Source: Thermodesulfovibrio thiophilus DSM 17215 | GTDB taxonomy: Bacteria; Nitrospirota; Thermodesulfovibrionia; Thermodesulfovibrionales; Thermodesulfovibrionaceae | DNA: 64,000 bases | Reading direction: 5' to 3' | NCBI RefSeq assembly: GCF_000423865.1 | Contig: NZ_AUIU01000019.1 | Span: 1 to 64,000, forward strand | Part shown: positions 1-64,000 of the stretch, one piece after another | How positions within the stretch are numbered: position 1 is the stretch's first letter | How the letters are laid out: each line of letters opens with the position of its first letter | Translations under genes and position numbers: made by a program | The notes under the pieces: model-generated | The model's input: only the letters and a program-made list of their open reading frames with translations | Told to the model about the DNA's origin: nothing | Databases searched by the model: none

Positions 1-260
1 CAGCAAGGATAGTCAGACATGGGAGGCATGTTGTTATGAAATTGGCTCAGGGTATTCACAGGTTTGCTGACATTTTTTATGCATATGAACAAATACTGAG
101 CCTCCAATTCCGATGACCCAATATAAAATCTCTGACTACTATCAACGCAGTATAAGGGATATGTGTGTCCATTTTCGGTATCTTTAGGGACAAAGTAAGG
201 TTTTATAACTCCAATTCCGACTTCCTCATGATAGTTTTTCAATAAATTAGCTATTGCCAT
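1..260 (-). CDS. Hypothetical protein, N-terminal part, runs off the left edge
   Basis: An ATG at 260 read on the minus strand stays open for 86 codons to the window edge. A good ribosome binding site (GAAGGAA) lies about 8 bases upstream. The visible N-terminus begins MAIANLLKNYHEEVGIGVIK and then turns polar and aromatic, with no signal peptide or membrane segment. I recognise no family. It lies beside a tRNA fragment, a broken TA pair and an IS remnant, so it may be accessory DNA. Confidence 0.55.
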   Translation of the reverse strand, partial: MAIANLLKNYHEEVGIGVIKPYFVPKDTENGHTYPLYCVDSSQRFYIGSSELEAQYLFICIKNVSKPVNTLSQFHNNMPPMSDYPC

Positions 261-421
261 GACAAAATTTCCTTCTTTACAACTCTCTACATCAGGTATA
301 TTTGCTTTTATAACGTTTATCGCTGGATTTGGGTTTCTGATTGTTGAGATGTGTATTTTAACTGCCAAGAACAAGGAGTGGATGAAGAGAATTCTTCTTT
401 ATTTTTTATTAGGTTTGTTTA

Positions 422-477
422 CGGGGTGGACGGGACTCGAACCCGCGGCCTTTTGCGTGACAGGCAAGCGTTCTAAC
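422..477 (-). pseudogene. 3' fragment of tRNA-Asp (GTC), 5' part missing
   Basis: Read on the minus strand, 477-422 matches tRNA-Asp from the end of the D-loop through the anticodon arm (CTGTCAC), T-arm (GGTTCGAGTCC) and 3' acceptor strand (CCACCCC plus G). The first 18 or so bases, including the 5' acceptor strand and most of the D-arm, are replaced by unrelated sequence. The anticodon stem also has a mismatch. It cannot fold into a tRNA. Such 3' fragments are typical scars of element integration at tRNA genes. Confidence 0.8.
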
Positions 478-507
478 AGCAGGAAGTGACTTACTTGCTT
501 GATTTGT

Positions 508-549
508 AATTGTGAAAAACAGCACTTTTTGAAAATTTTTATCACAATT
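508..549. repeat. Imperfect inverted repeat
   Basis: AATTGTGA at 508-515 pairs with TCACAATT at 542-549, and the flanking A-run and T-run extend the arms with one interruption. It sits between the tRNA fragment and the broken toxin gene. It could be the terminator of the minus-strand TA operon or the end of a lost element. No further support is visible. Confidence 0.35.
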
Positions 550-667
550 TAACTTTTAATCTCTCCCCTTTATGAATTTCTCAATCTGCAACTTTTTATA
601 TGCAAAGATGCCATGTTTTATCCTTTTAAAAAGCCAAAAAAATCAAAGCGTAAGGTAACAGCGGGTA

Positions 668-933
668 CTATAGTTTTTTATAAATTTTGCTTCTATGTCC
701 AACTGCATGAATGAGAATTATTTTTTCGTCTTTAAGAATCTCATAAATCACTCTATAACTACCTGCTCTCAACTTATAAAACCCTACCATCTTACCACTT
801 AATTCCTCAGGTTGAATGTTATCAATGTTTTCTTGAATCCACATGATTTTGTCTAAGATTCGTTTTGAAGCAAGCTTGTCAAGACTGGATAGATATCATC
901 TACTGCTTCGTTAAGAAAACGGACATTATACAC
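668..933 (-). pseudogene. RelE/ParE-type toxin, frameshifted
   Basis: Minus-strand reading from a GTG at 933 gives VYNVRFLNEAVDDIY and then soon reaches a stop. Shifting one frame near 885 continues with LDKLASKRILDKI, FYKLRAGSYRVIYEIL, HAVGHRSKIYKKL and a stop at 668. Together these make a full-length (about 88 residue) RelE/ParE superfamily toxin, including the conserved core RAGSYRVIY. The break fits a single-base deletion. The toxin is inactive unless this is a sequencing error. It directly follows its antitoxin. Confidence 0.75.
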
Positions 934-938
934 CAAAA

Positions 939-1157
939 TTATTCCAAACCCGGTTCCTTAAGCACGTCATCGAGAGGCTTGCCCCTTTCGCCTGAGAGAA
1001 CTTTCATTCTCTGTTTTTTAAGCCTTTCAACAAACTCATCACTTAAAGGTAATCCTTCGTCTGGGTCACCTATCAACTCGAATATCTTCTGTTCAACAAT
1101 GTAATCTATCAGCGCCTTAAGCTCCTCTTTTGTCATTTGAATTATTGTTGAGTTCAT
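939..1157 (-). CDS. Antitoxin of a RelBE/ParDE-type pair
   Basis: A 72-residue acidic protein. Its order and size fit an antitoxin whose C-terminal part wraps the toxin: a helical N-terminal half (TKEELKALIDYIVEQKIF) and a charged C-terminal half (LSDEFVERLKKQRMKVLSG). The stop lies 5 bases before the GTG of the frameshifted toxin, the usual translational coupling. An internal Met at codon 8 is an alternative start. With the toxin broken, the antitoxin may be a relic or may neutralise toxins elsewhere. Identification rests on context as much as on sequence. Confidence 0.65.
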   Translation of the reverse strand: MNSTIIQMTKEELKALIDYIVEQKIFELIGDPDEGLPLSDEFVERLKKQRMKVLSGERGKPLDDVLKEPGLE

Positions 1158-1298
1158 ACTTAAATTTTAATATTTGGTGGCCAAAAAATCAAATTCACGA
1201 ACTTCCTCAAAAATAATCTCTCTGAAAAGTAATTGTTTCCTCAGAATTAAAAAAAGGGGCAACCATTCATTTAACCTAATTAATGGTAAATTTAATAA

Positions 1299-1592
1299 AT
1301 GGAGGTTATTGAAAATTTCATGAAAATTTTCAAATATGGAATGAAACAGAGCATGAGTGGAAGAGGGAATTGTTATGATAATGCTGTTTGTGAAAGTTTT
1401 TTTAAAACATTAAAAACAGAACTTATTTATCTAAAGAAAGGTGGTTATAAATCTAAAGAAGAGGCCAGAAGGGAGATTTTTGAATATATAGAATGTTTTT
1501 ACAACTCTAAGAGATTACATTCTGCTCTTGGATATAATAGCCCAAGAGAATATTTAGAAAAATATTATAGAGGTTATTACAAATGTGCTTAA
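1299..1592 (+). pseudogene. IS3-family transposase OrfB, C-terminal remnant
   Basis: The 97-codon frame carries the end of an IS3-family DDE integrase core: [18 protein letters not shown], which contains the catalytic Glu, then [20 protein letters not shown]. The first two catalytic Asp residues and all of OrfA are missing upstream, so this is about the last third of the transposase. The sequence after the stop (TGTGTGGAAAAAATTGTTGC, from 1596) resembles an IS3-type right end. No matching left end is visible within 300 bases. It is a dead remnant. Confidence 0.85.
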
Positions 1593-1658
1593 CTTTGTGT
1601 GGAAAAAATTGTTGCAATTCCAGATTTTTGGAGATTTTGTAACCCTTTGATTTTATTA

Positions 1659-1733
1659 TCGGGGCGAGTGGATTTGAACCACCGGCCCCCTGCTCCCAAG
1701 GCAGGTGCGCTATCCAGGCTGCGCTACGCCCCG
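1659..1733 (-). tRNA. tRNA-Pro (TGG)
   Basis: Minus-strand cloverleaf: acceptor CGGGGCG pairs with CGCCCCG, discriminator A, D-stem GCGC/GCGC, anticodon stem CCTGC/GCAGG with loop CTTGGGA (anticodon TGG, reading CCA), and a T-arm with the loop TTCAAAT. Length is 75 nt. CCA is not encoded; the next bases are TAAT. It marks the right border of the accessory patch at the left end of the window. Confidence 0.95.
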
Positions 1734-1831
1734 ATGTTTTTAAATTTAATAGAAAATATTGAAAAATGTCAAATTGTTAAGCCTATTTAAAATTTAGTAT
1801 TATATATTAAATACTTCGCCGGAGGTGTCTT

Positions 1832-2452
1832 ATGTTAGAAAATATTAAATGGCTGGGGCATGATACTTTTAGGATTATCGGTGAAAAAGTTATTTATACT
1901 GATCCATTTCAGATTAAAAAATCTGAGAGGGCTGATATTATTCTTATTACGCATGAACACTATGACCATTTCAGTCCTGAGGATATTAAAAAACTTTTAG
2001 GACCTGATACAGTAATTGTTATTCCAGTTGATTGTGCCGGAAAAATTAAAGCAAAAGAAGTTATTGTTAAACCAGGAGACAAAATTATCGTAGATGGAAT
2101 AGAAATAGAAGTTGTTCCCGCCTACAATATAAATAAAAATTTTCATCCAAAGGATAAAGGATGGGTTGGATACATTTTTAAAGTCTCCGGTAAAAGAATT
2201 TACCTTGCAGGAGATACTGACTATATTCCAGAAATGAAAAATTTCAGAAACATTGATATTGCTTTGCTTCCTGTTTCTGGTACCTATGTAATGACAGCGG
2301 AAGAAGCAGTGAAAGCTGCGCTTGATATTAAACCAAAGATAGCAATTCCAATGCATTATGGAAGTATTGTTGGTTCCGAAAAAGATGCTCAATTTTTTGT
2401 TGAAAAACTTAAAGATAAAATAGAAGCAAGAATACTTAATCCAGAGAGGTAA
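1832..2452 (+). CDS. Metallo-beta-lactamase-fold hydrolase (UlaG/UPF0173-like)
   Basis: A 206-residue single-domain MBL-fold protein. The metal-binding signature THEHYDHF lies at about residues 48-55, with further ligands in LAGDTDYI (about 128) and in PMHYGSIVGS near the C-terminus. The N-terminus (WLGHDTFRI) is typical of the UlaG-like, metal-dependent hydrolases of unknown substrate. A strong ribosome binding site (CGGAGG) precedes the ATG. birA follows 3 bases downstream, so the two are co-transcribed. The substrate cannot be told from sequence. Confidence 0.85.
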   Translation: MLENIKWLGHDTFRIIGEKVIYTDPFQIKKSERADIILITHEHYDHFSPEDIKKLLGPDTVIVIPVDCAGKIKAKEVIVKPGDKIIVDGIEIEVVPAYNINKNFHPKDKGWVGYIFKVSGKRIYLAGDTDYIPEMKNFRNIDIALLPVSGTYVMTAEEAVKAALDIKPKIAIPMHYGSIVGSEKDAQFFVEKLKDKIEARILNPER

Positions 2453-2455
2453 ATA

Positions 2456-3256
2456 ATGGAATTTACAGTAGAAGACTTAAAAAAAGCTATTTCTTCAAAA
2501 ACATTAGAAATTGGGAAAGAAATAGTAATTTATGATGAAGTTGAATCAACTAACAGTATGGCTAATGAACTTTTAAAACAGGGATATCCATCAGGAACAG
2601 TTGTGATAGCGGATAGACAGATAAAGGGCAAAGGCAGGCTTGGCAGAAAATGGATTTCACCTTATGGAAAAAATCTTTATATGAGCATTGCGCTTAAACC
2701 AACTATTCCACCTAAATATGCTACGTTACTCACTTTAACCTCTGCTGTTGCCTGCACAACAGCCTTAAGAAGATATACTGATATACCTGTAATGATTAAA
2801 TGGCCCAATGATATGCTGGTTGATGATAAAAAAGTTGGCGGGATTCTCACAGAAATGAAGATTGAGGGTGAAAAAATAAAGTCCGCAGTTGTTGGCATTG
2901 GTATTAATGTAAACATGACAGAAGAAGATATCCCTGAAGAGATTAAGGAAATAGCATCTTCTCTTAAAATATGTAAGGGAGAAGAATTTTTAAGGGTTTT
3001 ACTTGCAGCAGAAATTATTAAAGAATTTGATAAATGGTATCAGCTTCTTGAAAAAAGACAGAGGAAAACAATTATTGATCGCTGGATACAATTAAGTTGC
3101 ACTATTGGAAGACAGGTCAAGATTGTTTTGTCTGATAAGGAGCTTATTGCTGTTGCTGAAGCTATCGATGAGGAAGGTAGGTTGATTGTAAAATTGAGCG
3201 ATGGAACATATGAAAAAATAAGTGCTGGTGATGTTACTCTACTCAGAACAAAATAA
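2456..3256 (+). CDS. birA: Biotin--[acetyl-CoA-carboxylase] ligase, short form
   Basis: Forms biotinyl-AMP and transfers biotin to the carboxyl carrier protein. Visible motifs are ESTNSMA (about 30), the biotin/ATP loop GRLGRKW (about 60), KWPNDML (about 115) and VGIGINVN (about 147). A C-terminal SH3-like domain follows (GRQVKIVLSDKE). At 266 residues it lacks the N-terminal helix-turn-helix of bifunctional BirA, so it should be an enzyme only and not a repressor. The stop overlaps the start of coaX (TAATG). Both are cofactor genes and probably form one operon. Confidence 0.93.
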   Translation: MEFTVEDLKKAISSKTLEIGKEIVIYDEVESTNSMANELLKQGYPSGTVVIADRQIKGKGRLGRKWISPYGKNLYMSIALKPTIPPKYATLLTLTSAVACTTALRRYTDIPVMIKWPNDMLVDDKKVGGILTEMKIEGEKIKSAVVGIGINVNMTEEDIPEEIKEIASSLKICKGEEFLRVLLAAEIIKEFDKWYQLLEKRQRKTIIDRWIQLSCTIGRQVKIVLSDKELIAVAEAIDEEGRLIVKLSDGTYEKISAGDVTLLRTK

Positions 3257-4068
3257 TGCTTTTTGCTGTTGAAATAGGAAATTCCACTATAAATATTGCT
3301 TTTTTTAGAAATTCGTATAATTCTGAGTTTGAAATATTTTCCTTTGATACTCAAGAATTTTCCTTATTCAGCAATGCCAATCAAACTGATATTATAACTA
3401 AAACTGTAATCGAACCATTGAATAGAACTGGAAAGTTTGACAAAAAATTACATGATAATATTGATTGCATAATATGTTCTGTTGTTCCTGGACTTACAGA
3501 GAAAATTTTTATATTTTTTAAAACTCTCTGTAAAAACACTATTGTTATGGATTACAAAATCTACACAGGATTAATACTAAAACTGGATAAACCAGAAACT
3601 TTCGGTGTTGATAGACTTGCCTCATCAGTAGCTGCATATGAATTATTTAAAGAAAATTTAGCTGTTGTAGATGCTGGCACTGCAACCACGATTACTATTG
3701 TTACTAAAAATGGAGAGATTCTTGGGGGGTCAATAATGCCAGGAATCGGCACAATGAATTATGCCCTTACAGAAAAAACCGCAAGTTTACCTACTGTAGA
3801 TATTAAAAAAAATTTTGATATACCTGGTAAAGATACCCATTCAGCCATCCTTAATGGAATAGTATTGGGAACAGTTTATGCGGTTGAAGGGATAATAAAA
3901 GCTGTTGAAAAAGAAATAAATTTAACTCTTTTAACGATTTTAACAGGTGGATACTCAGAATTAATATCAAAACACATGCAAAGAAAACACTTATTAAATA
4001 AATATCTTGTAATTGAAGGCATGAGATTGATATACTTAAAAAACATTAATTTTAGGAGGACGTTATGA
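3256..4068 (+). CDS. coaX: Type III pantothenate kinase
   Basis: Phosphorylates pantothenate in the first step of CoA synthesis. The ASKHA-fold motifs are present: the N-terminal phosphate loop EIGNSTINIAFF, FGVDRLASSVAA (about 115), DAGTATTITIV (about 139) and GGSIMPGIGTM (about 155). At 270 residues it is slightly longer than the usual 255-260. It overlaps birA by one base pair at the start and the usp gene by ATGA at the end, so the three are translationally coupled. Confidence 0.93.
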   Translation: MLFAVEIGNSTINIAFFRNSYNSEFEIFSFDTQEFSLFSNANQTDIITKTVIEPLNRTGKFDKKLHDNIDCIICSVVPGLTEKIFIFFKTLCKNTIVMDYKIYTGLILKLDKPETFGVDRLASSVAAYELFKENLAVVDAGTATTITIVTKNGEILGGSIMPGIGTMNYALTEKTASLPTVDIKKNFDIPGKDTHSAILNGIVLGTVYAVEGIIKAVEKEINLTLLTILTGGYSELISKHMQRKHLLNKYLVIEGMRLIYLKNINFRRTL

Positions 4069-4508
4069 AGTTTCAGAAAATTCTTTTACCGACAGATTTT
4101 TCAGATGAGTCTTTGTATGCTCTTTCTTATGCAGTAGACTTTGCCAAAATGTTCAATGCAAAGTTATATTTACTTCATGTTATTTATGATATTGAAAAAG
4201 TTTCAAATCTTCACATTCCTCATCCATCAATAACCGAACTTTATAAAGATCTCGAAGCTCATGCTAAAAGAAACCTTGATTCATTTGGAATCGAGATGCG
4301 TGAGGACTTGAAAAATGTTGAAAGTGTTGTTTTAAAAGGCATTCCTTACGAAGAAATTATTAAATTTGCCAAAGAAAATGATATTGATTTAATTATTATT
4401 GGCACACTTCCAAGAAGTGGAGTAGAAAGATTCTTTGTAGGAAGCACAACTCAGAGAGTTATTAGAAATACTCCGTGTCCTGTTCTGGTTGTAACCAAAA
4501 AACAGTAA
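4065..4508 (+). CDS. Universal stress protein, single domain
   Basis: A 147-residue UspA-fold protein. The start KILLPTDFSDES and the C-terminal nucleotide loop (GTLPRSGVERFFVGSTTQRV, ending CPVLVV) fit the ATP-binding Usp subgroup (G-2x-G-9x-G-S/T). The ATG overlaps the coaX stop, and AGGAGG within coaX serves as its ribosome binding site. It is one of several Usp genes in this window; the others cluster with transporters at 28.6 and 41.7 kb. Its specific role is unknown. Confidence 0.9.
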   Translation: MKFQKILLPTDFSDESLYALSYAVDFAKMFNAKLYLLHVIYDIEKVSNLHIPHPSITELYKDLEAHAKRNLDSFGIEMREDLKNVESVVLKGIPYEEIIKFAKENDIDLIIIGTLPRSGVERFFVGSTTQRVIRNTPCPVLVVTKKQ

Positions 4509-4510
4509 GG

Positions 4511-5650
4511 ATGGAGTGTGAAGTTTTAGTTGTTGGTGGCGGACCTGCTGGAAGCACTGCTGCAAGATTACTTGCTGAAAAAAGAATTGATACTATTTTA
4601 ATTGAAAAAAATCTCTCATTTAATAAGCCCTGCGGAGGAGGAATCCCATCGGCAGGGCTAAAAGAGTTTGATATTTTATATAAACTCCAGACTGATATTC
4701 CATTTAACAGAATCACCAGAATTAAAATAGTTCCACCATTTTCTGATCCATTAGAAGTCGATTTCCATGATGGAGAACTATTGATTTTTAATCGCTCAAA
4801 ATTTGATTCTTTTCTCAGAAAATTAGCTGAAGAAAAAGGAGCAAAACTTATTGAAGCTGAATTAATAAGCATTGAAGATTTCAGAAGTAAAATTAAATCA
4901 AACATTAAAACAAAATCAGGCGAGATTATACAAGTTATATCAAAATATATTATCGCTGCAGACGGGGTTAACTCAAAGATATGCTCTCTTACAGGTATTC
5001 CCGGGCCTCTTTATTACTGGACGGTAAGTTTTCATGCACCTGAAAAGTTGATTAATAAAAAAGATACCTGCGAATTCTGGTTTGGCAGTTTTCATGCTTC
5101 TTTTTTTTATTCATGGATTTTCCCTGGTACAGACTATTTATCTATTGGAACAGGTTCAGAAGATATCAAGAAACTGAAAAATCTTATTACAAATTTCATT
5201 GAAAGAAGATTTAACGGACAGATAGATGTTAATTCTTATAAACTCAGAGCTTACAAGATTCCCATATGGGAAGATAGAAAGTTTTTCAAAAACAATATTC
5301 TTTTTTGCGGAGATGCTCTGGGCACTGTCATGCCTATTTCATTCGAGGGAATCTATTACTCAATGAAATCTGCTCAATTTGCATCAGAAGCAATAATACA
5401 AAAAGATTTAAATTTATATGAACGCCTCTGGGATGAAAGATTCTTAAAACAGTTTAGCATGATGAAGAAGTTTCAGGATATTATGTTCGGTAGTGATGAA
5501 GCCATAGATAAATGGCTTAATATCCATAGAGACCCTGCTGTTCAGGAATTTGCAATGGCTTTATGGTTAAGAAAAGAACATGGTAGCAAACTTATTCCTC
5601 TATATTTAAAAGCCTTCAAAAGCTTTATTTCACGAATTGTAACTTTTTAA
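4511..5650 (+). CDS. Geranylgeranyl-reductase-family FAD oxidoreductase
   Basis: The N-terminus has an FAD dinucleotide-binding fold (EVLVVGGGPAGSTAARLLAE), followed by KPCGGGIP, a signature of the geranylgeranyl reductase family, and a second FAD motif, FCGDALGTVMPISFEGI (about residue 265). The family saturates polyprenyl chains on lipids or quinones. I chose the ATG at 4511. An in-frame GTG at 4475 would lie inside the usp gene and add twelve residues ahead of the fold. A likely target is a menaquinone side chain or prenyl lipid; the exact substrate is inference. Confidence 0.8.
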   Translation: MECEVLVVGGGPAGSTAARLLAEKRIDTILIEKNLSFNKPCGGGIPSAGLKEFDILYKLQTDIPFNRITRIKIVPPFSDPLEVDFHDGELLIFNRSKFDSFLRKLAEEKGAKLIEAELISIEDFRSKIKSNIKTKSGEIIQVISKYIIAADGVNSKICSLTGIPGPLYYWTVSFHAPEKLINKKDTCEFWFGSFHASFFYSWIFPGTDYLSIGTGSEDIKKLKNLITNFIERRFNGQIDVNSYKLRAYKIPIWEDRKFFKNNILFCGDALGTVMPISFEGIYYSMKSAQFASEAIIQKDLNLYERLWDERFLKQFSMMKKFQDIMFGSDEAIDKWLNIHRDPAVQEFAMALWLRKEHGSKLIPLYLKAFKSFISRIVTF

Positions 5651-5664
5651 GCTAAAATAAAATT

Positions 5665-6417
5665 GTGAAGCGAGCTTTAATTTATTCTTGTATTTTCCAT
5701 ATTTTGTTATTCATATTTATCATGTTGTGGCAGGAGTATTTTAAGCCTGGAAAAGTAGTTACTGAGCCAGTTTCTGTTTTAATTGTACCCCCTACTCCAC
5801 CATCATCAAGAGCCACACCATCTGTAAAAACACCTCCTCCTAAAACTCTGGAAAAACTTCCTCCTATTCGAGAACCTAGACAACCAAAGGATCTCACTGC
5901 TATTCCAAAAGGAAATCGCGGAGAAACAACAGAAAAACAGAAAGAATCAGCGTCTTTACAGTCTTTAAAAACAGACAGGCAGTTTACAGAATTATCTCAA
6001 AAAAACTCTCCTGACCTCTTTGACAAAGATGTAATAGCAAAGCTTTCTAGAAGACAAAAAAACAAAAAAGATATGGAAGCATCATCAGGATTAACTTTTT
6101 CTACCAAAGAATTCAATAACTGGGGATATCTTGAACGACTTAAAGAAAAAATAGAAAGGGTCTGGCAGTATCCTCCTCAGGCTGCAGAAAGAGGTATATT
6201 CGGCGATCTTTATCTTAGATTTACAATTGACAAAAGAGGCAAACTTGTTTCTGTTGAACTCTTAAGGACATCTGGATATAGAATGCTTGATGATGCAGCA
6301 ATTCAGGCATTAAAAGATGCTGAACCTTTCTGGCCATTGCCTGATGATTGGGAGAAAAACAGTTTAACCATAACAGGACATTTCATCTATACATTACAGG
6401 GCGTTTATATACGTTAG
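5665..6417 (+). CDS. TonB-family protein
   Basis: A 250-residue protein starting at GTG. It has one N-terminal membrane helix (about 5-22), a long Pro-rich periplasmic spacer (residues 30-90, rich in PPTPP and TPPPK) and a C-terminal TonB domain with WQYPPQAAERGIFGDLYLRF and SGYRMLDDAAIQAL. TonB proteins couple the proton gradient to outer-membrane receptors. No ExbB/ExbD or receptor is adjacent, so it could equally be an envelope-linking TonB-box protein. Its last 35 bases overlap the convergent rsfS gene. Confidence 0.85.
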   Translation: MKRALIYSCIFHILLFIFIMLWQEYFKPGKVVTEPVSVLIVPPTPPSSRATPSVKTPPPKTLEKLPPIREPRQPKDLTAIPKGNRGETTEKQKESASLQSLKTDRQFTELSQKNSPDLFDKDVIAKLSRRQKNKKDMEASSGLTFSTKEFNNWGYLERLKEKIERVWQYPPQAAERGIFGDLYLRFTIDKRGKLVSVELLRTSGYRMLDDAAIQALKDAEPFWPLPDDWEKNSLTITGHFIYTLQGVYIR

Positions 6418-6766
6418 TTCCCTCAAAAGTAATTCGTGGTGCATCAAGCCATAGTCTTTCAAGATCATAATATCGTCTTGTTTCTTCCAAAAAAATATGA
6501 ACAATAACATCACCATAATCCATTAAAATCCAGCGTGCATTTGAAACGCCTTCTATTCCAAAAAGTTTGAACCCCTCTAATTTCATTGTTTCTTCTAAAT
6601 GTTCTGTTAAAGCTTTAACCTGAGTTGTGCTATCAGCAGAACAGATTACAAAGTAATCTGTTATTATTGTTAATTCTTTAACTTCAAGAATTTTAATATC
6701 ATTTGCCTTTTTATTATCAAGTAAAGCTGCAATTTTAATTGCTTTTTCCTTTGTAGTTAGTGTCAT
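6383..6766 (-). CDS. rsfS: Ribosomal silencing factor RsfS
   Basis: Iojap-family protein that binds L14 of the 50S subunit and blocks subunit joining under starvation. Diagnostic segments are ITDYFVICSADSTTQVKAL (about 34-52), GFKLFGIEG and WILMDYGDVIVHIF (about 80-93). At 127 residues it is slightly longer than usual, with an extra C-terminal tail (ITFEGTNVYKRPVMYR) that overlaps the convergent tonB-like gene. The start overlaps the rsmE stop by 4 bases. Confidence 0.93.
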   Translation of the reverse strand: MTLTTKEKAIKIAALLDNKKANDIKILEVKELTIITDYFVICSADSTTQVKALTEHLEETMKLEGFKLFGIEGVSNARWILMDYGDVIVHIFLEETRRYYDLERLWLDAPRITFEGTNVYKRPVMYR

Positions 6767-7485
6767 TTTTTAATTATATCATAATTTTGCATGAGAAAGC
6801 TTACAATACCTACTGATACTATTGACGCAGTTTCTGCTCTCAGTATTCTTTTTCCCAGAGAAGCAACCTTTAATCCCTTTTCAGATGCCTGTTTAACTTC
6901 TTCAGAGCTGAAACCTCCTTCTGGTCCTATTAGTAAAAATAAAGAATTTTTATGATTAATTTCATGTATGCTCTGTATTAAAGGCAATCTTTCTTTTTCC
7001 CAGAAAATAATACCATTATCAATATGTTTAATTAAATCAGAAAAATTTATAACATCACTTATTTCAGGAATAATACTTCTTCCTGATTGCTCGGTAGCTT
7101 CTTTTGCAATTTTTTTCCATCTTTCAAGTTTAGTTGTATTCCTTATAACACATCTTTCACTTATAAAAGGTACTATTTTTTTAACTCCAAGCTCTGTAGC
7201 TTTCTGAATGACAGTTTCCATTTTTTCACCCTTAAGTATTCCCTGACATAGAACTATTGAAAAATCATCTTCAGTGAATAATTCCTCTTCATGAATAATC
7301 TCTATCGTAGCTTTATTTATTATTTTTGCTTTAAAACTTTTTCCCCTGCCATCAGTAACAGAGATTAGATCTCCATGCGAGCATCTCATAACATTAAAAA
7401 GATATTTTCTATCCTCCATTGAAAGGTTTAATAAAACTCCCGGAGCAATATAGGAAGATTGAATACAGATTCTTCTATCAGACAT
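6763..7485 (-). CDS. rsmE: 16S rRNA (uracil-1498-N3)-methyltransferase
   Basis: A SPOUT-class methyltransferase acting on U1498 of 16S rRNA. It shows the N-terminal PUA-like domain (FNVMRCSHGDLISVTDGRG), the family motif GEKMETVIQKATELGV and the C-terminal knot with LLIGPEGGFSSEEV. At 240 residues it has normal length. It is translationally coupled to rsfS downstream, grouping two ribosome-associated functions. Confidence 0.94.
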   Translation of the reverse strand: MSDRRICIQSSYIAPGVLLNLSMEDRKYLFNVMRCSHGDLISVTDGRGKSFKAKIINKATIEIIHEEELFTEDDFSIVLCQGILKGEKMETVIQKATELGVKKIVPFISERCVIRNTTKLERWKKIAKEATEQSGRSIIPEISDVINFSDLIKHIDNGIIFWEKERLPLIQSIHEINHKNSLFLLIGPEGGFSSEEVKQASEKGLKVASLGKRILRAETASIVSVGIVSFLMQNYDIIKK

Positions 7486-7527
7486 ATAAAATTTTGAAAT
7501 TAATTTTTAGAAAAATACCAAATATTT

Positions 7528-8403
7528 TTAGAGAACAATCTCTGTGCCAACTCCTTTTTTAGTAAAAATTTCAAGAAGCAGACTGTGTGGAATTCTTCCA
7601 TCTATTATATGCGTTTTTCTCACATTGCCTTTAAGGGCATTAAGGCATGCATAGACTTTAGGAATCATTCCACCACTAATAATTTCTGCCTCTATAAATT
7701 TTATTGCATCTTCATTATTAAGAGTGGAAATAAGGTTATTGTTTTCATCACTTATTCCTTTAACATCTGTAAGAAGTATGAGCTTTTCAGCTTTTACTGC
7801 GACAGCAATAGCAGAAGCAACTGTATCAGCATTTATATTATAACTCTGCCCCTTTTTATCAAATCCTATCGGTGCTATAACTGGAATAAAACCTCTATTC
7901 TGTAAGCTTTCAAGAACATCCACGCAAACTTCTTCTATCTCACCAACAAATCCTAGATCAATTTCTTCATTATTGATTTTTATATTTTTTTTAGTTGTTT
8001 TTAAAAGATTACCATCTTTCCCTGTAAGTCCAACAGCTTTTCCACCATGAGAATTAATGAGTTGAACGATTTCCTTATTTATAACACCACCAAGAACCAT
8101 CTCAACAATTTCCATGGTTTCTTTATCAGTTACTCTGTGTCCATGAATAAACGTAGGGTTTTTACCGAGTTTTTTCATGAGTTCAGTAATTTTGGGACCA
8201 CCACCATGAACAACAACAGGATTTATTCCGATAAAATTGAGTAAGACAATATCCTGAGCAAAAGCCTGTTTCAGTTCAGGCTCTTTTTGAGCAGCACCAC
8301 CATATTTTATGACAAATGTTTTTCCGTAAAATTTTCTTATATATGGAAGAGCTTCAACAAGGATATTGGCTTTTTCAAGAAGAGCCTGTTCAAAATCATT
8401 CAT
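7528..8403 (-). CDS. argB: Acetylglutamate kinase
   Basis: Second step of arginine synthesis: phosphorylates N-acetylglutamate. Amino-acid-kinase-fold motifs are present: [10 protein letters not shown] (about 30), the acetylglutamate loop [11 protein letters not shown] (about 62), [11 protein letters not shown] and the C-terminal [10 protein letters not shown]. At 291 residues it has an N-terminal helix (about 1-25), which in family members is linked to hexamer formation and arginine feedback. The start overlaps the stop of the upstream DRTGG gene by one base. No other arg gene is in the window. Confidence 0.95.
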
Positions 8404-9458
8404 TATCTGATTTTTCTTAAAAATTCTTCTATATCAAATTCACTACTGACAACTTCTTTTGCTTTTATTGCTTTATCTTTTTCTCTTATTACAGCTTTTC
8501 CCATAAGCTTTTCCATTCTATCAACAGCTGCGAATGTATCCATTGGAGTAACAACAATCGGGATTCCTTTAGCCTTTGCTATTCCACTGACTGTCTCATT
8601 CACATGCATTCCACCTGTGAGAATTAAACACTTTGTTGATGTTTCCATTGCAACAATTTGAATGTCAGTCCTGTGAATTCCTGTTATAACAGCTTTATTT
8701 GGAGTTCTTAAAAAGTATGAAAGTGCTGTTTCAGGGTCCATTGCTCCTATGGAAAGATTTTCAACAAATTCATCAAGCTTATCCTCACAGCATACAAGAC
8801 CACCATTTACAGCTTCCATTAGTCTTCTTACTGTAACAGCCTCAAGAAACTTATCCTTTTTGAAGACTCCCAAAATCTTTATACCCTTTCCCTCAATAAA
8901 TGGAATTACTTTTTCCTTAACATGATGGAACTGTTCAGGAACAATTTTATTTATAACTGCACCAATAAATCTATCACCAACTAGCTGTCTTATCCCGAAT
9001 ATATCATCCATAGCTAGATCACTATCCCAGTGTTGAATGGCTATAACTTTTCCATTTGTTTCGTTTAGTAGACCTATAGCATCAATACCAAGAGTGAAAC
9101 CTTCAAATATATTATTAGAACCAACTACTATCACAAAGTCTTTAGTACTCTGTTTTGAAAAGGAATTAAGAACTTTTTCTTTTACCTTTAAATCTGAACC
9201 CTCAAAAAGTCTGTACTGTGTTTCATAAGTAAAAACAAACGGAGATATCACATTTAAGGGTTCTTCAAGCCCTAATAGTTCCTTTATAAAAACTGCTTCC
9301 TCATCAAATACTTCATCCCCTTTTTTCAAAGGAATTCTTCCAAGAGGCCTTATATAGCCCACTTTAAATCCACGTTCCTTAAGAGTAAGAGCCAACCCTA
9401 ATGCGAAGAAATTTTTCCCCGTAAAAGCTCGATTTGATATTATAAAAATTGGAATCAT
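8403..9458 (-). CDS. P-loop and DRTGG-domain protein (Pta N-terminal-like)
   Basis: The N-terminal half is a BioD/CobQ-like P-loop fold ([20 protein letters not shown], then [18 protein letters not shown]). From about residue 210 it carries a DRTGG domain ([18 protein letters not shown] to [13 protein letters not shown]). This is the regulatory half of long phosphotransacetylases without the catalytic domain. It precedes an ADP-forming acetate-CoA ligase, so a sensory or regulatory role in acetyl-CoA/acetate metabolism is likely. I chose the Met at 9458 because GGAGG lies just ahead of it; the Met four codons earlier contains that site. Confidence 0.75.
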
Positions 9459-9480
9459 TTTATCCTCCATATTTTTACTT

Positions 9481-11568
9481 TTAAATTATTATTCTTGCAT
9501 CCAGTCCAATTCCACCATTATTGAATACCATATATGGATTAATATCAATCTCTTTAATTATGGGGAAATCCTGAACGAGTGCAGAAAGTTTTCTAATGCA
9601 ACTCGCTATATCTGCTTTGTCATAAGGTTTTTCACCTCTTACTCCATCAAGAATTCTACTTCCTTTAGTTTCATTTATCATCTCAACTGCTTCTTCTTCA
9701 GATACAGGGACTATTCTGAAAGAAACATCTTTAAGCACTTCCACATAAATTCCTCCGAGCCCAAACATAATCATATGACCGAAACTTCTATCATAACTCA
9801 CGCCAAGAATAACTTCTTTACCACCAGAAACCATTTCATATATCATCACACCTTCTATATATGCATCGGGCATAAATCTTTTAACATTTGTTGTAATCTC
9901 AACAAAAGCATTATAAACTGCTTTCTCATTATTAAGATTTATCTTTACGCCACCAACATCAGTTTTGTGAAGAATATGCGGAGAGGAAACCTTCATAACA
10001 ACTGGATAACCAATCCTTTCTGCTATAGCGACTGCCTCCATAGGCGTTTTTGCAAGCGCTCTTTCAGGAAAAGAAAATCCATAAAGAGACAGTATCTGCA
10101 TTGCCTCTTCTCCACCTATCTCAGAAATTCCCTGTGTCTGCAACTTTTGCAATATCTCAGCTACTTTTTTAATATTTTCTTCTGGCATTTTTATAGGACT
10201 TCCATCAGACATCTTTTTATTATTCATTTCAACAAAATCAATGAGTCTTCTATATGCATTAATTGCAATAGAAGGATCACTAAAACATGGAATCCTCATA
10301 TTTTTAAGTTTAGTTATAGCATTTTTTACTCTCTTACCACCAATAAATGTTGCAAAAACAGGTTTATCTGTATTTTGAGATGAATTTACTATTACATCTG
10401 CAATGTTGTCAACATCGGTAACTGCCTGAGGCGTAAGTATCACACAAACTCCTTCTACAACCTCATCTTTCAGAGCTTGATCAAGAACAATTTGATATCT
10501 CTCTGATGTGGCATCACCAATTATATCAACAGGATTATAAAGAGATACTGTTGAGGGAAGTTTTTCTGCTATGGCATCTATTGAATTTCTGGTCATTGGG
10601 TCAAGTTTTATTCCCATTTTATCTGCTGTATCTGCCGCAATTATTCCTGGACCCCCTGCATTTGTAATAATAAGAAGTCTTCTACCTTTGGGATTTCTTT
10701 TTGAAATAAACATTTCAGCTGTTTCAAAAAGTTCCTGAATACTAGAAACTCTTATAATGCCTGTTTTTCTGAAAGCCTCTGTAAAAGCTCTATCAGAGCC
10801 TGCAAGTGCTCCTGTATGCGAAGAAGCAGCTCTTGCACCTGCTACTGTTGCACCGGACTTGATAAGTATTACTGGTTTGACTTTTGTCACTTCTCTGGCT
10901 ATCTGTAAAAATTTTTTGCCATCTATAACATCTTCAATATAACCAATAATTACATCTGTATCTGGATCTTTTGCAAAATATTCTAAAAAATCTATTTCAT
11001 TCAAATCGGCTTTATTACCAAAACTTACAAATTTTGAAAAACCGAAATTGTTCTCTACTGCCCAGTCTATTATTGCAACGCCTAATGCTCCTGATTGCGA
11101 AAATAGAGCAACCCTTCCATCAGGAGGTAAATCTGGAGCAAAAGAAGCATTCATTTTATTTGTAGTATTGATTACACCGAGACAGTTTGGACCAACCATT
11201 TTCATTCCTGATGATCTTACAATTTCAACTATCTCTCCTTCTCTTGTAACGCCATCTCCACCAACTTCTTTAAAACCTGCTGTAATTACAATAACACCCT
11301 TCACTCCTGCCTGAGCACAATCTTTTAAGGACTCTTTAACTGCTTTAGCCGGTATTACAATAATTGCGAGATCTACTTTATCAGGTATCGCTGATACTGA
11401 AGGGTAACAAGGAAGAGAAAATATCTCTGTCCTTCCAGGATTTACAGGATATATTTTACCTTTGTACCCATTTATAAGATTTTTCAGAATAGCATAACCT
11501 ACTTTTTTCTCTTCTGCAGAAGCACCAATTACAGCTATAGAAGATGGATTAAAAATAAAATCAATCAT
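9481..11568 (-). CDS. Acetate--CoA ligase (ADP-forming), fused alpha and beta subunits
   Basis: Interconverts acyl-CoA plus ADP and Pi with acid plus CoA and ATP. Order: CoA-binding Rossmann domain (SSIAVIGASAEEKKVGYAIL), CoA-ligase domains with the likely phospho-His in AASSHTGALAGSDRAF (about 255), a flexible linker, then an ATP-grasp domain (about 475-695) with VVMKVSSPHILHKTDVGGV. At 695 residues alpha and beta are fused in one chain, common in anaerobes. It allows ATP gain from acetyl-CoA or acetate use. It is coupled with the DRTGG protein downstream. Confidence 0.92.
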   Translation of the reverse strand: MIDFIFNPSSIAVIGASAEEKKVGYAILKNLINGYKGKIYPVNPGRTEIFSLPCYPSVSAIPDKVDLAIIVIPAKAVKESLKDCAQAGVKGVIVITAGFKEVGGDGVTREGEIVEIVRSSGMKMVGPNCLGVINTTNKMNASFAPDLPPDGRVALFSQSGALGVAIIDWAVENNFGFSKFVSFGNKADLNEIDFLEYFAKDPDTDVIIGYIEDVIDGKKFLQIAREVTKVKPVILIKSGATVAGARAASSHTGALAGSDRAFTEAFRKTGIIRVSSIQELFETAEMFISKRNPKGRRLLIITNAGGPGIIAADTADKMGIKLDPMTRNSIDAIAEKLPSTVSLYNPVDIIGDATSERYQIVLDQALKDEVVEGVCVILTPQAVTDVDNIADVIVNSSQNTDKPVFATFIGGKRVKNAITKLKNMRIPCFSDPSIAINAYRRLIDFVEMNNKKMSDGSPIKMPEENIKKVAEILQKLQTQGISEIGGEEAMQILSLYGFSFPERALAKTPMEAVAIAERIGYPVVMKVSSPHILHKTDVGGVKINLNNEKAVYNAFVEITTNVKRFMPDAYIEGVMIYEMVSGGKEVILGVSYDRSFGHMIMFGLGGIYVEVLKDVSFRIVPVSEEEAVEMINETKGSRILDGVRGEKPYDKADIASCIRKLSALVQDFPIIKEIDINPYMVFNNGGIGLDARIII

Positions 11569-11615
11569 ATTAAATAATTTAGCATAAATAGAGAAGCAAT
11601 TAAAATAGGAATTAT

Positions 11616-12560
11616 CTATTTTTTTATTAAATTTTCTTTTACTCTTATAAAATTTGTAATTATTTTATTTACAGGGACTGATAAATTACACTCGTTTGCA
11701 AGTCTTACAATGGCTCCATTTAATGCATCTATTTCGGTTTTTTTACCTTGTTTTATATCATAATACATTGAAGGGAAATGTTTTACTGTTGGAGGAAGCA
11801 GATTTTCATAAAAATAGCTGAGATATTCTTTATAATCCGTCCAATTAAGTTTTATTCCTTTTGCTTTAGTTGTATAAAAAATCTCTTCAATTATTTTATT
11901 CATTATTAACCTTGTTTCTTCATTGTCTGCAAGCACTCCATATGTACATTCAAGAATAGCTCCTAGAGGATTCAAAGCTGAATTATAAATAATTTTGTCC
12001 CACAGTATGGCATAAACATCTTTAGACACTCTTGTAGGAAGTCCTGCTTTATTAAAAGCATTGTCAATCTCTTTTAATTTTTCTTCAGAAATTGCATTAT
12101 CAGGTTGCCCGATAACAATATCATCAGCAAATACAGTTACTTCTGCAACTCCTATCTCAATAGTTTTGGCACCGAATATAATTCTTGAAAGAATCACTCT
12201 TTCCTTACCAATTAAAGAACTCGCTATTTCATAATTTCCATATCCATTCTGGGCCAGCAATACCACAGTATTCTGTGTCAGAATACTTTTAAGCTGATTT
12301 ATTACAAGCTCTGTATCATAAGCTTTTACACAAACTATTACAAGGTCAATTGGATAGCTCTTTATGTGCTGGATATCAGTAAAAATACCATCCAGCTTAG
12401 CCTGTTTTTGCCCAAAAACTCCATAAATTTTTAATAGATTGTTCTTTATTTTTGCAATATATTTTTCTTTTGTTAATCCAAATACCTCATGTCCTGAGGC
12501 TTTAAGAGATGTTGCAAAAACAGTTCCAATAGCACCTAATCCAAAAACTAAAATACGCAT
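11616..12560 (-). CDS. panE: 2-dehydropantoate 2-reductase
   Basis: NADPH-dependent ketopantoate reduction in the pantothenate/CoA pathway. It has an N-terminal Rossmann fold (RILVFGLGAIGTVFATSL), the motif DLVIVCVKAYDTE, LLAQNGYGN (about 104) and the catalytic Lys region LWDKIIYNSALNPLGAI (about 188). At 314 residues it is the usual size. coaX at 3.3 kb acts in the same pathway. Some family members are ApbA-like reductases of other ketoacids, so the substrate is inferred. Confidence 0.88.
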   Translation of the reverse strand: MRILVFGLGAIGTVFATSLKASGHEVFGLTKEKYIAKIKNNLLKIYGVFGQKQAKLDGIFTDIQHIKSYPIDLVIVCVKAYDTELVINQLKSILTQNTVVLLAQNGYGNYEIASSLIGKERVILSRIIFGAKTIEIGVAEVTVFADDIVIGQPDNAISEEKLKEIDNAFNKAGLPTRVSKDVYAILWDKIIYNSALNPLGAILECTYGVLADNEETRLIMNKIIEEIFYTTKAKGIKLNWTDYKEYLSYFYENLLPPTVKHFPSMYYDIKQGKKTEIDALNGAIVRLANECNLSVPVNKIITNFIRVKENLIKK

Positions 12561-12572
12561 GATTATTCTTCT

Positions 12573-14792
12573 TTACTTTGGCATAATTGAATCAACTCCT
12601 GTGGATGAAGGAGTCTTTAATGATTCATCAGATTCATCAGATTCACTAGGTTCAGAAGGTTTCTGCATTGTATCAGGATTAATAAAATCCTGCACCTCTT
12701 TTTTAGCAAGAGCTTCTTTCATAAATTGAGCCCATATTGGTGCAGATACTCTGCCACCAGCTTCTCCATGAGCAAGACTTTTTCTCATATCATCATAACC
12801 AACCCATACTCCTGCAACAAGCTGGGGCGTATAACCTACAAACCATGCATCCTTAAAATCATTGCTGGTTCCGGTTTTTCCTGCAACAGGTCTACCTATA
12901 TTTGCTCTTGTGCCTGTTCCATAAGAAATTACATCCCTTAGCATATTGGTTACAGTATAAGCAACCTGAGCCGCTAAAACATCCTCTACTTCAGGTTCAT
13001 TTCTAACTAAAATTTTACCTAAACCATCAGTAACATATTTTATGGCAATTGGCTTAATTTTTTTACCACCATTGGCAAAAACAGCATATGCTGAAGTCAA
13101 TTCCAAAGGTGAAAGGCTAACACTTCCAAGAGCAATTGTGAGGTCAGAAGGCATTTCAGATTTTATTCCTGCTCTTCGGGCGAGCTCAATAATAGAATTC
13201 ACTCCTACCATTTCAGCCAGTTTTACAGTGGGCACATTTCGTGAATAGGCAAGAGCTGTTCTCAATGATATTTCTCCCCAGAATTCTCCATCATAGTTTG
13301 AGGGAGACCACTCTTTAAGCCCTGTTCTATAACTTATTGGTTCATCAGGAATGGTGCTATCAGGAGTAAATCCCTTTTCTATGGCAGCAGCATAAACAAA
13401 AGGCTTGAAGGCACTCCCTGGTTGTCTCTTTGCAAAAACTGCTCTGTTAAACTCCCCCTTCTGAAAGCTATATCCTCCAACCATTGCTCTTATATAGCCA
13501 GTCTGTGGCTCTAAAGCTACGATAGCTCCTTCTATTTCTGTATCCTGCTCAAGAGAAAAAAGAATTTCTTTCCCCACCGCTTTGAATTTAACCATTATTA
13601 CATCTCCGGGTTGCAATATGTCTGTCAGTTTAAAATTTTTAATAACTTTAACTTTGCCTGCCTGGTCAAGAACTCTGCTTGCCCACATAGCATCACTTAT
13701 AAGAAGTCTTCCTTTGAGTCCTCGTGCTTTAATAATAGCCTGGTTACTTGAAACAGAAAGAACAACCCCTCTTGCAATATCGCCCTGAGAAGGATAAAAG
13801 GCGATTTTTTCTTCTTCTTTTTCTTCTTTTTTTATTGATACTTTATCAACTGGACCTCGCCAGCCAATTCTTTTATCAATATCTCTGAGTCCTTCTTGTA
13901 ATGCTCTTTGAGCAGATATCTGAGCCTGAGGGTCAAGAGTTGTATAAACTTTTAAATTTCCTTTGTATATTTTTTCAATATCAAAATTTTCTTCGAGCTG
14001 TTTTCTCACATACTCAAGAAAATAATTGTAATTTTCAGTTGAAATTCTCAGCGAACTTAAATGAATTGGTTGAGAAAAAGATCTTTTTCTTTCATTAGGA
14101 GTAATTAATTCCTCACTTTCCATTCTTTCAAGAACTACTTCTTGACGTTGTTTTGCTTTAACAAGGTCATTATATGGAGAATAAATATTAGGTGCTCTTA
14201 TTAGTCCTGCAAGCAAAGCTGCTTCAGGAAGTGTTATCTGGTGTACAGACTTGCCAAAATATATTCTTGATGCCATCTCAACCCCGTATGCACCGTGTCC
14301 AAAATAAACATTATTAAGATACAGTTCAAGAATTTTTTCCTTGTTTAATTCTTTTTCAATTTTCATTGCAAGATAGGCTTCTTTAATTTTTCGTGAAAGA
14401 GTTTTTTCAGGCGTAAGGAACATAATTTTCGCAAGTTGTTGTGTAATTGTACTACCACCTTCTTTAAGACTCATATGTAAAATATCTGTTACAACAGCCC
14501 TGCCTATTCCAATATAGTCAATACCTTTATGTTTCCAGAAACGACTGTCTTCTGTAGCAACCACAGCATCTATAAGATACTTAGGAATCTGCTTGAAAGG
14601 TATATATATACCTTTCTGGATTTTAAACTCTCCAATTAAACGGCCATCCTCTGCATAGACTTTTGTTCCCTGTGGCATCTTTACTTTATCAAAGTCTTTT
14701 ATTGATGGTATATCTCTAAATAAAGCAAATCCTGCACCTGCAACAAATGCTATAAAAACAATAACAGTAATTATAATGATTTTAATTTTCAT
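12573..14792 (-). CDS. Penicillin-binding protein 1A, bifunctional
   Basis: Polymerises and cross-links peptidoglycan. One N-terminal membrane helix is followed by a glycosyltransferase domain (EDSRFWKHKGID and GGSTITQQLAK), an OB-like linker, and a transpeptidase with SAFK (catalytic Ser in RQPGSAFKPF), SRN (AYSRNVPTVK) and KTG (AGKTGTSNDF). The C-terminal tail is an acidic Ser/Asp/Glu stretch. I chose the ATG at 14792. A TTG at 14840 would add 16 residues and overlap the promoter. A TATAAT ends 7 bases before the ATG, so the message may be leaderless. Confidence 0.92.
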   Translation of the reverse strand: MKIKIIIITVIVFIAFVAGAGFALFRDIPSIKDFDKVKMPQGTKVYAEDGRLIGEFKIQKGIYIPFKQIPKYLIDAVVATEDSRFWKHKGIDYIGIGRAVVTDILHMSLKEGGSTITQQLAKIMFLTPEKTLSRKIKEAYLAMKIEKELNKEKILELYLNNVYFGHGAYGVEMASRIYFGKSVHQITLPEAALLAGLIRAPNIYSPYNDLVKAKQRQEVVLERMESEELITPNERKRSFSQPIHLSSLRISTENYNYFLEYVRKQLEENFDIEKIYKGNLKVYTTLDPQAQISAQRALQEGLRDIDKRIGWRGPVDKVSIKKEEKEEEKIAFYPSQGDIARGVVLSVSSNQAIIKARGLKGRLLISDAMWASRVLDQAGKVKVIKNFKLTDILQPGDVIMVKFKAVGKEILFSLEQDTEIEGAIVALEPQTGYIRAMVGGYSFQKGEFNRAVFAKRQPGSAFKPFVYAAAIEKGFTPDSTIPDEPISYRTGLKEWSPSNYDGEFWGEISLRTALAYSRNVPTVKLAEMVGVNSIIELARRAGIKSEMPSDLTIALGSVSLSPLELTSAYAVFANGGKKIKPIAIKYVTDGLGKILVRNEPEVEDVLAAQVAYTVTNMLRDVISYGTGTRANIGRPVAGKTGTSNDFKDAWFVGYTPQLVAGVWVGYDDMRKSLAHGEAGGRVSAPIWAQFMKEALAKKEVQDFINPDTMQKPSEPSESDESDESLKTPSSTGVDSIMPK

Positions 14793-14799
14793 GAAAATT

Positions 14800-14829
14800 A
14801 TTATAACCCTAATTTGCTGAGAGAGTAAA
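14800..14829 (-). promoter_or_regulatory. Promoter of the PBP1A gene
   Basis: On the minus strand TATAAT (14805-14800) is preceded by TTTACT at a spacing of 18. The predicted transcription start falls at or next to the ATG at 14792, and no ribosome binding site is visible. Confidence 0.45.
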
Positions 14830-14909
14830 ACTGAATACAAATTTTAGACCAATAGATTGGCTGTATAAGAAATTTTTTACAATAGAACAGAAACGAAAAA
14901 TAACTTACA

Positions 14910-14939
14910 GTGACATGTATCTTATCAATTCGTTATTAT
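14910..14939 (+). promoter_or_regulatory. Promoter of the MobB-like/heme operon
   Basis: GTGACA (14910-14915) and TATTAT (14934-14939) are spaced by 18. The ATG follows 5 bases after the -10 element, so transcription would begin at or close to the start codon. No Shine-Dalgarno sequence is present. Confidence 0.45.
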
Positions 14940-14944
14940 AGAGT

Positions 14945-15658
14945 ATGTTTTTTTCATTAAGTATCGGAATTGGCGGAATTAGAAGCGGAGTTGGCAAGAC
15001 TTATCTTATTGAAAGCCTGATAGCTGAGTTAAAAAGACGATATGGTACAGCACTAAAAATATTTGCAGCAAAATATACCAGAACCTCTCTTTATTCATGC
15101 ATTATTAAAGACTCATCCGTAATTAGTCAATCTGGTAAAGACACCTCGAGAATGAAAAAAGCAGGTGCAGATTTTGTTTACTGGGTAAAATCAACTGACA
15201 AGGACCTGCCAGAGATTGGGAAGAATTTAAAGAATATTATTCATAACATTATGGAAGATATTAGTTCTAATAAAAATATTGTTCTTAATTGTAATACAAA
15301 ATATGTTCTCATCATTGAAGGGAATTCTCTGGTAAGAATAATGCGGCCAGATGTTATAATATTTCTTAAAGATGATACCAAAGACAATATAAAACCTTCT
15401 GCAAAATCTGTTATTGAAATAGCAGATATTGTCCTTAAAAAACCGTATAATCTGGAGGATGTTATGGCAGAGATTGAAAATGTTGAGATTAAAAAAAAGA
15501 TTCACCAGCTTCTGCAGGAAAGAAGTAACAGTGGTAGAATTACCTGCACTGAAGCAAGAAAAATAGCTGAAGAACTTGCAGTGCCATATATTGAAGTTGG
15601 AAGAATAGCCAATGAATTAAATATAAAAATTCGCAAATGTGAGCTGGGTTGTTTTTAA
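14945..15658 (+). CDS. MobB-like P-loop protein with an extra C-terminal Cys domain
   Basis: The N-terminal part resembles MobB-type GTP-binding proteins of molybdenum cofactor synthesis: P-loop GGIRSGVGKTYLIESLI (about 9-25), DTSRMKKAGADFVYWV (about 60-75), and VLIIEGNSL (about 120). The last 55 residues form a separate small domain (ITCTEARKIAEELAVPYIEV to CELGCF) with two Cys at the very end. The domain looks like a helical DNA- or cofactor-binding unit; its role is unknown. Being first in a heme operon is odd for a molybdenum gene, so a tetrapyrrole- or metal-related function is possible. Confidence 0.65.
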   Translation: MFFSLSIGIGGIRSGVGKTYLIESLIAELKRRYGTALKIFAAKYTRTSLYSCIIKDSSVISQSGKDTSRMKKAGADFVYWVKSTDKDLPEIGKNLKNIIHNIMEDISSNKNIVLNCNTKYVLIIEGNSLVRIMRPDVIIFLKDDTKDNIKPSAKSVIEIADIVLKKPYNLEDVMAEIENVEIKKKIHQLLQERSNSGRITCTEARKIAEELAVPYIEVGRIANELNIKIRKCELGCF

Positions 15659-16470
15659 TGGGAACTCTTTTTTTTGAAATTGCATTAACTCTTTATTTTG
15701 CAGGATTTCTTCTCAGTATTTCTGAGCTTGTAAGAAAAAAAACAGATTTTGAAAAAATCATATTTATTCTCTGCCTATCAGGATTTGTTTTACATACAGT
15801 TTATCTGGCTGTAAGGTATATCATTTCAGGTCAGGCGCCTGTATTTTCAATGCATGAAGCCACTTCTTTTTTTGCCTGGAGTATCTTATCAGTCTCCATA
15901 TTCATCAATTATTTTTACAGAACAAAAATTTTAAATTTCGGGATAATTCTCAGTTTTCTATTGATGTTTATAAGCGCTTTCTTCTCAAGAAGCATTCCAA
16001 TTATCAAACCTGAGTTGAGAAGTCCGTTGATTGATCTTCATGCAATTCTGGCTTTGTTTGGCATAGCGTTGTTCAGCATTGCCTTCATTTTCAGTATTCT
16101 TTATCTCATTCAGGAAAAATCAGTTAAGTCCAAAAAATTTGGAGGTTTTGAAAAAATCCTGCCAAGTCTTGAAATTCTTGATAGAGTGAACTACCGGTTA
16201 ATATTCTGGGGATTTCCTGTTTATACAGTTGCACTTTTATTTGGCTTGATAAAATATTTACATCTAGGTGGAATTGTATTTGATCCAAAACAGGTATGCA
16301 GTTTTATTACATGGATTGTATACCTTGCAATATTTTATTTAATGGTTAAGGGAGACTGGAGGAAAAAAAAAGCTGCATATCTTACAATTATCGGCTTTCT
16401 TCTAGTAATAATTGGTTTTTTTGGTGTAAATCTTTTAACAGAGAGCTTTCATAGAAAACTATGGGCTTAA
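15658..16470 (+). CDS. CcsA/HemX-type cytochrome c assembly membrane protein
   Basis: About 270 residues with eight predicted membrane helices. The conserved Trp-containing segment is weak here (FAWSILSVSIF), but the His-bearing loops SMHEATSFF (about 64) and LIDLHAILALFGIALFS (about 120) are present. CcsA-like proteins handle heme during cytochrome c maturation. The related HemX sits upstream of hemA in many bacteria and affects GluTR level, as the order here suggests. The start is the ATG overlapping the previous stop (TAATG). Confidence 0.8.
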   Translation: MGTLFFEIALTLYFAGFLLSISELVRKKTDFEKIIFILCLSGFVLHTVYLAVRYIISGQAPVFSMHEATSFFAWSILSVSIFINYFYRTKILNFGIILSFLLMFISAFFSRSIPIIKPELRSPLIDLHAILALFGIALFSIAFIFSILYLIQEKSVKSKKFGGFEKILPSLEILDRVNYRLIFWGFPVYTVALLFGLIKYLHLGGIVFDPKQVCSFITWIVYLAIFYLMVKGDWRKKKAAYLTIIGFLLVIIGFFGVNLLTESFHRKLWA

Positions 16471-17732
16471 TAGTTGTTGGATTAAATCATAAAACAGCAC
16501 CTGTTGAAATAAGAGAAAAGCTTGCGTTTAATACAGAGGAGTCAACAAGAGAGGCTTTAAAAAAGCTAATCAAGCTCGAATCTGTTGGGGAAGTTGTTAT
16601 TTTTTCAACATGTAACAGAGTTGAGATATATATCTACTCTGAAAAACAATCTGAAATAGCTGATGTGATAAAGGAGTTTCTAGCTAAGTTTCATCAAATT
16701 GACATTACAGATTTTGAAAAATATCTCTATGCCTATACAGATAGAGATGCTGTAATGCATCTATTCAGAGTTGCATCTAGCTTAGACTCAATGATTGTTG
16801 GTGAACCTCAGATAACAGGCCAGGTCAAAGCATCTTATGAAATAGCTCTTTCAGAAAGGACAACCTCGCTTATTCTTAATCATTTAATGAATAGAGCTCT
16901 TTTTACTGCAAAAAGAGTGAGAAATGAAACTCGCATAGGAGAAAATCCAGTATCTGTAAGCTATGCTGCCGTCGATTTAATAAAGAAAGTATTTCACAAA
17001 CTTGATAAGAAATCAGTTCTTCTTATAGGTGCTGGAGAAATGGCAGAGCTTGCAATGAAACATTTAATCAGTAGTGGTATAAAAAATATTTTTGTAACAA
17101 ATAGAACATATAAAAAGGCAGAAGAGCTCGCAATTAAGTTTCATGGAGTTGCAACTCTGTTTGAGAATTTAAAGCAGGAACTTGTAAGCGTTGATATTGT
17201 AATCTGCTCTACTAATGCGCCTTACTATGTAATCAATAAAGAAATCATTAAGGAAATAATGTCGCGGAGAAAGTATAAGCCTCTGTTTTTTATTGATATC
17301 TCTGTTCCAAGAAACATAGATCCAGCCTGTGATGAAGTTGATAATGTTTATCTATATAATATTGATGACCTTCAGAATGTTGTTGACAGTAATCTATTTG
17401 AAAGGGGAAAAGAGGCAGAGAAGGCACTAAAGATTGTGGAGGAAGAAACTGAAAAATTTTTCCAGTGGATCAGTTCGTTGCAATCTGTTCCAGTAATAGT
17501 ATCAATCAGAACCCGAGCAGAGCAGCTCAGACAGGAGGAGTTTGAAAAATTCAAAAATCGTTTTAAGGATTTGTCACCTGAGGTTTTAAGTTCAATTGAT
17601 TATCTAACTCAGAGTATTCTCAATAAAATTATGCATTCTCCAACAATAGCATTAAAAAATAACTGCGAAGATAAAGAAATACTCATTTTTGCAGCAAGGA
17701 GGTTGTTCGGACTTGACAGTGACGAAGAATAA
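16461..17732 (+). CDS. hemA: Glutamyl-tRNA reductase
   Basis: First committed step of C5-pathway tetrapyrrole synthesis. The N-terminal catalytic domain starts GLIVVGLNHKTAPVEIREKL, with the nucleophile Cys in STCNRVEIY (about 49). An NADPH Rossmann domain follows (VLLIGAGEMAELAMKHL, about 184) and then a helical dimerisation domain. 423 residues. It overlaps ccsA by 10 bases and hemC by 20, so the operon is tightly coupled. Confidence 0.96.
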   Translation: MGLIVVGLNHKTAPVEIREKLAFNTEESTREALKKLIKLESVGEVVIFSTCNRVEIYIYSEKQSEIADVIKEFLAKFHQIDITDFEKYLYAYTDRDAVMHLFRVASSLDSMIVGEPQITGQVKASYEIALSERTTSLILNHLMNRALFTAKRVRNETRIGENPVSVSYAAVDLIKKVFHKLDKKSVLLIGAGEMAELAMKHLISSGIKNIFVTNRTYKKAEELAIKFHGVATLFENLKQELVSVDIVICSTNAPYYVINKEIIKEIMSRRKYKPLFFIDISVPRNIDPACDEVDNVYLYNIDDLQNVVDSNLFERGKEAEKALKIVEEETEKFFQWISSLQSVPVIVSIRTRAEQLRQEEFEKFKNRFKDLSPEVLSSIDYLTQSILNKIMHSPTIALKNNCEDKEILIFAARRLFGLDSDEE

Positions 17733-18654
17733 GATAATTATAGGAACCAGAGGAAGTAAACTTGCGCTATGGCAGGCAAACTGGATTAAAGACAAACTGG
17801 AAAGACTCTATCCAGATTTAGTGATAGAAATTGAGAAGATAAAAACAACAGGGGATAAAATCACTGATGCTCCTTTATCCAGAATTGGCGGAAAAGGTTT
17901 GTTTGTAAAGGAAATCGAGGAAGCTCTATTTAAAAGCAGGATTGACATCGCGGTGCACAGCATGAAGGATGTTCCTGCAGAACTTCCAGAAGGGCTACAT
18001 ATAGCTGCAATATGCGAAAGAGAAAATCCAAGAGACGCCATTATAAGCAACAACAATAAATCTTTACAAGAGCTTCCTGATGGTGCGGTTTTGGGCACAA
18101 GTAGCCTTAGAAGGACAGTTCAACTAAAAGCAATTAGAACTGATTTCAACATAAAGCCTCTTAGAGGAAATGTTGATACGCGTATAAAAAAACTAAAAAA
18201 TGGGGATTTTGACGCCATTATTCTTGCAATGGCTGGGATAAAAAGAATGGGGCTGGAGAATCTTATTACGGAAGTAATATCAGAAGACACAATGATTCCT
18301 GCCATAGGACAGGGTGCTATTGGAATAGAAACAAGAGTAGATGATGAATTTATTAATGAAATAATAAAACCATTGAATCATGAAGATACAGCTATTTGTG
18401 TACGTGCAGAGAGAGCTTTTCTGAGCATAATGGGAGGAGGCTGTCAGGTGCCTCTTGCATGTCATGCAAAAATACTAAAACAAAATAATAAAACAACTAT
18501 AAACATAGAAGGGATACTAGGGGATCCTGATGGTAAATGGTCAATTATACGAGGTTCAAGAAATGGTAGTCTTTCTCAGGCAAATATCCTTGCTGAAGAC
18601 CTTGCCAGAGAATTGCTAGATAAAGGAGGCAATCCTAATTTACTAGTAGAATAA
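17713..18654 (+). CDS. hemC: Hydroxymethylbilane synthase
   Basis: Polymerises four porphobilinogens. Motifs: IIIGTRGSKLALWQANWIK, VHSMKDVPAELPEGL with the catalytic Asp region, GTSSLRRTVQLKAIR, and the dipyrromethane-cofactor Cys in GGGCQVPLACHA (about 245). Start choice: AAGGAGG at 17696-17702 inside hemA points to TTG at 17713, or less well to GTG at 17719. The open frame extends to 17689, ahead of this site. Length then is 313 residues, normal for the family. Confidence 0.93.
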   Translation: MTVTKNKIIIGTRGSKLALWQANWIKDKLERLYPDLVIEIEKIKTTGDKITDAPLSRIGGKGLFVKEIEEALFKSRIDIAVHSMKDVPAELPEGLHIAAICERENPRDAIISNNNKSLQELPDGAVLGTSSLRRTVQLKAIRTDFNIKPLRGNVDTRIKKLKNGDFDAIILAMAGIKRMGLENLITEVISEDTMIPAIGQGAIGIETRVDDEFINEIIKPLNHEDTAICVRAERAFLSIMGGGCQVPLACHAKILKQNNKTTINIEGILGDPDGKWSIIRGSRNGSLSQANILAEDLARELLDKGGNPNLLVE

Positions 18655-18760
18655 TCAAGAACCATTTTTCTGTGATTTTTGAAATGAAATTTTCAGATTA
18701 TTTTAAATAGTGCGTGAATAGGAAATTTAAAATCTTTACCGGTAAATTCAGGAGGTAACA

Positions 18761-20284
18761 GTGAAAAATGGCAAGGTTTACCTTGTAGGAGCAGGACCCG
18801 GTGATGCGGGTTTAATTACAGTTAAAGGATTAAGAGCAATACAGCGAGCTGACTGTATTGTTTATGATTTTCACATAAATCCTAGACTTTTAACTTATGC
18901 AAGAGAAGATGTGGAGTTTATTTATGCTGGAAAAAGAGGCGGCCATCATGAAATGACTCAAGATGATATAAACCGCGTGCTTATTGAGAAAGCAAAGGAA
19001 GGCAACGTTGTATGCAGGTTAAAAGGCGGAGATCCTTTTGTTTTTGGAAGAGGTGGTGAAGAGGCTGAAGTTCTTGCTAACGAGGGAATTATATTTGAGA
19101 TAATACCTGGCATAAGTTCTGTTATTGCTGTTCCTGCTTATGCTGGAATTCCGGTTACTCATCGCAGAGTAGCATCAGCCTTTACAGTTATAACAGGCAA
19201 CGAAGATCTGTCAAAGCAGGAAAGGATTTTCACACATCTCAGAGCATTAAATAACTCAGAGACAATGATTTTTTTGATGTGTGTGAAGAATCTTGAAACA
19301 ATAACTGATAAATTGCTTAATGAAGGCTTAAATCCTCAAACACCGTCAGCAATTATTCGGTGGGGCACAAGACCAGAGCAAAAGGTTGTTACTGGCACAA
19401 TATCAGAGATTGCTAAACTTGCAAAAGACCATAACATTTCACCCCCGGCAATCCTTGTAATAGGTGAGGTGGTGAGCTTAAGAGAAAAACTTAACTGGTA
19501 TGAAAGAAAGCCTCTTTACGGACAGAGAATTTTAATAACCAGACAGTTAACAGATGATTATTTAAAACTTGAAGAGCTTGGAGCTGAGCTTTTTGTATTT
19601 CCAACAATTAATTTTTTGCCACCTGAGGATTTTACAGAGCTTGATAATTCTATAAAAAACATAAAAAGTTATAACTATATAGTATTTCCATCCCCACGGG
19701 CTGTCAATTTCTTTTTTAAAAGATTTATCTTTCTTGGTAAAGACGTAAGGGATTTAAAGGGAGTTTTGATCTGTGTCCTTGGACAAGAAACCGCAAATAC
19801 ATTGAAAAAGTACGGCATAAATGCCGATATTATTCCTGATGAATTTAACGCTGAAGCAGTGGCAGAGCTCTTTAAAAAGAAAGTTATTCATGAATCTCCA
19901 TCTTCAATTCGTATTCTCTATCCAAGATCTGATATTGCACTTAAGTCATTCGCTAAAGCGATGCAAAATGCTGGTGTTGTTGTTGATGCTCCAGAAACAT
20001 ACAGGACAGTAAAACCATCAGAGCATGCCAAAAGACTTTCAAGATTTTTAATGGAAGGAAAAATCACAGTTGCAACATTCACATCTCCTTCAAGTTTTAA
20101 TAATCTTTTTGAAATGCTCAAGGATGAAGTCAAAAATGTCCTAAAAGACTTAACAATTGCAGCAATTGGAAAAACCACTGCAAAAGCTATAGAAGAAAAA
20201 GGTTATAAAGTAAGCATTATGCCAGATAGATCAACAATAAAAGATATGGTGGAGGCAATTATAAGATGGGGCAAGCAGAAGTAG
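18761..20284 (+). CDS. cobA-hemD: Fused uroporphyrinogen-III C-methyltransferase / uroporphyrinogen-III synthase
   Basis: Residues 1-245 are a SUMT domain (VYLVGAGPGDAGLITVKG, CRLKGGDPFVFGRGGEEAE, PGISSVIAVPAYAGIPVTHR), making precorrin-2 for siroheme and corrinoids. Residues about 255-507 are a HemD domain (ILITRQLTDDY to TFTSPSSFNNLFEMLKD, AIGKTTAKAIEEKGY). The fusion closes the ring and then methylates it. The start is GTG with a strong AGGAGG seven bases upstream. A 106-base gap separates it from hemC, and a motif there recurs at 28.55 kb. Confidence 0.95.
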   Translation: MKNGKVYLVGAGPGDAGLITVKGLRAIQRADCIVYDFHINPRLLTYAREDVEFIYAGKRGGHHEMTQDDINRVLIEKAKEGNVVCRLKGGDPFVFGRGGEEAEVLANEGIIFEIIPGISSVIAVPAYAGIPVTHRRVASAFTVITGNEDLSKQERIFTHLRALNNSETMIFLMCVKNLETITDKLLNEGLNPQTPSAIIRWGTRPEQKVVTGTISEIAKLAKDHNISPPAILVIGEVVSLREKLNWYERKPLYGQRILITRQLTDDYLKLEELGAELFVFPTINFLPPEDFTELDNSIKNIKSYNYIVFPSPRAVNFFFKRFIFLGKDVRDLKGVLICVLGQETANTLKKYGINADIIPDEFNAEAVAELFKKKVIHESPSSIRILYPRSDIALKSFAKAMQNAGVVVDAPETYRTVKPSEHAKRLSRFLMEGKITVATFTSPSSFNNLFEMLKDEVKNVLKDLTIAAIGKTTAKAIEEKGYKVSIMPDRSTIKDMVEAIIRWGKQK

Positions 20285-21621
20285 TTATTGTAGGAGGCGG
20301 AATTTCAGGACTTTCCCTTGCATACTTTCTGTTAAAAAAGAAACCTGATCTTGATATAAAGATTATTGAGGCGGAAAATAAAGCAGGCGGAAAGATAGTA
20401 TCTGAAAATATTTCAAGCTTTTTATGCGAAGCTGGAGTTAATGGATTTCTAAATAATAAACCTTCAACAATTGTCCTTGCAAATGAGCTAGGCATAGAGC
20501 CTTTAATGGGCAGTGAACATTCAAAGGTAAGATATATTCTTATTGATGGACAATTAAAAAAAGTACCTGAGGATCCTTTAAAATTTTTTGCCTCTTCACT
20601 GCTTTCTGTGAGGGGAAAAATTAGAATGATAGGAGAGTATTTCATCCCACCGTTAAAGGAAGACATAGATGAATCAGTTCAGAGCTTTGTAAGCAGAAGA
20701 GTTGGCACTGAGTTTTATGAAAAACTGATTGATCCAATGTCAACAGGAATATATGCAGGTGATCCTACAAAGATGAGCATGAAAAGCTGTTTTCCAAAAG
20801 TATACTGGCTTGAAAAAAAATATGGTGGTCTTATAAAAGGCTTGATTGCTCTTAAAAAAGGAAAAAAGAATGTTGAGACAGCTCCAAAGAGTATGCTTAT
20901 GTCTTTTAGAAATGGTATGGTAGAACTCATTCAGAGTCTTGAAAACAAGCTTGCCTCAAAAATTTTAAAAAATAAAAAAGTGCTGGATATAACGTTAAAC
21001 AATGGTTTATATAACCTTTACATGGCAGATGGAGAGTATTTACAGGCAACTAAAATAGTTCTTGCCTGCCCGGCCCATGAATCAGCCAACATTGTTAAAG
21101 AGTTTGATAAAGAACTTAGCAAACTTTTAGCATCAATTCCATATCCTCCTTTAAGTGTTGTTGCCTTTGGATTTAAAACAGAACAAATAGGTTTTGGCAC
21201 AGGTCTTTATGGCTTTCTTGTTCCTCACAGGGAGAAACGAAAAATTCTAGGATGTCTTTTTGATTCAACTATATTTCCAAACAGAGCACCTCAAGGATAT
21301 GTTTTATTAAGAACAATGATTGGCGGCATGAGATCTCCTGACCTTGCTTTGTTGCCTGATGAAAAACTGATTGAAACTGCATTATCAGAGCTAAGGGATA
21401 TTTTGAGTATTAAGGGTAACCCAGAATTTATAAAAATTTTCAGATGGCAAAAAGCTATCCCCCAGTATCAAGTAGGGCATGAGGAAAAACTGAGAAAAAT
21501 TGATGAAAGGCTTAAAAGTTTTCCTGGATTTTACTTAACAGGCAATGCTTACAGAGGTGTAAGTGTAAACGACTGTATCCAGAACTCTATTGAATTAGCA
21601 GATAAATTTTTATCTCTTTAA
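20266..21621 (+). CDS. hemY: Protoporphyrinogen/coproporphyrinogen oxidase, HemY type
   Basis: A 451-residue FAD-dependent amine-oxidase-like protein. The N-terminus is EVVIVGGGISGLSLAYFL, followed by FAD contacts EAENKAGGKI. The substrate-domain motifs DPMSTGIYAGDPTKMSMKS and the C-terminal TGNAYRGVSVNDCI are typical of the PPOX family. This family normally uses oxygen and also includes coproporphyrinogen oxidases (CgoX). It overlaps cobA-hemD by 19 bases, with GGAGG ahead of its ATG. No ferrochelatase or hemE is in the window, so the branch used cannot be settled. Confidence 0.87.
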   Translation: MGQAEVVIVGGGISGLSLAYFLLKKKPDLDIKIIEAENKAGGKIVSENISSFLCEAGVNGFLNNKPSTIVLANELGIEPLMGSEHSKVRYILIDGQLKKVPEDPLKFFASSLLSVRGKIRMIGEYFIPPLKEDIDESVQSFVSRRVGTEFYEKLIDPMSTGIYAGDPTKMSMKSCFPKVYWLEKKYGGLIKGLIALKKGKKNVETAPKSMLMSFRNGMVELIQSLENKLASKILKNKKVLDITLNNGLYNLYMADGEYLQATKIVLACPAHESANIVKEFDKELSKLLASIPYPPLSVVAFGFKTEQIGFGTGLYGFLVPHREKRKILGCLFDSTIFPNRAPQGYVLLRTMIGGMRSPDLALLPDEKLIETALSELRDILSIKGNPEFIKIFRWQKAIPQYQVGHEEKLRKIDERLKSFPGFYLTGNAYRGVSVNDCIQNSIELADKFLSL

Positions 21622-21662
21622 GTGCATGGAACTAAAACATTAGTTTTCCTCAGGGAACAATA

Positions 21663-22595
21663 ATGCTTGGTGAAATTTTTTTATTTATAGTCCTGGGTTT
21701 AATAATAAGATGTTTACTGTCTTTTTTTAATATTTCACCCGAAAGAATTGATTTTTTGAGAGATAAGACTAATTCCTTTGTTTTTTATTTCATAATTCCA
21801 TTAATCTGCTTTAAAACAGCCTATACAATGCCTTTTAGTGTTAGTCATTTAAAAATATCGATTGTTGCAAATTTAACAATACTGAGCTGTGTGGCGATTT
21901 CATGGTTTATTTATAAAAAGATTAATAAAGTTATGTCTCTATCCATTCAACCTGAGGTTATGGGATCTTTAATAATATGCGCTTCATTTGGAAATGTGCT
22001 TTATGTAGGCTTACCGATTCTTACAAAGCTTTATGGAGAGCAAGGAATGAGCTATGCTTTCACATACGATTTTTTAGCAAGCACACCTCTTACCTGGACT
22101 GTTGGTATTGCAATTTGTATGAAATACGGTAAAGCCCAAAGTTTCACTTTGAAAAATTCGATTCAAACACTTATAAAAATTCCACCAATCTGGGGAATGA
22201 TTATTGGATTAATTGTCAGAGAACTGATTATTCCTGTACCTGATATCTTAGTGAATTTTTTAAAAGATATATCAATATTTGTAACATATATAATGTTAAC
22301 TATTGTTGGATTATCCATCAAAGCTGTATCTCCCAAAAAACTTACAATCTGTTCACCTGCTATTGCAGTAAAGCTTATTGTTTCACCATTGCTTGCTTAT
22401 AGTTTTGGAAAGATTATAGGCTTACCACAAATTCCCCTTAACTCTTGCATGATTGATGCAGGCATGCCTTCGATGCTTCTGAGTATGATTTTTGCAACAG
22501 CTTTTGGAACTGACATGAGAACATCAATAGAGATGATTTTTCTTACTACTGCTATTTTTCTAGTTCTTTTTTCCGGTTACTTTTTAGTATTTTAA
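21663..22595 (+). CDS. AEC-family (auxin efflux carrier-like) permease
   Basis: A 310-residue membrane protein with about ten helices in two halves. Signatures: FIIPLICFKTAYTMPF early, ICASFGNVLYVGLPI (about 102) and the C-terminal SCMIDAGMPSMLLSMIFATAFG. AEC permeases export or exchange small organic anions. The gene follows hemY by 41 bases on the same strand, so co-transcription is possible, but a tetrapyrrole-related substrate is only a guess. Confidence 0.85.
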   Translation: MLGEIFLFIVLGLIIRCLLSFFNISPERIDFLRDKTNSFVFYFIIPLICFKTAYTMPFSVSHLKISIVANLTILSCVAISWFIYKKINKVMSLSIQPEVMGSLIICASFGNVLYVGLPILTKLYGEQGMSYAFTYDFLASTPLTWTVGIAICMKYGKAQSFTLKNSIQTLIKIPPIWGMIIGLIVRELIIPVPDILVNFLKDISIFVTYIMLTIVGLSIKAVSPKKLTICSPAIAVKLIVSPLLAYSFGKIIGLPQIPLNSCMIDAGMPSMLLSMIFATAFGTDMRTSIEMIFLTTAIFLVLFSGYFLVF

Positions 22596-22631
22596 AGGAA
22601 TGAACTTTTTTAAAATAAACTTTTTGCATAG

Positions 22632-25208
22632 TTAATTTTTCTTTATATATTTCTTTACGAATTCATCAATATACATCTGAGCCACTGCATCATTAAACAA
22701 AACCATATCTAATTGTTTTGTATATGCTGTCAGTTTTCCCATTATTTCAAGATATCTTTCAATTGTTGGAGTATCATATTTTGTCAAAATTGCATTTATT
22801 ATATCTTCCTTTGTTGAAATTCTAAATCCTATTGTTTTTAAAATTTCTGTAATTAATTTTACTCTTCTAAATCTTCTGTCAATGGCAGCACCTCCACCTT
22901 TAAAAAAGAATTTTATGTAATTGTCATTGATGTTTTCACCAGCATATGCTTCAATCATTGAAAAATGATAACCAAGACGCAAACTGAAATTCATATAATG
23001 TCTGGTTACTATACAGAAACTTTTTTTAGCTGTTTTATTCAACTCATCTTCCGGAATTGAAGCAGTATGAGCAACCATGCCCAAAAATCCTTTTGCATCC
23101 ACAGGAGGAGGACCTGGCCATTGCATTGATTTCATACCTCTAAGTATTGCTCTGAGCGGAATTGAAAGCACATCGTCTTCTGTAGCTTTATCTATTCCTT
23201 CTTTTAAACCTTCTTCTAAATCAAGGACCAATATTGCAATAGGAAGTCCTGTAACAAGGGGAATTGCATGAATTTCACTGTCATATCTCTCCCACATGGT
23301 AAACATCTCATGCATAACCATTTCATGACAGAATCTTGTTATATCATGAAGTGTTTTACAGTTTTCAGGTTTAAACTCATTCGAAGTGGGATCAACTAAA
23401 TTTAATGGTACAATAAACTTCAATATTTTTTCGAGCATTTTATAAATTAAAGTTTCTTTAAAAGGACCTTCAATTTTTGCCATTTCAATAAGCTTTTCAA
23501 CTTTACCTTCATATATTAGACAGTTATAAGCATCAACTGTTATTTCCTGACCATGCTTTAGTAATTTTGTAGCATTTTCAGTGTTAAGGATTGTCGGTAC
23601 ATTGTATTCTCTTGATAGTGAAGCCATATGACCTGTAGGAGTACCTACATCAGTTATAATAGCCGATGCTTTGTTCATTATAACCACATACTGTGGATTT
23701 GTATGTTTCGCAACTAAAACCCATCCTTCTGGAAAGTCTTCAAGCATGCTATCATTTTCTAAAATAAACGCTTTTCCATATCCTACACCCTTACATGCTG
23801 AGACACCTCTATCAATTAAAATATTGTAACCTTCAAATTTGGGTGGTTTTGAGACTTTTTTTGCTGAAGTATCCTCTAAATTTGAAATAACTCTTTGAAG
23901 AATATCCATAATTTTTAATGGACGTGTTTGAAGTATATAGATGTTATCTTCTTCGTCAATAGCCCATTCAATATCCTGAGGCAAACCGTAGTATTGTTCT
24001 ATCTCAATTGCAAACTTTGCAAGTTTTAAGGCATTTTCCTCAGAAAGGTAAAACCCATAATTATGAGGAGGAAGAGGTATTTCCTCAATATCACCATCTT
24101 CATTGCATATGAGCATTTTATCCTGCTTGCCAGGAAGCTTTTCCACTATGGATAATTGAGGATGCCTTTTTATCACATATGACTCTGCGGTTACCGCTCC
24201 ATCAACAACAAGTTTACCCAATCCTCTTACAGCGTTAATTATTATATTTTCACTTTCAGGATTATTAGGATTTTTTGAATACATAACTCCACCAACTTTA
24301 GCGTTTACCATTTCAAGAACTCCTGCTGCCATTACCATATCACTTTCTGAAAAACCTTTTGTTTTATAGTAAAAAATTGCTCTTGTATTAAAAAGACTTG
24401 CAAGTACTTCTTTGTATTTTTCGGGAATAAACTCTTCTTTAACATTCAGGAAGGAAGAGTACTGTCCTGCGAAACTGAAATCAGAGTCTTCGTGAATTGC
24501 ACTGCTTCTTACAGATACCAGACATTTTTTATTTAACTTTTTACATAAATTTTCATAAGCCATTTTAATAGAGCTTGAGATTTCTGGTGGCATTTCTGAA
24601 TTCACTATAATTTCCTTGAGTTTTATGCTACATTGCTCAAGTTCTTCAATCTTATTTATATTTGCTTCATTAAGAATTCTGGTTATCTTTTCTTTTAATT
24701 GATTGTATTCAATGAATTTTATATAAGAATAAGAAGTTATAACAAAACCATCTGGAACAGGGATTTTTAAAATGTTCTTAAGTTCTGCAAGATGAACATT
24801 TTTGCCTCCTGCAATATTGATTGCATCCTTTGGTAAAGACTCAAAAGGAATTGTAAAGTCAGTTACAGGTATATCTATTTTTGATGAAAGAGCTTTCTCT
24901 ATTTTTTCTTTAATTTCATAATAAACGTTTTCTAATTGTGCATATTTATTGTCAGAAAGAGCATTTAAATTTTTAATTATTCCTATTACTCCATTAGAAA
25001 TGGCATTAACATTAGTTTTTATATAATGCATATCAAAAACATATTCACCCGAAAGTTTTTCTTCCATATCAGCCATTATGCGAAGAACATCATTGTTTGT
25101 GTGAAGCAAGGTTCTGAAGTATGAATATTTTTCTTTTAAAAGTTTTTTCAATTTTTCTTTTTCCTCTATTTTTTTGGCTTTTGACTTAAAAATTCGCCCT
25201 AAATCCAT
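22632..25208 (-). CDS. PEP-synthase-like protein with atypical C-terminal domain
   Basis: 858 residues. After an N-terminal helical region (1-120) comes a pyruvate-phosphate-dikinase ATP-grasp domain (INIAGGKNVHLAEL, LVSVRSSAIHEDS, FAGQYSSFLNV, IEWAIDEEDNIYILQTRPL). A mobile phospho-His domain follows, with the catalytic His in GTPTGHMASLSREYNVPTI (about 535). The usual C-terminal PEP/pyruvate TIM barrel is not recognisable. About 290 residues of different sequence replace it (FCHEMVMHEMFTMWERYD, MKSMQWPGPPPVDAKG). It may phosphorylate something other than pyruvate. It is divergent from a GntR regulator. Confidence 0.75.
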   Translation of the reverse strand: MDLGRIFKSKAKKIEEKEKLKKLLKEKYSYFRTLLHTNNDVLRIMADMEEKLSGEYVFDMHYIKTNVNAISNGVIGIIKNLNALSDNKYAQLENVYYEIKEKIEKALSSKIDIPVTDFTIPFESLPKDAINIAGGKNVHLAELKNILKIPVPDGFVITSYSYIKFIEYNQLKEKITRILNEANINKIEELEQCSIKLKEIIVNSEMPPEISSSIKMAYENLCKKLNKKCLVSVRSSAIHEDSDFSFAGQYSSFLNVKEEFIPEKYKEVLASLFNTRAIFYYKTKGFSESDMVMAAGVLEMVNAKVGGVMYSKNPNNPESENIIINAVRGLGKLVVDGAVTAESYVIKRHPQLSIVEKLPGKQDKMLICNEDGDIEEIPLPPHNYGFYLSEENALKLAKFAIEIEQYYGLPQDIEWAIDEEDNIYILQTRPLKIMDILQRVISNLEDTSAKKVSKPPKFEGYNILIDRGVSACKGVGYGKAFILENDSMLEDFPEGWVLVAKHTNPQYVVIMNKASAIITDVGTPTGHMASLSREYNVPTILNTENATKLLKHGQEITVDAYNCLIYEGKVEKLIEMAKIEGPFKETLIYKMLEKILKFIVPLNLVDPTSNEFKPENCKTLHDITRFCHEMVMHEMFTMWERYDSEIHAIPLVTGLPIAILVLDLEEGLKEGIDKATEDDVLSIPLRAILRGMKSMQWPGPPPVDAKGFLGMVAHTASIPEDELNKTAKKSFCIVTRHYMNFSLRLGYHFSMIEAYAGENINDNYIKFFFKGGGAAIDRRFRRVKLITEILKTIGFRISTKEDIINAILTKYDTPTIERYLEIMGKLTAYTKQLDMVLFNDAVAQMYIDEFVKKYIKKN

Positions 25209-25213
25209 ATCGT

Positions 25214-25241
25214 ATTATACTCAATTTAGTAGTAATCCCAA
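25214..25241 (-). promoter_or_regulatory. Promoter of the PEP-synthase-like gene
   Basis: TATAAT (25219-25214, minus) with TTGGGA upstream at spacing 16. Five bases separate the -10 element from the ATG at 25208, so the message would be leaderless or nearly so. Confidence 0.45.
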
Positions 25242-25351
25242 AATTGTCCACTAAATAAATTTTAACACGCTAGAATATGACAGGATACATTAATATTTGA
25301 CAAAATATTGGAGGTCATAAGTGATTTTAATTGGCTTATAATACAATTTTT

Positions 25352-25380
25352 TTGACAAATATTTTCTATCCTCATAAAAT
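25352..25380 (+). promoter_or_regulatory. Strong sigma-70-type promoter before the GntR gene
   Basis: TTGACA (25352-25357) and TAAAAT (25375-25380) are separated by exactly 17 bases. Transcription should start near 25387, placing the palindrome at 25412 within the leader. Confidence 0.65.
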
Positions 25381-25411
25381 ATAGAATCTTACAATATAAG
25401 ATTAAAGCAAC

Positions 25412-25435
25412 ATAATATTGTTAGAACAATATTAT
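25412..25435. promoter_or_regulatory. Perfect palindrome, likely GntR operator
   Basis: Two perfect 11-base arms (ATAATATTGTT and AACAATATTAT) separated by AG. It lies downstream of the promoter and 12 bases before the GntR start codon, a typical place for autoregulation. Its position is seen; the binding protein is inferred from adjacency. Confidence 0.65.
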
Positions 25436-25447
25436 AAAGGAGTAAAT

Positions 25448-26188
25448 ATGGCTGAATTAATTAACAGAGATGACCATGCCAAATTATATTTACAACTATA
25501 CACAATTTTAAAAAAAAAGATAGAAAATCAAGAGTGGTATTCTAGTATGCAAATACCTACCGAAGAACAGCTCTGCAGAATGTTTAATGTTAGCAGAGCA
25601 ACGGTCAGAAATGCGTTAATGGAGCTTGTAAGGCAGGGATATTTAATCAGGCAACAAGGCAAAGGAACTTTCGTGAGTAAAAATTTTATCTCAGAAGGTT
25701 TAATTATGGCAACAGTTTTTAAAAAATTATGGTTTGAAAATGATTCTATATTTACTGAAAAAATAGTTGCAAAAACAGTAATGATGCCAGTTGGCAATTT
25801 AAGTAATGAACTGAACATTCCTGAAAACAAACACGTTATATACATAAAAATAATCTGGTTTGCTGAAAAAGACCCTACGATGATACAGGAATCCTTCATT
25901 CCTTTCAATATCTGTCCTCAGCTAATTGAAGAGGACATCGAACATCAATCCATTATTGAACTTCTTGAAAAGAAATACAATATCAAAACAACAAGAGTCC
26001 ATAACTATTTTGAGTTAATTTTCTTAAACAAAGAAATTTCTTCATATTTTGAGTTAGAAGAAAACTTTCCTGCTATTTTAATGAATCAAAAGGTTTTTTC
26101 AGGAGATACGGTTATTATTGTAAATAAATTTTATAAAAAAATGGATAATCATAAAATCTTCATCGCTTTTCAAAGAAAAGCATTATAA
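25448..26188 (+). CDS. GntR-family regulator with UTRA effector domain
   Basis: Winged-helix domain at residues 8-75 (YLQLYTILKKKIENQEW, PTEEQLCRMFNVSRATVRNA, LIRQQGKGTFVS), then a UTRA ligand domain of the HutC subfamily (about 85-245; MIQESFIPFNICPQL). The start is ATG at 25448, with AAAGGAG ahead; upstream TTG codons overlap the operator. CBS, transporter and Usp genes follow on the same strand, so it probably controls this set and itself, and perhaps the divergent PEP-synthase-like gene. The effector is unknown. Confidence 0.9.
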   Translation: MAELINRDDHAKLYLQLYTILKKKIENQEWYSSMQIPTEEQLCRMFNVSRATVRNALMELVRQGYLIRQQGKGTFVSKNFISEGLIMATVFKKLWFENDSIFTEKIVAKTVMMPVGNLSNELNIPENKHVIYIKIIWFAEKDPTMIQESFIPFNICPQLIEEDIEHQSIIELLEKKYNIKTTRVHNYFELIFLNKEISSYFELEENFPAILMNQKVFSGDTVIIVNKFYKKMDNHKIFIAFQRKAL

Positions 26189-26204
26189 CCTCAGGAGGTG
26201 GGGT

Positions 26205-26720
26205 ATGTCAGAGGTAAAATTGGTAAAAGATATAATGTTAGGAGTATTTGAGTTTCCACATATTCCTTACTGGTTTAGTATTGAGCAGTCTATTAAAGTT
26301 GTAAAGGCTTCTTTTATTCAGACTCAAAAATACAGTGAACCTCTAGCCATGCTTGTATTTGACGAAAAATACAATCTTCTAGGAATCGTTACGATTAAAG
26401 ACATTCTTAAAGGACTTGAACCTGAATTATTGAAAACATCCTTGAAAATTCAAGACGAAAAAACAAAAAATCTGTCAATATGCTGGAACAGCCTTTTTAA
26501 ACAGGAATCAAAAAAGCTTTTACAGAAACCTGTAAGTGATATAATGCTTGCAACAAAAAATTTTGTTGAACCAACTGATCCTGTAGAGAAGGCTGCTTTT
26601 ATTATGATTTATTATAATTTACCGTTATTACCAGTTATTGAGGAGAACAAAAAATTTGTAGGCATTGTAAGAATGATTGAACTTTTTGATGCAATATCCG
26701 AAGAAATAATTAAGGAATAA
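26205..26720 (+). CDS. Protein with two CBS domains
   Basis: 171 residues. The first CBS motif spans about 8-75 (MLVFDEKYNLLGIVTIKDIL) and the second about 105-165 (VSDIMLATKNFVEPTDPVEKA, LPVIEENKKFVGIVRMIELF). CBS pairs usually sense adenosyl nucleotides and gate a transporter or enzyme. It follows the GntR gene by 16 bases and precedes an anion transporter, so regulation of that transporter is plausible. Only the domain assignment is firm. Confidence 0.88.
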   Translation: MSEVKLVKDIMLGVFEFPHIPYWFSIEQSIKVVKASFIQTQKYSEPLAMLVFDEKYNLLGIVTIKDILKGLEPELLKTSLKIQDEKTKNLSICWNSLFKQESKKLLQKPVSDIMLATKNFVEPTDPVEKAAFIMIYYNLPLLPVIEENKKFVGIVRMIELFDAISEEIIKE

Positions 26721-26803
26721 ATGTTTTAACCTATATAATGTCTGAAAACTTCTATTTTATGATTAACGGTGCTAAGAAAAAACTTGAAATTTAGGGGGGT
26801 TTA

Positions 26804-28540
26804 ATGAAAAAACTAACACTTTTTATAGTCTTTTTATTTCTGAGTTTCAATTCTCTGGTTTTTGCAACAGAAACGAAAAAACATTCAGAAGATGTAGATA
26901 TATTCAACATTTCTGGAACAATTCTTGATTCACACAGAGAACCTGTTAAAGAGGCAGAGATAAGAGTCTTTGTGAATGAAAATCCTTATAAAATAATAGT
27001 AGACCATAAAGAGATTGATAAAACAGTGACTTCTTCTCATGGAACTTTTCAGATCAGTTTTAATCTTAAAGAAGGCATGATTAATACAGCAAAGATTCAG
27101 ATTGAGATTGTAAAGAGTTCATATAAAAAGACCACAGTGGAGCTTAAAAAAAATGATTTTGCTGTTAAAGAAAATAAGTTTTATCTAACAAAGGACATAA
27201 TACTTAACAGAAGTCTTGGACCGGCATTCTGGCTAGCTACTGGAGTGTTTTTAGTGTCATATGCTCTTATTTCCTGTGAACTGCTTCACAGAACAGTTGC
27301 TGCAATGCTGGGTGCTTCAACAATGTTAATACTCACCTACACTGCTGGAGTGATAAATCCAGAGTTTCACATCATATCATTTCAACGAGCCATAGAAGCT
27401 ATTGATATGAATGTCATATTTCTATTAATGGGAATGATGATCATCATCGGAGTTTTAAAACACACAGGAGTTTTCCAGTGGTTTGCTTACATATCTTACA
27501 GGATTGCGAGGGGAAATGTAATGATGCTTGCTGTAATTTCATGTTTTTTCATAGCTATTTCAGCTGCATTTCTTGATAATGTTACAACAATGCTTTTATA
27601 CACACCAGTATTAATAGAGATTGCCATAACTTTAAAGATAAATCCACTTTCTTTGCTTATTCCAGGGATAATGGCATCAAACATAGGTGGTACAGCAACC
27701 CTCATAGGAGATCCTCCAAATATAATGATTGGCTCATATACAGGTTTAACATTTATGCAGTTTGTCTATGCCCTTACTCCATCAGTTGTTATCTGTCTTA
27801 TAGTTCTTGCTATATATAACAAGTTTTTCTATTCAAAGGAATACAAAAAGGGAAGAGTTGATGATATAAATTCTTTCATAAGCTATTTAAGAGAAGAGTA
27901 CAGAATAACAGACAGAACACTTCTTGCCTATGGAGTCTTTGTAATGTTACTGGTTATAGCATTTTTTGTTACACATGGATACTGGCACATGGAAGTAAGC
28001 ATTCCTGCACTTTTTGGAGCAGGGATTCTTTTTACCTATGCAGTTTTAACCAGGAGAGTAAAACTTCTTGAACTGATAGAAAAAGATATTGAATGGACAA
28101 CTCTTCTTTTCTTTATGTTTTTGTTTATAATAGTTGGTGCTGTAGAGGAAGCAGGACTACTTTCAGTAATTGCAGACTGGGTTTATGGAGTATCAGCAGG
28201 AAATCTCACGGTTGCAATATGCATGATTTTATGGGTATCGGCAATAATGAGTGCTTTTGTGGACAATATTCCCTTTACAGCAACAATGTTACCAATTGTT
28301 GCCTATCTGAGTAAAGTGATTCCAGGAGCAGAGAGCAATGTTCTTTGGTGGGCACTGGCATTTGGTGCGTGTTTTGGAGGGAATGGAACTTTAATAGGAG
28401 CATCTGCTAATGTAGTAACAATAGGGATTGCAGAGTCTGCTGGTTATAAAATCAGCTTTTTTGGATTCATGAAGTATGCTTTTTTGTATATGATAATAAC
28501 TGTGGCAATAGCAAATATATGGCTACTTCTTTTTTATTAA
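26804..28540 (+). CDS. ArsB/NhaD-type ion transporter with N-terminal exported domain
   Basis: 578 residues. A signal peptide or first helix (1-21) precedes a beta-sandwich domain of about 120 residues resembling carboxypeptidase regulatory-like repeats (NISGTILDSHREPVKEAEI). From about 145 an ion-transporter (IT superfamily) fold follows with about twelve helices and two conserved repeats: FLDNVTTMLLYTPVLI with ASNIGGTATLIGDPPNI, and FVDNIPFTATMLPIV with CFGGNGTLIGASANVV. Relatives move sodium, arsenite or organic anions. The exported beta domain is an unusual addition. Confidence 0.85.
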   Translation: MKKLTLFIVFLFLSFNSLVFATETKKHSEDVDIFNISGTILDSHREPVKEAEIRVFVNENPYKIIVDHKEIDKTVTSSHGTFQISFNLKEGMINTAKIQIEIVKSSYKKTTVELKKNDFAVKENKFYLTKDIILNRSLGPAFWLATGVFLVSYALISCELLHRTVAAMLGASTMLILTYTAGVINPEFHIISFQRAIEAIDMNVIFLLMGMMIIIGVLKHTGVFQWFAYISYRIARGNVMMLAVISCFFIAISAAFLDNVTTMLLYTPVLIEIAITLKINPLSLLIPGIMASNIGGTATLIGDPPNIMIGSYTGLTFMQFVYALTPSVVICLIVLAIYNKFFYSKEYKKGRVDDINSFISYLREEYRITDRTLLAYGVFVMLLVIAFFVTHGYWHMEVSIPALFGAGILFTYAVLTRRVKLLELIEKDIEWTTLLFFMFLFIIVGAVEEAGLLSVIADWVYGVSAGNLTVAICMILWVSAIMSAFVDNIPFTATMLPIVAYLSKVIPGAESNVLWWALAFGACFGGNGTLIGASANVVTIGIAESAGYKISFFGFMKYAFLYMIITVAIANIWLLLFY

Positions 28541-28601
28541 AGGACAGCTCTATTTAAATAGTGCATAAATCAGAAAACATTAAATTCTGGAGGTTAAATA
28601 T

Positions 28602-29537
28602 ATGGTTAAGTTTCCATTTGAAAAGGTATTATTACCGGTTGACAGAAGTGAACATTCAAAGCGAGCTGTAAAATTCGCAGGTAAACTTTTTTCTTCTATT
28701 GAAAATTACATTTCAAACATTACAATTCTTCATGTTATAACAGGTGGATTTTTAAGCAAACATATCAAGAATATAGACTTTAGGGCAGAAAGTTTAAAAG
28801 ATTCAGAATTTTTTGAAAAACTTAAGGATAAGCATTACGAAGAAAATATTAAACCATTTCTTGATGAGTATGAACAACTCTTAAGAAATGAAGGAGTAAA
28901 ACTAAATTTAAATCAGATTATTCTGGAGGGAGACCCTGGAAATACAATAATTGAATACGCTTTACGAGAGGGATTTTCCACTGTAATGCTTTCACGTCGT
29001 GGTATGTCTCCATTGAAAAGCCTGTTTCTTGGCAGCGTTTCTGAAAAAATCGTCTATGGACTGGTTAACCAGAATATCTACCTTATAGGAAATAAAATGG
29101 CAGAGGACTATCCTGTTTCAAAAGTTTTAGTTCCTGTTGATGGCTCAGAATATTCCATGAAAGCAGTTGAACATGCTGTATATCTTACAAAAATCTTAAA
29201 AAAAATACAGGAAATTACAATTTTCAGGGTCATAAATGTTTCTCTTTATCTTGAACGATTAAAACAAGGAATTGATCCTGAAGAGGAAGCAAAAGATATT
29301 CTAATTAAAACTAAAAGAAAATTTTTAGAAGAAGTTGCTGAAGATATTATTAAAACTAAAATTAATGTTGGATTTCCTGCAGAAGAGGTGGTTAAAGAGA
29401 TACATGATGGAAACTATAATCTTGTTGTAATGGGACGACGAGGCCGTTCTGTACTTAAAGATTTAATTATTGGTGGAGTTAGCTCAGCAGTAATAAATAG
29501 ATGTTTTGAGCCTACAATAGCTATTATAAACCTATAA
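28602..29537 (+). CDS. Tandem universal stress protein
   Basis: Two Usp domains, about 1-160 and 168-311. The first starts KVLLPVDRSEHSKRAVKF and ends with LSRRGMSPLKSLFLGSVSEK. The second starts KVLVPVDGSEYSMKAVEH and ends GRRGRSVLKDLIIGGVSSAV. Both nucleotide loops are kept. A strong ribosome binding site (TGGAGG) precedes the ATG. It closes the GntR-CBS-transporter set, and the terminator at 29678 lies downstream. Confidence 0.9.
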   Translation: MVKFPFEKVLLPVDRSEHSKRAVKFAGKLFSSIENYISNITILHVITGGFLSKHIKNIDFRAESLKDSEFFEKLKDKHYEENIKPFLDEYEQLLRNEGVKLNLNQIILEGDPGNTIIEYALREGFSTVMLSRRGMSPLKSLFLGSVSEKIVYGLVNQNIYLIGNKMAEDYPVSKVLVPVDGSEYSMKAVEHAVYLTKILKKIQEITIFRVINVSLYLERLKQGIDPEEEAKDILIKTKRKFLEEVAEDIIKTKINVGFPAEEVVKEIHDGNYNLVVMGRRGRSVLKDLIIGGVSSAVINRCFEPTIAIINL

Positions 29538-29677
29538 CAATAAAAAATTTATACCTTCATTTGAGGAATGATGCGTTTAAACACAGGAATATATTAGTAG
29601 ATAAAAGAATTTACATATAGTTTAAGTAAAGGTTAAAGAATCGCTAAAAAGTTTTGATATCAAACAATGGTCTTTTT

Positions 29678-29712
29678 AAGAAAGGAGGCTTTGAAGCCTC
29701 CTTTCTTTTTAA
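29678..29712 (+). terminator. Rho-independent terminator
   Basis: A perfect 14-base stem (AAGAAAGGAGGCTT with AAGCCTCCTTTCTT) and a 2-base loop are followed by TTTTT on the plus strand. It ends plus-strand transcription from the Usp side and directly abuts the convergent membrane protein gene. Confidence 0.85.
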
Positions 29713-30125
29713 TGTCCTCCGACTTGAAGAACTCCTGATGCAGCAAGTATTAATATTAAGCATTCTGCTAATGCAAAAATAAAATAAGCTGTATCTTTTT
29801 TCTTTAGAAAAATTGGTAGTATTCTTATATAACAGAACACTGTAATACTTCCAAGAAATGCAATTGGAACAAAGTTTAAAAAATCTCCTTTTGTCACTAA
29901 CGTTAACCATGTCCATCCAGAATGTATTTCCGCTGCTGTCATATACTCATGGGCTTTTAATTTCCAATATTTTGGCAAATCAGAAATAGGAATATGTGCA
30001 GGAAGTATACCCAATACATAAATAAAAAAAGTTATGATAAGCAATATAAGTCCTATTTTCATTCCTAAATCAAGCAGTTTCGCATAAACAACCTGCTCTT
30101 CTTTAGCATTATCATATTGTGTCAT
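29709..30125 (-). CDS. Small four-helix membrane protein partnered with TauE/SafE
   Basis: 138 residues with membrane segments at about 19-38, 74-90 (amphipathic), 84-105 and 112-132. A DUF1634-like identity is possible but not certain. The start is ATG at 30125, with GGAGG five bases upstream; the longer frame to 30164 runs into the previous gene. It lies 22 bases after the TauE/SafE-type gene on the same strand, so it is likely an accessory subunit of that exporter. Confidence 0.7.
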   Translation of the reverse strand: MTQYDNAKEEQVVYAKLLDLGMKIGLILLIITFFIYVLGILPAHIPISDLPKYWKLKAHEYMTAAEIHSGWTWLTLVTKGDFLNFVPIAFLGSITVFCYIRILPIFLKKKDTAYFIFALAECLILILAASGVLQVGGH

Positions 30126-30147
30126 TGATAAACCTCCATTTTTAAAG

Positions 30148-31092
30148 TTATTTCCATATTTCAAGTCCTTTAAGCAAGGCTCTTAATCCTGCAAAAAGAA
30201 GCATAATTATAACAACATATCTAACTATTTTAGGTTTTGCTACAGCAAGAATTCTAACTCCAACTACTGACCCGAGCATAATTCCAATAATGCTCGGAAC
30301 AACTATCATAGGCATAACAGCACCATTATTAAGATAGATCCATGCAGCAGATGTATCCGTTATTGACAGAAGAAATTTACTTGTAGCAACAGAGACCTTA
30401 AGAGGAGCCCCCATCAAAAGATTCAACACTGGAACATTTGCCCAACCCGCACCAAGACCAAACATACCTGCCATTAATCCAATCACTATAAATAGACAAA
30501 GAGCCTGCGGTGTTCTACAAACCTTCCATTCAATTTCCTTTCCAGTTGATATTTCATTATATACTCCACTTATCTTTAATACCTGTGAAAGTGTATCTGC
30601 TTTTTTAACTTCTGGATATTCAGATTTTTTTGCAAGAAACATTATCACCACTATAAAAAGAATTGTTCCACCGAGTGCTATATTCACTACTTTAGATGGA
30701 AGGGCAAGTCCTATCATGGCACCTACTATTGAAGAAGCAGAGGCTATCAATGCAAGAGGAATTGCCAACCTTAAATCAGCAAAACCTCTTTTTAAAAGTC
30801 CTGGACCAGCAGCCAGAGCTCCTGATAAAGCCACAAAAAGTCCTGCACCTCTAACAAAATCCATACTAAATGGGAAAAATCCTCCAACAATAGGAACAAA
30901 CAAAACTCCTCCACCAACACCACCTAAAACAGCCAATACACCCAATATAAATGTTGTAATAAACAAAATAACCGGCCATGCCCACCATGGCATTGTACTG
31001 TTAACAGATGTTTCTGAAGCTGCAAAAACAGGACCAGCAAGGAACAAAGAGCAAAGCATCACCAGAATAATCCAGCTTAGAAAATTTTTCAT
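30148..31092 (-). CDS. TauE/SafE-family exporter (first copy), with signal-like N-terminus
   Basis: 314 residues. An N-terminal signal-like segment (1-24, ending AGPVFAA) precedes eight or so helices. TauE repeats are visible as FILGVLAVLGGVGGGVLFVPIV (first 20 of these residues at about 49) and LMAGMFGLGAGWANVPVLNL (about 205). Family members export sulfite, sulfoacetate or other organosulfur anions. AAGGAGG precedes the ATG. It shares only the family, not close similarity, with the second copy at 40.5 kb. Confidence 0.88.
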   Translation of the reverse strand: MKNFLSWIILVMLCSLFLAGPVFAASETSVNSTMPWWAWPVILFITTFILGVLAVLGGVGGGVLFVPIVGGFFPFSMDFVRGAGLFVALSGALAAGPGLLKRGFADLRLAIPLALIASASSIVGAMIGLALPSKVVNIALGGTILFIVVIMFLAKKSEYPEVKKADTLSQVLKISGVYNEISTGKEIEWKVCRTPQALCLFIVIGLMAGMFGLGAGWANVPVLNLLMGAPLKVSVATSKFLLSITDTSAAWIYLNNGAVMPMIVVPSIIGIMLGSVVGVRILAVAKPKIVRYVVIIMLLFAGLRALLKGLEIWK

Positions 31093-31256
31093 TCTAACCT
31101 CCTTACATTTTGAGATATAAGATTATAAAATTATTACATAAATTGATCTGAAAGGTGTTATTATAATTTTTTATAGATGAATAATTTATAATTTCTTTAC
31201 ATTTTTTTTGTTTTTTTTTAATATCTTTTAAAGACCTAAAAAATTAGGAGGTAAAT

Positions 31257-31718
31257 ATGGGAAGACAGATGAGAGTTTTACTGGTAGATGATGAAGTGGA
31301 GTTTATAAAAACTCTTGCCAAAAGACTCGAAATGAGAGAATTAAAACCAGATACTGTATATAGTGGAGAAGAAGCAATTAAGTATGCTGAAGAACAAGAA
31401 CCAGATGTAATTGTTCTTGATTTAAGAATGCCAGGCATGGATGGAATTGAAGTTTTAAAACAGATAAGGGGTGCATATCCTACAACACAGGTTATTATCC
31501 TTACTGCTCATGGAACTGAGAAGGATCAAGAAGAAGCTCAAAAACTGGGAGCTTATGAGTTTCTGAGAAAACCTGTTGATATTGAAACTCTTATGGATAA
31601 GATTAAGGGAGCTTATAAAAGAAAGCTTGAACTTACAATGTCTGCTATTGCTTTTGCTGAGGAAGGTGAATTTGATACTGCAAGAAAAATAATGGAAAAC
31701 AAGGAACAAAATAAATAA
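31257..31718 (+). CDS. Response regulator: receiver plus FAEEGEFDTAR tail
   Basis: Residues 5-120 are a CheY-like receiver (VLLVDDEVEF, phospho-acceptor Asp in VIVLDLRMPGMDG, Thr/Lys switch in ILTAHGT and LRKPVD). No DNA-binding domain follows. Instead a 33-residue tail carries MSAIAFAEEGEFDTARKIM, a motif also found in the proteins at 37.4 and 39.8 kb. AGGAGG precedes the ATG. It is divergent from the TauE gene and convergent with a kinase-like gene. I infer an output by protein contact. Confidence 0.88.
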   Translation: MGRQMRVLLVDDEVEFIKTLAKRLEMRELKPDTVYSGEEAIKYAEEQEPDVIVLDLRMPGMDGIEVLKQIRGAYPTTQVIILTAHGTEKDQEEAQKLGAYEFLRKPVDIETLMDKIKGAYKRKLELTMSAIAFAEEGEFDTARKIMENKEQNK

Positions 31719-31719
31719 T

Positions 31720-32349
31720 TTATACTGGTATATTTATTGTAATTATTTTTTCATCACTTGAGATGCTTATATCAGTCAGGTATGCAATTTCTTGAATATT
31801 TGATAATGGCCAGATTTCTGTTACGGGTGTTTCTATGAATTCGCCTTCGTATTTTATGACGATCCTTATTATATTATTTTCTGATGTAATACTAACAACT
31901 ATGGAACTATCTGGTATGGATTTTTTTAAAAAACTATCTACAGCGTAAAATATCAGAAACTGCAATATAAATGGAGAGCTTTCTATAGTAGGAATATTTG
32001 ATTGTAAATTATACTTCAGAGAAACTTTTTTCCTGTTTAAATATCTTTTAAGAAGTTCAAAGATTTCTTCAAAAACTGAACTCAATACAAATGTGCTTTT
32101 AAGATTGTCCATTCTATGAGCAAATCTGTTAAAGTAATTAATAAAATTAACACTCTTATTTATCTGATTGGTAATTGCTTCTAAACTTTCTTTAATGAGG
32201 GGCATCTCTTTCTTATCAATTGATTTTTTATCCTTACATATATCACTGATTAACCCTGCTGATTCTTTTATTAAAGCAAGATGGTTGTTAATTTCATGAG
32301 TAAAGTCTGCTATAATTTTAGCTATAAAGGCAATTGGTTTTTCTAACAT
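31720..32349 (-). CDS. Degenerate histidine kinase, ChpT-like phosphotransferase candidate
   Basis: 209 residues. A dimerisation/H-box helix pair carries DFTHEINNHLALIKESAGL (about 15-33). The C-terminal half follows the ATPase fold in outline, but the N-box Asn is replaced (LQFLIFYAVDSF) and the G-boxes are absent, so ATP binding is unlikely. Size and layout match pseudo-kinase phosphotransferases of the ChpT kind. Its H-box closely resembles that of the sensor kinase two genes upstream. It is coupled to a lone receiver (stop and start overlap by one base). Confidence 0.7.
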   Translation of the reverse strand: MLEKPIAFIAKIIADFTHEINNHLALIKESAGLISDICKDKKSIDKKEMPLIKESLEAITNQINKSVNFINYFNRFAHRMDNLKSTFVLSSVFEEIFELLKRYLNRKKVSLKYNLQSNIPTIESSPFILQFLIFYAVDSFLKKSIPDSSIVVSITSENNIIRIVIKYEGEFIETPVTEIWPLSNIQEIAYLTDISISSDEKIITINIPV

Positions 32350-32723
32350 TACATAGTCCCTCTTTTTAGTTTTGCATTGTCTATCTTAGATACTAATTCA
32401 TCAATATCAACAGGTTTAATGAGATAATCATAAGCTCCATGCATGAGACTTTTATTTATTCTCTCCGCATCTCCGTAACCTGACATCATAATAACCTGAA
32501 TTGTTGGATTTATTTCCTTTATTTTTTTTAAAATTTCCATTCCATCCATATCCTGTAATCCAATATCCAGGATAACCACATCCGGCGTTTCATTTAGAAG
32601 TTTAATTCCATCTATAAAATTTGTAACACCATGTGCATCATAGCCTCTAAGATTTAATCTCTCCGTTAGAGTTGATACTAATTCAGCTTCATCATCAATT
32701 ATCAGTAATTTTGCCTTTTTCAT
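32349..32723 (-). CDS. Single-domain response regulator
   Basis: 124 residues, receiver only: LLIIDDEAELVSTL, acceptor Asp in VVILDIGLQDMDG (about 53), switch Ser in IMMSGYGDAERI, Lys in LIKPVDIDEL. It overlaps the sensor kinase gene upstream by 29 bases and has its own GGAGG. Lone receivers usually act as phosphorelay intermediates or bind a partner. Its neighbours, a full kinase and a pseudo-kinase, support a relay role. Confidence 0.9.
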   Translation of the reverse strand: MKKAKLLIIDDEAELVSTLTERLNLRGYDAHGVTNFIDGIKLLNETPDVVILDIGLQDMDGMEILKKIKEINPTIQVIMMSGYGDAERINKSLMHGAYDYLIKPVDIDELVSKIDNAKLKRGTM

Positions 32724-34422
32724 TTAATTCCTCCATGTCAGGATTAATAGGGATTTTTATTGTAAAGGTTGTTCCCTGATCAATTTCACTTTCTACATGA
32801 ATGTCTCCACCAAGTTTTTTAATAATTCCGTATGAAATATACAATCCCAGCCCTGTGCCCTTTTTCTTAGTAGAATAAAAAGGTTCAAAGATATGTTTTA
32901 AGACATCCTTCGGAATACCACTACCGTTGTCTTGAATTGAGATTTCTAAATAGTTTGAGTCAGATAATCTGGTTTGAATTTTAATTGTTCCCCCTTGAGG
33001 TACAGCATCAACTGCATTATTGATGATATTCAACAATACCTGCTGAAGTTGTCCTTTATCCGTTATAATTTTCGGTAAGGTGTCCTGAAAATCGTAAACT
33101 ATATTTATTCCTTTTGATTGGATTTCTTTTTCTATAAATCCAAGAACTTCTTCGATCACGTCATTAACATTAATATCTTCTTTGCCGATATTTATTCTTC
33201 TTGAAAAACTTAAAAGTCGGTGTGTTATCGTTCTACATCGTGTAACACTATTCTGAATTGAGTCTATAAGTTGAATAAATCTGTCTTTATTTTTTGACAG
33301 GTCACCATATTGAAGTAAATCTTTCATGAGTCCTGCTTGTTCATTTATTATGGCAAGAGGATTATTTATCTCATGTGCAACTCCAGCTGCAAGTCTTCCG
33401 ATTGAGGCAAGTTTATCAGCATGTTCTGCATTTGCAATAGCTATTTCTCGTTCATGGTCAGCCTGTTTTATTCTGTTAATCAATGTATTTATTGATTTTG
33501 TTATAACAATGAAGGTGATTATTATACTTAAAAGACTTATCAACATAACTTCTTTAGTGAAAAAAGACGGAATTTTTTCATAAGGTCGTGAACATATTAT
33601 AGTAACAAGTATCCATGGCGTATCTTTTATTGGAACATAGGATATATAGGCTTGCTTTTTATTGAGTTCAATATCATATATTGAAACATTCTTTTTATCG
33701 CTTTTTATTTTTAAGTTGTTTAATTTCAAGGGCTCAAGAACATTACCAAAAAGTTTAGAATTGGTCTGAAGAATATGTTCGTTGTTTAAAAGAAAAACAT
33801 CATCCATAGAGCTGATTTCAAGATTTGAGATGAGTTTTTGAAGCACATCCATGTTTATTGATACTCTTAAAAGCCAGAATTTATCATGGGATGTTGACTC
33901 TTTTTTTATCACAATTGAAAAGTGAGGAATTTTTCTATAACCAAGAAATACACTTGTTACATAATCTGTTCTAAAAAACATTTCTTTAAACCAATCTGCT
34001 TGAGAATAGTCTTTACCTTTAAGATTATATGGTCCTGTATAAAGTAGCTGTATGCCTCTATCATCAATTATTCCCATATCAACAATGCCTTCAAATTCAC
34101 TTTTAAAGTTGGAAAATAATTGTACAAACTTTTTTTCATCTGAGAAATAGTTTTCAGGATAAGAATTTACAAGAAATTTAAGAGCTGAGATTCTTTCAGA
34201 AATAAAAAACTCAAGAGCATGCCTTGTTTCTTCCATTTGCCATTTTAGATTATTTTTGAATTCTGTATGAACTATTTGATCAATCCATAAATATGTAATT
34301 GTAACAACAATGACAAGGGGTATTACAGAGAAAAAAGTATTCAATACTATTAATCTAAATTTAAGATGAAAATATCTTTCTTCGCGAAACTTAGTAATAA
34401 ATTGTTTAATAAGATTAAACAT
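32695..34422 (-). CDS. Membrane sensor histidine kinase with Cache-type sensor
   Basis: 575 residues. Membrane helix at about 25-48, an extracytoplasmic dCache-like domain (about 55-285, with MGIIDDRGIQLLYTGPYNLK), a second helix at about 292-312, then HisKA with the phospho-His in GVAHEINNPLAIINEQAG (about 350). A complete HATPase follows (IINNAVDAV, DNGSGIPKDVLKHIFEPFY, GTGLGLYISY). It probably senses a small extracytoplasmic ligand and feeds the receiver gene that overlaps its end. Confidence 0.93.
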   Translation of the reverse strand: MFNLIKQFITKFREERYFHLKFRLIVLNTFFSVIPLVIVVTITYLWIDQIVHTEFKNNLKWQMEETRHALEFFISERISALKFLVNSYPENYFSDEKKFVQLFSNFKSEFEGIVDMGIIDDRGIQLLYTGPYNLKGKDYSQADWFKEMFFRTDYVTSVFLGYRKIPHFSIVIKKESTSHDKFWLLRVSINMDVLQKLISNLEISSMDDVFLLNNEHILQTNSKLFGNVLEPLKLNNLKIKSDKKNVSIYDIELNKKQAYISYVPIKDTPWILVTIICSRPYEKIPSFFTKEVMLISLLSIIITFIVITKSINTLINRIKQADHEREIAIANAEHADKLASIGRLAAGVAHEINNPLAIINEQAGLMKDLLQYGDLSKNKDRFIQLIDSIQNSVTRCRTITHRLLSFSRRINIGKEDINVNDVIEEVLGFIEKEIQSKGINIVYDFQDTLPKIITDKGQLQQVLLNIINNAVDAVPQGGTIKIQTRLSDSNYLEISIQDNGSGIPKDVLKHIFEPFYSTKKKGTGLGLYISYGIIKKLGGDIHVESEIDQGTTFTIKIPINPDMEELNEKGKITDN

Positions 34423-34440
34423 TCGTTACATTATAGCAAA

Positions 34441-35787
34441 TTAGTTTTCAAGTCTGTAATTTTTAATTTTTCTCCACAGAGAGACTCTATCAATTCCCAG
34501 TATCTGCGCTGCAAGAGTTTTATTATTGTAAACTTCTTTTAATACCCATTTAATATATTCTCTTTCAACTTCTTCAAGAGTCATAAACTTACCTTCTTTT
34601 TTTGTAAATACTTTAATTTTTAATTCTTTGAGATCATCTGGAAGATGTTCAATTGCAATCTGTGAGGAACTGCACAGCACAACTGCTCTTTCAATAAGAT
34701 TTTCTAACTCTCTTACATTGCCTGGATATTTATAGTTTAAAAGAATATTTAATACTTCTTCTGAGATTTTTGTCACGTTTTTTTTCATCAAATAAGAGTA
34801 TTTTTTCAAAAAATAAGCCACCAGCAATGGAATATCATCCTGCCTTTCCCTTAATGGTGGAATTTCCAGATTGACAACATTCAATCTGTAATAAAGGTCT
34901 TCCCGGAATTTGCCTTTTTTAACCTCGTCTCTTATATCCTTATTCGTTGCTGCTATAAACCTTACATCCACATGGACAGGAATTGTTCCTCCTAATCGGA
35001 AAAATTCTTTTTCCTGAATTACTCTTAAAAGTTTAGCCTGCATGGTTAAAGACATTTCTGTTATTTCATCAAGGAATAGAGTGCCTGATGAAGCTATTTC
35101 AATCAAGCCTTTTTTAAATGTGGTAGCCCCTGTAAAAGCTCCTTTTTCATGCCCAAAAAGCTCATTTGAGAGAAGTTCTTCTGTAAAAGCTCCGCAATTT
35201 ACTGCCAGAAAAGATCTATTTTTCCTTAATGAATTAAGATGAATATATCTTGCAAAAAGTTCCTTCCCTGTTCCACTTTCTCCGGTTATCAATACACTGC
35301 AGTCTGTAGGAGCTATCTGGCGGGCTATTTCCAGAAGTTTAAGCATTTTACTGTTTTGAGTAATAATGTTAATTTTTTCGTGGAAATCAAGTTGCTCTCT
35401 GAGATGTTTAACTTCTTTTTTTAGATTTATCTTTTCATCGGCTTCTTTAATAATTTTACGAATAATCTCTAATTTAAAGGGTTTGGAAATATAATAAAAT
35501 GCTCCCTCTCTCATTGCCTCAACAGCGTTTTCCACTGTAGCATAGCCTGTTATCATTATAACCTCTGTATCTGGATAGAGACTCTTACATTTTCTTAATA
35601 TTTCAAATCCATCAATCTTTTCCATTTTTATATCAGTTAAAACTATGTCAAATGGCTGTTCTTCAATAAGTTTTAAAGCCTCTAAACCACTATCTGTAGC
35701 AACCACGTCATAGTTTTCTTTTTTTAATACATGTTCTAGATTTTTCAGCGTTATTTTTTCATCATCTACTACAAGAATCTTCGTCAT
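34441..35787 (-). CDS. NtrC-type sigma-54 activator
   Basis: Receiver at 1-118 (ILVVDDEKITLKNLEHVLKK, acceptor Asp in DIVLTDIKMEKIDG), AAA+ domain at about 140-375 (Walker A GESGTGKELFARYIH, sigma-54 contact loop GAFTGA, LFLDEITEM), and a Fis-type helix-turn-helix at the end (AAQILGIDRVSLWRKIKNY). It requires sigma-54. Likely targets are the two -24/-12 promoters at 37.4 and 39.8 kb. Its receiver is strikingly similar to that in the Lon-type protease at 37.6 kb. It sits next to the sensor kinase downstream of 37.2 kb. Confidence 0.95.
   Translation of the reverse strand: MTKILVVDDEKITLKNLEHVLKKENYDVVATDSGLEALKLIEEQPFDIVLTDIKMEKIDGFEILRKCKSLYPDTEVIMITGYATVENAVEAMREGAFYYISKPFKLEIIRKIIKEADEKINLKKEVKHLREQLDFHEKINIITQNSKMLKLLEIARQIAPTDCSVLITGESGTGKELFARYIHLNSLRKNRSFLAVNCGAFTEELLSNELFGHEKGAFTGATTFKKGLIEIASSGTLFLDEITEMSLTMQAKLLRVIQEKEFFRLGGTIPVHVDVRFIAATNKDIRDEVKKGKFREDLYYRLNVVNLEIPPLRERQDDIPLLVAYFLKKYSYLMKKNVTKISEEVLNILLNYKYPGNVRELENLIERAVVLCSSSQIAIEHLPDDLKELKIKVFTKKEGKFMTLEEVEREYIKWVLKEVYNNKTLAAQILGIDRVSLWRKIKNYRLEN
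35709..35745. repeat. 37-base identity with 39225-39261 (receiver-domain paralogy)
   Basis: This segment of the NtrC-type gene, coding for the receiver residues KNLEHVLKKENY and flanks, is base-for-base identical to the matching part of the Lon-receiver gene. Synonymous sites agree too, so the copy is recent or is maintained by gene conversion. Confidence 0.85.
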
Positions 35788-35788
35788 T

Positions 35789-37249
35789 TTATTCCTTTGG
35801 TAGCATTATGATAAATGTTGTTCCTCTGTCAGCAACACTATCAACACATATACAGCCCTCATGATCTCTTATTAATTCTTGGGTGATAAATAACCCTAAC
35901 CCTGAGCCTTTACTTTCTTTAGTGGTGAAAAAAGGCTCAAATATTTTTGATAAAATTTCTGGAGAAATTCCAGGACCGTTGTCCTGTACCTCAATGATAA
36001 TAAACTCTTTATTAACAGAAAGTTCTCCAACACATTTCCCTTCTTTTTTCAAAAAGAGATGTTTATCAAGCGCTTCTTGGGTGGATGAGTAAACCTTTAT
36101 CTTTATTTCTCCATTATTATCACATGCCTGGATTGCATTTTTTATAAGATTTAAAAGGACCTGCTGAATTTTCTGCTTATCAGCATATATCGAAAGACTA
36201 TTTTCTACTTCAACACTTAAATTCATTTTTGTTGGTAGTTCACCTTTAATAAAAATAATTGTGTCTTTAATTAATGTCTGTGCAGGAATAGTTTCTTTTT
36301 TCAATTCTCTTCTTCTTGAAAAATCAAGCACCGTTTTAATAATATTTTTGGCTCTCTCTGTCTGGGACTCTATTGCCTGAAGAAGCTCTTTTTTATATTG
36401 AGTGTCTGAATCTTCGAGTTCTTCAAGAAGTATCTGACATGACGTTGAAATATTTGATAAAGGATTATTCAATTCATGAGCAATCCCTGACATGAGAGTT
36501 CCTAATGAAGAGAGTTTTTCAGCCTGGATAAGTTGCTTTTGTTTTGCTTCAAGCTCTTTTAAGACCTTATTAAAAGTCTCAACCAGTGAAAGAATTTCTT
36601 TGTCCTTGGATTTAACTTCAATGTAATAGATTTTACCTTCTGCAATTTTTTTCATTTTATTTTCAAGCTCTTTTAATGGTCCAGAGATTAATCTTGTCAG
36701 TCCAAGTCCGAACAAGATGAAAGGAATAATAAAAAATATAATTATCAAAACAATACTATATTTCAAAATATTATTTAGGCTGTCTTTTATTATTTTGTGT
36801 TCTGTAGTTTTAATATTTTCTGCAATATGAGTGAGTATTTTGCCTTGTTCTCTGATTGATTGTTCAAGAGAGGTAACAGATGGAGAACTTATATTTTCTT
36901 TTAACTGAAGCATCAAGGCTTCATAGTTCTGAAGCGTACCCGATAGTTCTTGAATTGCATTTTCTATTTTAAGGCCTTCAAATTTCTGATTTTTGATAAA
37001 ATTTTTAACAGTTTTAATGTATGACAGGTTATCATTATAGTCTACCTCATTTTTATAAAGAAAAAAATTTTTCTCCGTTCTTCTTATTTCCTGAATTGTT
37101 TCAAATAAATTTGAAATATTTCCTTCAAGCTCTATTTTCTGTTTGATTAGCCAGATATCAGACAAAACAATCAGGGATAAACCCACAGTAACAAAGATTC
37201 CAGCAATATAAAAAATCATAATTTTTTGTGCAATACTTTTTGGAAACAT
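35789..37249 (-). CDS. Membrane sensor histidine kinase with helical sensor and HAMP
   Basis: 486 residues. Helices at about 10-30 and 165-187 flank a mostly helical extracytoplasmic domain (EIRRTEKNFFLYKNEVDY), which resembles four-helix-bundle sensors. A HAMP (about 187-240), HisKA with the phospho-His in MSGIAHELNNPLSNISTS (about 260) and a full HATPase (NLIKNAIQA, DNGPGISPEILSKIFEPFF, GSGLGLFIT) follow. One base separates it from the NtrC-type gene, which is its obvious partner. The palindrome TTGCAAAATGCAA lies 23 bases upstream of its start. Confidence 0.93.
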   Translation of the reverse strand: MFPKSIAQKIMIFYIAGIFVTVGLSLIVLSDIWLIKQKIELEGNISNLFETIQEIRRTEKNFFLYKNEVDYNDNLSYIKTVKNFIKNQKFEGLKIENAIQELSGTLQNYEALMLQLKENISSPSVTSLEQSIREQGKILTHIAENIKTTEHKIIKDSLNNILKYSIVLIIIFFIIPFILFGLGLTRLISGPLKELENKMKKIAEGKIYYIEVKSKDKEILSLVETFNKVLKELEAKQKQLIQAEKLSSLGTLMSGIAHELNNPLSNISTSCQILLEELEDSDTQYKKELLQAIESQTERAKNIIKTVLDFSRRRELKKETIPAQTLIKDTIIFIKGELPTKMNLSVEVENSLSIYADKQKIQQVLLNLIKNAIQACDNNGEIKIKVYSSTQEALDKHLFLKKEGKCVGELSVNKEFIIIEVQDNGPGISPEILSKIFEPFFTTKESKGSGLGLFITQELIRDHEGCICVDSVADRGTTFIIMLPKE

Positions 37250-37271
37250 AGTTTAATTTAAAATATATAGA

Positions 37272-37284
37272 TTGCAAAATGCAA
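37272..37284. promoter_or_regulatory. Palindromic enhancer/operator site TTGCAAAATGCAA
   Basis: A 13-base inverted repeat 86 bases upstream of the -24/-12 promoter at 37371, a typical distance for an NtrC-type enhancer. It also sits just upstream of the divergent kinase gene, followed on that strand by TATATATT. Close relatives occur twice at 39660-39693. Confidence 0.65.
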
Positions 37285-37370
37285 CAGAGGGTTTATTTTT
37301 GAAACATTTGATAAACATAAATAAATTTAATCATGCTATTAAATCCATAATAAATAAAATAATCTTATTG

Positions 37371-37387
37371 TGGCATAAAAAATGCTT
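37371..37387 (+). promoter_or_regulatory. Sigma-54-type promoter
   Basis: TGGCAT and ATGCTT place GG and GC exactly 12 bases apart, the -24/-12 geometry. It is followed 46 bases later by the small FAEAGEFDTAR gene. Confidence 0.7.
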
Positions 37388-37432
37388 ATTTTTATGATAA
37401 AATCAAATTTAAAAGTACAGGAGGTTATAATA

Positions 37433-37603
37433 ATGTTTAAAAAAATTATAAAATTTTTAGAAAATATTTTTGTAGCTGCAAGCTTTGCAGAAGCCGGTGA
37501 GTTTGATACGGCAAGAGAAATTTTAGGAAAGAGAAATGGTAACAGGCAACGAAAGATTATAAGGAATACTGAACAGAGAAAAAGGATTCAGATGAGAGCA
37601 TGA
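37433..37603 (+). CDS. 56-residue basic protein with FAEAGEFDTAR motif
   Basis: Start ATG at 37433 with AGGAGG upstream; the longer frame from 37382 would begin inside the promoter. The N-terminal part is amphipathic (MFKKIIKFLENIFVAASFAE), then FAEAGEFDTAREILG, then a strongly basic tail (RNGNRQRKIIRN to IQMRA). The motif looks like a single TPR-like hairpin. It is made from a sigma-54-type promoter and is convergent with the receiver-Lon protease. An adaptor, inhibitor or substrate of that protease is a reasonable guess. No family name is known to me. Confidence 0.75.
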   Translation: MFKKIIKFLENIFVAASFAEAGEFDTAREILGKRNGNRQRKIIRNTEQRKRIQMRA

Positions 37604-37606
37604 AAG

Positions 37607-37625
37607 CAGGGGCTTACAGCCCCTC
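37607..37625. terminator. Short hairpin between convergent genes
   Basis: AGGGGCT (37608-37614) pairs with AGCCCCT (37618-37624) around a 3-base loop. It fills the gap between the small gene and the stop of the Lon-type gene. There is no clear T-run, so termination is only likely. Confidence 0.45.
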
Positions 37626-37641
37626 TGTTGTCATACTAAAA

Positions 37642-39645
37642 TTAAATCAGAATTTTAGAAACAATATCCTCAATTTTTTCCATAAATATAATTTCAAGTC
37701 CCTTTTTAAAATTTTCTGGGAGATTTTCAATATCTGGTTTATTTCTATAAGGAATTATTACTGCCCTTACACCTGCTCTTTTTGCTGCTAAAATTTTTTC
37801 TTTAATGCCTCCCACAGGAAGTATTCTTCCGCTCAGAGTGAGTTCTCCTGTAACTACTACATCTCTTCTTGCAGGCTTATTTGTAAATAAAGAAATTAGA
37901 GCCATTGCTATTGTTACGCCTGCTGAAGGTCCATCTTTTGGTATAGCTCCCTGAGGAACATGGATGTGTATATCGTGATCTTCAAAAGCATCTTCTGAGA
38001 TGTTCAACACAGAAGCATTACTTTTAATATAGCTTAAAGCAGCCTGAGCAGATTCTCGCATAATATTTCCAAGTGAACCTGTAAGAATAAGCTCTCGTTT
38101 CCCCTTCATCTTAGCTGCTTCTACAAATATAATATCTCCACCGGTTTCTGTCCACACAACTCCTGTTACAACCCCTACCCTGTTTTTGACATCTGTAACT
38201 TCAAAATAGTATCTTCTCGGACCAAGATATTGCTCTACTAATTCCGGCGTTACCTTCACTGAGCTTTTTGGTTTCTTTCCTTTGACAACTTCAGTGGCTA
38301 ATTTTCTGCATATTGTTGCTATCATCCTCTCAAGATTTCTTATTCCAGCCTCTCTTGTATATTCCTGAATAATTTTTAAAATAGCTTCCCTGGTAAACTC
38401 TGGAGGAAATTCTGTAAGTCCCTGTTCAGCTGTCTGTTTAGGAATCAGATGCTTTAATGCGATGTTTTCTTTTTCCTCTTCTGTATATCCTGAAAATTCT
38501 ATAACCTCCATTCTATCCAATAGGGCAGGTTGGATATTATCAGGTATATTAGCTGTTACTATAAACATAACTCCAGAAAGGTCAAAAGGAACATCAAGAT
38601 AATGGTCAATAAAAGCACAATTCTGTTCTGGATCAAGTGCTTCAAGCAATGCAGAGGCAGGATCTCCTTTAAAATCCTGACATATTTTATCTATTTCATC
38701 AAGCATTAAAACAGGATTGGCCACAGCAGTTCTGCGAATTTCTTCTATTATTCTACCTGGCTTTGCACCAGCATAGGTTCGTCTGTGTCCTCTTATCTCT
38801 GCTTCATCTTTAATCCCTCCAAGAGAGATTCTTGCAAACTTTCGTCCTAAAGCATCTGCTATGGATTTTCCTAAAGATGTTTTTCCTGTTCCCGGTGGTC
38901 CAGCAAAACACAAAATTGAACCCCTGGTTGAAATAGTTGAAAGTCTGTGCTGAAGTGCCTGTTTAATTGAAAGTTTTACTTCTTCTATTTTAAATGGCTT
39001 TGCAATATAATGACATGCTCCTCTCTTAATTGCCTCAACAGCGCTATCCACTGCAGCATAGGCTGTTATCATCATTACCTTAGTATTTGGATATTTTGCT
39101 TTGATTTTCTCCAATACAGCAAATCCATCAAGGCCTTGCATTTTGACATCCGTCAGCACTATTTCAAATTCCTGGTCATCAAGAAGTTTAAAAGCTTCTG
39201 TTCCATTCTGCGCAGTAACTACTTCATAGTTTTCTTTTTTTAATACATGTTCTAGATTTTTTCTTGCTATTTCTTCATCATCAACAATTAAAATTCTTGG
39301 ATTTCTGTTTGAAGATAGAATTTTTACAGCAAGATGTTCAAGAATCCTGTTTTTTACTCCATAAAGACCATAATGTCTTTCATTTAAAATTCTTTCTGCT
39401 CGTTCAAGATCAAGATTATCAGATGTCTTTTTATTCCATGGCAGGCTTGTAAGATACTCAATATATGTCAATGTAATTGTATACTCTGCTGCTGAAGAAT
39501 TCATCTTTGAAAGTAAATCGAGTTCTTTTAAAGCAATATCTTTTACCTGAGCTGGCATTTCAGAGTGAGAAATTTTATTTTTGAGTTCTTCAACTATAGT
39601 TGTTTGATTTTCGTCATTTTGATTATTTTTTTTAAAAAATCCCAT
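37642..39645 (-). CDS. Lon-type ATP-dependent protease with inserted receiver domain
   Basis: 667 residues. Residues 1-110 are the helical part that precedes the Lon AAA+ domain (YIEYLTSLPWNKKTSDN, RILNERHYGLYGVKNRILEH). A complete CheY-like receiver is inserted at about 117-235 (RILIVDDEEIARKNLEHV, acceptor Asp in EIVLTDVKMQGLDG, Lys in YIAKPFKIEE). The AAA+ core then resumes (CFAGPPGTGKTSLG) and the Ser-Lys protease follows (GPSAGVTIAMAL with catalytic Ser, Lys in GIKEKILAAKRAG). The large N-terminal substrate domain of Lon is missing. Phosphorylation probably gates proteolysis. Confidence 0.92.
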   Translation of the reverse strand: MGFFKKNNQNDENQTTIVEELKNKISHSEMPAQVKDIALKELDLLSKMNSSAAEYTITLTYIEYLTSLPWNKKTSDNLDLERAERILNERHYGLYGVKNRILEHLAVKILSSNRNPRILIVDDEEIARKNLEHVLKKENYEVVTAQNGTEAFKLLDDQEFEIVLTDVKMQGLDGFAVLEKIKAKYPNTKVMMITAYAAVDSAVEAIKRGACHYIAKPFKIEEVKLSIKQALQHRLSTISTRGSILCFAGPPGTGKTSLGKSIADALGRKFARISLGGIKDEAEIRGHRRTYAGAKPGRIIEEIRRTAVANPVLMLDEIDKICQDFKGDPASALLEALDPEQNCAFIDHYLDVPFDLSGVMFIVTANIPDNIQPALLDRMEVIEFSGYTEEEKENIALKHLIPKQTAEQGLTEFPPEFTREAILKIIQEYTREAGIRNLERMIATICRKLATEVVKGKKPKSSVKVTPELVEQYLGPRRYYFEVTDVKNRVGVVTGVVWTETGGDIIFVEAAKMKGKRELILTGSLGNIMRESAQAALSYIKSNASVLNISEDAFEDHDIHIHVPQGAIPKDGPSAGVTIAMALISLFTNKPARRDVVVTGELTLSGRILPVGGIKEKILAAKRAGVRAVIIPYRNKPDIENLPENFKKGLEIIFMEKIEDIVSKILI
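39225..39261. repeat. 37-base identity with 35709-35745
   Basis: Receiver part of the Lon-receiver gene, identical to the NtrC-type gene over 37 bases. See the entry at 35709. Confidence 0.85.
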
Positions 39646-39659
39646 CTTTGTTTCCTTTA

Positions 39660-39693
39660 TTGCATTTTACAAATATAGCGATGCAATTTGCAA
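39660..39693. promoter_or_regulatory. Two copies of the TTGCAAAATGCAA-type site
   Basis: TTGCATTTTACAA at 39660-39672 and ATGCAATTTGCAA at 39681-39693 each match the palindrome at 37272 with one or two changes. They lie 65-100 bases upstream of the -24/-12 promoter at 39758 and directly upstream of the divergent Lon-receiver gene (start 39645). A TATATT on the minus strand lies between them, so binding could repress that gene. Confidence 0.65.
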
Positions 39694-39757
39694 CATAAAA
39701 AATTCTGATTTGATAAAAAATAGCAATAAAATCAAGGAATTCAAATAATAAATTTTC

Positions 39758-39773
39758 TGGCACATGAATTGTT
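39758..39773 (+). promoter_or_regulatory. Sigma-54-type promoter
   Basis: TGGCACATGAATTGTT: a perfect -24 half (TGGCAC) and TTGTT at -12, in correct spacing. It precedes the FAEAGEFET gene by 22 bases. The -12 base C is replaced by T. Confidence 0.65.
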
Positions 39774-39795
39774 CTTTAAAAAGAAGGAGGAATTG

Positions 39796-40227
39796 ATGTC
39801 AGGTATAAAAAATTTAATAAGCAAATTTGATAAATACATGTCTGCAATTACTTTTGCTGAAGCAGGCGAATTTGAGACTGTCCAGCAGATTATAAGGAAA
39901 AAGCCTGTTATTGCAGTAGTTCTCTCATGTCTGGAAGAAGATGAATATTCAATAAAGTATGCTTTGAACTTAACAAAAAGAATGAATGGCATATTGAAAA
40001 TCTTAAGCAAAGAAAAATGTTCAAAAAATTCATTCAAAGTTTTAAAGAATAGTGAATTAAATCCTGAGACTTTAGAGTTTAAAAGTTTTTCAGATGTTAG
40101 AATCAAAAGCTTTTTGGAAGATTCTACCATCATCGTTGTTGGTGATAAAAATGCTTTGCAGGAATTAAATTTCCCGGATGTCTCGATAGTTTTCGTTCAA
40201 CCAAATAAAAATTTAGCAGGAGGGTAA
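39796..40227 (+). CDS. FAEAGEFET-motif protein with Usp-like C-terminal part
   Basis: 143 residues from ATG 39796, with GGAGG upstream; the frame upstream of it lies within the promoter. Residues 12-35 hold YMSAITFAEAGEFETVQQII, the motif shared with the proteins at 31.3 and 37.4 kb. The rest alternates strands and helices like a shortened Usp domain (IAVVLSCLEEDEYSIKYALN, TIIVVGDKNAL), without the Usp nucleotide loop. It heads the operon with the small membrane protein and the second TauE. Function unknown; a stress-linked regulator of export is inferred. Confidence 0.8.
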   Translation: MSGIKNLISKFDKYMSAITFAEAGEFETVQQIIRKKPVIAVVLSCLEEDEYSIKYALNLTKRMNGILKILSKEKCSKNSFKVLKNSELNPETLEFKSFSDVRIKSFLEDSTIIVVGDKNALQELNFPDVSIVFVQPNKNLAGG

Positions 40228-40228
40228 A

Positions 40229-40525
40229 ATGGTAAAAAAGAAAAAAATATTATTTAAGCTGCTATTTTATGGAGCAGTTACAGTGAGTTTATATGCTGGT
40301 TTATTTTTAAATGAGCAAGCTATAAAATCACTTTGTATAAGAGGAGGAGTATATGCTTTGTTTCCAATTGTCACAGCTCTGATTTTTTGTTTTGCTCATG
40401 GCAACTTTACAAACTATTTCTGGCAGAGTCTGGGTGTTGAAGCAAAGAAAAAAAGAATGGATATAACTGTTCAGGACAGAACTGTTGATAGAAGAAAAGA
40501 AATTAGAACTCAGTTACGTGCATAA
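40229..40525 (+). CDS. Small membrane protein upstream of TauE
   Basis: 98 residues with helices at about 10-27 and 37-55, then a cytoplasmic tail rich in charge (AKKKRMDITVQDRTVDRRKE) ending in QLRA. AGGAGG precedes the ATG one base after the previous stop. It lies 17 bases before the TauE-type exporter and may help its assembly or regulation. I know no named family. Confidence 0.7.
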   Translation: MVKKKKILFKLLFYGAVTVSLYAGLFLNEQAIKSLCIRGGVYALFPIVTALIFCFAHGNFTNYFWQSLGVEAKKKRMDITVQDRTVDRRKEIRTQLRA

Positions 40526-40542
40526 ATAAAAGGGAGGCTAAG

Positions 40543-41634
40543 ATGATCGATCTTACAACAAATTTTATTGATTTAAATTTAATGAATGTAATGTATTTAT
40601 TCTTTGTTGGCCTTATAGGTGGACTAGTAAGCGGATTTATAGGTTCAGGAGGAGCATTTGTTCTTACACCTGGGATGATGAGCATAGGTGTGCCAGGCCT
40701 TGTTTCAGTTGCAACAAATATGTGTCACAAGTTCCCTAAAGCTCTGGTAGGAGCAGTAAAAAGAGCTAAATTTGGTCAGGTTGATGTTAAATTAGGTTTA
40801 GTTATGGGTGCTTCAGCAGAAGTAGGAGTTTTAGTTGGAGCACACATTCAGGAATATATTAAGAAAACATTTGGTGATGCTGGCTCAAATCTATATGTAA
40901 GCGCAGCTTTTGTTATTGTTTTGAGCATTGTTGGTACTTATGTACTATTCGATGCGATAAAAACCAAAAATAACAACAAAACAAATAAAGCAGAAGAAAT
41001 TACAAAAATTGCAAAATGGGTTCGCTCGGTTAATATCCCTGGAACAATGGTTTATTTTAAAAGCCTCGGTGGAAAGGTTTCTTTCCTTTTTACAATTCCT
41101 CTTGGTTTTGCCACCGGAATTCTGGCATCTACCATAGCAGTTGGTGGTTTTATTGGTGTTCCTGGATTAATGTATGTGCTTGGTGCACCTGCAATAATGG
41201 CATCAGCAACTGAACTTGTTATTGCATTTGTTATGGGATTACTGGGCTCTTTAAAATATGCAATGGGTGGTTTTGTAGATATAAGACTTGCGATGATAAT
41301 TTTAGCAGGTTCTCTTTTCGGGGTTCAGCTTGGTGCCATAGGAACAACTTATGTCAAAGATTACATGATAAAAATTGTAATGGGTGTAATAATGTTAATA
41401 GTGCTTGTTAGTAGAGGGTTGATGGTTCCTGTTTACATGGGACAACTCGGTTTAATCTCTCCATTACCAGACAATACTGTTACTATGCTTAAAACCATAA
41501 GCTTTATTACCATGGTGGCAGCCCTTTTGATAGGCGCTTTAATCATCTGTGCTGCTTTAATTAAGGGGATGAGGGCTGAAAGAAAACTGAACAAACTTGC
41601 TGAATTTGAAGTTTCAACAACAGCATTAAAATAA
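40543..41634 (+). CDS. TauE/SafE-family exporter (second copy)
   Basis: 363 residues, about eight to nine helices. Repeats: GLIGGLVSGFIGSGGAFVLT (about 22) and GFATGILASTIAVGGFIGVP (about 188). A conserved N-terminal segment, ATNMCHKFPKALVGAVKRAK, carries a Cys and a His. A cytoplasmic loop near 150-165 is rich in Asn and Lys. The family exports sulfite or organosulfur compounds. Expression from the sigma-54-type promoter at 39758 would place it under the two-component system next door. Confidence 0.88.
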   Translation: MIDLTTNFIDLNLMNVMYLFFVGLIGGLVSGFIGSGGAFVLTPGMMSIGVPGLVSVATNMCHKFPKALVGAVKRAKFGQVDVKLGLVMGASAEVGVLVGAHIQEYIKKTFGDAGSNLYVSAAFVIVLSIVGTYVLFDAIKTKNNNKTNKAEEITKIAKWVRSVNIPGTMVYFKSLGGKVSFLFTIPLGFATGILASTIAVGGFIGVPGLMYVLGAPAIMASATELVIAFVMGLLGSLKYAMGGFVDIRLAMIILAGSLFGVQLGAIGTTYVKDYMIKIVMGVIMLIVLVSRGLMVPVYMGQLGLISPLPDNTVTMLKTISFITMVAALLIGALIICAALIKGMRAERKLNKLAEFEVSTTALK

Positions 41635-41696
41635 TTTTTAACTTTCAGTGTCATATCTCTTGGATTTCAAGATTAAATTTATAGGAGAGGTTTACA

Positions 41697-42551
41697 ATGA
41701 CTGTTTATAATAAAATTTTAATATGCATTGATGGTTCACAAGAAAGTTTGCATGCCTTTGAAGAGGCTATCAAGTTTGCGCAGGATAAAAAGCTTGACGT
41801 TTTTGTTTTATCAGTTGCTCCGCCATATAGTGGTGATTTAGGGCTTATCGGAATAGGCCTGTCGTTACAGGAACTTAATAAAGCATATCAACAAGCTCTT
41901 GATGTGGCAAAAAATATTGCTGAAAGATATAAAATCTATGTTCAGCCTTTATACGAAGAGGGTGAACCTTATGAAAAAATAGTAGATATAAGTGAAGAAT
42001 TGTCAGTAGATTTGATTGTGATGGGGAAAAAAGGGCTCAGTGCTGTGGAACAAATTTTAATAGGAAGTGTTACAGAAAGAGTAATAGGCTACAGCAAAGT
42101 TGATGTTTTAGTCGTTCCAAAATTCTCCTCAATAAAATGGAACAGCATTGTTGTGGCAACTGATGGCTCGAAAGACAGTAAGATTGCCTGTGAGAGAGCT
42201 TTGCAGATAGCGAAGCAGTATAGCTGCCAGAAGGTTAGCATTGTGTCAATTCCCGAAGTTGCGTCAGAAGTTTTTGCCATAAAACCAGAAATTTTTGATA
42301 CGCATTTGAATAAAATCAAGCAGCATTTAACTTATTGGGAGGAAAAATTTTCAAAAGAAAGTATTCAAACAAAAATTTTCATACAGGAGGGGAAACCTTA
42401 TAAACAGATTCTAGAAATAGCCAGTAATACACAATCTGATATCATCATTACAGGTTCTCATGGAAGAACAGGGCTACGCAGGCTTCTCATGGGAAGTACG
42501 TGTCAGAGAGTAATGGGACTTTCAAAAATTCCCATTTTAGTGATTAAATAA
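41697..42551 (+). CDS. Tandem universal stress protein
   Basis: 284 residues in two Usp domains: 1-140 (KILICIDGSQESLHAFEEA to GKKGLSAVEQILIGSVTERV) and about 150-284 (SIVVATDGSKDSKIACERA to GSHGRTGLRRLLMGSTCQRV). Both ATP-type loops are present. It follows the second TauE gene by 62 bases with GGAGAGG ahead of the ATG, and probably belongs to the same operon. Confidence 0.9.
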   Translation: MTVYNKILICIDGSQESLHAFEEAIKFAQDKKLDVFVLSVAPPYSGDLGLIGIGLSLQELNKAYQQALDVAKNIAERYKIYVQPLYEEGEPYEKIVDISEELSVDLIVMGKKGLSAVEQILIGSVTERVIGYSKVDVLVVPKFSSIKWNSIVVATDGSKDSKIACERALQIAKQYSCQKVSIVSIPEVASEVFAIKPEIFDTHLNKIKQHLTYWEEKFSKESIQTKIFIQEGKPYKQILEIASNTQSDIIITGSHGRTGLRRLLMGSTCQRVMGLSKIPILVIK

Positions 42552-42557
42552 AATTAA

Positions 42558-43148
42558 ATGAATCTTTATTTATCTGGATGGGCTGGATTTAAAGAAGTTT
42601 TAGAAGATGTGCCAGAGAATTGGAAATTTTTAATTCCATTTGTTGATTTTGATGAACATGGAATTATCAAGTTTCTAGAAGACAAATCTGGCCAGACTGT
42701 CATGGGATGGTCAACAGGTGGACATATTATTCTTAAAAATTTTCATTTTTTTTCTGAAAGGTTTAAGCTAATAGTCATTATTTCAGGATTTAATAAGTTT
42801 ACGGATTATGTTAATCCAAAAGTTATAAAAAGAATGATTAATAAAATGGAATTAGAGTCTGATAGTGTTGTCAGAGACTTTCTAATAAAAGCAGGATGTA
42901 AACCTATTTTACCTAAAAATTTAGACAAACATGCGCTTATTGAAGGACTGAAGTTTCTTTTAACATCTGATTTCTCACATTCTAATACTTATCCTGGCAA
43001 GAAGCATAAGTTAGTTTTAATTCACGGAAGCATGGACAAAATTTTACCATCTCAAGCATTATACGATTTACAAAGATTATATCCCTACGCTGAAATATAT
43101 CTTAAAAAAAGCAGTCATCGGATTCCTTTTTCTGACTGTATCAGTTAA
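42558..43148 (+). CDS. Alpha/beta-hydrolase-fold protein, BioG/BioH-like
   Basis: 196 residues. YLSGWAGFKEVLEDVP at the N-terminus, the nucleophile elbow GWSTGGHIIL (Ser at about 53), an Asp in HGSMDKILPSQ (about 158) and a His in KSSHRIPFSD (about 185) form a complete triad in order. Small size and the GW start recall the pimeloyl-ester esterases of biotin synthesis (BioG/BioH). Its location after Usp and TauE genes gives no biotin context, so the substrate is open. Confidence 0.7.
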   Translation: MNLYLSGWAGFKEVLEDVPENWKFLIPFVDFDEHGIIKFLEDKSGQTVMGWSTGGHIILKNFHFFSERFKLIVIISGFNKFTDYVNPKVIKRMINKMELESDSVVRDFLIKAGCKPILPKNLDKHALIEGLKFLLTSDFSHSNTYPGKKHKLVLIHGSMDKILPSQALYDLQRLYPYAEIYLKKSSHRIPFSDCIS

Positions 43149-43332
43149 TACACTAATTTTTTCTACTCATTATACTGATGAAAACATATGCAAGCGCTAA
43201 TTGTACAAAACTGGATGGTATTCACTGTCAAAATTTTCATACAAGCGATCATACTTATTGAGAGCTAAATTTTAAAAATACATACTCTCCTGAGTAAGAA
43301 ATTTATTTAAACTCTGATTAGTTTTAACATTG

Positions 43333-43355
43333 CTGTAACATAACTTATGTATAAT
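43333..43355 (+). promoter_or_regulatory. Possible Pho-box-type promoter of pst operon
   Basis: CTGTAAC and CTTATGT, spaced 11 bases apart (43333 and 43344), loosely fit the PhoB direct repeat. TATAAT follows at 43350. The match is partial, so PhoB control is only suggested, mainly by the genes downstream. Confidence 0.3.
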
Positions 43356-44294
43356 TATTTAATGCCCAGGATACAGAGGGGACAAATAAAGGATTTTATG
43401 TTTCTTAGTTTGACAGCTATTACAGCATTCAGTGTAATTGTTATTACAGTAGGAATATTCATTATCTTGTTTAAAGAATCTCTGCCTGCCATGAATAAAT
43501 TTGGTTTTGAAGAGTTTATTTTTTCTAAAGATTGGGATCCTGTTCAGGAATCATTCGGAGCTGCTCCTGCTTTGATTGGAACATTGATTACATCATTTTT
43601 TGCCCTTTTGCTTGCAATACCTGTAGCTATTGGAATAGCAATATTTATTACAGAGATTGCTCCATCAGCATTAAAGGGAGTTATCGGTACAGCTATTGAG
43701 CTTCTGGCTGCAATACCAAGTATAATTTACGGAATGTGGGGGCTTTTTACTTTAGCTCCAATAATGAGTAAGTATATTGAACCCTTTTTCCAGTCAACTA
43801 TAGGAAAACTTCCTCTTATTGGCAAACTATTTGAAGGAACGCCTCTTGGTGTTGATTTATTCACAGCAAGTATTATTTTAAGTATAATGATTATACCTTT
43901 TACAGCATCCATAGCAAGAGATTCCTTTAATCTTACTCCTTCAGTGCTTAAAGAGTCTGCCTATGCAATAGGAGCAACAAAGTGGGAAGTTGTCAAAGAT
44001 GTTGTACTACCTTACTCAAAACTCGGAGTTTTAGGAGGAGTAGGACTTTCTCTTGGAAGGGCTTTAGGTGAAACTATGGCTGTTGCATTTGTTCTGGGAA
44101 ATCTTAATCAAATTCCCACATCACTTTTTGATGCAGCAGCCACTGTTACAGTAAAGCTTGCTAATGAATTTACAGAGGCTGATAAAGATATATATCTGAG
44201 TTCTCTTTACTATCTTGCGCTGCTTCTCTTTATCATGAGCTTTACAATTCTTGCAGTAGCAAAAATTTTTCTGGTTAGGGTAGAAAAAAGATAA
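43347..44294 (+). CDS. pstC: Phosphate ABC transporter permease PstC
   Basis: Inner-membrane permease with six helices and the long loop typical of PstC. The ABC-coupling motif is AYAIGATKWEVVKDVVLPYS (about 207-226), and GRALGETMAVAFVLGN follows. Three starts are possible: ATG 43347 (overlaps the TATAAT), ATG 43362 (would be leaderless), and ATG 43398 with AAAGGA ahead. The last two fit the DNA better. It is the first gene of pstCAB; no pstS precedes it. Confidence 0.92.
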   Translation: MYNYLMPRIQRGQIKDFMFLSLTAITAFSVIVITVGIFIILFKESLPAMNKFGFEEFIFSKDWDPVQESFGAAPALIGTLITSFFALLLAIPVAIGIAIFITEIAPSALKGVIGTAIELLAAIPSIIYGMWGLFTLAPIMSKYIEPFFQSTIGKLPLIGKLFEGTPLGVDLFTASIILSIMIIPFTASIARDSFNLTPSVLKESAYAIGATKWEVVKDVVLPYSKLGVLGGVGLSLGRALGETMAVAFVLGNLNQIPTSLFDAAATVTVKLANEFTEADKDIYLSSLYYLALLLFIMSFTILAVAKIFLVRVEKR

Positions 44295-44296
44295 TA

Positions 44297-45130
44297 ATGA
44301 AAAAAAGAAAAATAATAAGTGGGTTAGCACTTTTCATATCATTTCTTGCAGCAGTATGGGGTATTTTCTGGCTATTTTTTATAATTTTTGATGTCCTAAG
44401 ACATGGGATATCTGCTATAAATCCTGCCTTATTTTTTAATGATCCAGTTCCTCCTGGAGAGACTGGAGGAGGATTAAGAAATGCCTTTGTAGGACATCTT
44501 TTAATTACACTATTCGCTACTTTAATTGGAGTTCCCATTGGAGTTCTTGGTGGAACCTTTATTGCCGAATATGGAAGAAAGTATCAAATTTCAAAAGTTA
44601 TAAGCACGCTTGCAGATATTATGGTAAGTATTCCTGCAATAATTGTAGGCGCTTTTATTTATGCAGTAATGGTTACCCCTCTTGGACATTTCAGTGGATG
44701 GGCTGGTGCAGTTTCGCTTGGTATTATTATGATTCCTACTGTTCTCAGAACCACTGAAAATATGCTTTCCCTGATACCATGGACATTGAGAGAAGCTGCC
44801 TTTGCTCTTGGAGCACCTTACTATAAAGTGATTATTCAGATAGTTTACCGTGGAGCAGCAACAGGGATTCTTACTGGAATTATTCTTGCAATTGCAAGAG
44901 TTACAGGAGAAGCTGCACCTCTTCTTTTTACAGCCTTCAATAATTCATTCTTCTCAATAAATATGAACGAGCCAATTGCATCATTAACAGTAACAATATT
45001 TCAGTATGCCATGGGTCCCTATGAGGACTGGCACATTCAGGCATGGGGTGCGTCACTAATGATTACAGTATTTATTCTCTTTGCAACTATTGCGGGAAGA
45101 ATTCTTATAAAAGGGAGGTACAAGGATTGA
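44297..45130 (+). CDS. pstA: Phosphate ABC transporter permease PstA
   Basis: 277 residues, six helices. Characteristic segments are [20 protein letters not shown] (about 46), [12 protein letters not shown] and the coupling loop [18 protein letters not shown] (about 158), followed by [11 protein letters not shown]. It pairs with PstC in the membrane. Only 2 bases separate it from pstC, and its stop overlaps the pstB start. Confidence 0.94.
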
Positions 45131-45885
45131 TACCTGAAATTGAGGTAAAAAGTCTTAATTTTTACTATACTGGTAATATTCATATACTTAAAAACATAAA
45201 CATGACAGTATATAAAAATAAAGTAACTGCTCTTATTGGTCCTAGTGGATGTGGTAAGACAACACTTCTTAGATGCTTTAACAGAATGCATGATCTTTAT
45301 GCAGGGAATAAATATGATGGAGAAATAATATTTCAGGGCAGTAATATACTTGTAAAAGATACAGACCTTATAGAATTAAGAAGCAAAATAGGAATGGTGT
45401 TTCAGAAGCCAACTCCTTTTCCTATGACAATTTTTGAAAATATTGCTTATGGATTAAAGCTAAAGGGAGCGAAGAAAAGAGCAGAATTAAAAGAACGAGT
45501 TGAAAAAGCTTTAAAAGACGCAGCTCTCTGGGATGAGGTAAGGGATAAACTTAATACCAATGCTTTTGGACTTAGTGGAGGTCAGCAGCAACGCTTATGT
45601 ATTGCACGAGCACTTGCAGTTGAGCCAGAAATTATATTATTTGATGAACCAACAAGCGCTCTTGATCCAATATCAACAGCAAAAATTGAAGAACTTATTA
45701 TTTCATTAAAAGATAGAGTAACAATTATAATTGTTACTCACAATATGCAGCAGGCAGCAAGAATCTCTGATTGGACAGGTTTTATGATGCTTGGTGAACT
45801 TATTGAATATGACAAAACTGAAAAAATATTCACAGTGCCGTCAAATAAGCTTACAGAAGAATATATAACTGGAAGATTTGGTTAA
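45127..45885 (+). CDS. pstB: Phosphate ABC transporter ATP-binding protein PstB
   Basis: ATPase of the Pst system: Walker [20 protein letters not shown], the PstB-specific [21 protein letters not shown], signature [16 protein letters not shown] and Walker [15 protein letters not shown] set the start at TTG 45127, after GGGAGG within pstA; the frame continues upstream but the added residues do not fit the family. Length is 252 residues, as usual. The stop overlaps the convergent lipoprotein gene. Confidence 0.95.
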
Positions 45886-46301
45886 TCAGGATATTTAAAT
45901 GGATTACCTCTAATGATTCTTTCAATCTTTGGGGGGTTGCCTTTAATCAAAAATATAGCGAGTCCTCTTTCTTCTGTTTCCTTGTTAAGATATTTCCATT
46001 TGCCATTCCATGAAATATAAAGTTTATAACCGTCTGATTCCATTTCTCCAAGAACAGGTTCAAACTCAAGCTCTGCTTTATCAAAAGGCTTAATTGATGT
46101 AATTATTTCTCTATATGCAGATTCTGAACAATACTTTCTTATTCCATAGTTATCTTTATTTTGATAAGCCTTTCTCATTTCATCAACAGCTTTAAATGCT
46201 TCTTGTGTGTAGCTGTATTCCTCTGACGGTGGCTTAACCTGTTTTTTCCCTCCGCAACTAAGCAGAAAACAAATGAGGAGAAAAACTAAAACTTTTTTCA
46301 T
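45882..46301 (-). CDS. Lipoprotein of unknown function
   Basis: 139 residues. A lipoprotein signal ([19 protein letters not shown], lipid Cys at about 16) is followed by an alpha-beta domain that may be NTF2/SnoaL-like ([38 protein letters not shown], ending in [14 protein letters not shown]). GGAGG precedes the ATG. The fold is a guess from the pattern of a long helix and later strands. Confidence 0.75.
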
Positions 46302-46320
46302 ACTTGCCTCCGTACCCTTT

Positions 46321-47283
46321 TTACAATCTGTATTTTACAATCTCTTGTTCTAATATTGCATCATAAATTTTTTTATTTTCAGTTATTTCATTTTTAATTA
46401 CTATCTCTGTATTTTTTCGTTTTGAATAATATACGCATATTGATGCTGCAACCTGAATCTCTCTTTCTGAGTATGTTCCTGATAAAAAAACAACAGGTCC
46501 TTTAAAATCAGATGGAAAAAGGAAAACTCCTTTATTGATTTTTAAAAGAGTTTCATTTTCTGATTCATTCCTTCCGACAATAATTTTACATCTGTCAGAA
46601 ATTCTAAAATGCCTGCCAATCCTGAGTAATTCTGTCTTTTTAATGGTTAATTCATCATGTTCAAAAAGGTCTCTAACTTTTTTACAGAAAGATGGATCAG
46701 TAAGCAAACATCCACCTGCTGGTTGAGGAATTTTCTCAATTCCAAACTTTTTTGCGAGAGCAATCTGCGGTTTTCTTGTTCTGCCAGAAATATCATATAA
46801 AAGATTCCTGTCAATAACTCCTTTTAGTTCAGATATTGTAGGGGGAAGAAGCTTTGCAGACAGAGGCCTTAATATTAAACCTTTAAGTGATGTTTCCTTT
46901 TCCATTAGAGAAAATATTCCTTTTTTCTGACTCATGGGTCTCTGTCCAGAAACCTCTCCAGTAACGATAAACTCAGCATTATATTGATGCATGATAGTTT
47001 TAGCTTCTTTAAGCATTAAAATTTTACAATCAATACAGGGATTAAGATTTTTCCCATAACCATATCTGGGATTTTTTAATATTTCAAAAAATTTTTCTCT
47101 AATATCGACTTCTTGTAGTTCAAAGCTAAATTTCCTGGCTAAATCTTCATCTTCCTGTTTTAATGCATTTCCAAATCCTGTTAAAAATTTAAAAGCAGCA
47201 ACTTCTATATTTTGTTCCTTCACTGTAAGAATTGCAAGAAGACTGTCAAGTCCTCCTGAATATAAAGCAATAGCTTTAGACAT
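46321..47283 (-). CDS. PP-loop ATPase, tRNA-thiolation-like (MnmA/ThiI-like core)
   Basis: The N-terminal PP-loop is IALYSGGLDSLLAILTV (about 4-20). Residues 80-140 show LNPCIDCKILMLKEAK with a CxxC, and IVTGEVSGQRPMSQ, as in MnmA-like thiolases. After PAGGCLLTDPSF a C-terminal domain of about 100 residues (LLRIGRHFRISDRCKIIVGR) resembles the NFACT-R RNA-binding unit. This suggests tRNA or RNA sulfur modification, but the substrate base is unknown. It overlaps rfaE1 by 8 bases. Confidence 0.75.
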   Translation of the reverse strand: MSKAIALYSGGLDSLLAILTVKEQNIEVAAFKFLTGFGNALKQEDEDLARKFSFELQEVDIREKFFEILKNPRYGYGKNLNPCIDCKILMLKEAKTIMHQYNAEFIVTGEVSGQRPMSQKKGIFSLMEKETSLKGLILRPLSAKLLPPTISELKGVIDRNLLYDISGRTRKPQIALAKKFGIEKIPQPAGGCLLTDPSFCKKVRDLFEHDELTIKKTELLRIGRHFRISDRCKIIVGRNESENETLLKINKGVFLFPSDFKGPVVFLSGTYSEREIQVAASICVYYSKRKNTEIVIKNEITENKKIYDAILEQEIVKYRL

Positions 47284-48268
47284 AAGAAGCTTTTAGTATT
47301 TCTATAATTTCTTCCTGTGTCGCAACAGCTGTTCCAACTTTTTCAACAACTATTCCAGCAGCTATATTTGCTATTTTTGCTGCCTCTGTAAGAGAAGCAC
47401 CAGCTACATGAGCAAGTGTTATTGCCGCAATTACAGTATCGCCCGCACCTGTAACATCAAATACTTTTCTGGCAGTTGTTGGAAGATGAGTAGTTTTTAT
47501 TTCCGAATTAATTTTTTCAAACAAACTCATTCCCTCTTCTCCTCTGGTTATTAAAACCGAATCACAAGCAAGCTTTTTTAAGAGATTATACCCTGCTTTA
47601 GTCAAGCTTTTTTCATCTCTTATTTCAATTTCTGCTCCATGAGAGGCTTCAGCTACATTTGGAGTTATAAGCGATACTTGTTTATAAAGTCTGAAATGTC
47701 CTACTTTTGGATCAACTGCAATAAAACTGCCATTTTGTTTTTTATGGCTCACTAAAATACGAAATAATTCTTCGGAGACAACACCTTTTTTATAGTCAGA
47801 AACAATGACTGCATCAAAATTTTTTAAAGCGTTTTTTATTATTGAGAGAAACAATTCCTTTGACTTGCCTTCAAGTCTTCTTCGATTTTCTATATCGAAT
47901 CTTACAATTTGCTGATTTCCACCAATTACCCTTGTTTTCACTGTAGTTCTTCTTGTATCTTCAAAGATATAATCCTGACCAATTCCTTTTTCTTGGAGCA
48001 AATCTTTTAAAATTCTTCCATAAGACCCTTTACCTATTATTCCGCATAGATGAACTTGCCCTTTCAATGCAGTTATATTATTGGCAACATTTGCTGCTCC
48101 ACCAAGTCTGTAGGTTTCTTCATCAACTTCCACAACAGGAACTGGTGCTTCTGGAGAAATTCTCATCACCTTTCCAAGGATGTATCTATCAAGAATAATA
48201 TCACCAATAACAAGAATCTTTTTATCTTTGAATTTTTTTAGAATTTTCTCTAACTTAGTTATTGACAT
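47276..48268 (-). CDS. rfaE1: D-glycero-beta-D-manno-heptose-7-phosphate kinase
   Basis: PfkB-family kinase for the ADP-heptose branch of lipopolysaccharide synthesis: VIGDIILDRYILGKVMRISP (about 22), RLGGAANVANNITAL, VSDYKKGVVSEE and the catalytic DVTGAGDTVIAA (about 270, Asp base). 330 residues: only the kinase half, without the HldE nucleotidyltransferase domain. It implies a Gram-negative outer membrane with heptose. It overlaps hisS by 14 bases at its start. Confidence 0.9.
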   Translation of the reverse strand: MSITKLEKILKKFKDKKILVIGDIILDRYILGKVMRISPEAPVPVVEVDEETYRLGGAANVANNITALKGQVHLCGIIGKGSYGRILKDLLQEKGIGQDYIFEDTRRTTVKTRVIGGNQQIVRFDIENRRRLEGKSKELFLSIIKNALKNFDAVIVSDYKKGVVSEELFRILVSHKKQNGSFIAVDPKVGHFRLYKQVSLITPNVAEASHGAEIEIRDEKSLTKAGYNLLKKLACDSVLITRGEEGMSLFEKINSEIKTTHLPTTARKVFDVTGAGDTVIAAITLAHVAGASLTEAAKIANIAAGIVVEKVGTAVATQEEIIEILKASYV

Positions 48269-49520
48269 TGCTCTTCCTTATCAAATCAACCAGTTCATCA
48301 AGAGAGGCTTCTCCCTGTAAACCGTTTTTCATGTTTTTCCATTTATACAGCGATTTTTTGATTTCGTCCTCTCCCACAATAATAACTATATCTGCACCTA
48401 ATCGATCAGCTTTTCTTAACTGGCTTTTTAAAGATGCTTCCTCATAAGAAGTTTCAACACTTATCTCTTTATTTCTTAAAAATCTAACAAGTTTTCTTGC
48501 TTCTTTTTCTTCTACCTGTCCATTTATATATGCAACATATACTAGATTTTTTTCAGGTTTTATTGACAAAGAATTTGCACATATTTCAATTAACCTTTCC
48601 ATACCAATAGCAAATCCCGCTGCTGGAGTTGATGGACCACCGAATAATGCTACAAGGGTATCATATCTTCCTCCTGCAGCAATGGCATTCTGAGCACCTA
48701 GCATTGTTGTGGTAACTTCAAAAACAGTCCGTGTATAGTAGTCAAGTCCTCTTACAATTCTTGGATTTATCGCATATGATATCTTCATTTCATCAAGTTC
48801 ATTTTGCAAACTCAAAAAATGATTCTTACAATCATTACACAAAAAATTAAGTATAAGAGGTATATTTTTTAAAGACTCCTTACATGCTGGTAGTTTGCAA
48901 TCCAGAACTCTCAAAGGATTTTTCTCAAATCTTCTCTGACAATCATTGCATAGATTGGTTACTTTATCAGCTAAAAAATTAAAAAGAACTTTTCTGTATT
49001 CTGGTCTGCATTTCTCACATCCAAGAGAATTTATCTCATAATTTAAATTTTTGATATCTAACCTTTCTAAAAACATCTTCAGCATATAAATTAATTCAGC
49101 ATCTATCACAGGAGAAGCTATTCCAAAAGACTCCGCCCCGATCTGATGAAACTGCCTGAATCTTCCCTTCTGGGGTCTTTCATATCTGAACATAGGACCT
49201 ATATAATAAAATTTTTGAGGAGCCGGATTATTAAAAAGAGAATGCTGAATATAAGCTCTCACAACCGATGCTGTTCCTTCTGGTCTTAAAGCAACTTTTC
49301 TGCCTTTTTTGTCCTGAAATATATACATCTCTTTTTCAACTATATCTGTATCCTCTCCAATACTTCGTAAAAATAATTCAGCATTTTCTACAATGGGCGT
49401 GCGAATCTCCTTGAAATTAAAACTTTCAACTGTTTTTTTTGCACAGTCTTCAACATACTGCCATAGATGGATTGTTTCAGGAAAAATATCCTGCATCCCT
49501 CGTAATAGACTATACTTCAC
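48255..49520 (-). CDS. hisS: Histidyl-tRNA synthetase
   Basis: Class II synthetase: motif 1 region at FKEIRTPIVENAELFLRSIGE, motif 2 FRYERPQKGRFRQFHQIGAE, HisA loop GLDYYTRTVFEV, motif 3 AAGFAIGMERLIE and a C-terminal anticodon domain. It contains an insertion with two CxxC-like pairs (GCEKCRPEYRK, LCNDCQRRFE, LCNDCKNHF), probably metal-binding. I chose GTG at 49520: AAGG lies 8 bases upstream and VKYSLLRGMQDIFPE matches family N-termini. The frame opens further at TTG 49547 inside divIVA. Confidence 0.93.
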   Translation of the reverse strand: MKYSLLRGMQDIFPETIHLWQYVEDCAKKTVESFNFKEIRTPIVENAELFLRSIGEDTDIVEKEMYIFQDKKGRKVALRPEGTASVVRAYIQHSLFNNPAPQKFYYIGPMFRYERPQKGRFRQFHQIGAESFGIASPVIDAELIYMLKMFLERLDIKNLNYEINSLGCEKCRPEYRKVLFNFLADKVTNLCNDCQRRFEKNPLRVLDCKLPACKESLKNIPLILNFLCNDCKNHFLSLQNELDEMKISYAINPRIVRGLDYYTRTVFEVTTTMLGAQNAIAAGGRYDTLVALFGGPSTPAAGFAIGMERLIEICANSLSIKPEKNLVYVAYINGQVEEKEARKLVRFLRNKEISVETSYEEASLKSQLRKADRLGADIVIIVGEDEIKKSLYKWKNMKNGLQGEASLDELVDLIRKSNVNN

Positions 49521-49980
49521 TTTCTTCGCCTTCTCTTTCTTTATCAAATTCTAGCATTTTTAAATGTGACTCTATCAGTCTTCTTATTTCTTCCTTAAAA
49601 TGCCTTCTGATTCCCTTTAAATCAACAATATCCTCATGAATCTTAACAACCTTTTCCTGAGCTTCTTTTATAATATTTTCAGCGGTTAATTGTGCTTCTT
49701 TTATTATGAGTTCAGCTTCTTTTTTTGCATTTATCTGATAATCCTCAACAAGCCTCTGAGCTGTCATCAATGTATCTCTGATTGATTGTTCGATTTTTTT
49801 GTAGTCCTCTAGCTGATTCTCAAGAATTACCACCTTTTCTTTTAGCATTGAATTTTCTTTTAAAATTTCTTCTAACTCTTCTCGTATAATCTCAAGAAAA
49901 GAGTAAACCTCATCCATATCAAAGCCTCTGAATTTAATCTTGAACTGCTTTTGTTGAATATCCAACGGCGTTATTCTCAT
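49510..49980 (-). CDS. DivIVA-domain protein
   Basis: 156 residues. The N-terminal DivIVA lipid-binding motif is RITPLDIQQKQFKIKFRGFD (about 2-21), followed by MDEVYSFLEII. A long coiled coil (about 28-135) and a charged tail follow. It may organise the pole or division site, or link to envelope growth. AAAGGAGG precedes the ATG. The order yggT-divIVA matches clusters in Gram-positive and related bacteria. Confidence 0.9.
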   Translation of the reverse strand: MRITPLDIQQKQFKIKFRGFDMDEVYSFLEIIREELEEILKENSMLKEKVVILENQLEDYKKIEQSIRDTLMTAQRLVEDYQINAKKEAELIIKEAQLTAENIIKEAQEKVVKIHEDIVDLKGIRRHFKEEIRRLIESHLKMLEFDKEREGEESEV

Positions 49981-50285
49981 AAAAGTCCTCCTTTAATTCT
50001 ATAACCAAGCTCAACGAGGCTTGCAACTAAAAATTTCTGTAAAAAAAATATTATTAGCAAAAGAATTAATGGTGATATATCAACTGGAAGTCTGAAAGGC
50101 ATCAATTTTCTTATTGGACGCAAAACCGGTTCAGTAACTCCATAAAGAAATCTGACGATAGGATTATAAGGATCAGGATTGACCCAGCTAATTACTGCAG
50201 CAATAACGATGATGAAAGTATAAATTGTAAATACGATATCTAAAATATTTGCCAAAGCAATAATAAGATTTGCAATTAAAAACAT
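49977..50285 (-). CDS. yggT: YggT-family membrane protein
   Basis: 102 residues with two membrane helices. The signature is AAVISWVNPDPYNPIVRFLY (about 28-47), followed by GVTEPVLRPIRKLMP. The family is linked to osmotic tolerance and, near divIVA, to cell division. It overlaps proC and divIVA at both ends, so the three are coupled. Confidence 0.9.
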   Translation of the reverse strand: MFLIANLIIALANILDIVFTIYTFIIVIAAVISWVNPDPYNPIVRFLYGVTEPVLRPIRKLMPFRLPVDISPLILLLIIFFLQKFLVASLVELGYRIKGGLL

Positions 50286-51076
50286 GTATCCTCCTGAATT
50301 GAAAGCTCTTTAGCTCTTTTGCTTGCCTCCTGAACAGTTTTGAAAATTATGTCTTTAAGATTACTTTCAGCTAACACCTTAAGTCCAGCCTCTGTTGTAC
50401 CCCCTGGTGATGTTACTTTCAGCCTTATTTTATCAGGCGGCATTCCACTGTCAAGCAGCTTTGCAGTGCCAATAACTGTTTGAACTATAAGTTCTTTTGC
50501 AATATCATCAGAAAATCCAAGCTCTGTTGCTACATTTATAAACTGTTCCACTATATAGCACAAAAATCCAGGTCCGCTTCCTGATAAGGCAGTAACAAGA
50601 TTCATATAACTTTCAGGAAGTGTAAGCACTTTTCCAACACTCATGAAAATATCTCTTACCGGAGCTAAAATTTTCATCTCAAGGCACTCACATAAAGCAA
50701 GAACCGTCATTGATTCACCTACTGTTGCTGCAAAATTTGGCATTGCTCTGATAAGTTTGTCTGTTTTAAGATATTGCTTAATAAAATTAAGAGAAATTCC
50801 AGCAACTATTGACACAATAATATGTTTTTCAGAAACAAGATCTTTAATTTCTTCAAGAACCTCTCTTATATTCTGTGGTTTTATGGCCAGCACAATAATT
50901 GTTGATGAATTGACCACTTCTATGTTTGAAGCCGTTGTTTTAACTCCGTAACAGTTCTCAAGATATCGTCTTCTTTCTTCAACTGGTTCAGATACGATAA
51001 TGTTTTTTTTCCCATCTTTAACAAGCCCTTTTATAAGAGCTTCTGCCATATTTCCTCCACCAATAAAGCCTGTCAT
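50276..51076 (-). CDS. proC: Pyrroline-5-carboxylate reductase
   Basis: Last step of proline synthesis. Rossmann start MTGFIGGGNMAEALIKGL, IVLAIKPQNIREVLEEI, AMPNFAATVGESMTVL and the C-terminal ALSGSGPGFLCYIVE with SPGGTTEAGLKVL. Start at ATG 51076: the TTG at 51094 overlaps the AGGAGG site and cannot be the true start. Length 266 residues. It is placed between yggS and yggT, a widely conserved order. Confidence 0.94.
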   Translation of the reverse strand: MTGFIGGGNMAEALIKGLVKDGKKNIIVSEPVEERRRYLENCYGVKTTASNIEVVNSSTIIVLAIKPQNIREVLEEIKDLVSEKHIIVSIVAGISLNFIKQYLKTDKLIRAMPNFAATVGESMTVLALCECLEMKILAPVRDIFMSVGKVLTLPESYMNLVTALSGSGPGFLCYIVEQFINVATELGFSDDIAKELIVQTVIGTAKLLDSGMPPDKIRLKVTSPGGTTEAGLKVLAESNLKDIIFKTVQEASKRAKELSIQEDTCF

Positions 51077-51090
51077 TTTATTTTCCCTCC

Positions 51091-51777
51091 TCAATTTATT
51101 CTTGGTCCAAAAATGGCTGTGCCTATTCTTACCATAGTAGATCCTTCTTCTATTGCTACTTCAAAATCATTAGACATTCCCATTGAAAGTTCTTGTAATG
51201 GATATCCTTTTTGAGATAGCTCTTCTTTTATTTGCCTGAGTTTTCTAAAATAGGGTCTTGTATCTTCAGGGGTTACAAAATATGGTGGAATTGTCATCAG
51301 TCCTTCAATTTGTAAATACTTAAGCTTTTTAGATAGTTCCAATATTTCTTCTACTGCATCTTCGTTAATCCCATATTTTGTTTCTTCCTCAGATAACTTG
51401 ACCTGAATTAAAGCTCTCTGAATTTTTTTAATTTTACTTGCCTCTTTATCTATTAATATTGCAAGTTTGTCTGAATCTACTGAATGAATTATTTCAAAAA
51501 GTCTTACAGCCTCTTTTACTTTATTGCTCTGAAGATGTCCTATCATATGCCATTTAATATTAAAATTAAATTCATTAAGTTTTTCAATTTTCTGTTTCGC
51601 TTCCTGAACTTTGTTTTCTCCAAAAACTCTTAACCCAAGATCAACCGATTCTATTATTTTATCAATTGGTTGAGATTTTGTTACTGCTATCAGTTTAATC
51701 TCCTCGGGATTTCTGCCTGATCTTAATGCTGCATAAGTTATTTTTTTAAAAACAGATGATATTCTTGCTGTAAGCAT
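51091..51777 (-). CDS. yggS: PLP homeostasis protein YggS/ProSC
   Basis: PLP-binding single-domain barrel: IKLIAVTKSQPIDKI with the PLP Lys, RVFGENKVQEAKQKIEKL, IKWHMIGHLQSNKVKEAV, LSMGMSNDFEVAIEEGSTMV. 228 residues from the ATG at 51777. An ATG four codons earlier lies inside the -10 element. It maintains free PLP levels. Its 5' end faces a sensor kinase gene with about 17 bases between the starts. Confidence 0.9.
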   Translation of the reverse strand: MLTARISSVFKKITYAALRSGRNPEEIKLIAVTKSQPIDKIIESVDLGLRVFGENKVQEAKQKIEKLNEFNFNIKWHMIGHLQSNKVKEAVRLFEIIHSVDSDKLAILIDKEASKIKKIQRALIQVKLSEEETKYGINEDAVEEILELSKKLKYLQIEGLMTIPPYFVTPEDTRPYFRKLRQIKEELSQKGYPLQELSMGMSNDFEVAIEEGSTMVRIGTAIFGPRIN

Positions 51778-51779
51778 AA

Positions 51780-51793
51780 TATAATACATTATA
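51780..51793. promoter_or_regulatory. Overlapping divergent -10 elements
   Basis: TATAAT occurs on the plus strand at 51780-51785 and on the minus strand at 51793-51788. Each is less than 11 bases from a start codon (51795 plus, 51777 minus). Both genes appear to lack a leader and to share the same few bases. No -35 matches are convincing. Confidence 0.4.
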
Positions 51794-51794
51794 C

Positions 51795-53207
51795 ATGATT
51801 ATGAATATCCTTGATAGACTTTCTTTAAGGTGGAAACTGATACTCATTTTATTATTACTCAATTTTAGTTTAATGTTCAGTTTATATATATTTTATAGTC
51901 AAACCGAAAAAAAACTATTAAAGGAAATAGAACGGCAAACTGCTGACCTTACAAAGGCTATTCAAATAGGAGTTGAAGAAGTTACTAAAGGAGGGTCAAA
52001 TAAACTTACAGAGTATTTAAAAAAGCTTAATACAAAAGGAATAAGAGAAGTATCCATCATAAGCAATACTCAGGAGATTATAGCAAGCACAAACCCTCAA
52101 AACATAGGGAAACCCATAACTCATAGTAAAAAGGAGTTAATTATTAAAGCAGAGCTTGGCGAGCCTGTATTTGAAGAAGAGAATGTTTATAATGTGATAA
52201 TTCCTGTAATAGCAGGCAATGTTCAGTATGGGTACATTCATCTAAGAATCAATAAAGATGATTTTTCTCATATTTTAAAAACAAATGCACTTAAAAGAAT
52301 TCTTACAACTTTAATGATATTTTTTATAGGTATAGTGGTTACCTATATTATTTCTTTAAGATATACTAAACCAATTAATACTCTAACTGAGGCTGCAAAA
52401 AAAGTTGCTCAGGGAGATTTTAAATATAGACTTAATATTAAGAGAAAGGATGAAATAGGTAAGATAGCAGAAAGTTTTAACTTCATGATTCAGAAACTTC
52501 AGGAAAACCAGATTTTACATGAAAGACTTAGAGAAGCAGAACATCTATCAGCAATTGGGCAACTCAGTAGAACAATTGCTCATGAAGTAAGAAATCCTCT
52601 TAATTTCATCAATTTAAGCATAGATCATCTAATAGAAAAGTTACAAAAACAAGAATTGGACTCTGACAACTACATAAAGCTTCTTGAGAATATGAAACAG
52701 GAAATTTACAGAGTTAATAATTTAATTACAGAATATCTTGAATATACAAGACCTCTAAAATTGAACAAAAAACTTGCAAGTATCATAGAGATAATAGAAG
52801 ATGTTGTTTCGCTTGTTGAAGCGACCGCATCAAAATATGGGATTAATATTTATAAAGACTATGATGTTGATTTTACTCTTAATCTTGATGTAGATTTGAT
52901 AAAAAGTTGCTTTTTGAATATAATTACAAATGCATTATATGCCATGAAAGATTCGGATATGAAAAATCTTTTTATCAAAACAGAACTTTCAGAAGACAAT
53001 CTGTTGATAAAAATATCTGATACTGGATCTGGAGTACCTGAAGAGTATATAGATAAAATTTTCGAGCCATTTTTCTCAACGAAAAAAGGAGGACTCGGGC
53101 TGGGGCTTCCGTTATCAAAGAGAGTTATTGAGGAACATGGAGGTAAAATAGAGTTTTCAAGCAGGCAAGGTAATGGTAGTGAAGTAAAAATTTATATACC
53201 GGTTTAA
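51795..53207 (+). CDS. Membrane sensor histidine kinase with Cache-like sensor and HAMP
   Basis: 470 residues. Helix at about 14-34, an extracytoplasmic domain at 35-165 with a Cache-like core (IREVSIISNTQEIIASTNPQ, VIIPVIAGNVQYGYIHLRI), a second helix at about 170-190, HAMP (RYTKPINTLTEAAKKVAQGD), HisKA with the phospho-His in RTIAHEVRNPLNFINLS (about 264) and HATPase (DTGSGVPEEYIDKIFEPFF, GLGLGLPLS). A second ATG two codons on is also possible. Its partner regulator follows by 11 bases. Confidence 0.93.
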   Translation: MIMNILDRLSLRWKLILILLLLNFSLMFSLYIFYSQTEKKLLKEIERQTADLTKAIQIGVEEVTKGGSNKLTEYLKKLNTKGIREVSIISNTQEIIASTNPQNIGKPITHSKKELIIKAELGEPVFEEENVYNVIIPVIAGNVQYGYIHLRINKDDFSHILKTNALKRILTTLMIFFIGIVVTYIISLRYTKPINTLTEAAKKVAQGDFKYRLNIKRKDEIGKIAESFNFMIQKLQENQILHERLREAEHLSAIGQLSRTIAHEVRNPLNFINLSIDHLIEKLQKQELDSDNYIKLLENMKQEIYRVNNLITEYLEYTRPLKLNKKLASIIEIIEDVVSLVEATASKYGINIYKDYDVDFTLNLDVDLIKSCFLNIITNALYAMKDSDMKNLFIKTELSEDNLLIKISDTGSGVPEEYIDKIFEPFFSTKKGGLGLGLPLSKRVIEEHGGKIEFSSRQGNGSEVKIYIPV

Positions 53208-53218
53208 CATATAAAGAT

Positions 53219-54607
53219 ATGACAACAATACTTATAGTTGATGATGAGATTTTGCAGAGAGAGATTCTGTTAACCATTCTTTCTGAGGAAGGGTATAATG
53301 TTCACTCTGCTTCTTGTATAGAGGAAGCACGAAAAATAATTAATGAATCGTTTCCTGAAATAATCCTCACTGATCTTAAGCTTGGAAGTCAGGATGGAAT
53401 GGAGATCCTCAATAATCTTCCGGATGAACCATTTCGACCTGCTGTAATTGTGATCACTGCTTTTGGTACAATATCCTCTGCTGTGAATGCTATTAAAAAA
53501 GGCGCATTTGACTATCTCACAAAACCTCTTGATAAAGAAGTACTTCTTGTTACTGTAAGAAAAGCAGAAGAGAGAATGAATCTGATTAAAGAGAATCTGA
53601 TGCTTAGAAAGGAACTTTACGATAAATTTAAAATTGATGGAATTATAGTCAAATCTAAAAAAATGCTTCAGATCATTGATATAGTTAAAAAAGTAACTCC
53701 GACAAATGCTACTGTGCTTATATATGGAGAAAGCGGAACAGGTAAAGAACTTATTTCAAGAGCAATTCATTACAATTCGCCAAGAAAGAATAAACCATTT
53801 ATTGCAATAAACTGCGCAGCAATACCTGAGACATTAATTGAGAGTGAACTTTTTGGATACGAAGCAGGCGCTTTTACTGGAGCAAATACAAGAAAAATAG
53901 GGCTCATTGAAGCTGCTGATAAAGGTACTCTTTTCCTCGATGAGATTGCTGAACTTCCGATTACAACACAATCTAAACTGCTCAGAGTGCTTCAGGATAA
54001 AGAGATACGAAGAATAGGAGGAAAGGATATCATAAAAGTTGATGTCAGAATTATTGCAGCAACCAACAAAAACCTTGCTGATGAAGTTGTAAGTAATCGT
54101 TTCAGAGAAGATCTTTACTACAGGTTGAAGGTTGTAACAGTTGAACTTCCAGCACTGAGAGAAAGAAAAGAGGATATTCCAGATCTTGTTCACTTTTTCA
54201 TAGAAAAATATTCTAAAGAATTTGGTAAACGAATTAATGGAATAGATGAAAAAGCAATGGAGGCAATTTTAAATTATTCATGGCCTGGCAATATAAGAGA
54301 ACTTGAAAGTGTTATTGAAAGAGCAATAATAATATGCGACAAAGATAAAATTACAATTGATGATATTCAGGATGAATTAAAAGTTACAAAATGCAAAAAT
54401 ATTTTTGATATCAATATACCTGATGAGGGCATAAATTATGAAGAACTTGAAAAAGAACTATTAAAAAAAGCATTGATTAAATCAAATTTTGTTATTGCAC
54501 AGGCTGCTAGACTACTGGGCATGAGTTATGATACATTCTGGTATAGATTGAAAAAATTCGGACTTTCAGAAAATATTCGTGAAATGACGAAAAACTTTGT
54601 GAAATGA
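53219..54607 (+). CDS. NtrC-type sigma-54 activator (second)
   Basis: 462 residues. Receiver (ILIVDDEILQREILLTIL, acceptor Asp in EIILTDLKLGSQDG), AAA+ domain (YGESGTGKELISRAIHYN, contact loop GAFTGA, LFLDEIAELPITTQ) and a Fis-type helix-turn-helix (AARLLGMSYDTFWYRLKKF). It pairs with the preceding kinase. A -24/-12-like sequence at 54665 before the exported protein gene may be its local target. Phylogenetically it is distinct from the activator at 35 kb. Confidence 0.95.
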   Translation: MTTILIVDDEILQREILLTILSEEGYNVHSASCIEEARKIINESFPEIILTDLKLGSQDGMEILNNLPDEPFRPAVIVITAFGTISSAVNAIKKGAFDYLTKPLDKEVLLVTVRKAEERMNLIKENLMLRKELYDKFKIDGIIVKSKKMLQIIDIVKKVTPTNATVLIYGESGTGKELISRAIHYNSPRKNKPFIAINCAAIPETLIESELFGYEAGAFTGANTRKIGLIEAADKGTLFLDEIAELPITTQSKLLRVLQDKEIRRIGGKDIIKVDVRIIAATNKNLADEVVSNRFREDLYYRLKVVTVELPALRERKEDIPDLVHFFIEKYSKEFGKRINGIDEKAMEAILNYSWPGNIRELESVIERAIIICDKDKITIDDIQDELKVTKCKNIFDINIPDEGINYEELEKELLKKALIKSNFVIAQAARLLGMSYDTFWYRLKKFGLSENIREMTKNFVK

Positions 54608-54664
54608 CGAATCTAATTAATAACTGTAAATATAAAATAATTTATAAAACAAAGGGTTTTAATA

Positions 54665-54680
54665 TGGCATCAAACTTGAT
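54665..54680 (+). promoter_or_regulatory. Possible sigma-54-type promoter
   Basis: TGGCATCAAACTTGAT has TGGCA and TTG in the right spacing, but -12 C is A. It lies 93 bases before the exported-protein start. A short hairpin (CTCCAT/ATGGAG) lies in the leader at 54684-54700. Confidence 0.35.
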
Positions 54681-54757
54681 TAACTCCATAAGGTATGGAG
54701 CTAAAAACTGAAATCCCTTTAGTAAAAAATTAAAAAAGAAAGGAGGTGAAGAATAAG

Positions 54758-55153
54758 ATGAAGAAAATTATAGCAGTAGTAATGGCTTTGGTGTTCGCTC
54801 TTACAGTAACAGCAGCATTTGCTCAGCAGCCTGCTGCCAAACCAGCTGAACCAGCAAAACCAGCTGAACCAGCAAAAAAACCTGCTAAGGAAACAGTTAA
54901 AAGTATCACAGGTGAGGTTACAGCTGTTGACACAGTTGGCAAAACCGTCACAGTAAAAAGCGCAAAACAGGAACTCACAATAGGAGTAACTGACGAACAG
55001 ATTAAAGATGTTAAAGCTGGTGACAAGGTTGCAGTAAAATATTCCGAGAAAGACGGAAAGCTTACAGCAAAAAGCGTAAAGAAAACCGCAGCAAAGAAAG
55101 CTGAGAAAAAAGATATGAAGAAAGACGAGAAGAAAACTGACAAGAAACAGTAA
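54758..55153 (+). CDS. Small exported Lys/Ala/Pro-rich protein
   Basis: 131 residues. Signal peptide (about 1-22, ending TAAFAQ), a repeat-like Pro-Ala-Lys-Glu region (PAEPAKPAEPAKKPAKE), a small beta domain of about 55 residues (SITGEVTAVDTVGKTVTVKS, LTIGVTDEQIKDVKAGD) resembling DUF5666/OB-type folds, and a Lys-rich tail. AGGAGG precedes ATG 54758. It may bind polyanions or metal at the periphery. The strong terminator just downstream suggests a separate transcript. Confidence 0.8.
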   Translation: MKKIIAVVMALVFALTVTAAFAQQPAAKPAEPAKPAEPAKKPAKETVKSITGEVTAVDTVGKTVTVKSAKQELTIGVTDEQIKDVKAGDKVAVKYSEKDGKLTAKSVKKTAAKKAEKKDMKKDEKKTDKKQ

Positions 55154-55170
55154 AAGCTTTCTTTAATTAA

Positions 55171-55208
55171 AAGGTTGGAGAAGATTAATCTTCTCCAACC
55201 TTTTTTAT
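55171..55208. terminator. Bidirectional rho-independent terminator
   Basis: A 16-base perfect palindrome arm on each side (AAGGTTGGAGAAGATT and its complement, 55171-55202), then TTTTTATTTT on the plus strand. A-rich sequence on the other side gives a T-run on the minus strand, so it serves both convergent genes. Confidence 0.9.
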
Positions 55209-55209
55209 T

Positions 55210-55593
55210 TTATATTTCAACGCCTCTTTTCCTTAATTCTTCTAATTTTTTTTCTCGACAGGTTTTACATCTGAATTCAGGTTCAGGATCATTCAATCTG
55301 TCATAGTTTTTTGTTTTAACAACTCTGTAACCTTCACATATCTGTCCGCAATCAACACATCTTACATTTTCTCTAATCTGCCAGAGCGGATAGAATGCTG
55401 GAATTTTAAAATGAGATTTAAATATTGCTTTGTCAATAAACCAAAAAACATTGGCAAGTAAAAACTGATTAAGCAGAAATGCAGGAATAGTGTGAATTCC
55501 CAAATAATCACTCAATAAAAATTGTAGTAATGCTCCAGCTATGCCAGAAAGAACAATCCAGCGTCCAAATACATAAACAAACCATGTTTTCAT
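55210..55593 (-). CDS. Membrane protein with cytoplasmic CxxC zinc-ribbon-like part
   Basis: 127 residues. Two or three helices in the first 60 residues (FGRWIVLSGIAGALLQFLL, FLLNQFLLANVFWFI), then a soluble part with VRCVDCGQICEG and FRCKTCREKK, two CxxC pairs likely to bind zinc. AGGAGG precedes the ATG. The family is unknown to me. Its upstream region is cut close to the IS110 element (about 20 bases), so its promoter may be disturbed. Confidence 0.75.
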   Translation of the reverse strand: MKTWFVYVFGRWIVLSGIAGALLQFLLSDYLGIHTIPAFLLNQFLLANVFWFIDKAIFKSHFKIPAFYPLWQIRENVRCVDCGQICEGYRVVKTKNYDRLNDPEPEFRCKTCREKKLEELRKRGVEI

Positions 55594-55637
55594 AATTTAT
55601 CCTCCTACTAAGAATTTGTGTTATAAAATTTATATAC

Positions 55638-55836
55638 ATGGGTTTTACCCATATAAAACAAAAGAAGACAGGCAGGAGAACTCTATTTACCTGGGTCAGT
55701 GAACCCTTCGAGGAGTTTGTTCCCTGCCTCCCAAAGCCATTATAGGTTGATTGGGTCACTAAACCCTCGTGTCACCTTGGAGGATTGGTCGGGAGGCATC
55801 CCCTGCTCTGTCCAAACAAGTTCTGGAGGTGCTATT
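55638..55836 (+). ncRNA. Candidate IS110 bridge RNA
   Basis: The noncoding left end holds nested stems: ATGGGT-TTT-ACCCAT (55638-55652), GGCAGG with CCTGCC (55671-55728), and two loops with matching form, GGGTCAGTGAACCC (55693) and GGGTCACTAAACCC (55753), exactly 60 bases apart. IS110 elements are known to express such an RNA, with one loop pairing with target and one with donor DNA. The twin loops fit this. Ends and pairing were judged by eye only. Confidence 0.6.
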
Positions 55837-57027
55837 ATGTTTAAAATCTTCATAGGTATTGATATCTCCAAAGACTCTTTCTCCGTTTCTACTGTTGATC
55901 TGAACGGTAATGTCTGTTTTTCCCTGTCTGCCAGTATGGATTCTTCTGGTTTCTCTGAACTCTACAACGCTATCATTTCTTCCTGCAATGTACTCTCCTC
56001 TGTTATAGTTGGTATGGAATCCTCTGGCTGTTACCATATTAATCTGTTCTCCTTCCTTTCCAACAAAGGCATCAAAACTATCATCATTAACCCCTTGCTT
56101 ATTTCCAATTTCTCTAAACTTTCTCTCAGAAAAACCAAAACAGACAGAAAAGATGCCCTTACCATCGCTAAATTCCTCCTTGTCCATAAAAACCAAATTG
56201 AGCAGTTCTCTTCCTCTCAAGATATAATAGAGCTCAGAGATATCGCAAGGGAAAGAGAATATCTGTGTAACCTTATTGCCTCTATAAAAAATGAAATTAA
56301 AAGGCTCCTTCAACTGCTCTTCCCTGAGTTGGAATCCATCTGTAATGTCTTCACCCTTACTATGCTTAACTTCCTCATGAAGTTTCCTTCTGCAAGAACT
56401 ATCAGAGAATCTAAATCCCACCTTATAGCTAAGGCTCTTGAGAGCTCCTGCCAGGGCAGAAAAATCTCTGTCTCTGTAGAAACCATAATCAAAACTGCTC
56501 AGTCTTCTGTGGCTTCTACAAACATAGCTAAAGAGATCATACTCAGAGGAAAAATCTCTACCTTGCTTCATCTTATGGAAAGACTGAATGAAATTACTGA
56601 GTTGCTTTCCTCTTACTGCCAATCTATTATGCTTGAGGACCTTCAAATCCTTACCTCCATTGACGGAATTGATACAACAACTGCTGCCACTTTTTTGGCT
56701 GAAGTGGGGAAAATTGACAACTTTCAGTCTCATAAAAAATTGATTGCCTATGCAGGCATAGACCCTTCTGTGTATCAATCTGGCAAGTTTGAAGGCAAAA
56801 GCAAAATCTCTAAAAGAGGTAACAGACATTTTACAAGAGTGATTTACATCATAACAGTCAATGTTATAAGGGTTAATCATGTCTTCAGAGCTTATTTTCT
56901 CAGAAGAAGAAATGAAGGACTGCCATTCAGAAAGGCAGTTATGACTACCGCACATAAGCTTCTCAGAACCATCTTTGCTATGCTCTCTCATAAATCCTAT
57001 TTCCGTGTTAAGAAACATTCTTTATAG
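55837..57027 (+). CDS. IS110-family transposase (DEDD)
   Basis: 396 residues. N-terminal RuvC-like DEDD domain (IFIGIDISKDSFSVSTVDL with Asp, VGMESSGCYHINLFSFL with Glu, KTDRKDALTIAKFL with Asp pair) and a C-terminal transposase-20 domain (LTSIDGIDTTTAATFLAEVG, KLIAYAGIDPSVYQSGKF) with the conserved Ser region around SKRGNRHFTRV. ATG 55837 has TGGAGG ahead. The frame is intact, so the element may be active. A long minus-strand frame over it is a shadow. Confidence 0.95.
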   Translation: MFKIFIGIDISKDSFSVSTVDLNGNVCFSLSASMDSSGFSELYNAIISSCNVLSSVIVGMESSGCYHINLFSFLSNKGIKTIIINPLLISNFSKLSLRKTKTDRKDALTIAKFLLVHKNQIEQFSSSQDIIELRDIAREREYLCNLIASIKNEIKRLLQLLFPELESICNVFTLTMLNFLMKFPSARTIRESKSHLIAKALESSCQGRKISVSVETIIKTAQSSVASTNIAKEIILRGKISTLLHLMERLNEITELLSSYCQSIMLEDLQILTSIDGIDTTTAATFLAEVGKIDNFQSHKKLIAYAGIDPSVYQSGKFEGKSKISKRGNRHFTRVIYIITVNVIRVNHVFRAYFLRRRNEGLPFRKAVMTTAHKLLRTIFAMLSHKSYFRVKKHSL

Positions 57028-57186
57028 TTGACTCCATGCTAACATGTTAATTTTAAAGGCAATATAATTTTTTAGTGTAACATTTTCCTTAATTTCATCA
57101 GAAAAGGCACAGCAATAAGCTGAAAAATGACTGTAAAATATTATTCAAAATTATATAAAAATAATCCCTATATTAAAAAATGATAA

Positions 57187-57645
57187 ATGGATATGTTAGA
57201 ATCATCAGTGTTTTATAGACTAATTGCAACAGTTTTTTTTATTGGATACTTTCCTATTGCTCCAGGAACTGTGGCTTCAGCTTTTGCTATGATTTTTATC
57301 GGCCTGACTAAGCCCTCCGATACTTTAATTATATATATATTAATAATTTCGTTTTTTTTAGGTATTCTTGCATCTAAGAAGGTTGAAGAAAAAACAAAGA
57401 AAAAAGATCCTTCATATATTGTAATTGATGAATTTGCAGGTTATTGTACATCTGTGATTTTTCTTCCTGTTAACTGGCAGACTTTAATTGCTTGTTTTGT
57501 TTTTTTTCGTTTTTTTGATATTATAAAACCAACTCCAATAAGACAGATTGAAAGAAAATTAAGTGGTGGAATAGGAATTATGATGGATGACATAATAGCC
57601 GGTTTGATGACAAATCTTTTATTGAGAATTTTTTTGATGTTATGA
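57187..57645 (+). CDS. pgpA: Phosphatidylglycerophosphatase A
   Basis: Dephosphorylates phosphatidylglycerophosphate in phospholipid synthesis. 152 residues with four helices. Conserved motifs FPIAPGTVASAFAM (about 22), VIDEFAGYCTSV (about 78) with acidic metal ligands, FFRFFDIIKPTPIRQIE and the C-terminal IMMDDIIAGLMTNL. No clear ribosome binding site precedes the ATG. It begins the pgpA-thpR-recA-recX run. Confidence 0.93.
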   Translation: MDMLESSVFYRLIATVFFIGYFPIAPGTVASAFAMIFIGLTKPSDTLIIYILIISFFLGILASKKVEEKTKKKDPSYIVIDEFAGYCTSVIFLPVNWQTLIACFVFFRFFDIIKPTPIRQIERKLSGGIGIMMDDIIAGLMTNLLLRIFLML

Positions 57646-57651
57646 TATTTT

Positions 57652-58239
57652 ATGCGAACTTTTATAGCCATAAAGGTCCCTGAAAATATAAGAAGTTTTT
57701 TTACAGAACTCATGCCAGTTAAAACTCTGCTTGAAGGAATCAGCATTGTTCATAAGGATAACTTTCATATTACCTTAAAATTTCTTGGAGAGATTGAAGA
57801 AATGTTAATTTCTGAAATAAAACAGACTTTAATAAGCATTGCAGATGAAACTTCCTCTTTTACTCTTAAGATAACCCATCCTGGTGTCTTTCCTGATCCT
57901 TTAAAGCCACGAGTAATATGGATGGGTATAGAAAATAACTCTGCTCTCATAGAACTGGTAAAAAAGATTGAAGAAAATCTGGAAAAATCAGGTTTCCAAA
58001 GAGAAACAAGAAACTTCAAATCTCATATAACTCTTGCAAGAGTTAAAAATTTTAGAAATGGTAAATACTTATTTGAAAAGATTGAGAAAAATTTTAAAAA
58101 TAAAATCCAGTCCGTTGCTTTAAAGGAAGGAATTTCTGATTATCAATTCAACGTAAAAGAGTTTGTTTTAATGAAGAGCACATTAACTCCACATGGCTCA
58201 ATTTATTCGGTTTTAGAACGGTTTCCTTTGACCAAATAG
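57652..58239 (+). CDS. thpR: RNA 2',3'-cyclic phosphodiesterase
   Basis: 2H-family phosphoesterase with two HxTx motifs: [12 protein letters not shown] (about 41) and [11 protein letters not shown] (about 125), the catalytic His-Thr pairs. 195 residues, starting [13 protein letters not shown]. It hydrolyses 2',3'-cyclic phosphate RNA ends and seals 2'-5' links in vitro. It follows pgpA by 6 bases. Confidence 0.92.
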
Positions 58240-58277
58240 ATAAATGGTATAATAAAAAAAAGTTTAAGAGGTGTTTT

Positions 58278-59303
58278 ATGAACAAAGAAAAGTTAAAAAC
58301 ATTGGAAATTGCTATATCTCAAATTGAAAAAAATTTTGGCAAGGGTGCTATAATGCGTCTTGGGACAAAGGAAGCTCAGGAGGTTCAGGTTATTCCAACA
58401 GGTTCAACATCACTTGATATAGCTACAGGTGTTGGTGGATATCCTCGTGGAAGGGTTATAGAGATTTTCGGTCCTGAGTCATCTGGTAAAACAACACTTG
58501 CTCTTCATGCCATTGCAGAAGCACAAAGAATGGGTGGAATTGCTGCTTTTATAGATGCTGAACATGCCCTTGATGTTAATTATGCCTCAAAACTTGGTGT
58601 TGATATAGAAAATCTTCTTATAAGCCAGCCTGATACAGGAGAACAGGCTTTAGAGGTAACGGAAACTCTTGTTCGTAGTGGTGCGGTTGACATTATAGTT
58701 GTTGATTCAGTGGCTGCTCTTGTTCCAAAAGCTGAGATAGAAGGAGAGATGGGAGACAGTCTTCCAGGGCTCCAGGCCAGGCTTATGAGTCAGGCATTGA
58801 GAAAACTGACAGCAGCAATATCAAAGTCTCAGACAGCTGTTATGTTTATTAACCAGATAAGACAAAAAATAGGGGTTATGTTTGGAAATCCAGAAACAAC
58901 TCCAGGTGGAACAGCATTGAAGTTTTATGCATCAATGAGGCTTGATATAAGAAAAATAGATACGCTTAAAGAAGGTCAGGAAGCAACAGGTGGAAGAGTA
59001 AGAGTTAAAGTCGTTAAAAATAAGGTTGCGCCTCCATTCAAACAGGCAGAGTTTGATATTTATTTCAATGAGGGAATTTCAAAAACTGGTGAGGTTCTTG
59101 ATCTTGCAGTAGAAAAGGGAATTATAGAGAAATCTGGTGCATGGTATAGTTATAATGGCTCCAGGATTGCTCAGGGAAGAGAAAATTCAAAGGAATATTT
59201 AAAAACACATCCAGAAATCTTTAATGAAATTTATAAAAAAGTTGTTGAGGCATATGGATTAAAACAGCCAAAGGTTCAGGAAGGTGAAAACACAACTGAA
59301 TGA
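58278..59303 (+). CDS. recA: Recombinase RecA
   Basis: Strand-exchange ATPase of recombination and SOS. Walker [19 protein letters not shown] (about 65), Walker B region [18 protein letters not shown]1 [15 protein letters not shown] and L2 [20 protein letters not shown]. 341 residues, full length. AGAGG precedes the ATG. I see no LexA-type palindrome upstream, so SOS control is not evident. recX overlaps its end. Confidence 0.97.
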
Positions 59304-59739
59304 GGCACTTAAAATCGCAATAAGGTTGATTAGCCAGAGAGATAGAACAGAAGAAGAAATTAAAAAACGTCTTGAAAAAAAAGGTATTTCTGAGAAAGAT
59401 ATAACTGAAACAATCCAATATCTGAAGCAAAAAGGATTTATAGATGACAGGAAATTTGTACATAAAGCAGAGAAAATAGCTGAAGATAGATTTCTTGGGA
59501 AAATTGGGTTGCAAAATTATTTAATGAAAAAAGGAATTCATAAAGAACTTATTGATACTCTTCCTGATATTGATGAAACTAATATAGCGTTGCGACTTAT
59601 TGAACGAAAAAAGTATCTAATAAAAGATGCATCAGTTGAGAAGAAAAAGGCAAAAATAGCAGGTTTTCTCCTAAGAAGAGGATTTTCATGGGATACAGTT
59701 AATAAATGTTTAAAATCATTTGAGAAAGGAGGAAGTTGA
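59284..59739 (+). CDS. recX: RecA regulator RecX
   Basis: 151 residues of three-helix repeats: [40 protein letters not shown] and [16 protein letters not shown]. RecX limits RecA filaments. The start is GTG 59284 with AGGAAG ahead, inside recA (20-base overlap). Its last 21 codons are repeated downstream at 60124 as part of a tandem duplication. Confidence 0.9.
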
Positions 59740-59740
59740 A

Positions 59741-60076
59741 ATGAGATTTTTAATTGTTTTATTCGTTGCAGTTTTTATTTTTGGTTGTGCTTCTTCTCCT
59801 GTAAGATATACCTACGAGGAAATTAAAGACTATCCACCTGAGATTCAGGAAAGAATTACTAAGGGAGAAATATCTCTTGGAATGACAAAAGAACAGGTAA
59901 GATATGCATGGGGACCACCTTCCTCTACAAGAGTTCTCACTCCTGAAAAAGGTAAGCAGAGGGAGGAATGGGTTTATTCTTCTTCTCTTGGAATTTTAAA
60001 ATCAAGGCTTATTTTTGTTAATGGTAAATTAGCATATATCATAAGCAATGAGCAGAAAATTGTCAATGAGGAGTAA
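59741..60076 (+). CDS. BamE/SmpA-like small lipoprotein, copy 1
   Basis: 111 residues from ATG 59741 with AAAGGAGG upstream. Lipoprotein signal (MRFLIVLFVAVFIFGCASS, lipid Cys at about 16), then the hallmark GMTKEQVRYAWGPPSSTR of the SmpA/OmlA/BamE fold (about 47-64) and WVYSSSLGILKSRLIFVNGK. Such proteins sit in the outer membrane, some with the BAM complex. It is the 5' copy of a tandem pair. Confidence 0.85.
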   Translation: MRFLIVLFVAVFIFGCASSPVRYTYEEIKDYPPEIQERITKGEISLGMTKEQVRYAWGPPSSTRVLTPEKGKQREEWVYSSSLGILKSRLIFVNGKLAYIISNEQKIVNEE

Positions 60077-60079
60077 TAG

Positions 60080-60187
60080 ATGCAAAGTTCTGAAATAAGA
60101 CAGCTATTTCTGGACTACTTCAAAAGAGGATTTTTATGGGATACAGTTAATAAATGTTTAAAATCATTTGAGAAAGGAGGAAGTTGA
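60080..60187 (+). CDS. Chimeric mini-ORF: alaS start fused in frame to recX end
   Basis: The first 14 codons of alaS (MQSSEIRQLFLDYF) join, in frame, the last 21 codons of recX ([20 protein letters not shown] plus S), ending at TGA 60187. It was made by the duplication joint and keeps a start codon in the native alaS context. It would make a 35-residue peptide if translated. No function is implied. Confidence 0.6.
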   Translation: MQSSEIRQLFLDYFKRGFLWDTVNKCLKSFEKGGS

Positions 60188-60188
60188 A

Positions 60189-60527
60189 ATGAGATTTTTA
60201 ATTGTTTTATTCGTTGCAGTTTTTATTTTTGGTTGTGCTTCTTCTCCTGTAAGATATACCTCTGAGGAAATTAAAGACTATCCACCTGAGATTCAGGAAA
60301 GAATTGCTAAGGGAGAAATATCTCTTGGAATGACAAAAGAACAGGTAAGATATGCATGGGGACCACCTTCCTCTACAAGAGTTCTCACTCCTGAAAAAGG
60401 TAAGCAGAGGGAGGAATGGGTTTATTCTTCTTCTCTTGGAATTTTAAAATCAAGGCTTATTTTTGTCGATGGTAAACTCACAAACATCATAAGCAGCAAT
60501 GACAGGAAAATTGTCAATGAGGAGTAA
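60189..60527 (+). CDS. BamE/SmpA-like small lipoprotein, copy 2
   Basis: 112 residues, differing from copy 1 at only a few places (Tyr to Ser near 22, Thr to Ala near 36, Asn to Asp, and a changed C-terminus with one added codon). The lipobox, BamE motif and ribosome binding site are all kept. Changes cluster at the C-terminus. Both copies look functional, giving higher dosage. Confidence 0.85.
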   Translation: MRFLIVLFVAVFIFGCASSPVRYTSEEIKDYPPEIQERIAKGEISLGMTKEQVRYAWGPPSSTRVLTPEKGKQREEWVYSSSLGILKSRLIFVDGKLTNIISSNDRKIVNEE

Positions 60528-60530
60528 TAA

Positions 60531-63158
60531 ATGCAAAGTTCTGAAATAAGACAGCTATTTCTGGACTACTTCATCTCAAAGGGACATGAACTTGTTAATA
60601 GCTCTCCACTGATTCCACGAGATGATCCAACACTTCTTTTTACAAATGCAGGAATGGTTCCTTTTAAAAGAATTTTTCTTGGGGAAGAGAAGAGACATTA
60701 TAGTAGAGCTACAAGCTGTCAGAAGTGTATGCGTGCTGGCGGAAAACATAGTGACCTTGAAAATGTTGGATTCACTGCAAGGCATCACACATTTTTTGAG
60801 ATGCTAGGTAATTTCTCTTTTGGTGATTACTTTAAAAGAGAGGCAATTATTTTCGCATGGGAACTTCTAACAGAGTATTTCAAGCTCCCGAAGGAGAAGT
60901 TATGGGTTTCAATATACAAAAACGATGATGAAGCTGCTCAGCTGTGGGAAAAGGATATAGGACTTTCACGAGAAAGAATTGTTCCACTCGGAGAAAAAGA
61001 CAATTTCTGGCAGATGGGAGATACAGGTCCATGCGGACCATGTTCAGAGATAATAATTGACCAGGGTGAAGAATTTGGATGTCATCGTGCTGACTGCTCT
61101 GTTGGATGTGACTGCGATAGATTCCTTGAACTGTGGAATCTTGTTTTCATGCAGTACAACAGGGATGAAAAAGGCAATCTCACACCACTTCCAAAGCCAA
61201 GCATTGATACTGGAATGGGCCTTGAGAGAATTACAGCTGTGACACAGGGTAAAGAAACAAATTTTGATACCGACCTCTTTTCTCCCATTATTTCTGAAAT
61301 TTGTTTATTGTTAAATGTCAATTATAAAAAGGATAGAAAAACCGATATTTCAATAAAAGTAATTGCAGACCATATAAGAGCAACAACATTTCTGATAGCT
61401 GAAGGATTGATTCCTTCAAATGAAGGCAGAGGATATGTTTTAAGAAGAATTATAAGAAGAGCTGCAAGACATATAAAACTTCTTGGGTATGACAGGCCTG
61501 TTTTTTACAGATTTGTTGAACCTGTTACAGCAATACTTGGAGAAGCTTATCCTGAGATTTTATCTGAAAAAATGAGAGTTGAAAAAATTATAAAAATAGA
61601 AGAAGAACGTTTCATGCAGAGTCTTGAAAAAGCACAGCAGGTTTTTGACGGAATTCTTGTGAATCTTAAAAAAACAGGTTCGAAAATAATTCCAGGAGAA
61701 GATATTTTTAGACTCTATGATACATTCGGATTACCATTTGATTTAATAAAGGAAATGGCTGCTGACAGTGAACTTTCACTGGATGAAACAGGTTTCCAGC
61801 GTGAACTTGATAAACAACGTAAGCGTGCACGAGCAGCACAAAAAGGTGAAGAAGTAGGTGTAAGTGAAGTTTACAAACAGGTTTTAAAGGTAAAGCCAGA
61901 AGATGTTACATTCATCGGATATACAGACTATGAGGTAGAAACCACTGTATACGCAATTGTAAAGAACGGTAAAGTTGTCAAAGCTCTTCAGAAAGGGGAG
62001 GAAGGTGAAGTTTTTCTTGTCAAAACTCCATTTTATGCTGAATCAGGAGGTCAGGTTGGTGATACAGGAGTAATTTTTGCACCGACTGGCAGGTTAGAAG
62101 TTTTCGATACAAAAAAAATCTCTGGGTTACACAGTCATAAAGTTAGAGTAATTGAAGGGGTTATCAAGGAAAGAGATAAAGTTTTTGCAAAGATTGATAT
62201 TGAAAAAAGAAAAGCAATAATGAGAAATCACACCGCAACTCATCTACTTCACAGTGCATTAAGAACAGTGCTAGGTGACCATATAAAACAGTCTGGTTCA
62301 CTTGTTGCACCTGACAGATTTAGATTTGACTTCACACATTTTGAAGCAGTCAATGATACACAATTAAGAGAAATTGAAGCTATCGTCAATGAAAAGATAT
62401 TGGAAAATCTACCGGTTCAGATAGAGACAAAATCTCTTCAGGAAGCTTTAAATGAGGGTGTTATAGCACTTTTTGAAGATAAATATGAAGATGTTGTGCG
62501 GGTGGTTAAGATTCTTGGATTCAGCAAAGAACTTTGTGGAGGAACTCACTGCAGTCACACAGGCGAAATCGGGAGTTTTTATACAGTTTCAGAAAGCTCT
62601 GTTGCATCAGGAATAAGAAGAATTGAGGCTATAACAGGCATGGAGGCATTCAGGTATGTAACCGCAATTAGAGAACAGTTACAGGATATATCTTCAATGC
62701 TCAAATCAGCAGAACCCGTCAGAGCAGTTGAAAGACTTATAACAGAGCTTAAAGAAAAACAACAAGAGATTGATACATTGAAAAACAAACTTGTAAGTCA
62801 GAATCTCGATGACATTATTAAGAAAGCAAAAGAAGTGGATGGAGTGAAAGCTCTGGCTGTAAAGCTTGAAGGTATGGATGCTCAATCTCTGAGAACACTG
62901 TCAGATAAACTTAAAGAAAAACTGCATCCAGCAGTGATTTTACTGATTTCAAAAGTCAATGGACAGGCTGTATTACTCCTTTCTGTTACCAGCGATATCA
63001 CAAATAGATACGATGCAGGGAAAATCTTAAAACAGATAACACAGACAGTTGGCGGAAAAGGTGGTGGTAGACCTGATATGGCACAGGGTGGATGTCCTGA
63101 TGGAGATGATGTGAATAAGGTAGTAGAAATATTTTATAAAATGATTAAAAAGCATTAG
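60531..63158 (+). CDS. alaS: Alanyl-tRNA synthetase
   Basis: 875 residues, full length. Class II core (IPRDDPTLLFTNAGMVPFK, FFEMLGNFSFGDYF, DTGMGLERITAVTQG), editing domain with HTATHLLHSALR and CGGTHCSHTGEIGSF (zinc His/Cys), and the C-terminal oligomerisation/DHHA1 domain (GKGGGRPDMAQGG). The ATG lies 4 bases after the second lipoprotein gene. A Cys-rich insert (GCHRADCSVGCDCDRFLELW) in the core fits many bacterial forms. Confidence 0.97.
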   Translation: MQSSEIRQLFLDYFISKGHELVNSSPLIPRDDPTLLFTNAGMVPFKRIFLGEEKRHYSRATSCQKCMRAGGKHSDLENVGFTARHHTFFEMLGNFSFGDYFKREAIIFAWELLTEYFKLPKEKLWVSIYKNDDEAAQLWEKDIGLSRERIVPLGEKDNFWQMGDTGPCGPCSEIIIDQGEEFGCHRADCSVGCDCDRFLELWNLVFMQYNRDEKGNLTPLPKPSIDTGMGLERITAVTQGKETNFDTDLFSPIISEICLLLNVNYKKDRKTDISIKVIADHIRATTFLIAEGLIPSNEGRGYVLRRIIRRAARHIKLLGYDRPVFYRFVEPVTAILGEAYPEILSEKMRVEKIIKIEEERFMQSLEKAQQVFDGILVNLKKTGSKIIPGEDIFRLYDTFGLPFDLIKEMAADSELSLDETGFQRELDKQRKRARAAQKGEEVGVSEVYKQVLKVKPEDVTFIGYTDYEVETTVYAIVKNGKVVKALQKGEEGEVFLVKTPFYAESGGQVGDTGVIFAPTGRLEVFDTKKISGLHSHKVRVIEGVIKERDKVFAKIDIEKRKAIMRNHTATHLLHSALRTVLGDHIKQSGSLVAPDRFRFDFTHFEAVNDTQLREIEAIVNEKILENLPVQIETKSLQEALNEGVIALFEDKYEDVVRVVKILGFSKELCGGTHCSHTGEIGSFYTVSESSVASGIRRIEAITGMEAFRYVTAIREQLQDISSMLKSAEPVRAVERLITELKEKQQEIDTLKNKLVSQNLDDIIKKAKEVDGVKALAVKLEGMDAQSLRTLSDKLKEKLHPAVILLISKVNGQAVLLLSVTSDITNRYDAGKILKQITQTVGGKGGGRPDMAQGGCPDGDDVNKVVEIFYKMIKKH

Positions 63159-63166
63159 GAGGGCTT

Positions 63167-63478
63167 ATGGCATTAAATGAATTATTTAAAAATATGATTT
63201 TTGCATGTTTTGGCATGCAGGAGATGTTAAAAGATTTTGTATCTGAGCTTGTAAAAAAAGGCAAGATGAGTGATTCTGAAGCAGCAAAAGTAATCAATGA
63301 GTTCATATCAAAGTCTGAAGAAGCTAAGGAAAATTTCAAAGAGAGCATTAAAGAAATAATCCAGAAAACCCTGCAAGGAATGAACTTGCCAACCAGGGAT
63401 GAAGTTGACAATCTGAAATCACTGATTAATGAGCTTAATGTAAGAATCGCAAAGATTGAAGAAAAGCTTAAAGATTAA
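63167..63478 (+). CDS. Coiled-coil, phasin-like small protein
   Basis: 103 residues, nearly all helix. An N-terminal hydrophobic segment (LFKNMIFACFGMQEMLKDFV) is followed by an amphipathic stretch and a heptad coiled coil (LPTRDEVDNLKSLINELNVR to KIEEKL). The pattern TRDEVDxLxxxIxxLxxRI is common in phasin/PhaF-type proteins and related small helicals of anaerobes. AGGAGG precedes the ATG. It lies between alaS and selA, 14 bases before the latter. Function unknown. Confidence 0.7.
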   Translation: MALNELFKNMIFACFGMQEMLKDFVSELVKKGKMSDSEAAKVINEFISKSEEAKENFKESIKEIIQKTLQGMNLPTRDEVDNLKSLINELNVRIAKIEEKLKD

Positions 63479-63492
63479 AAGGAGATTTCATA

Positions 63493-64000
63493 CTGAATAA
63501 AAGCGAGCTTTTAAGACATATTCCATCCGTTGATAGAATTTTAAAAAATGAAGACATACAACAGCTTTTAAACAAGCATCCACATCCTGTTGTTCTTGAA
63601 TGCGTAAGAGCAGTTCTTGATAGATGGAGAGATAATATTCTAAGTGGATCTATTACAGTAATTGATAAAAAGAAAATAGTTGGAGAGATAAAAGAGACAA
63701 TTAATAGAAATAAAAAGTACTCTCTTACGTCAGTTATAAATGCAACAGGAGTAGTGATCCATACAAATCTTGGCAGAGCAATTCTTGCTGAAGAAGCAAT
63801 AAAGCATGTAGTTGAGACTGCCACATCATACTCAAATCTTGAGTATGATCTTGAAAAGGGACAAAGAGGAAAAAGATACTCTCACATTGTTAATGCAATA
63901 AAAAAAGTTGTTGATGTTCCTTCTGCGGTTGTTGTGAATAATAATGCTGCAGCTGTTTTTATATGTCTTAACAGTCTCGCCAGAGGAAAAGAGGTGATAG
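63493..64000 (+). CDS. selA: L-seryl-tRNA(Sec) selenium transferase, 5' part
   Basis: PLP enzyme that converts seryl-tRNA(Sec) to selenocysteyl-tRNA. The N-terminal half shows LLRHIPSVDRILKNEDI, SLTSVINATGVVIHTNLGRA and NLEYDLEKGQRGKRYSHI. The frame continues past the window end. No ATG, GTG or TTG fits; CTG at 63493, 8 bases after AGGAG, is the best start. The next in-frame Met is too far inside. It implies a selenocysteine-using organism. Confidence 0.9.
   Translation, partial: MNKSELLRHIPSVDRILKNEDIQQLLNKHPHPVVLECVRAVLDRWRDNILSGSITVIDKKKIVGEIKETINRNKKYSLTSVINATGVVIHTNLGRAILAEEAIKHVVETATSYSNLEYDLEKGQRGKRYSHIVNAIKKVVDVPSAVVVNNNAAAVFICLNSLARGKEVI

What the first reader, a model, noticed from the sequence alone, without database searches (positions are those of the whole stretch)
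55638..57027. Intact IS110 element with visible twin loops of a bridge RNA
The noncoding left end has two loops of the same form (GGGTCAGTGAACCC and GGGTCACTAAACCC), 60 bases apart within nested stems, and the transposase is intact. IS110 elements use an RNA with target and donor loops. The loop differences could show the target and donor recognition of this element, and the organism may be a thermophile, of interest for a heat-stable recombinase.
Basis: partly seen in the sequence, partly recalled or inferred. Interest (0 to 1): 0.55.

Follow-up and report, generated by a model that had tools for sequence, protein, structure and literature searches.

The report
Jumping gene aimed at gene starts
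This is an RNA-guided mobile element of a probably heat-loving bacterium; its relatives insert at the ribosome-binding site of other genes, and many keep the opposite strand free of stop codons, which could let the host read through the element into its own gene.

Summary
The element is real: a 1430-bp IS110-group insertion sequence with an intact transposase and a predicted bridge RNA. The twin loops exist, but they are structural hairpin tips; the guides flank them. The left end lies 36 bp further left than reported. Guides match targets across relatives (RTG-RT 106 of 150 vs 50 expected, 0 of 20000 permutations). Related copies target the Shine-Dalgarno (SD)/start region of a neighbour gene: 39 of 45 left ends abut a start codon (background CCTCC 182 of 716). 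SD-guided relatives mostly lack antisense stop codons through the transposase (9 of 11, against 0 of 26 with other guides), often through the RNA gene up to the host SD. IS900 is published with the same kind of target and an antisense ORF (hed). The antisense amino-acid sequence shows no extra conservation, so I prefer a translation relay that keeps the host gene expressed over a Hed protein; untested. The window copy is partly decayed: RNA indels, guides that no longer match its site, a shortened antisense frame.

The parts
55602..57031 (+). IS110-group element, 1430 bp counted from the left core CT up to the right core
   Evidence: Left end shared by 45 copies, right end by 36 places with an RE-like context; core CTCC at both ends; related genomes L015 and L022 lack it
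55601..55605 (+). Left junction CCTCC: last LT base, core CT (55602-55603), first two element bases CC; on the minus strand the SD GGAGG of the neighbouring gene
55210..55593 (-). Neighbour gene whose SD is the target site (127 aa, no Pfam match)
55622..55627 (+). Candidate -10 box TATAAA, 18 nt from TTGACT (57028-57033) once the circle is closed
   Evidence: sequence of the joined circle ends; not tested
55632..55816 (+). Predicted bridge RNA (extent approximate)
55638..55652 (+). 5' stem-loop ATGGGTTTTACCCAT
   Evidence: arms change together in relatives
55667..55676 (+). 5' arm of outer stem
   Evidence: helix 1
55802..55812 (+). 3' arm of outer stem
   Evidence: helix 1
55682..55692 (+). 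Left target guide TCTATTTACCT (one base shorter than in near relatives, CCATTTCACCT)
55693..55706 (+). Hairpin tip of target-binding loop (first twin loop)
   Evidence: helix 3
55707..55715 (+). Right target guide TTCGAGGAG
55740..55752 (+). Left donor guide TTATAGGTTGATT, like the RE end TTATAGTTGACT
   Evidence: sequence
55753..55766 (+). Hairpin tip of donor-binding loop (second twin loop)
   Evidence: helix 6
55777..55784 (+). Right donor guide TTGGAGGA, pairs with the left end TCCTCC
   Evidence: sequence; inference
55837..57027 (+). IS110 transposase/recombinase, 396 aa
55759..57018 (-). Antisense ORF in exact codon register with the transposase (419 aa); no TTA/CTA/TCA codon in the transposase except the last codon
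57021..57031 (+). Right end / left donor TTTATAGTTGA
57032..57043 (+). Right core CT and right target CCATGCTAAC

Best explanation
An IS110-group element whose recombinase is guided by a left-end bridge RNA. In its lineage the target-binding loop is written to recognise a gene's translation start in reverse: LTG reads start codon + spacer + SD half (CCATnnnnCCT) and RTG reads the SD (AAAGGAG). The circle inserts at the core CT inside the SD complement CCTCC. The element brings its own CC, so at the left end the host gene gets a complete GGAGG back; at the right end the original (A)AAGGAG stays on the host's upstream leader, now facing the antisense strand of the element. Most of these elements keep that antisense frame free of stops across the transposase, and many across the RNA gene too, with a stop (TAG or TAA) within 6-18 nt of the left end, just before the rebuilt SD. 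Most likely function: ribosomes loaded at or near the right-end SD translate antisense through the element, preventing polarity and handing over to the host gene, so that insertion does little harm. Shown by computation: RNA fold, guide-target pairing, target preference, link between target type and stop-free antisense frame. Inferred: that the frame is translated and that this is its purpose. The window copy is an old example: transposase intact, but RNA indels, guides that no longer fit its site, and an antisense frame cut at 55759.
For: Fold. Guide-target: RTG-RT 106 of 150 non-core positions in 25 elements, permuted mean 50.1, 0 of 20000; elements without SD guides alone 64 of 96 vs 41.7, 0 of 20000; LTG-LE 235 vs 203.3 +/- 4.6, 0 of 20000. 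Target: 39 of 45 left ends lie within 2-11 nt of a start codon of an ORF of >=30 codons (34 ATG) against 182 of 716 background CCTCC (124 ATG) and 20 of 36 background CCTCCTTT in 398 kb of G267; the right side begins TT in 27 of 36. The base next to CCTCC tracks the guide: A in 11 of 16 G267 sites (guide A), T in 8 of 12 G057 sites (guide T) (A-versus-T test p 0.0015). Antisense: 9 of 11 SD-guided elements have 0-1 antisense stops in the transposase, 0 of 26 others (5-18); the chance of none, given each gene's own A-ending codon bias, is 1.7e-12 for the window and 1.9e-4 to 6.4e-13 for nine other open copies. Frame open >=198 nt upstream of the transposase in 9 of 10 antisense-open relatives against 3 of 24 controls (the window, listed apart, is not open there, so 9 of 11 with it). 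L244 sits inside the window's own clade on the tree and lacks both the SD guide and the open frame.
Against: L259 and L262 (one clade) carry SD guides but 23 and 15 antisense stops, so the open frame is not required for SD targeting. The window's own guides fit its site poorly (RTG-RT 5 of 8; best LTG match not at the site) and its antisense frame stops about 155 nt before the left core. Copies are related: only 3 independent starred contrasts, 2 agreeing, 0 opposing, 1 neutral, not significant (in which L262 was wrongly labelled as not SD-guided). SD-to-ATG spacing varies 2-9 nt, so pairing of the guide with the start codon itself is not proven; G267 sites alone do not exceed CCTCCTTT background (13 of 16 vs 20 of 36, p 0.12). 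Initiation signals for the antisense frame differ between elements. A weak terminator-like hairpin faces the host gene at 55655-55635, minus strand. In remote GC-rich L065 the open frame is only weakly unexpected (0.013). No transcript or ribosome data. L257 is antisense-open although its site shows no start codon on inspection.
Confidence: 0.62

Rival explanations
1. Hed-like protein: the antisense ORF encodes a protein with a function of its own, and the element targets translation signals to get it expressed, as proposed for IS900 by the title of Doran et al. 1997.
For: Same target type and same whole-element antisense ORF are described for IS900. Antisense ORFs of 417-467 codons with an ATG near the right end in several elements; SD-like signals before the ATG in L033/L256 and L038 by eye.
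Against: The antisense amino-acid sequence is no better conserved, against codon-shuffle nulls, than in control elements: at sense identity under 0.5 both classes give mostly z 0-3. 5 invariant columns in 8 antisense proteins against 63 in 11 transposases (other sets of rows). No Pfam or PDB match; mean pLDDT 26 against 79.5 for the transposase, shallow alignments.
Confidence: 0.2
2. Ordinary IS110 element; SD targeting reflects only a guide that happens to match a common motif, and the open antisense frame is codon bias inherited within few lineages.
For: Target loops vary between orthologues in the published work; copies are related.
Against: Codon bias at other codons does not explain absence of TTA/CTA/TCA; phases 1 and 2 hold 7-55 antisense stops in the same open genes; the open frame extends beyond the transposase; L065 (0 stops; start-like site by inspection) and its sister L067 (10 stops) lie outside the main clade.
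Confidence: 0.17

Closest known systems
IS621 (IS110 group) and its bridge RNA (PMC11208160: outline, sections 5, 6, 7, 12 and passages read)
   Same: DEDD/Ser recombinase, left-end ncRNA with 5' stem-loop and two guide loops, LTG/RTG and LDG/RDG logic, promoter rebuilt across the circle junction (here by sequence only)
   Different: Targets SD/start regions, not REP elements; outer stem encloses both loops; long stop-free antisense frame
IS900 of Mycobacterium avium subsp. paratuberculosis (PMC8141618: passages read; Doran et al. 1997: title in reference lists only)
   Same: Target motif CATGNNNNNNTCTCCTT; ORF hed on the strand complementary to the transposase spans the entire element without its own RBS or start
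   Different: Sequence not compared here; no bridge-RNA explanation in the passages read; hed function unknown there, relay reading proposed here
ISEc21/ISEc11 seekRNA elements (PMC11187229: passages read)
   Same: Guide RNA from the noncoding region selects the target; circular intermediate
   Different: Other targets; 'Shine' and 'IS900' do not occur in the text

Membership tests
IS110 family, IS110 group | RuvC-like DEDD domain and C-terminal Transposase_20 domain | tested here: met
   PF01548 8.8e-36, PF02371 5.3e-25; D9, E61, D103, D106, S315, S325 invariant in 11 relatives; which of these are catalytic is recalled
IS110 family, IS110 group | Structured ncRNA in a long left end (IS1111 group: right end) | tested here: met
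   Left end 235 bp, right end 4 bp beyond the stop codon; covariation
IS110 family, IS110 group | Target loop guides match left and right target | tested here: met
   25 and 28 elements; the window copy itself fits poorly
IS110 family, IS110 group | Donor loop guides match element ends | tested here: inconclusive
   LDG resembles the RE end, RDG GGAGGA complements TCCTCC by eye; not tested statistically
IS110 family, IS110 group | Circle intermediate and junction promoter | not testable with these tools
   TTGACT-18-TATAAA arises when the ends are joined
IS900-like (translation-start target with whole-element antisense ORF) | Insertion at an SD with a start codon on the left flank | tested here: met
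   39 of 45 copies, window included
IS900-like (translation-start target with whole-element antisense ORF) | Antisense ORF spanning the entire element | tested here: inconclusive
   Met or nearly so in L231, L233, L256, L033, L038 and, but for one stop, L254; not met in full by the window copy, which covers the transposase only
IS900-like (translation-start target with whole-element antisense ORF) | Expression of the antisense ORF from the host | not testable with these tools
   no expression data

The most novel reading that the evidence does not exclude
A mobile element has evolved RNA guides that copy the cell's translation-start code, together with a stop-free antisense strand, so that ribosomes relay through the inserted element into the host gene: insertion is aimed at, and made silent by, the translation machinery, and IS900's 'hed' is such a relay frame and not a protein gene.
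Probability: 0.35. Interest if true: 0.78.

Novelty: new variant of a known kind. Interest (0 to 1): 0.6.

Why it matters
It joins two results that I found only apart (bridge RNA guides; IS900's translation-start target and hed ORF) and gives a direct test of what hed-type frames are for. It also shows a natural bridge-RNA target loop set to a functional site present at most genes, from a probably thermophilic host, which may interest those who want heat-stable bridge recombinases (a relative with an intact RNA, e.g. L233 or L231, would be a better start than the window copy).

Tried and rejected
Twin tips as guides: rejected, they are paired stems. Energy-based fold alone: weak. Rfam: only a tRNA in the window. 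First genome-contig scan with the single protein found no relative; an alignment query did. Alignment A1 was made with partly wrong coordinates and was not used. A script for the right guide failed and was redone. In the tree L262 was labelled as not SD-guided; it is SD-guided. The Fisher test of 11/2 against 0/27 used counts by eye; the counts to use are 9/11 against 0/26, which leave out partial or broken copies with 0-1 antisense stops (L232, L267, L265/L034, L003, L258, L263, L264, L284). Selection on the antisense protein: no signal. Outward promoter in the left end: no site found on the minus strand there.

Full report
What was checked. The element is single-copy in its 1.87-Mb genome by DNA search; a second, distant IS110 element (36-37% identity) lies at G000:C12. 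A same-genus genome is titled Thermodesulfovibrio sp. (L256 = G010).

Boundaries. In 15 genomes searched with the left-end pattern, 12 had it, 45 places in all; the right-end pattern gave 41 places in 10 of 15 genomes, of which 36 have an RE-like context (5 dropped). They set the left core at 55602-55603 and the right core at 57032-57033. Two same-genus genomes (L015, L022) have the flanks without the element, with some 20-35 bp between the aligned blocks; seven others have a gene of about 530 bp there, so the history of the site is not simple.

RNA. The fold encloses two stem-loops in an outer stem. Pairs covary on 19 and on 45 sequences (the second alignment is fitted to the model and leans towards it, and a few of its rows are weak second-strand matches). 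The model found matches in 29 of 176 genomes of the order.

Guides. RTG complements predicted the right target in relatives: 106 of 150 positions beyond the core, reached by 0 of 20000 permutations, also without any SD-guided element (64 of 96 vs 41.7). LTG resembles its own left end more than others' (of the 32 elements tried, 25 and 28 could be used). Examples by sequence: G150 guide ACAGGAG and both right targets CTCCTGT; G404 guide AGAGGAG and CTCCTCT; the L248 guide predicts CTGTAATG, found CTGTAATG.

Target. 39 of 45 left ends abut a start codon on the opposite strand, 34 of them ATG. Background in 398 kb of one host: 182 of 716 CCTCC, 20 of 36 CCTCCTTT (Fisher 1.3e-16 and 0.0024). Much of the preference thus follows from recognising a full SD. 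That the CAT part of the guide adds to it is suggested by the pooled contrast, and the guide-tracking base next to CCTCC (p 0.0015) shows LTG pairing close to the core, but G267 alone shows no excess over CCTCCTTT (p 0.12). The six left ends without a start by this test are L002, L079, L081, L139, L147, L190.

Antisense frame. In the register that mirrors the transposase codons, antisense stops are the codons TTA, CTA, TCA. SD-guided elements: window 0, L231 0, L233 0, L256 0, L033 0, L038 0, L252 0, L257 0, L254 1, but L259 23 and L262 15. Twenty-six elements with other guides, or placed with them: 5-18 each (codons beyond query position 385 left out). The other antisense phases of the open genes hold 7-55 stops. 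Own codon bias predicts none with probability 1.9e-4 to 6.4e-13 (0.013 in GC-rich L065). The frame goes on through the RNA gene to 6-18 nt from the left end in L231, L233, L256, L033, L038, L254, L265 and the remote L065; L252 stops 45 nt short, L257 and the window do not cross it. In L231, L233, L256 and L033 the closing stop is TAG next to or 2 nt before GGAGG; in L038 and L254 it is TAA (reading of the sequences).

Meaning. The amino-acid sequence of the antisense frame is not conserved beyond what the sense strand imposes and gives no fold (mean pLDDT 26; transposase 79.5; both from shallow alignments). Stop avoidance without sequence conservation is what a translation relay would leave. 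This is inference.

Known work. IS900 is described with target motif CATGNNNNNNTCTCCTT and an ORF hed on the complementary strand that spans the element (PMC8141618, passages); the title of Doran et al. 1997 says that IS900 targets translation initiation signals to facilitate expression of hed (reference lists only). Searches of the paper library for IS110 or IS900 with Shine-Dalgarno, ribosome binding site, start codon, bridge RNA, seekRNA or hed listed no paper that I recognised, from titles and starts of abstracts, as linking bridge RNA guides to this target or as proposing the relay; most subscription papers are not in that library.

The window copy. Its LTG is one base shorter than in near relatives and its donor loop has two extra bases. 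Its guides do not match its flanks beyond CTCC on the right, and its antisense frame ends at 55759. It is best seen as an old insertion with an intact transposase and a drifting RNA.

Noticed in passing
window 59720-60076 and 60168-60527 (+): Two near-identical small lipoprotein-like ORFs (118 and 119 aa) in tandem downstream of a recA-like and a RecX-like ORF; names from reading only.
   Followed up: no
between window 55594 and 57187, compared with L011, L013, L017, L018, L019, L021, L030: Seven same-genus genomes carry a gene of about 530 bp at this spot that the window genome, L015 and L022 lack.
   Followed up: partly
L038 (G000:C12 about 76880-78330): A second SD-inserted IS110 element in the window's own genome, 36% identical, antisense frame open; its RTG AAAGGAG and right target CTCCTTT agree.
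   Followed up: partly
L257: In Acetomicrobium hydrogeniformans the antisense frame of the element continues in frame into an ORF that reads like another IS110-type transposase (594 open codons).
   Followed up: no
L066, L068, L069, L070: Remote elements (25-28% identity) that look IS1111-like also have no antisense stops in the transposase, while L071, L072, L074 have 9-19; their targets were not worked out.
   Followed up: no
L254: A record titled Candidatus Thermoplasmatota archaeon carries an element close to those of Desulfofervidaceae (L252, L267); possible misbinning or transfer.
   Followed up: no
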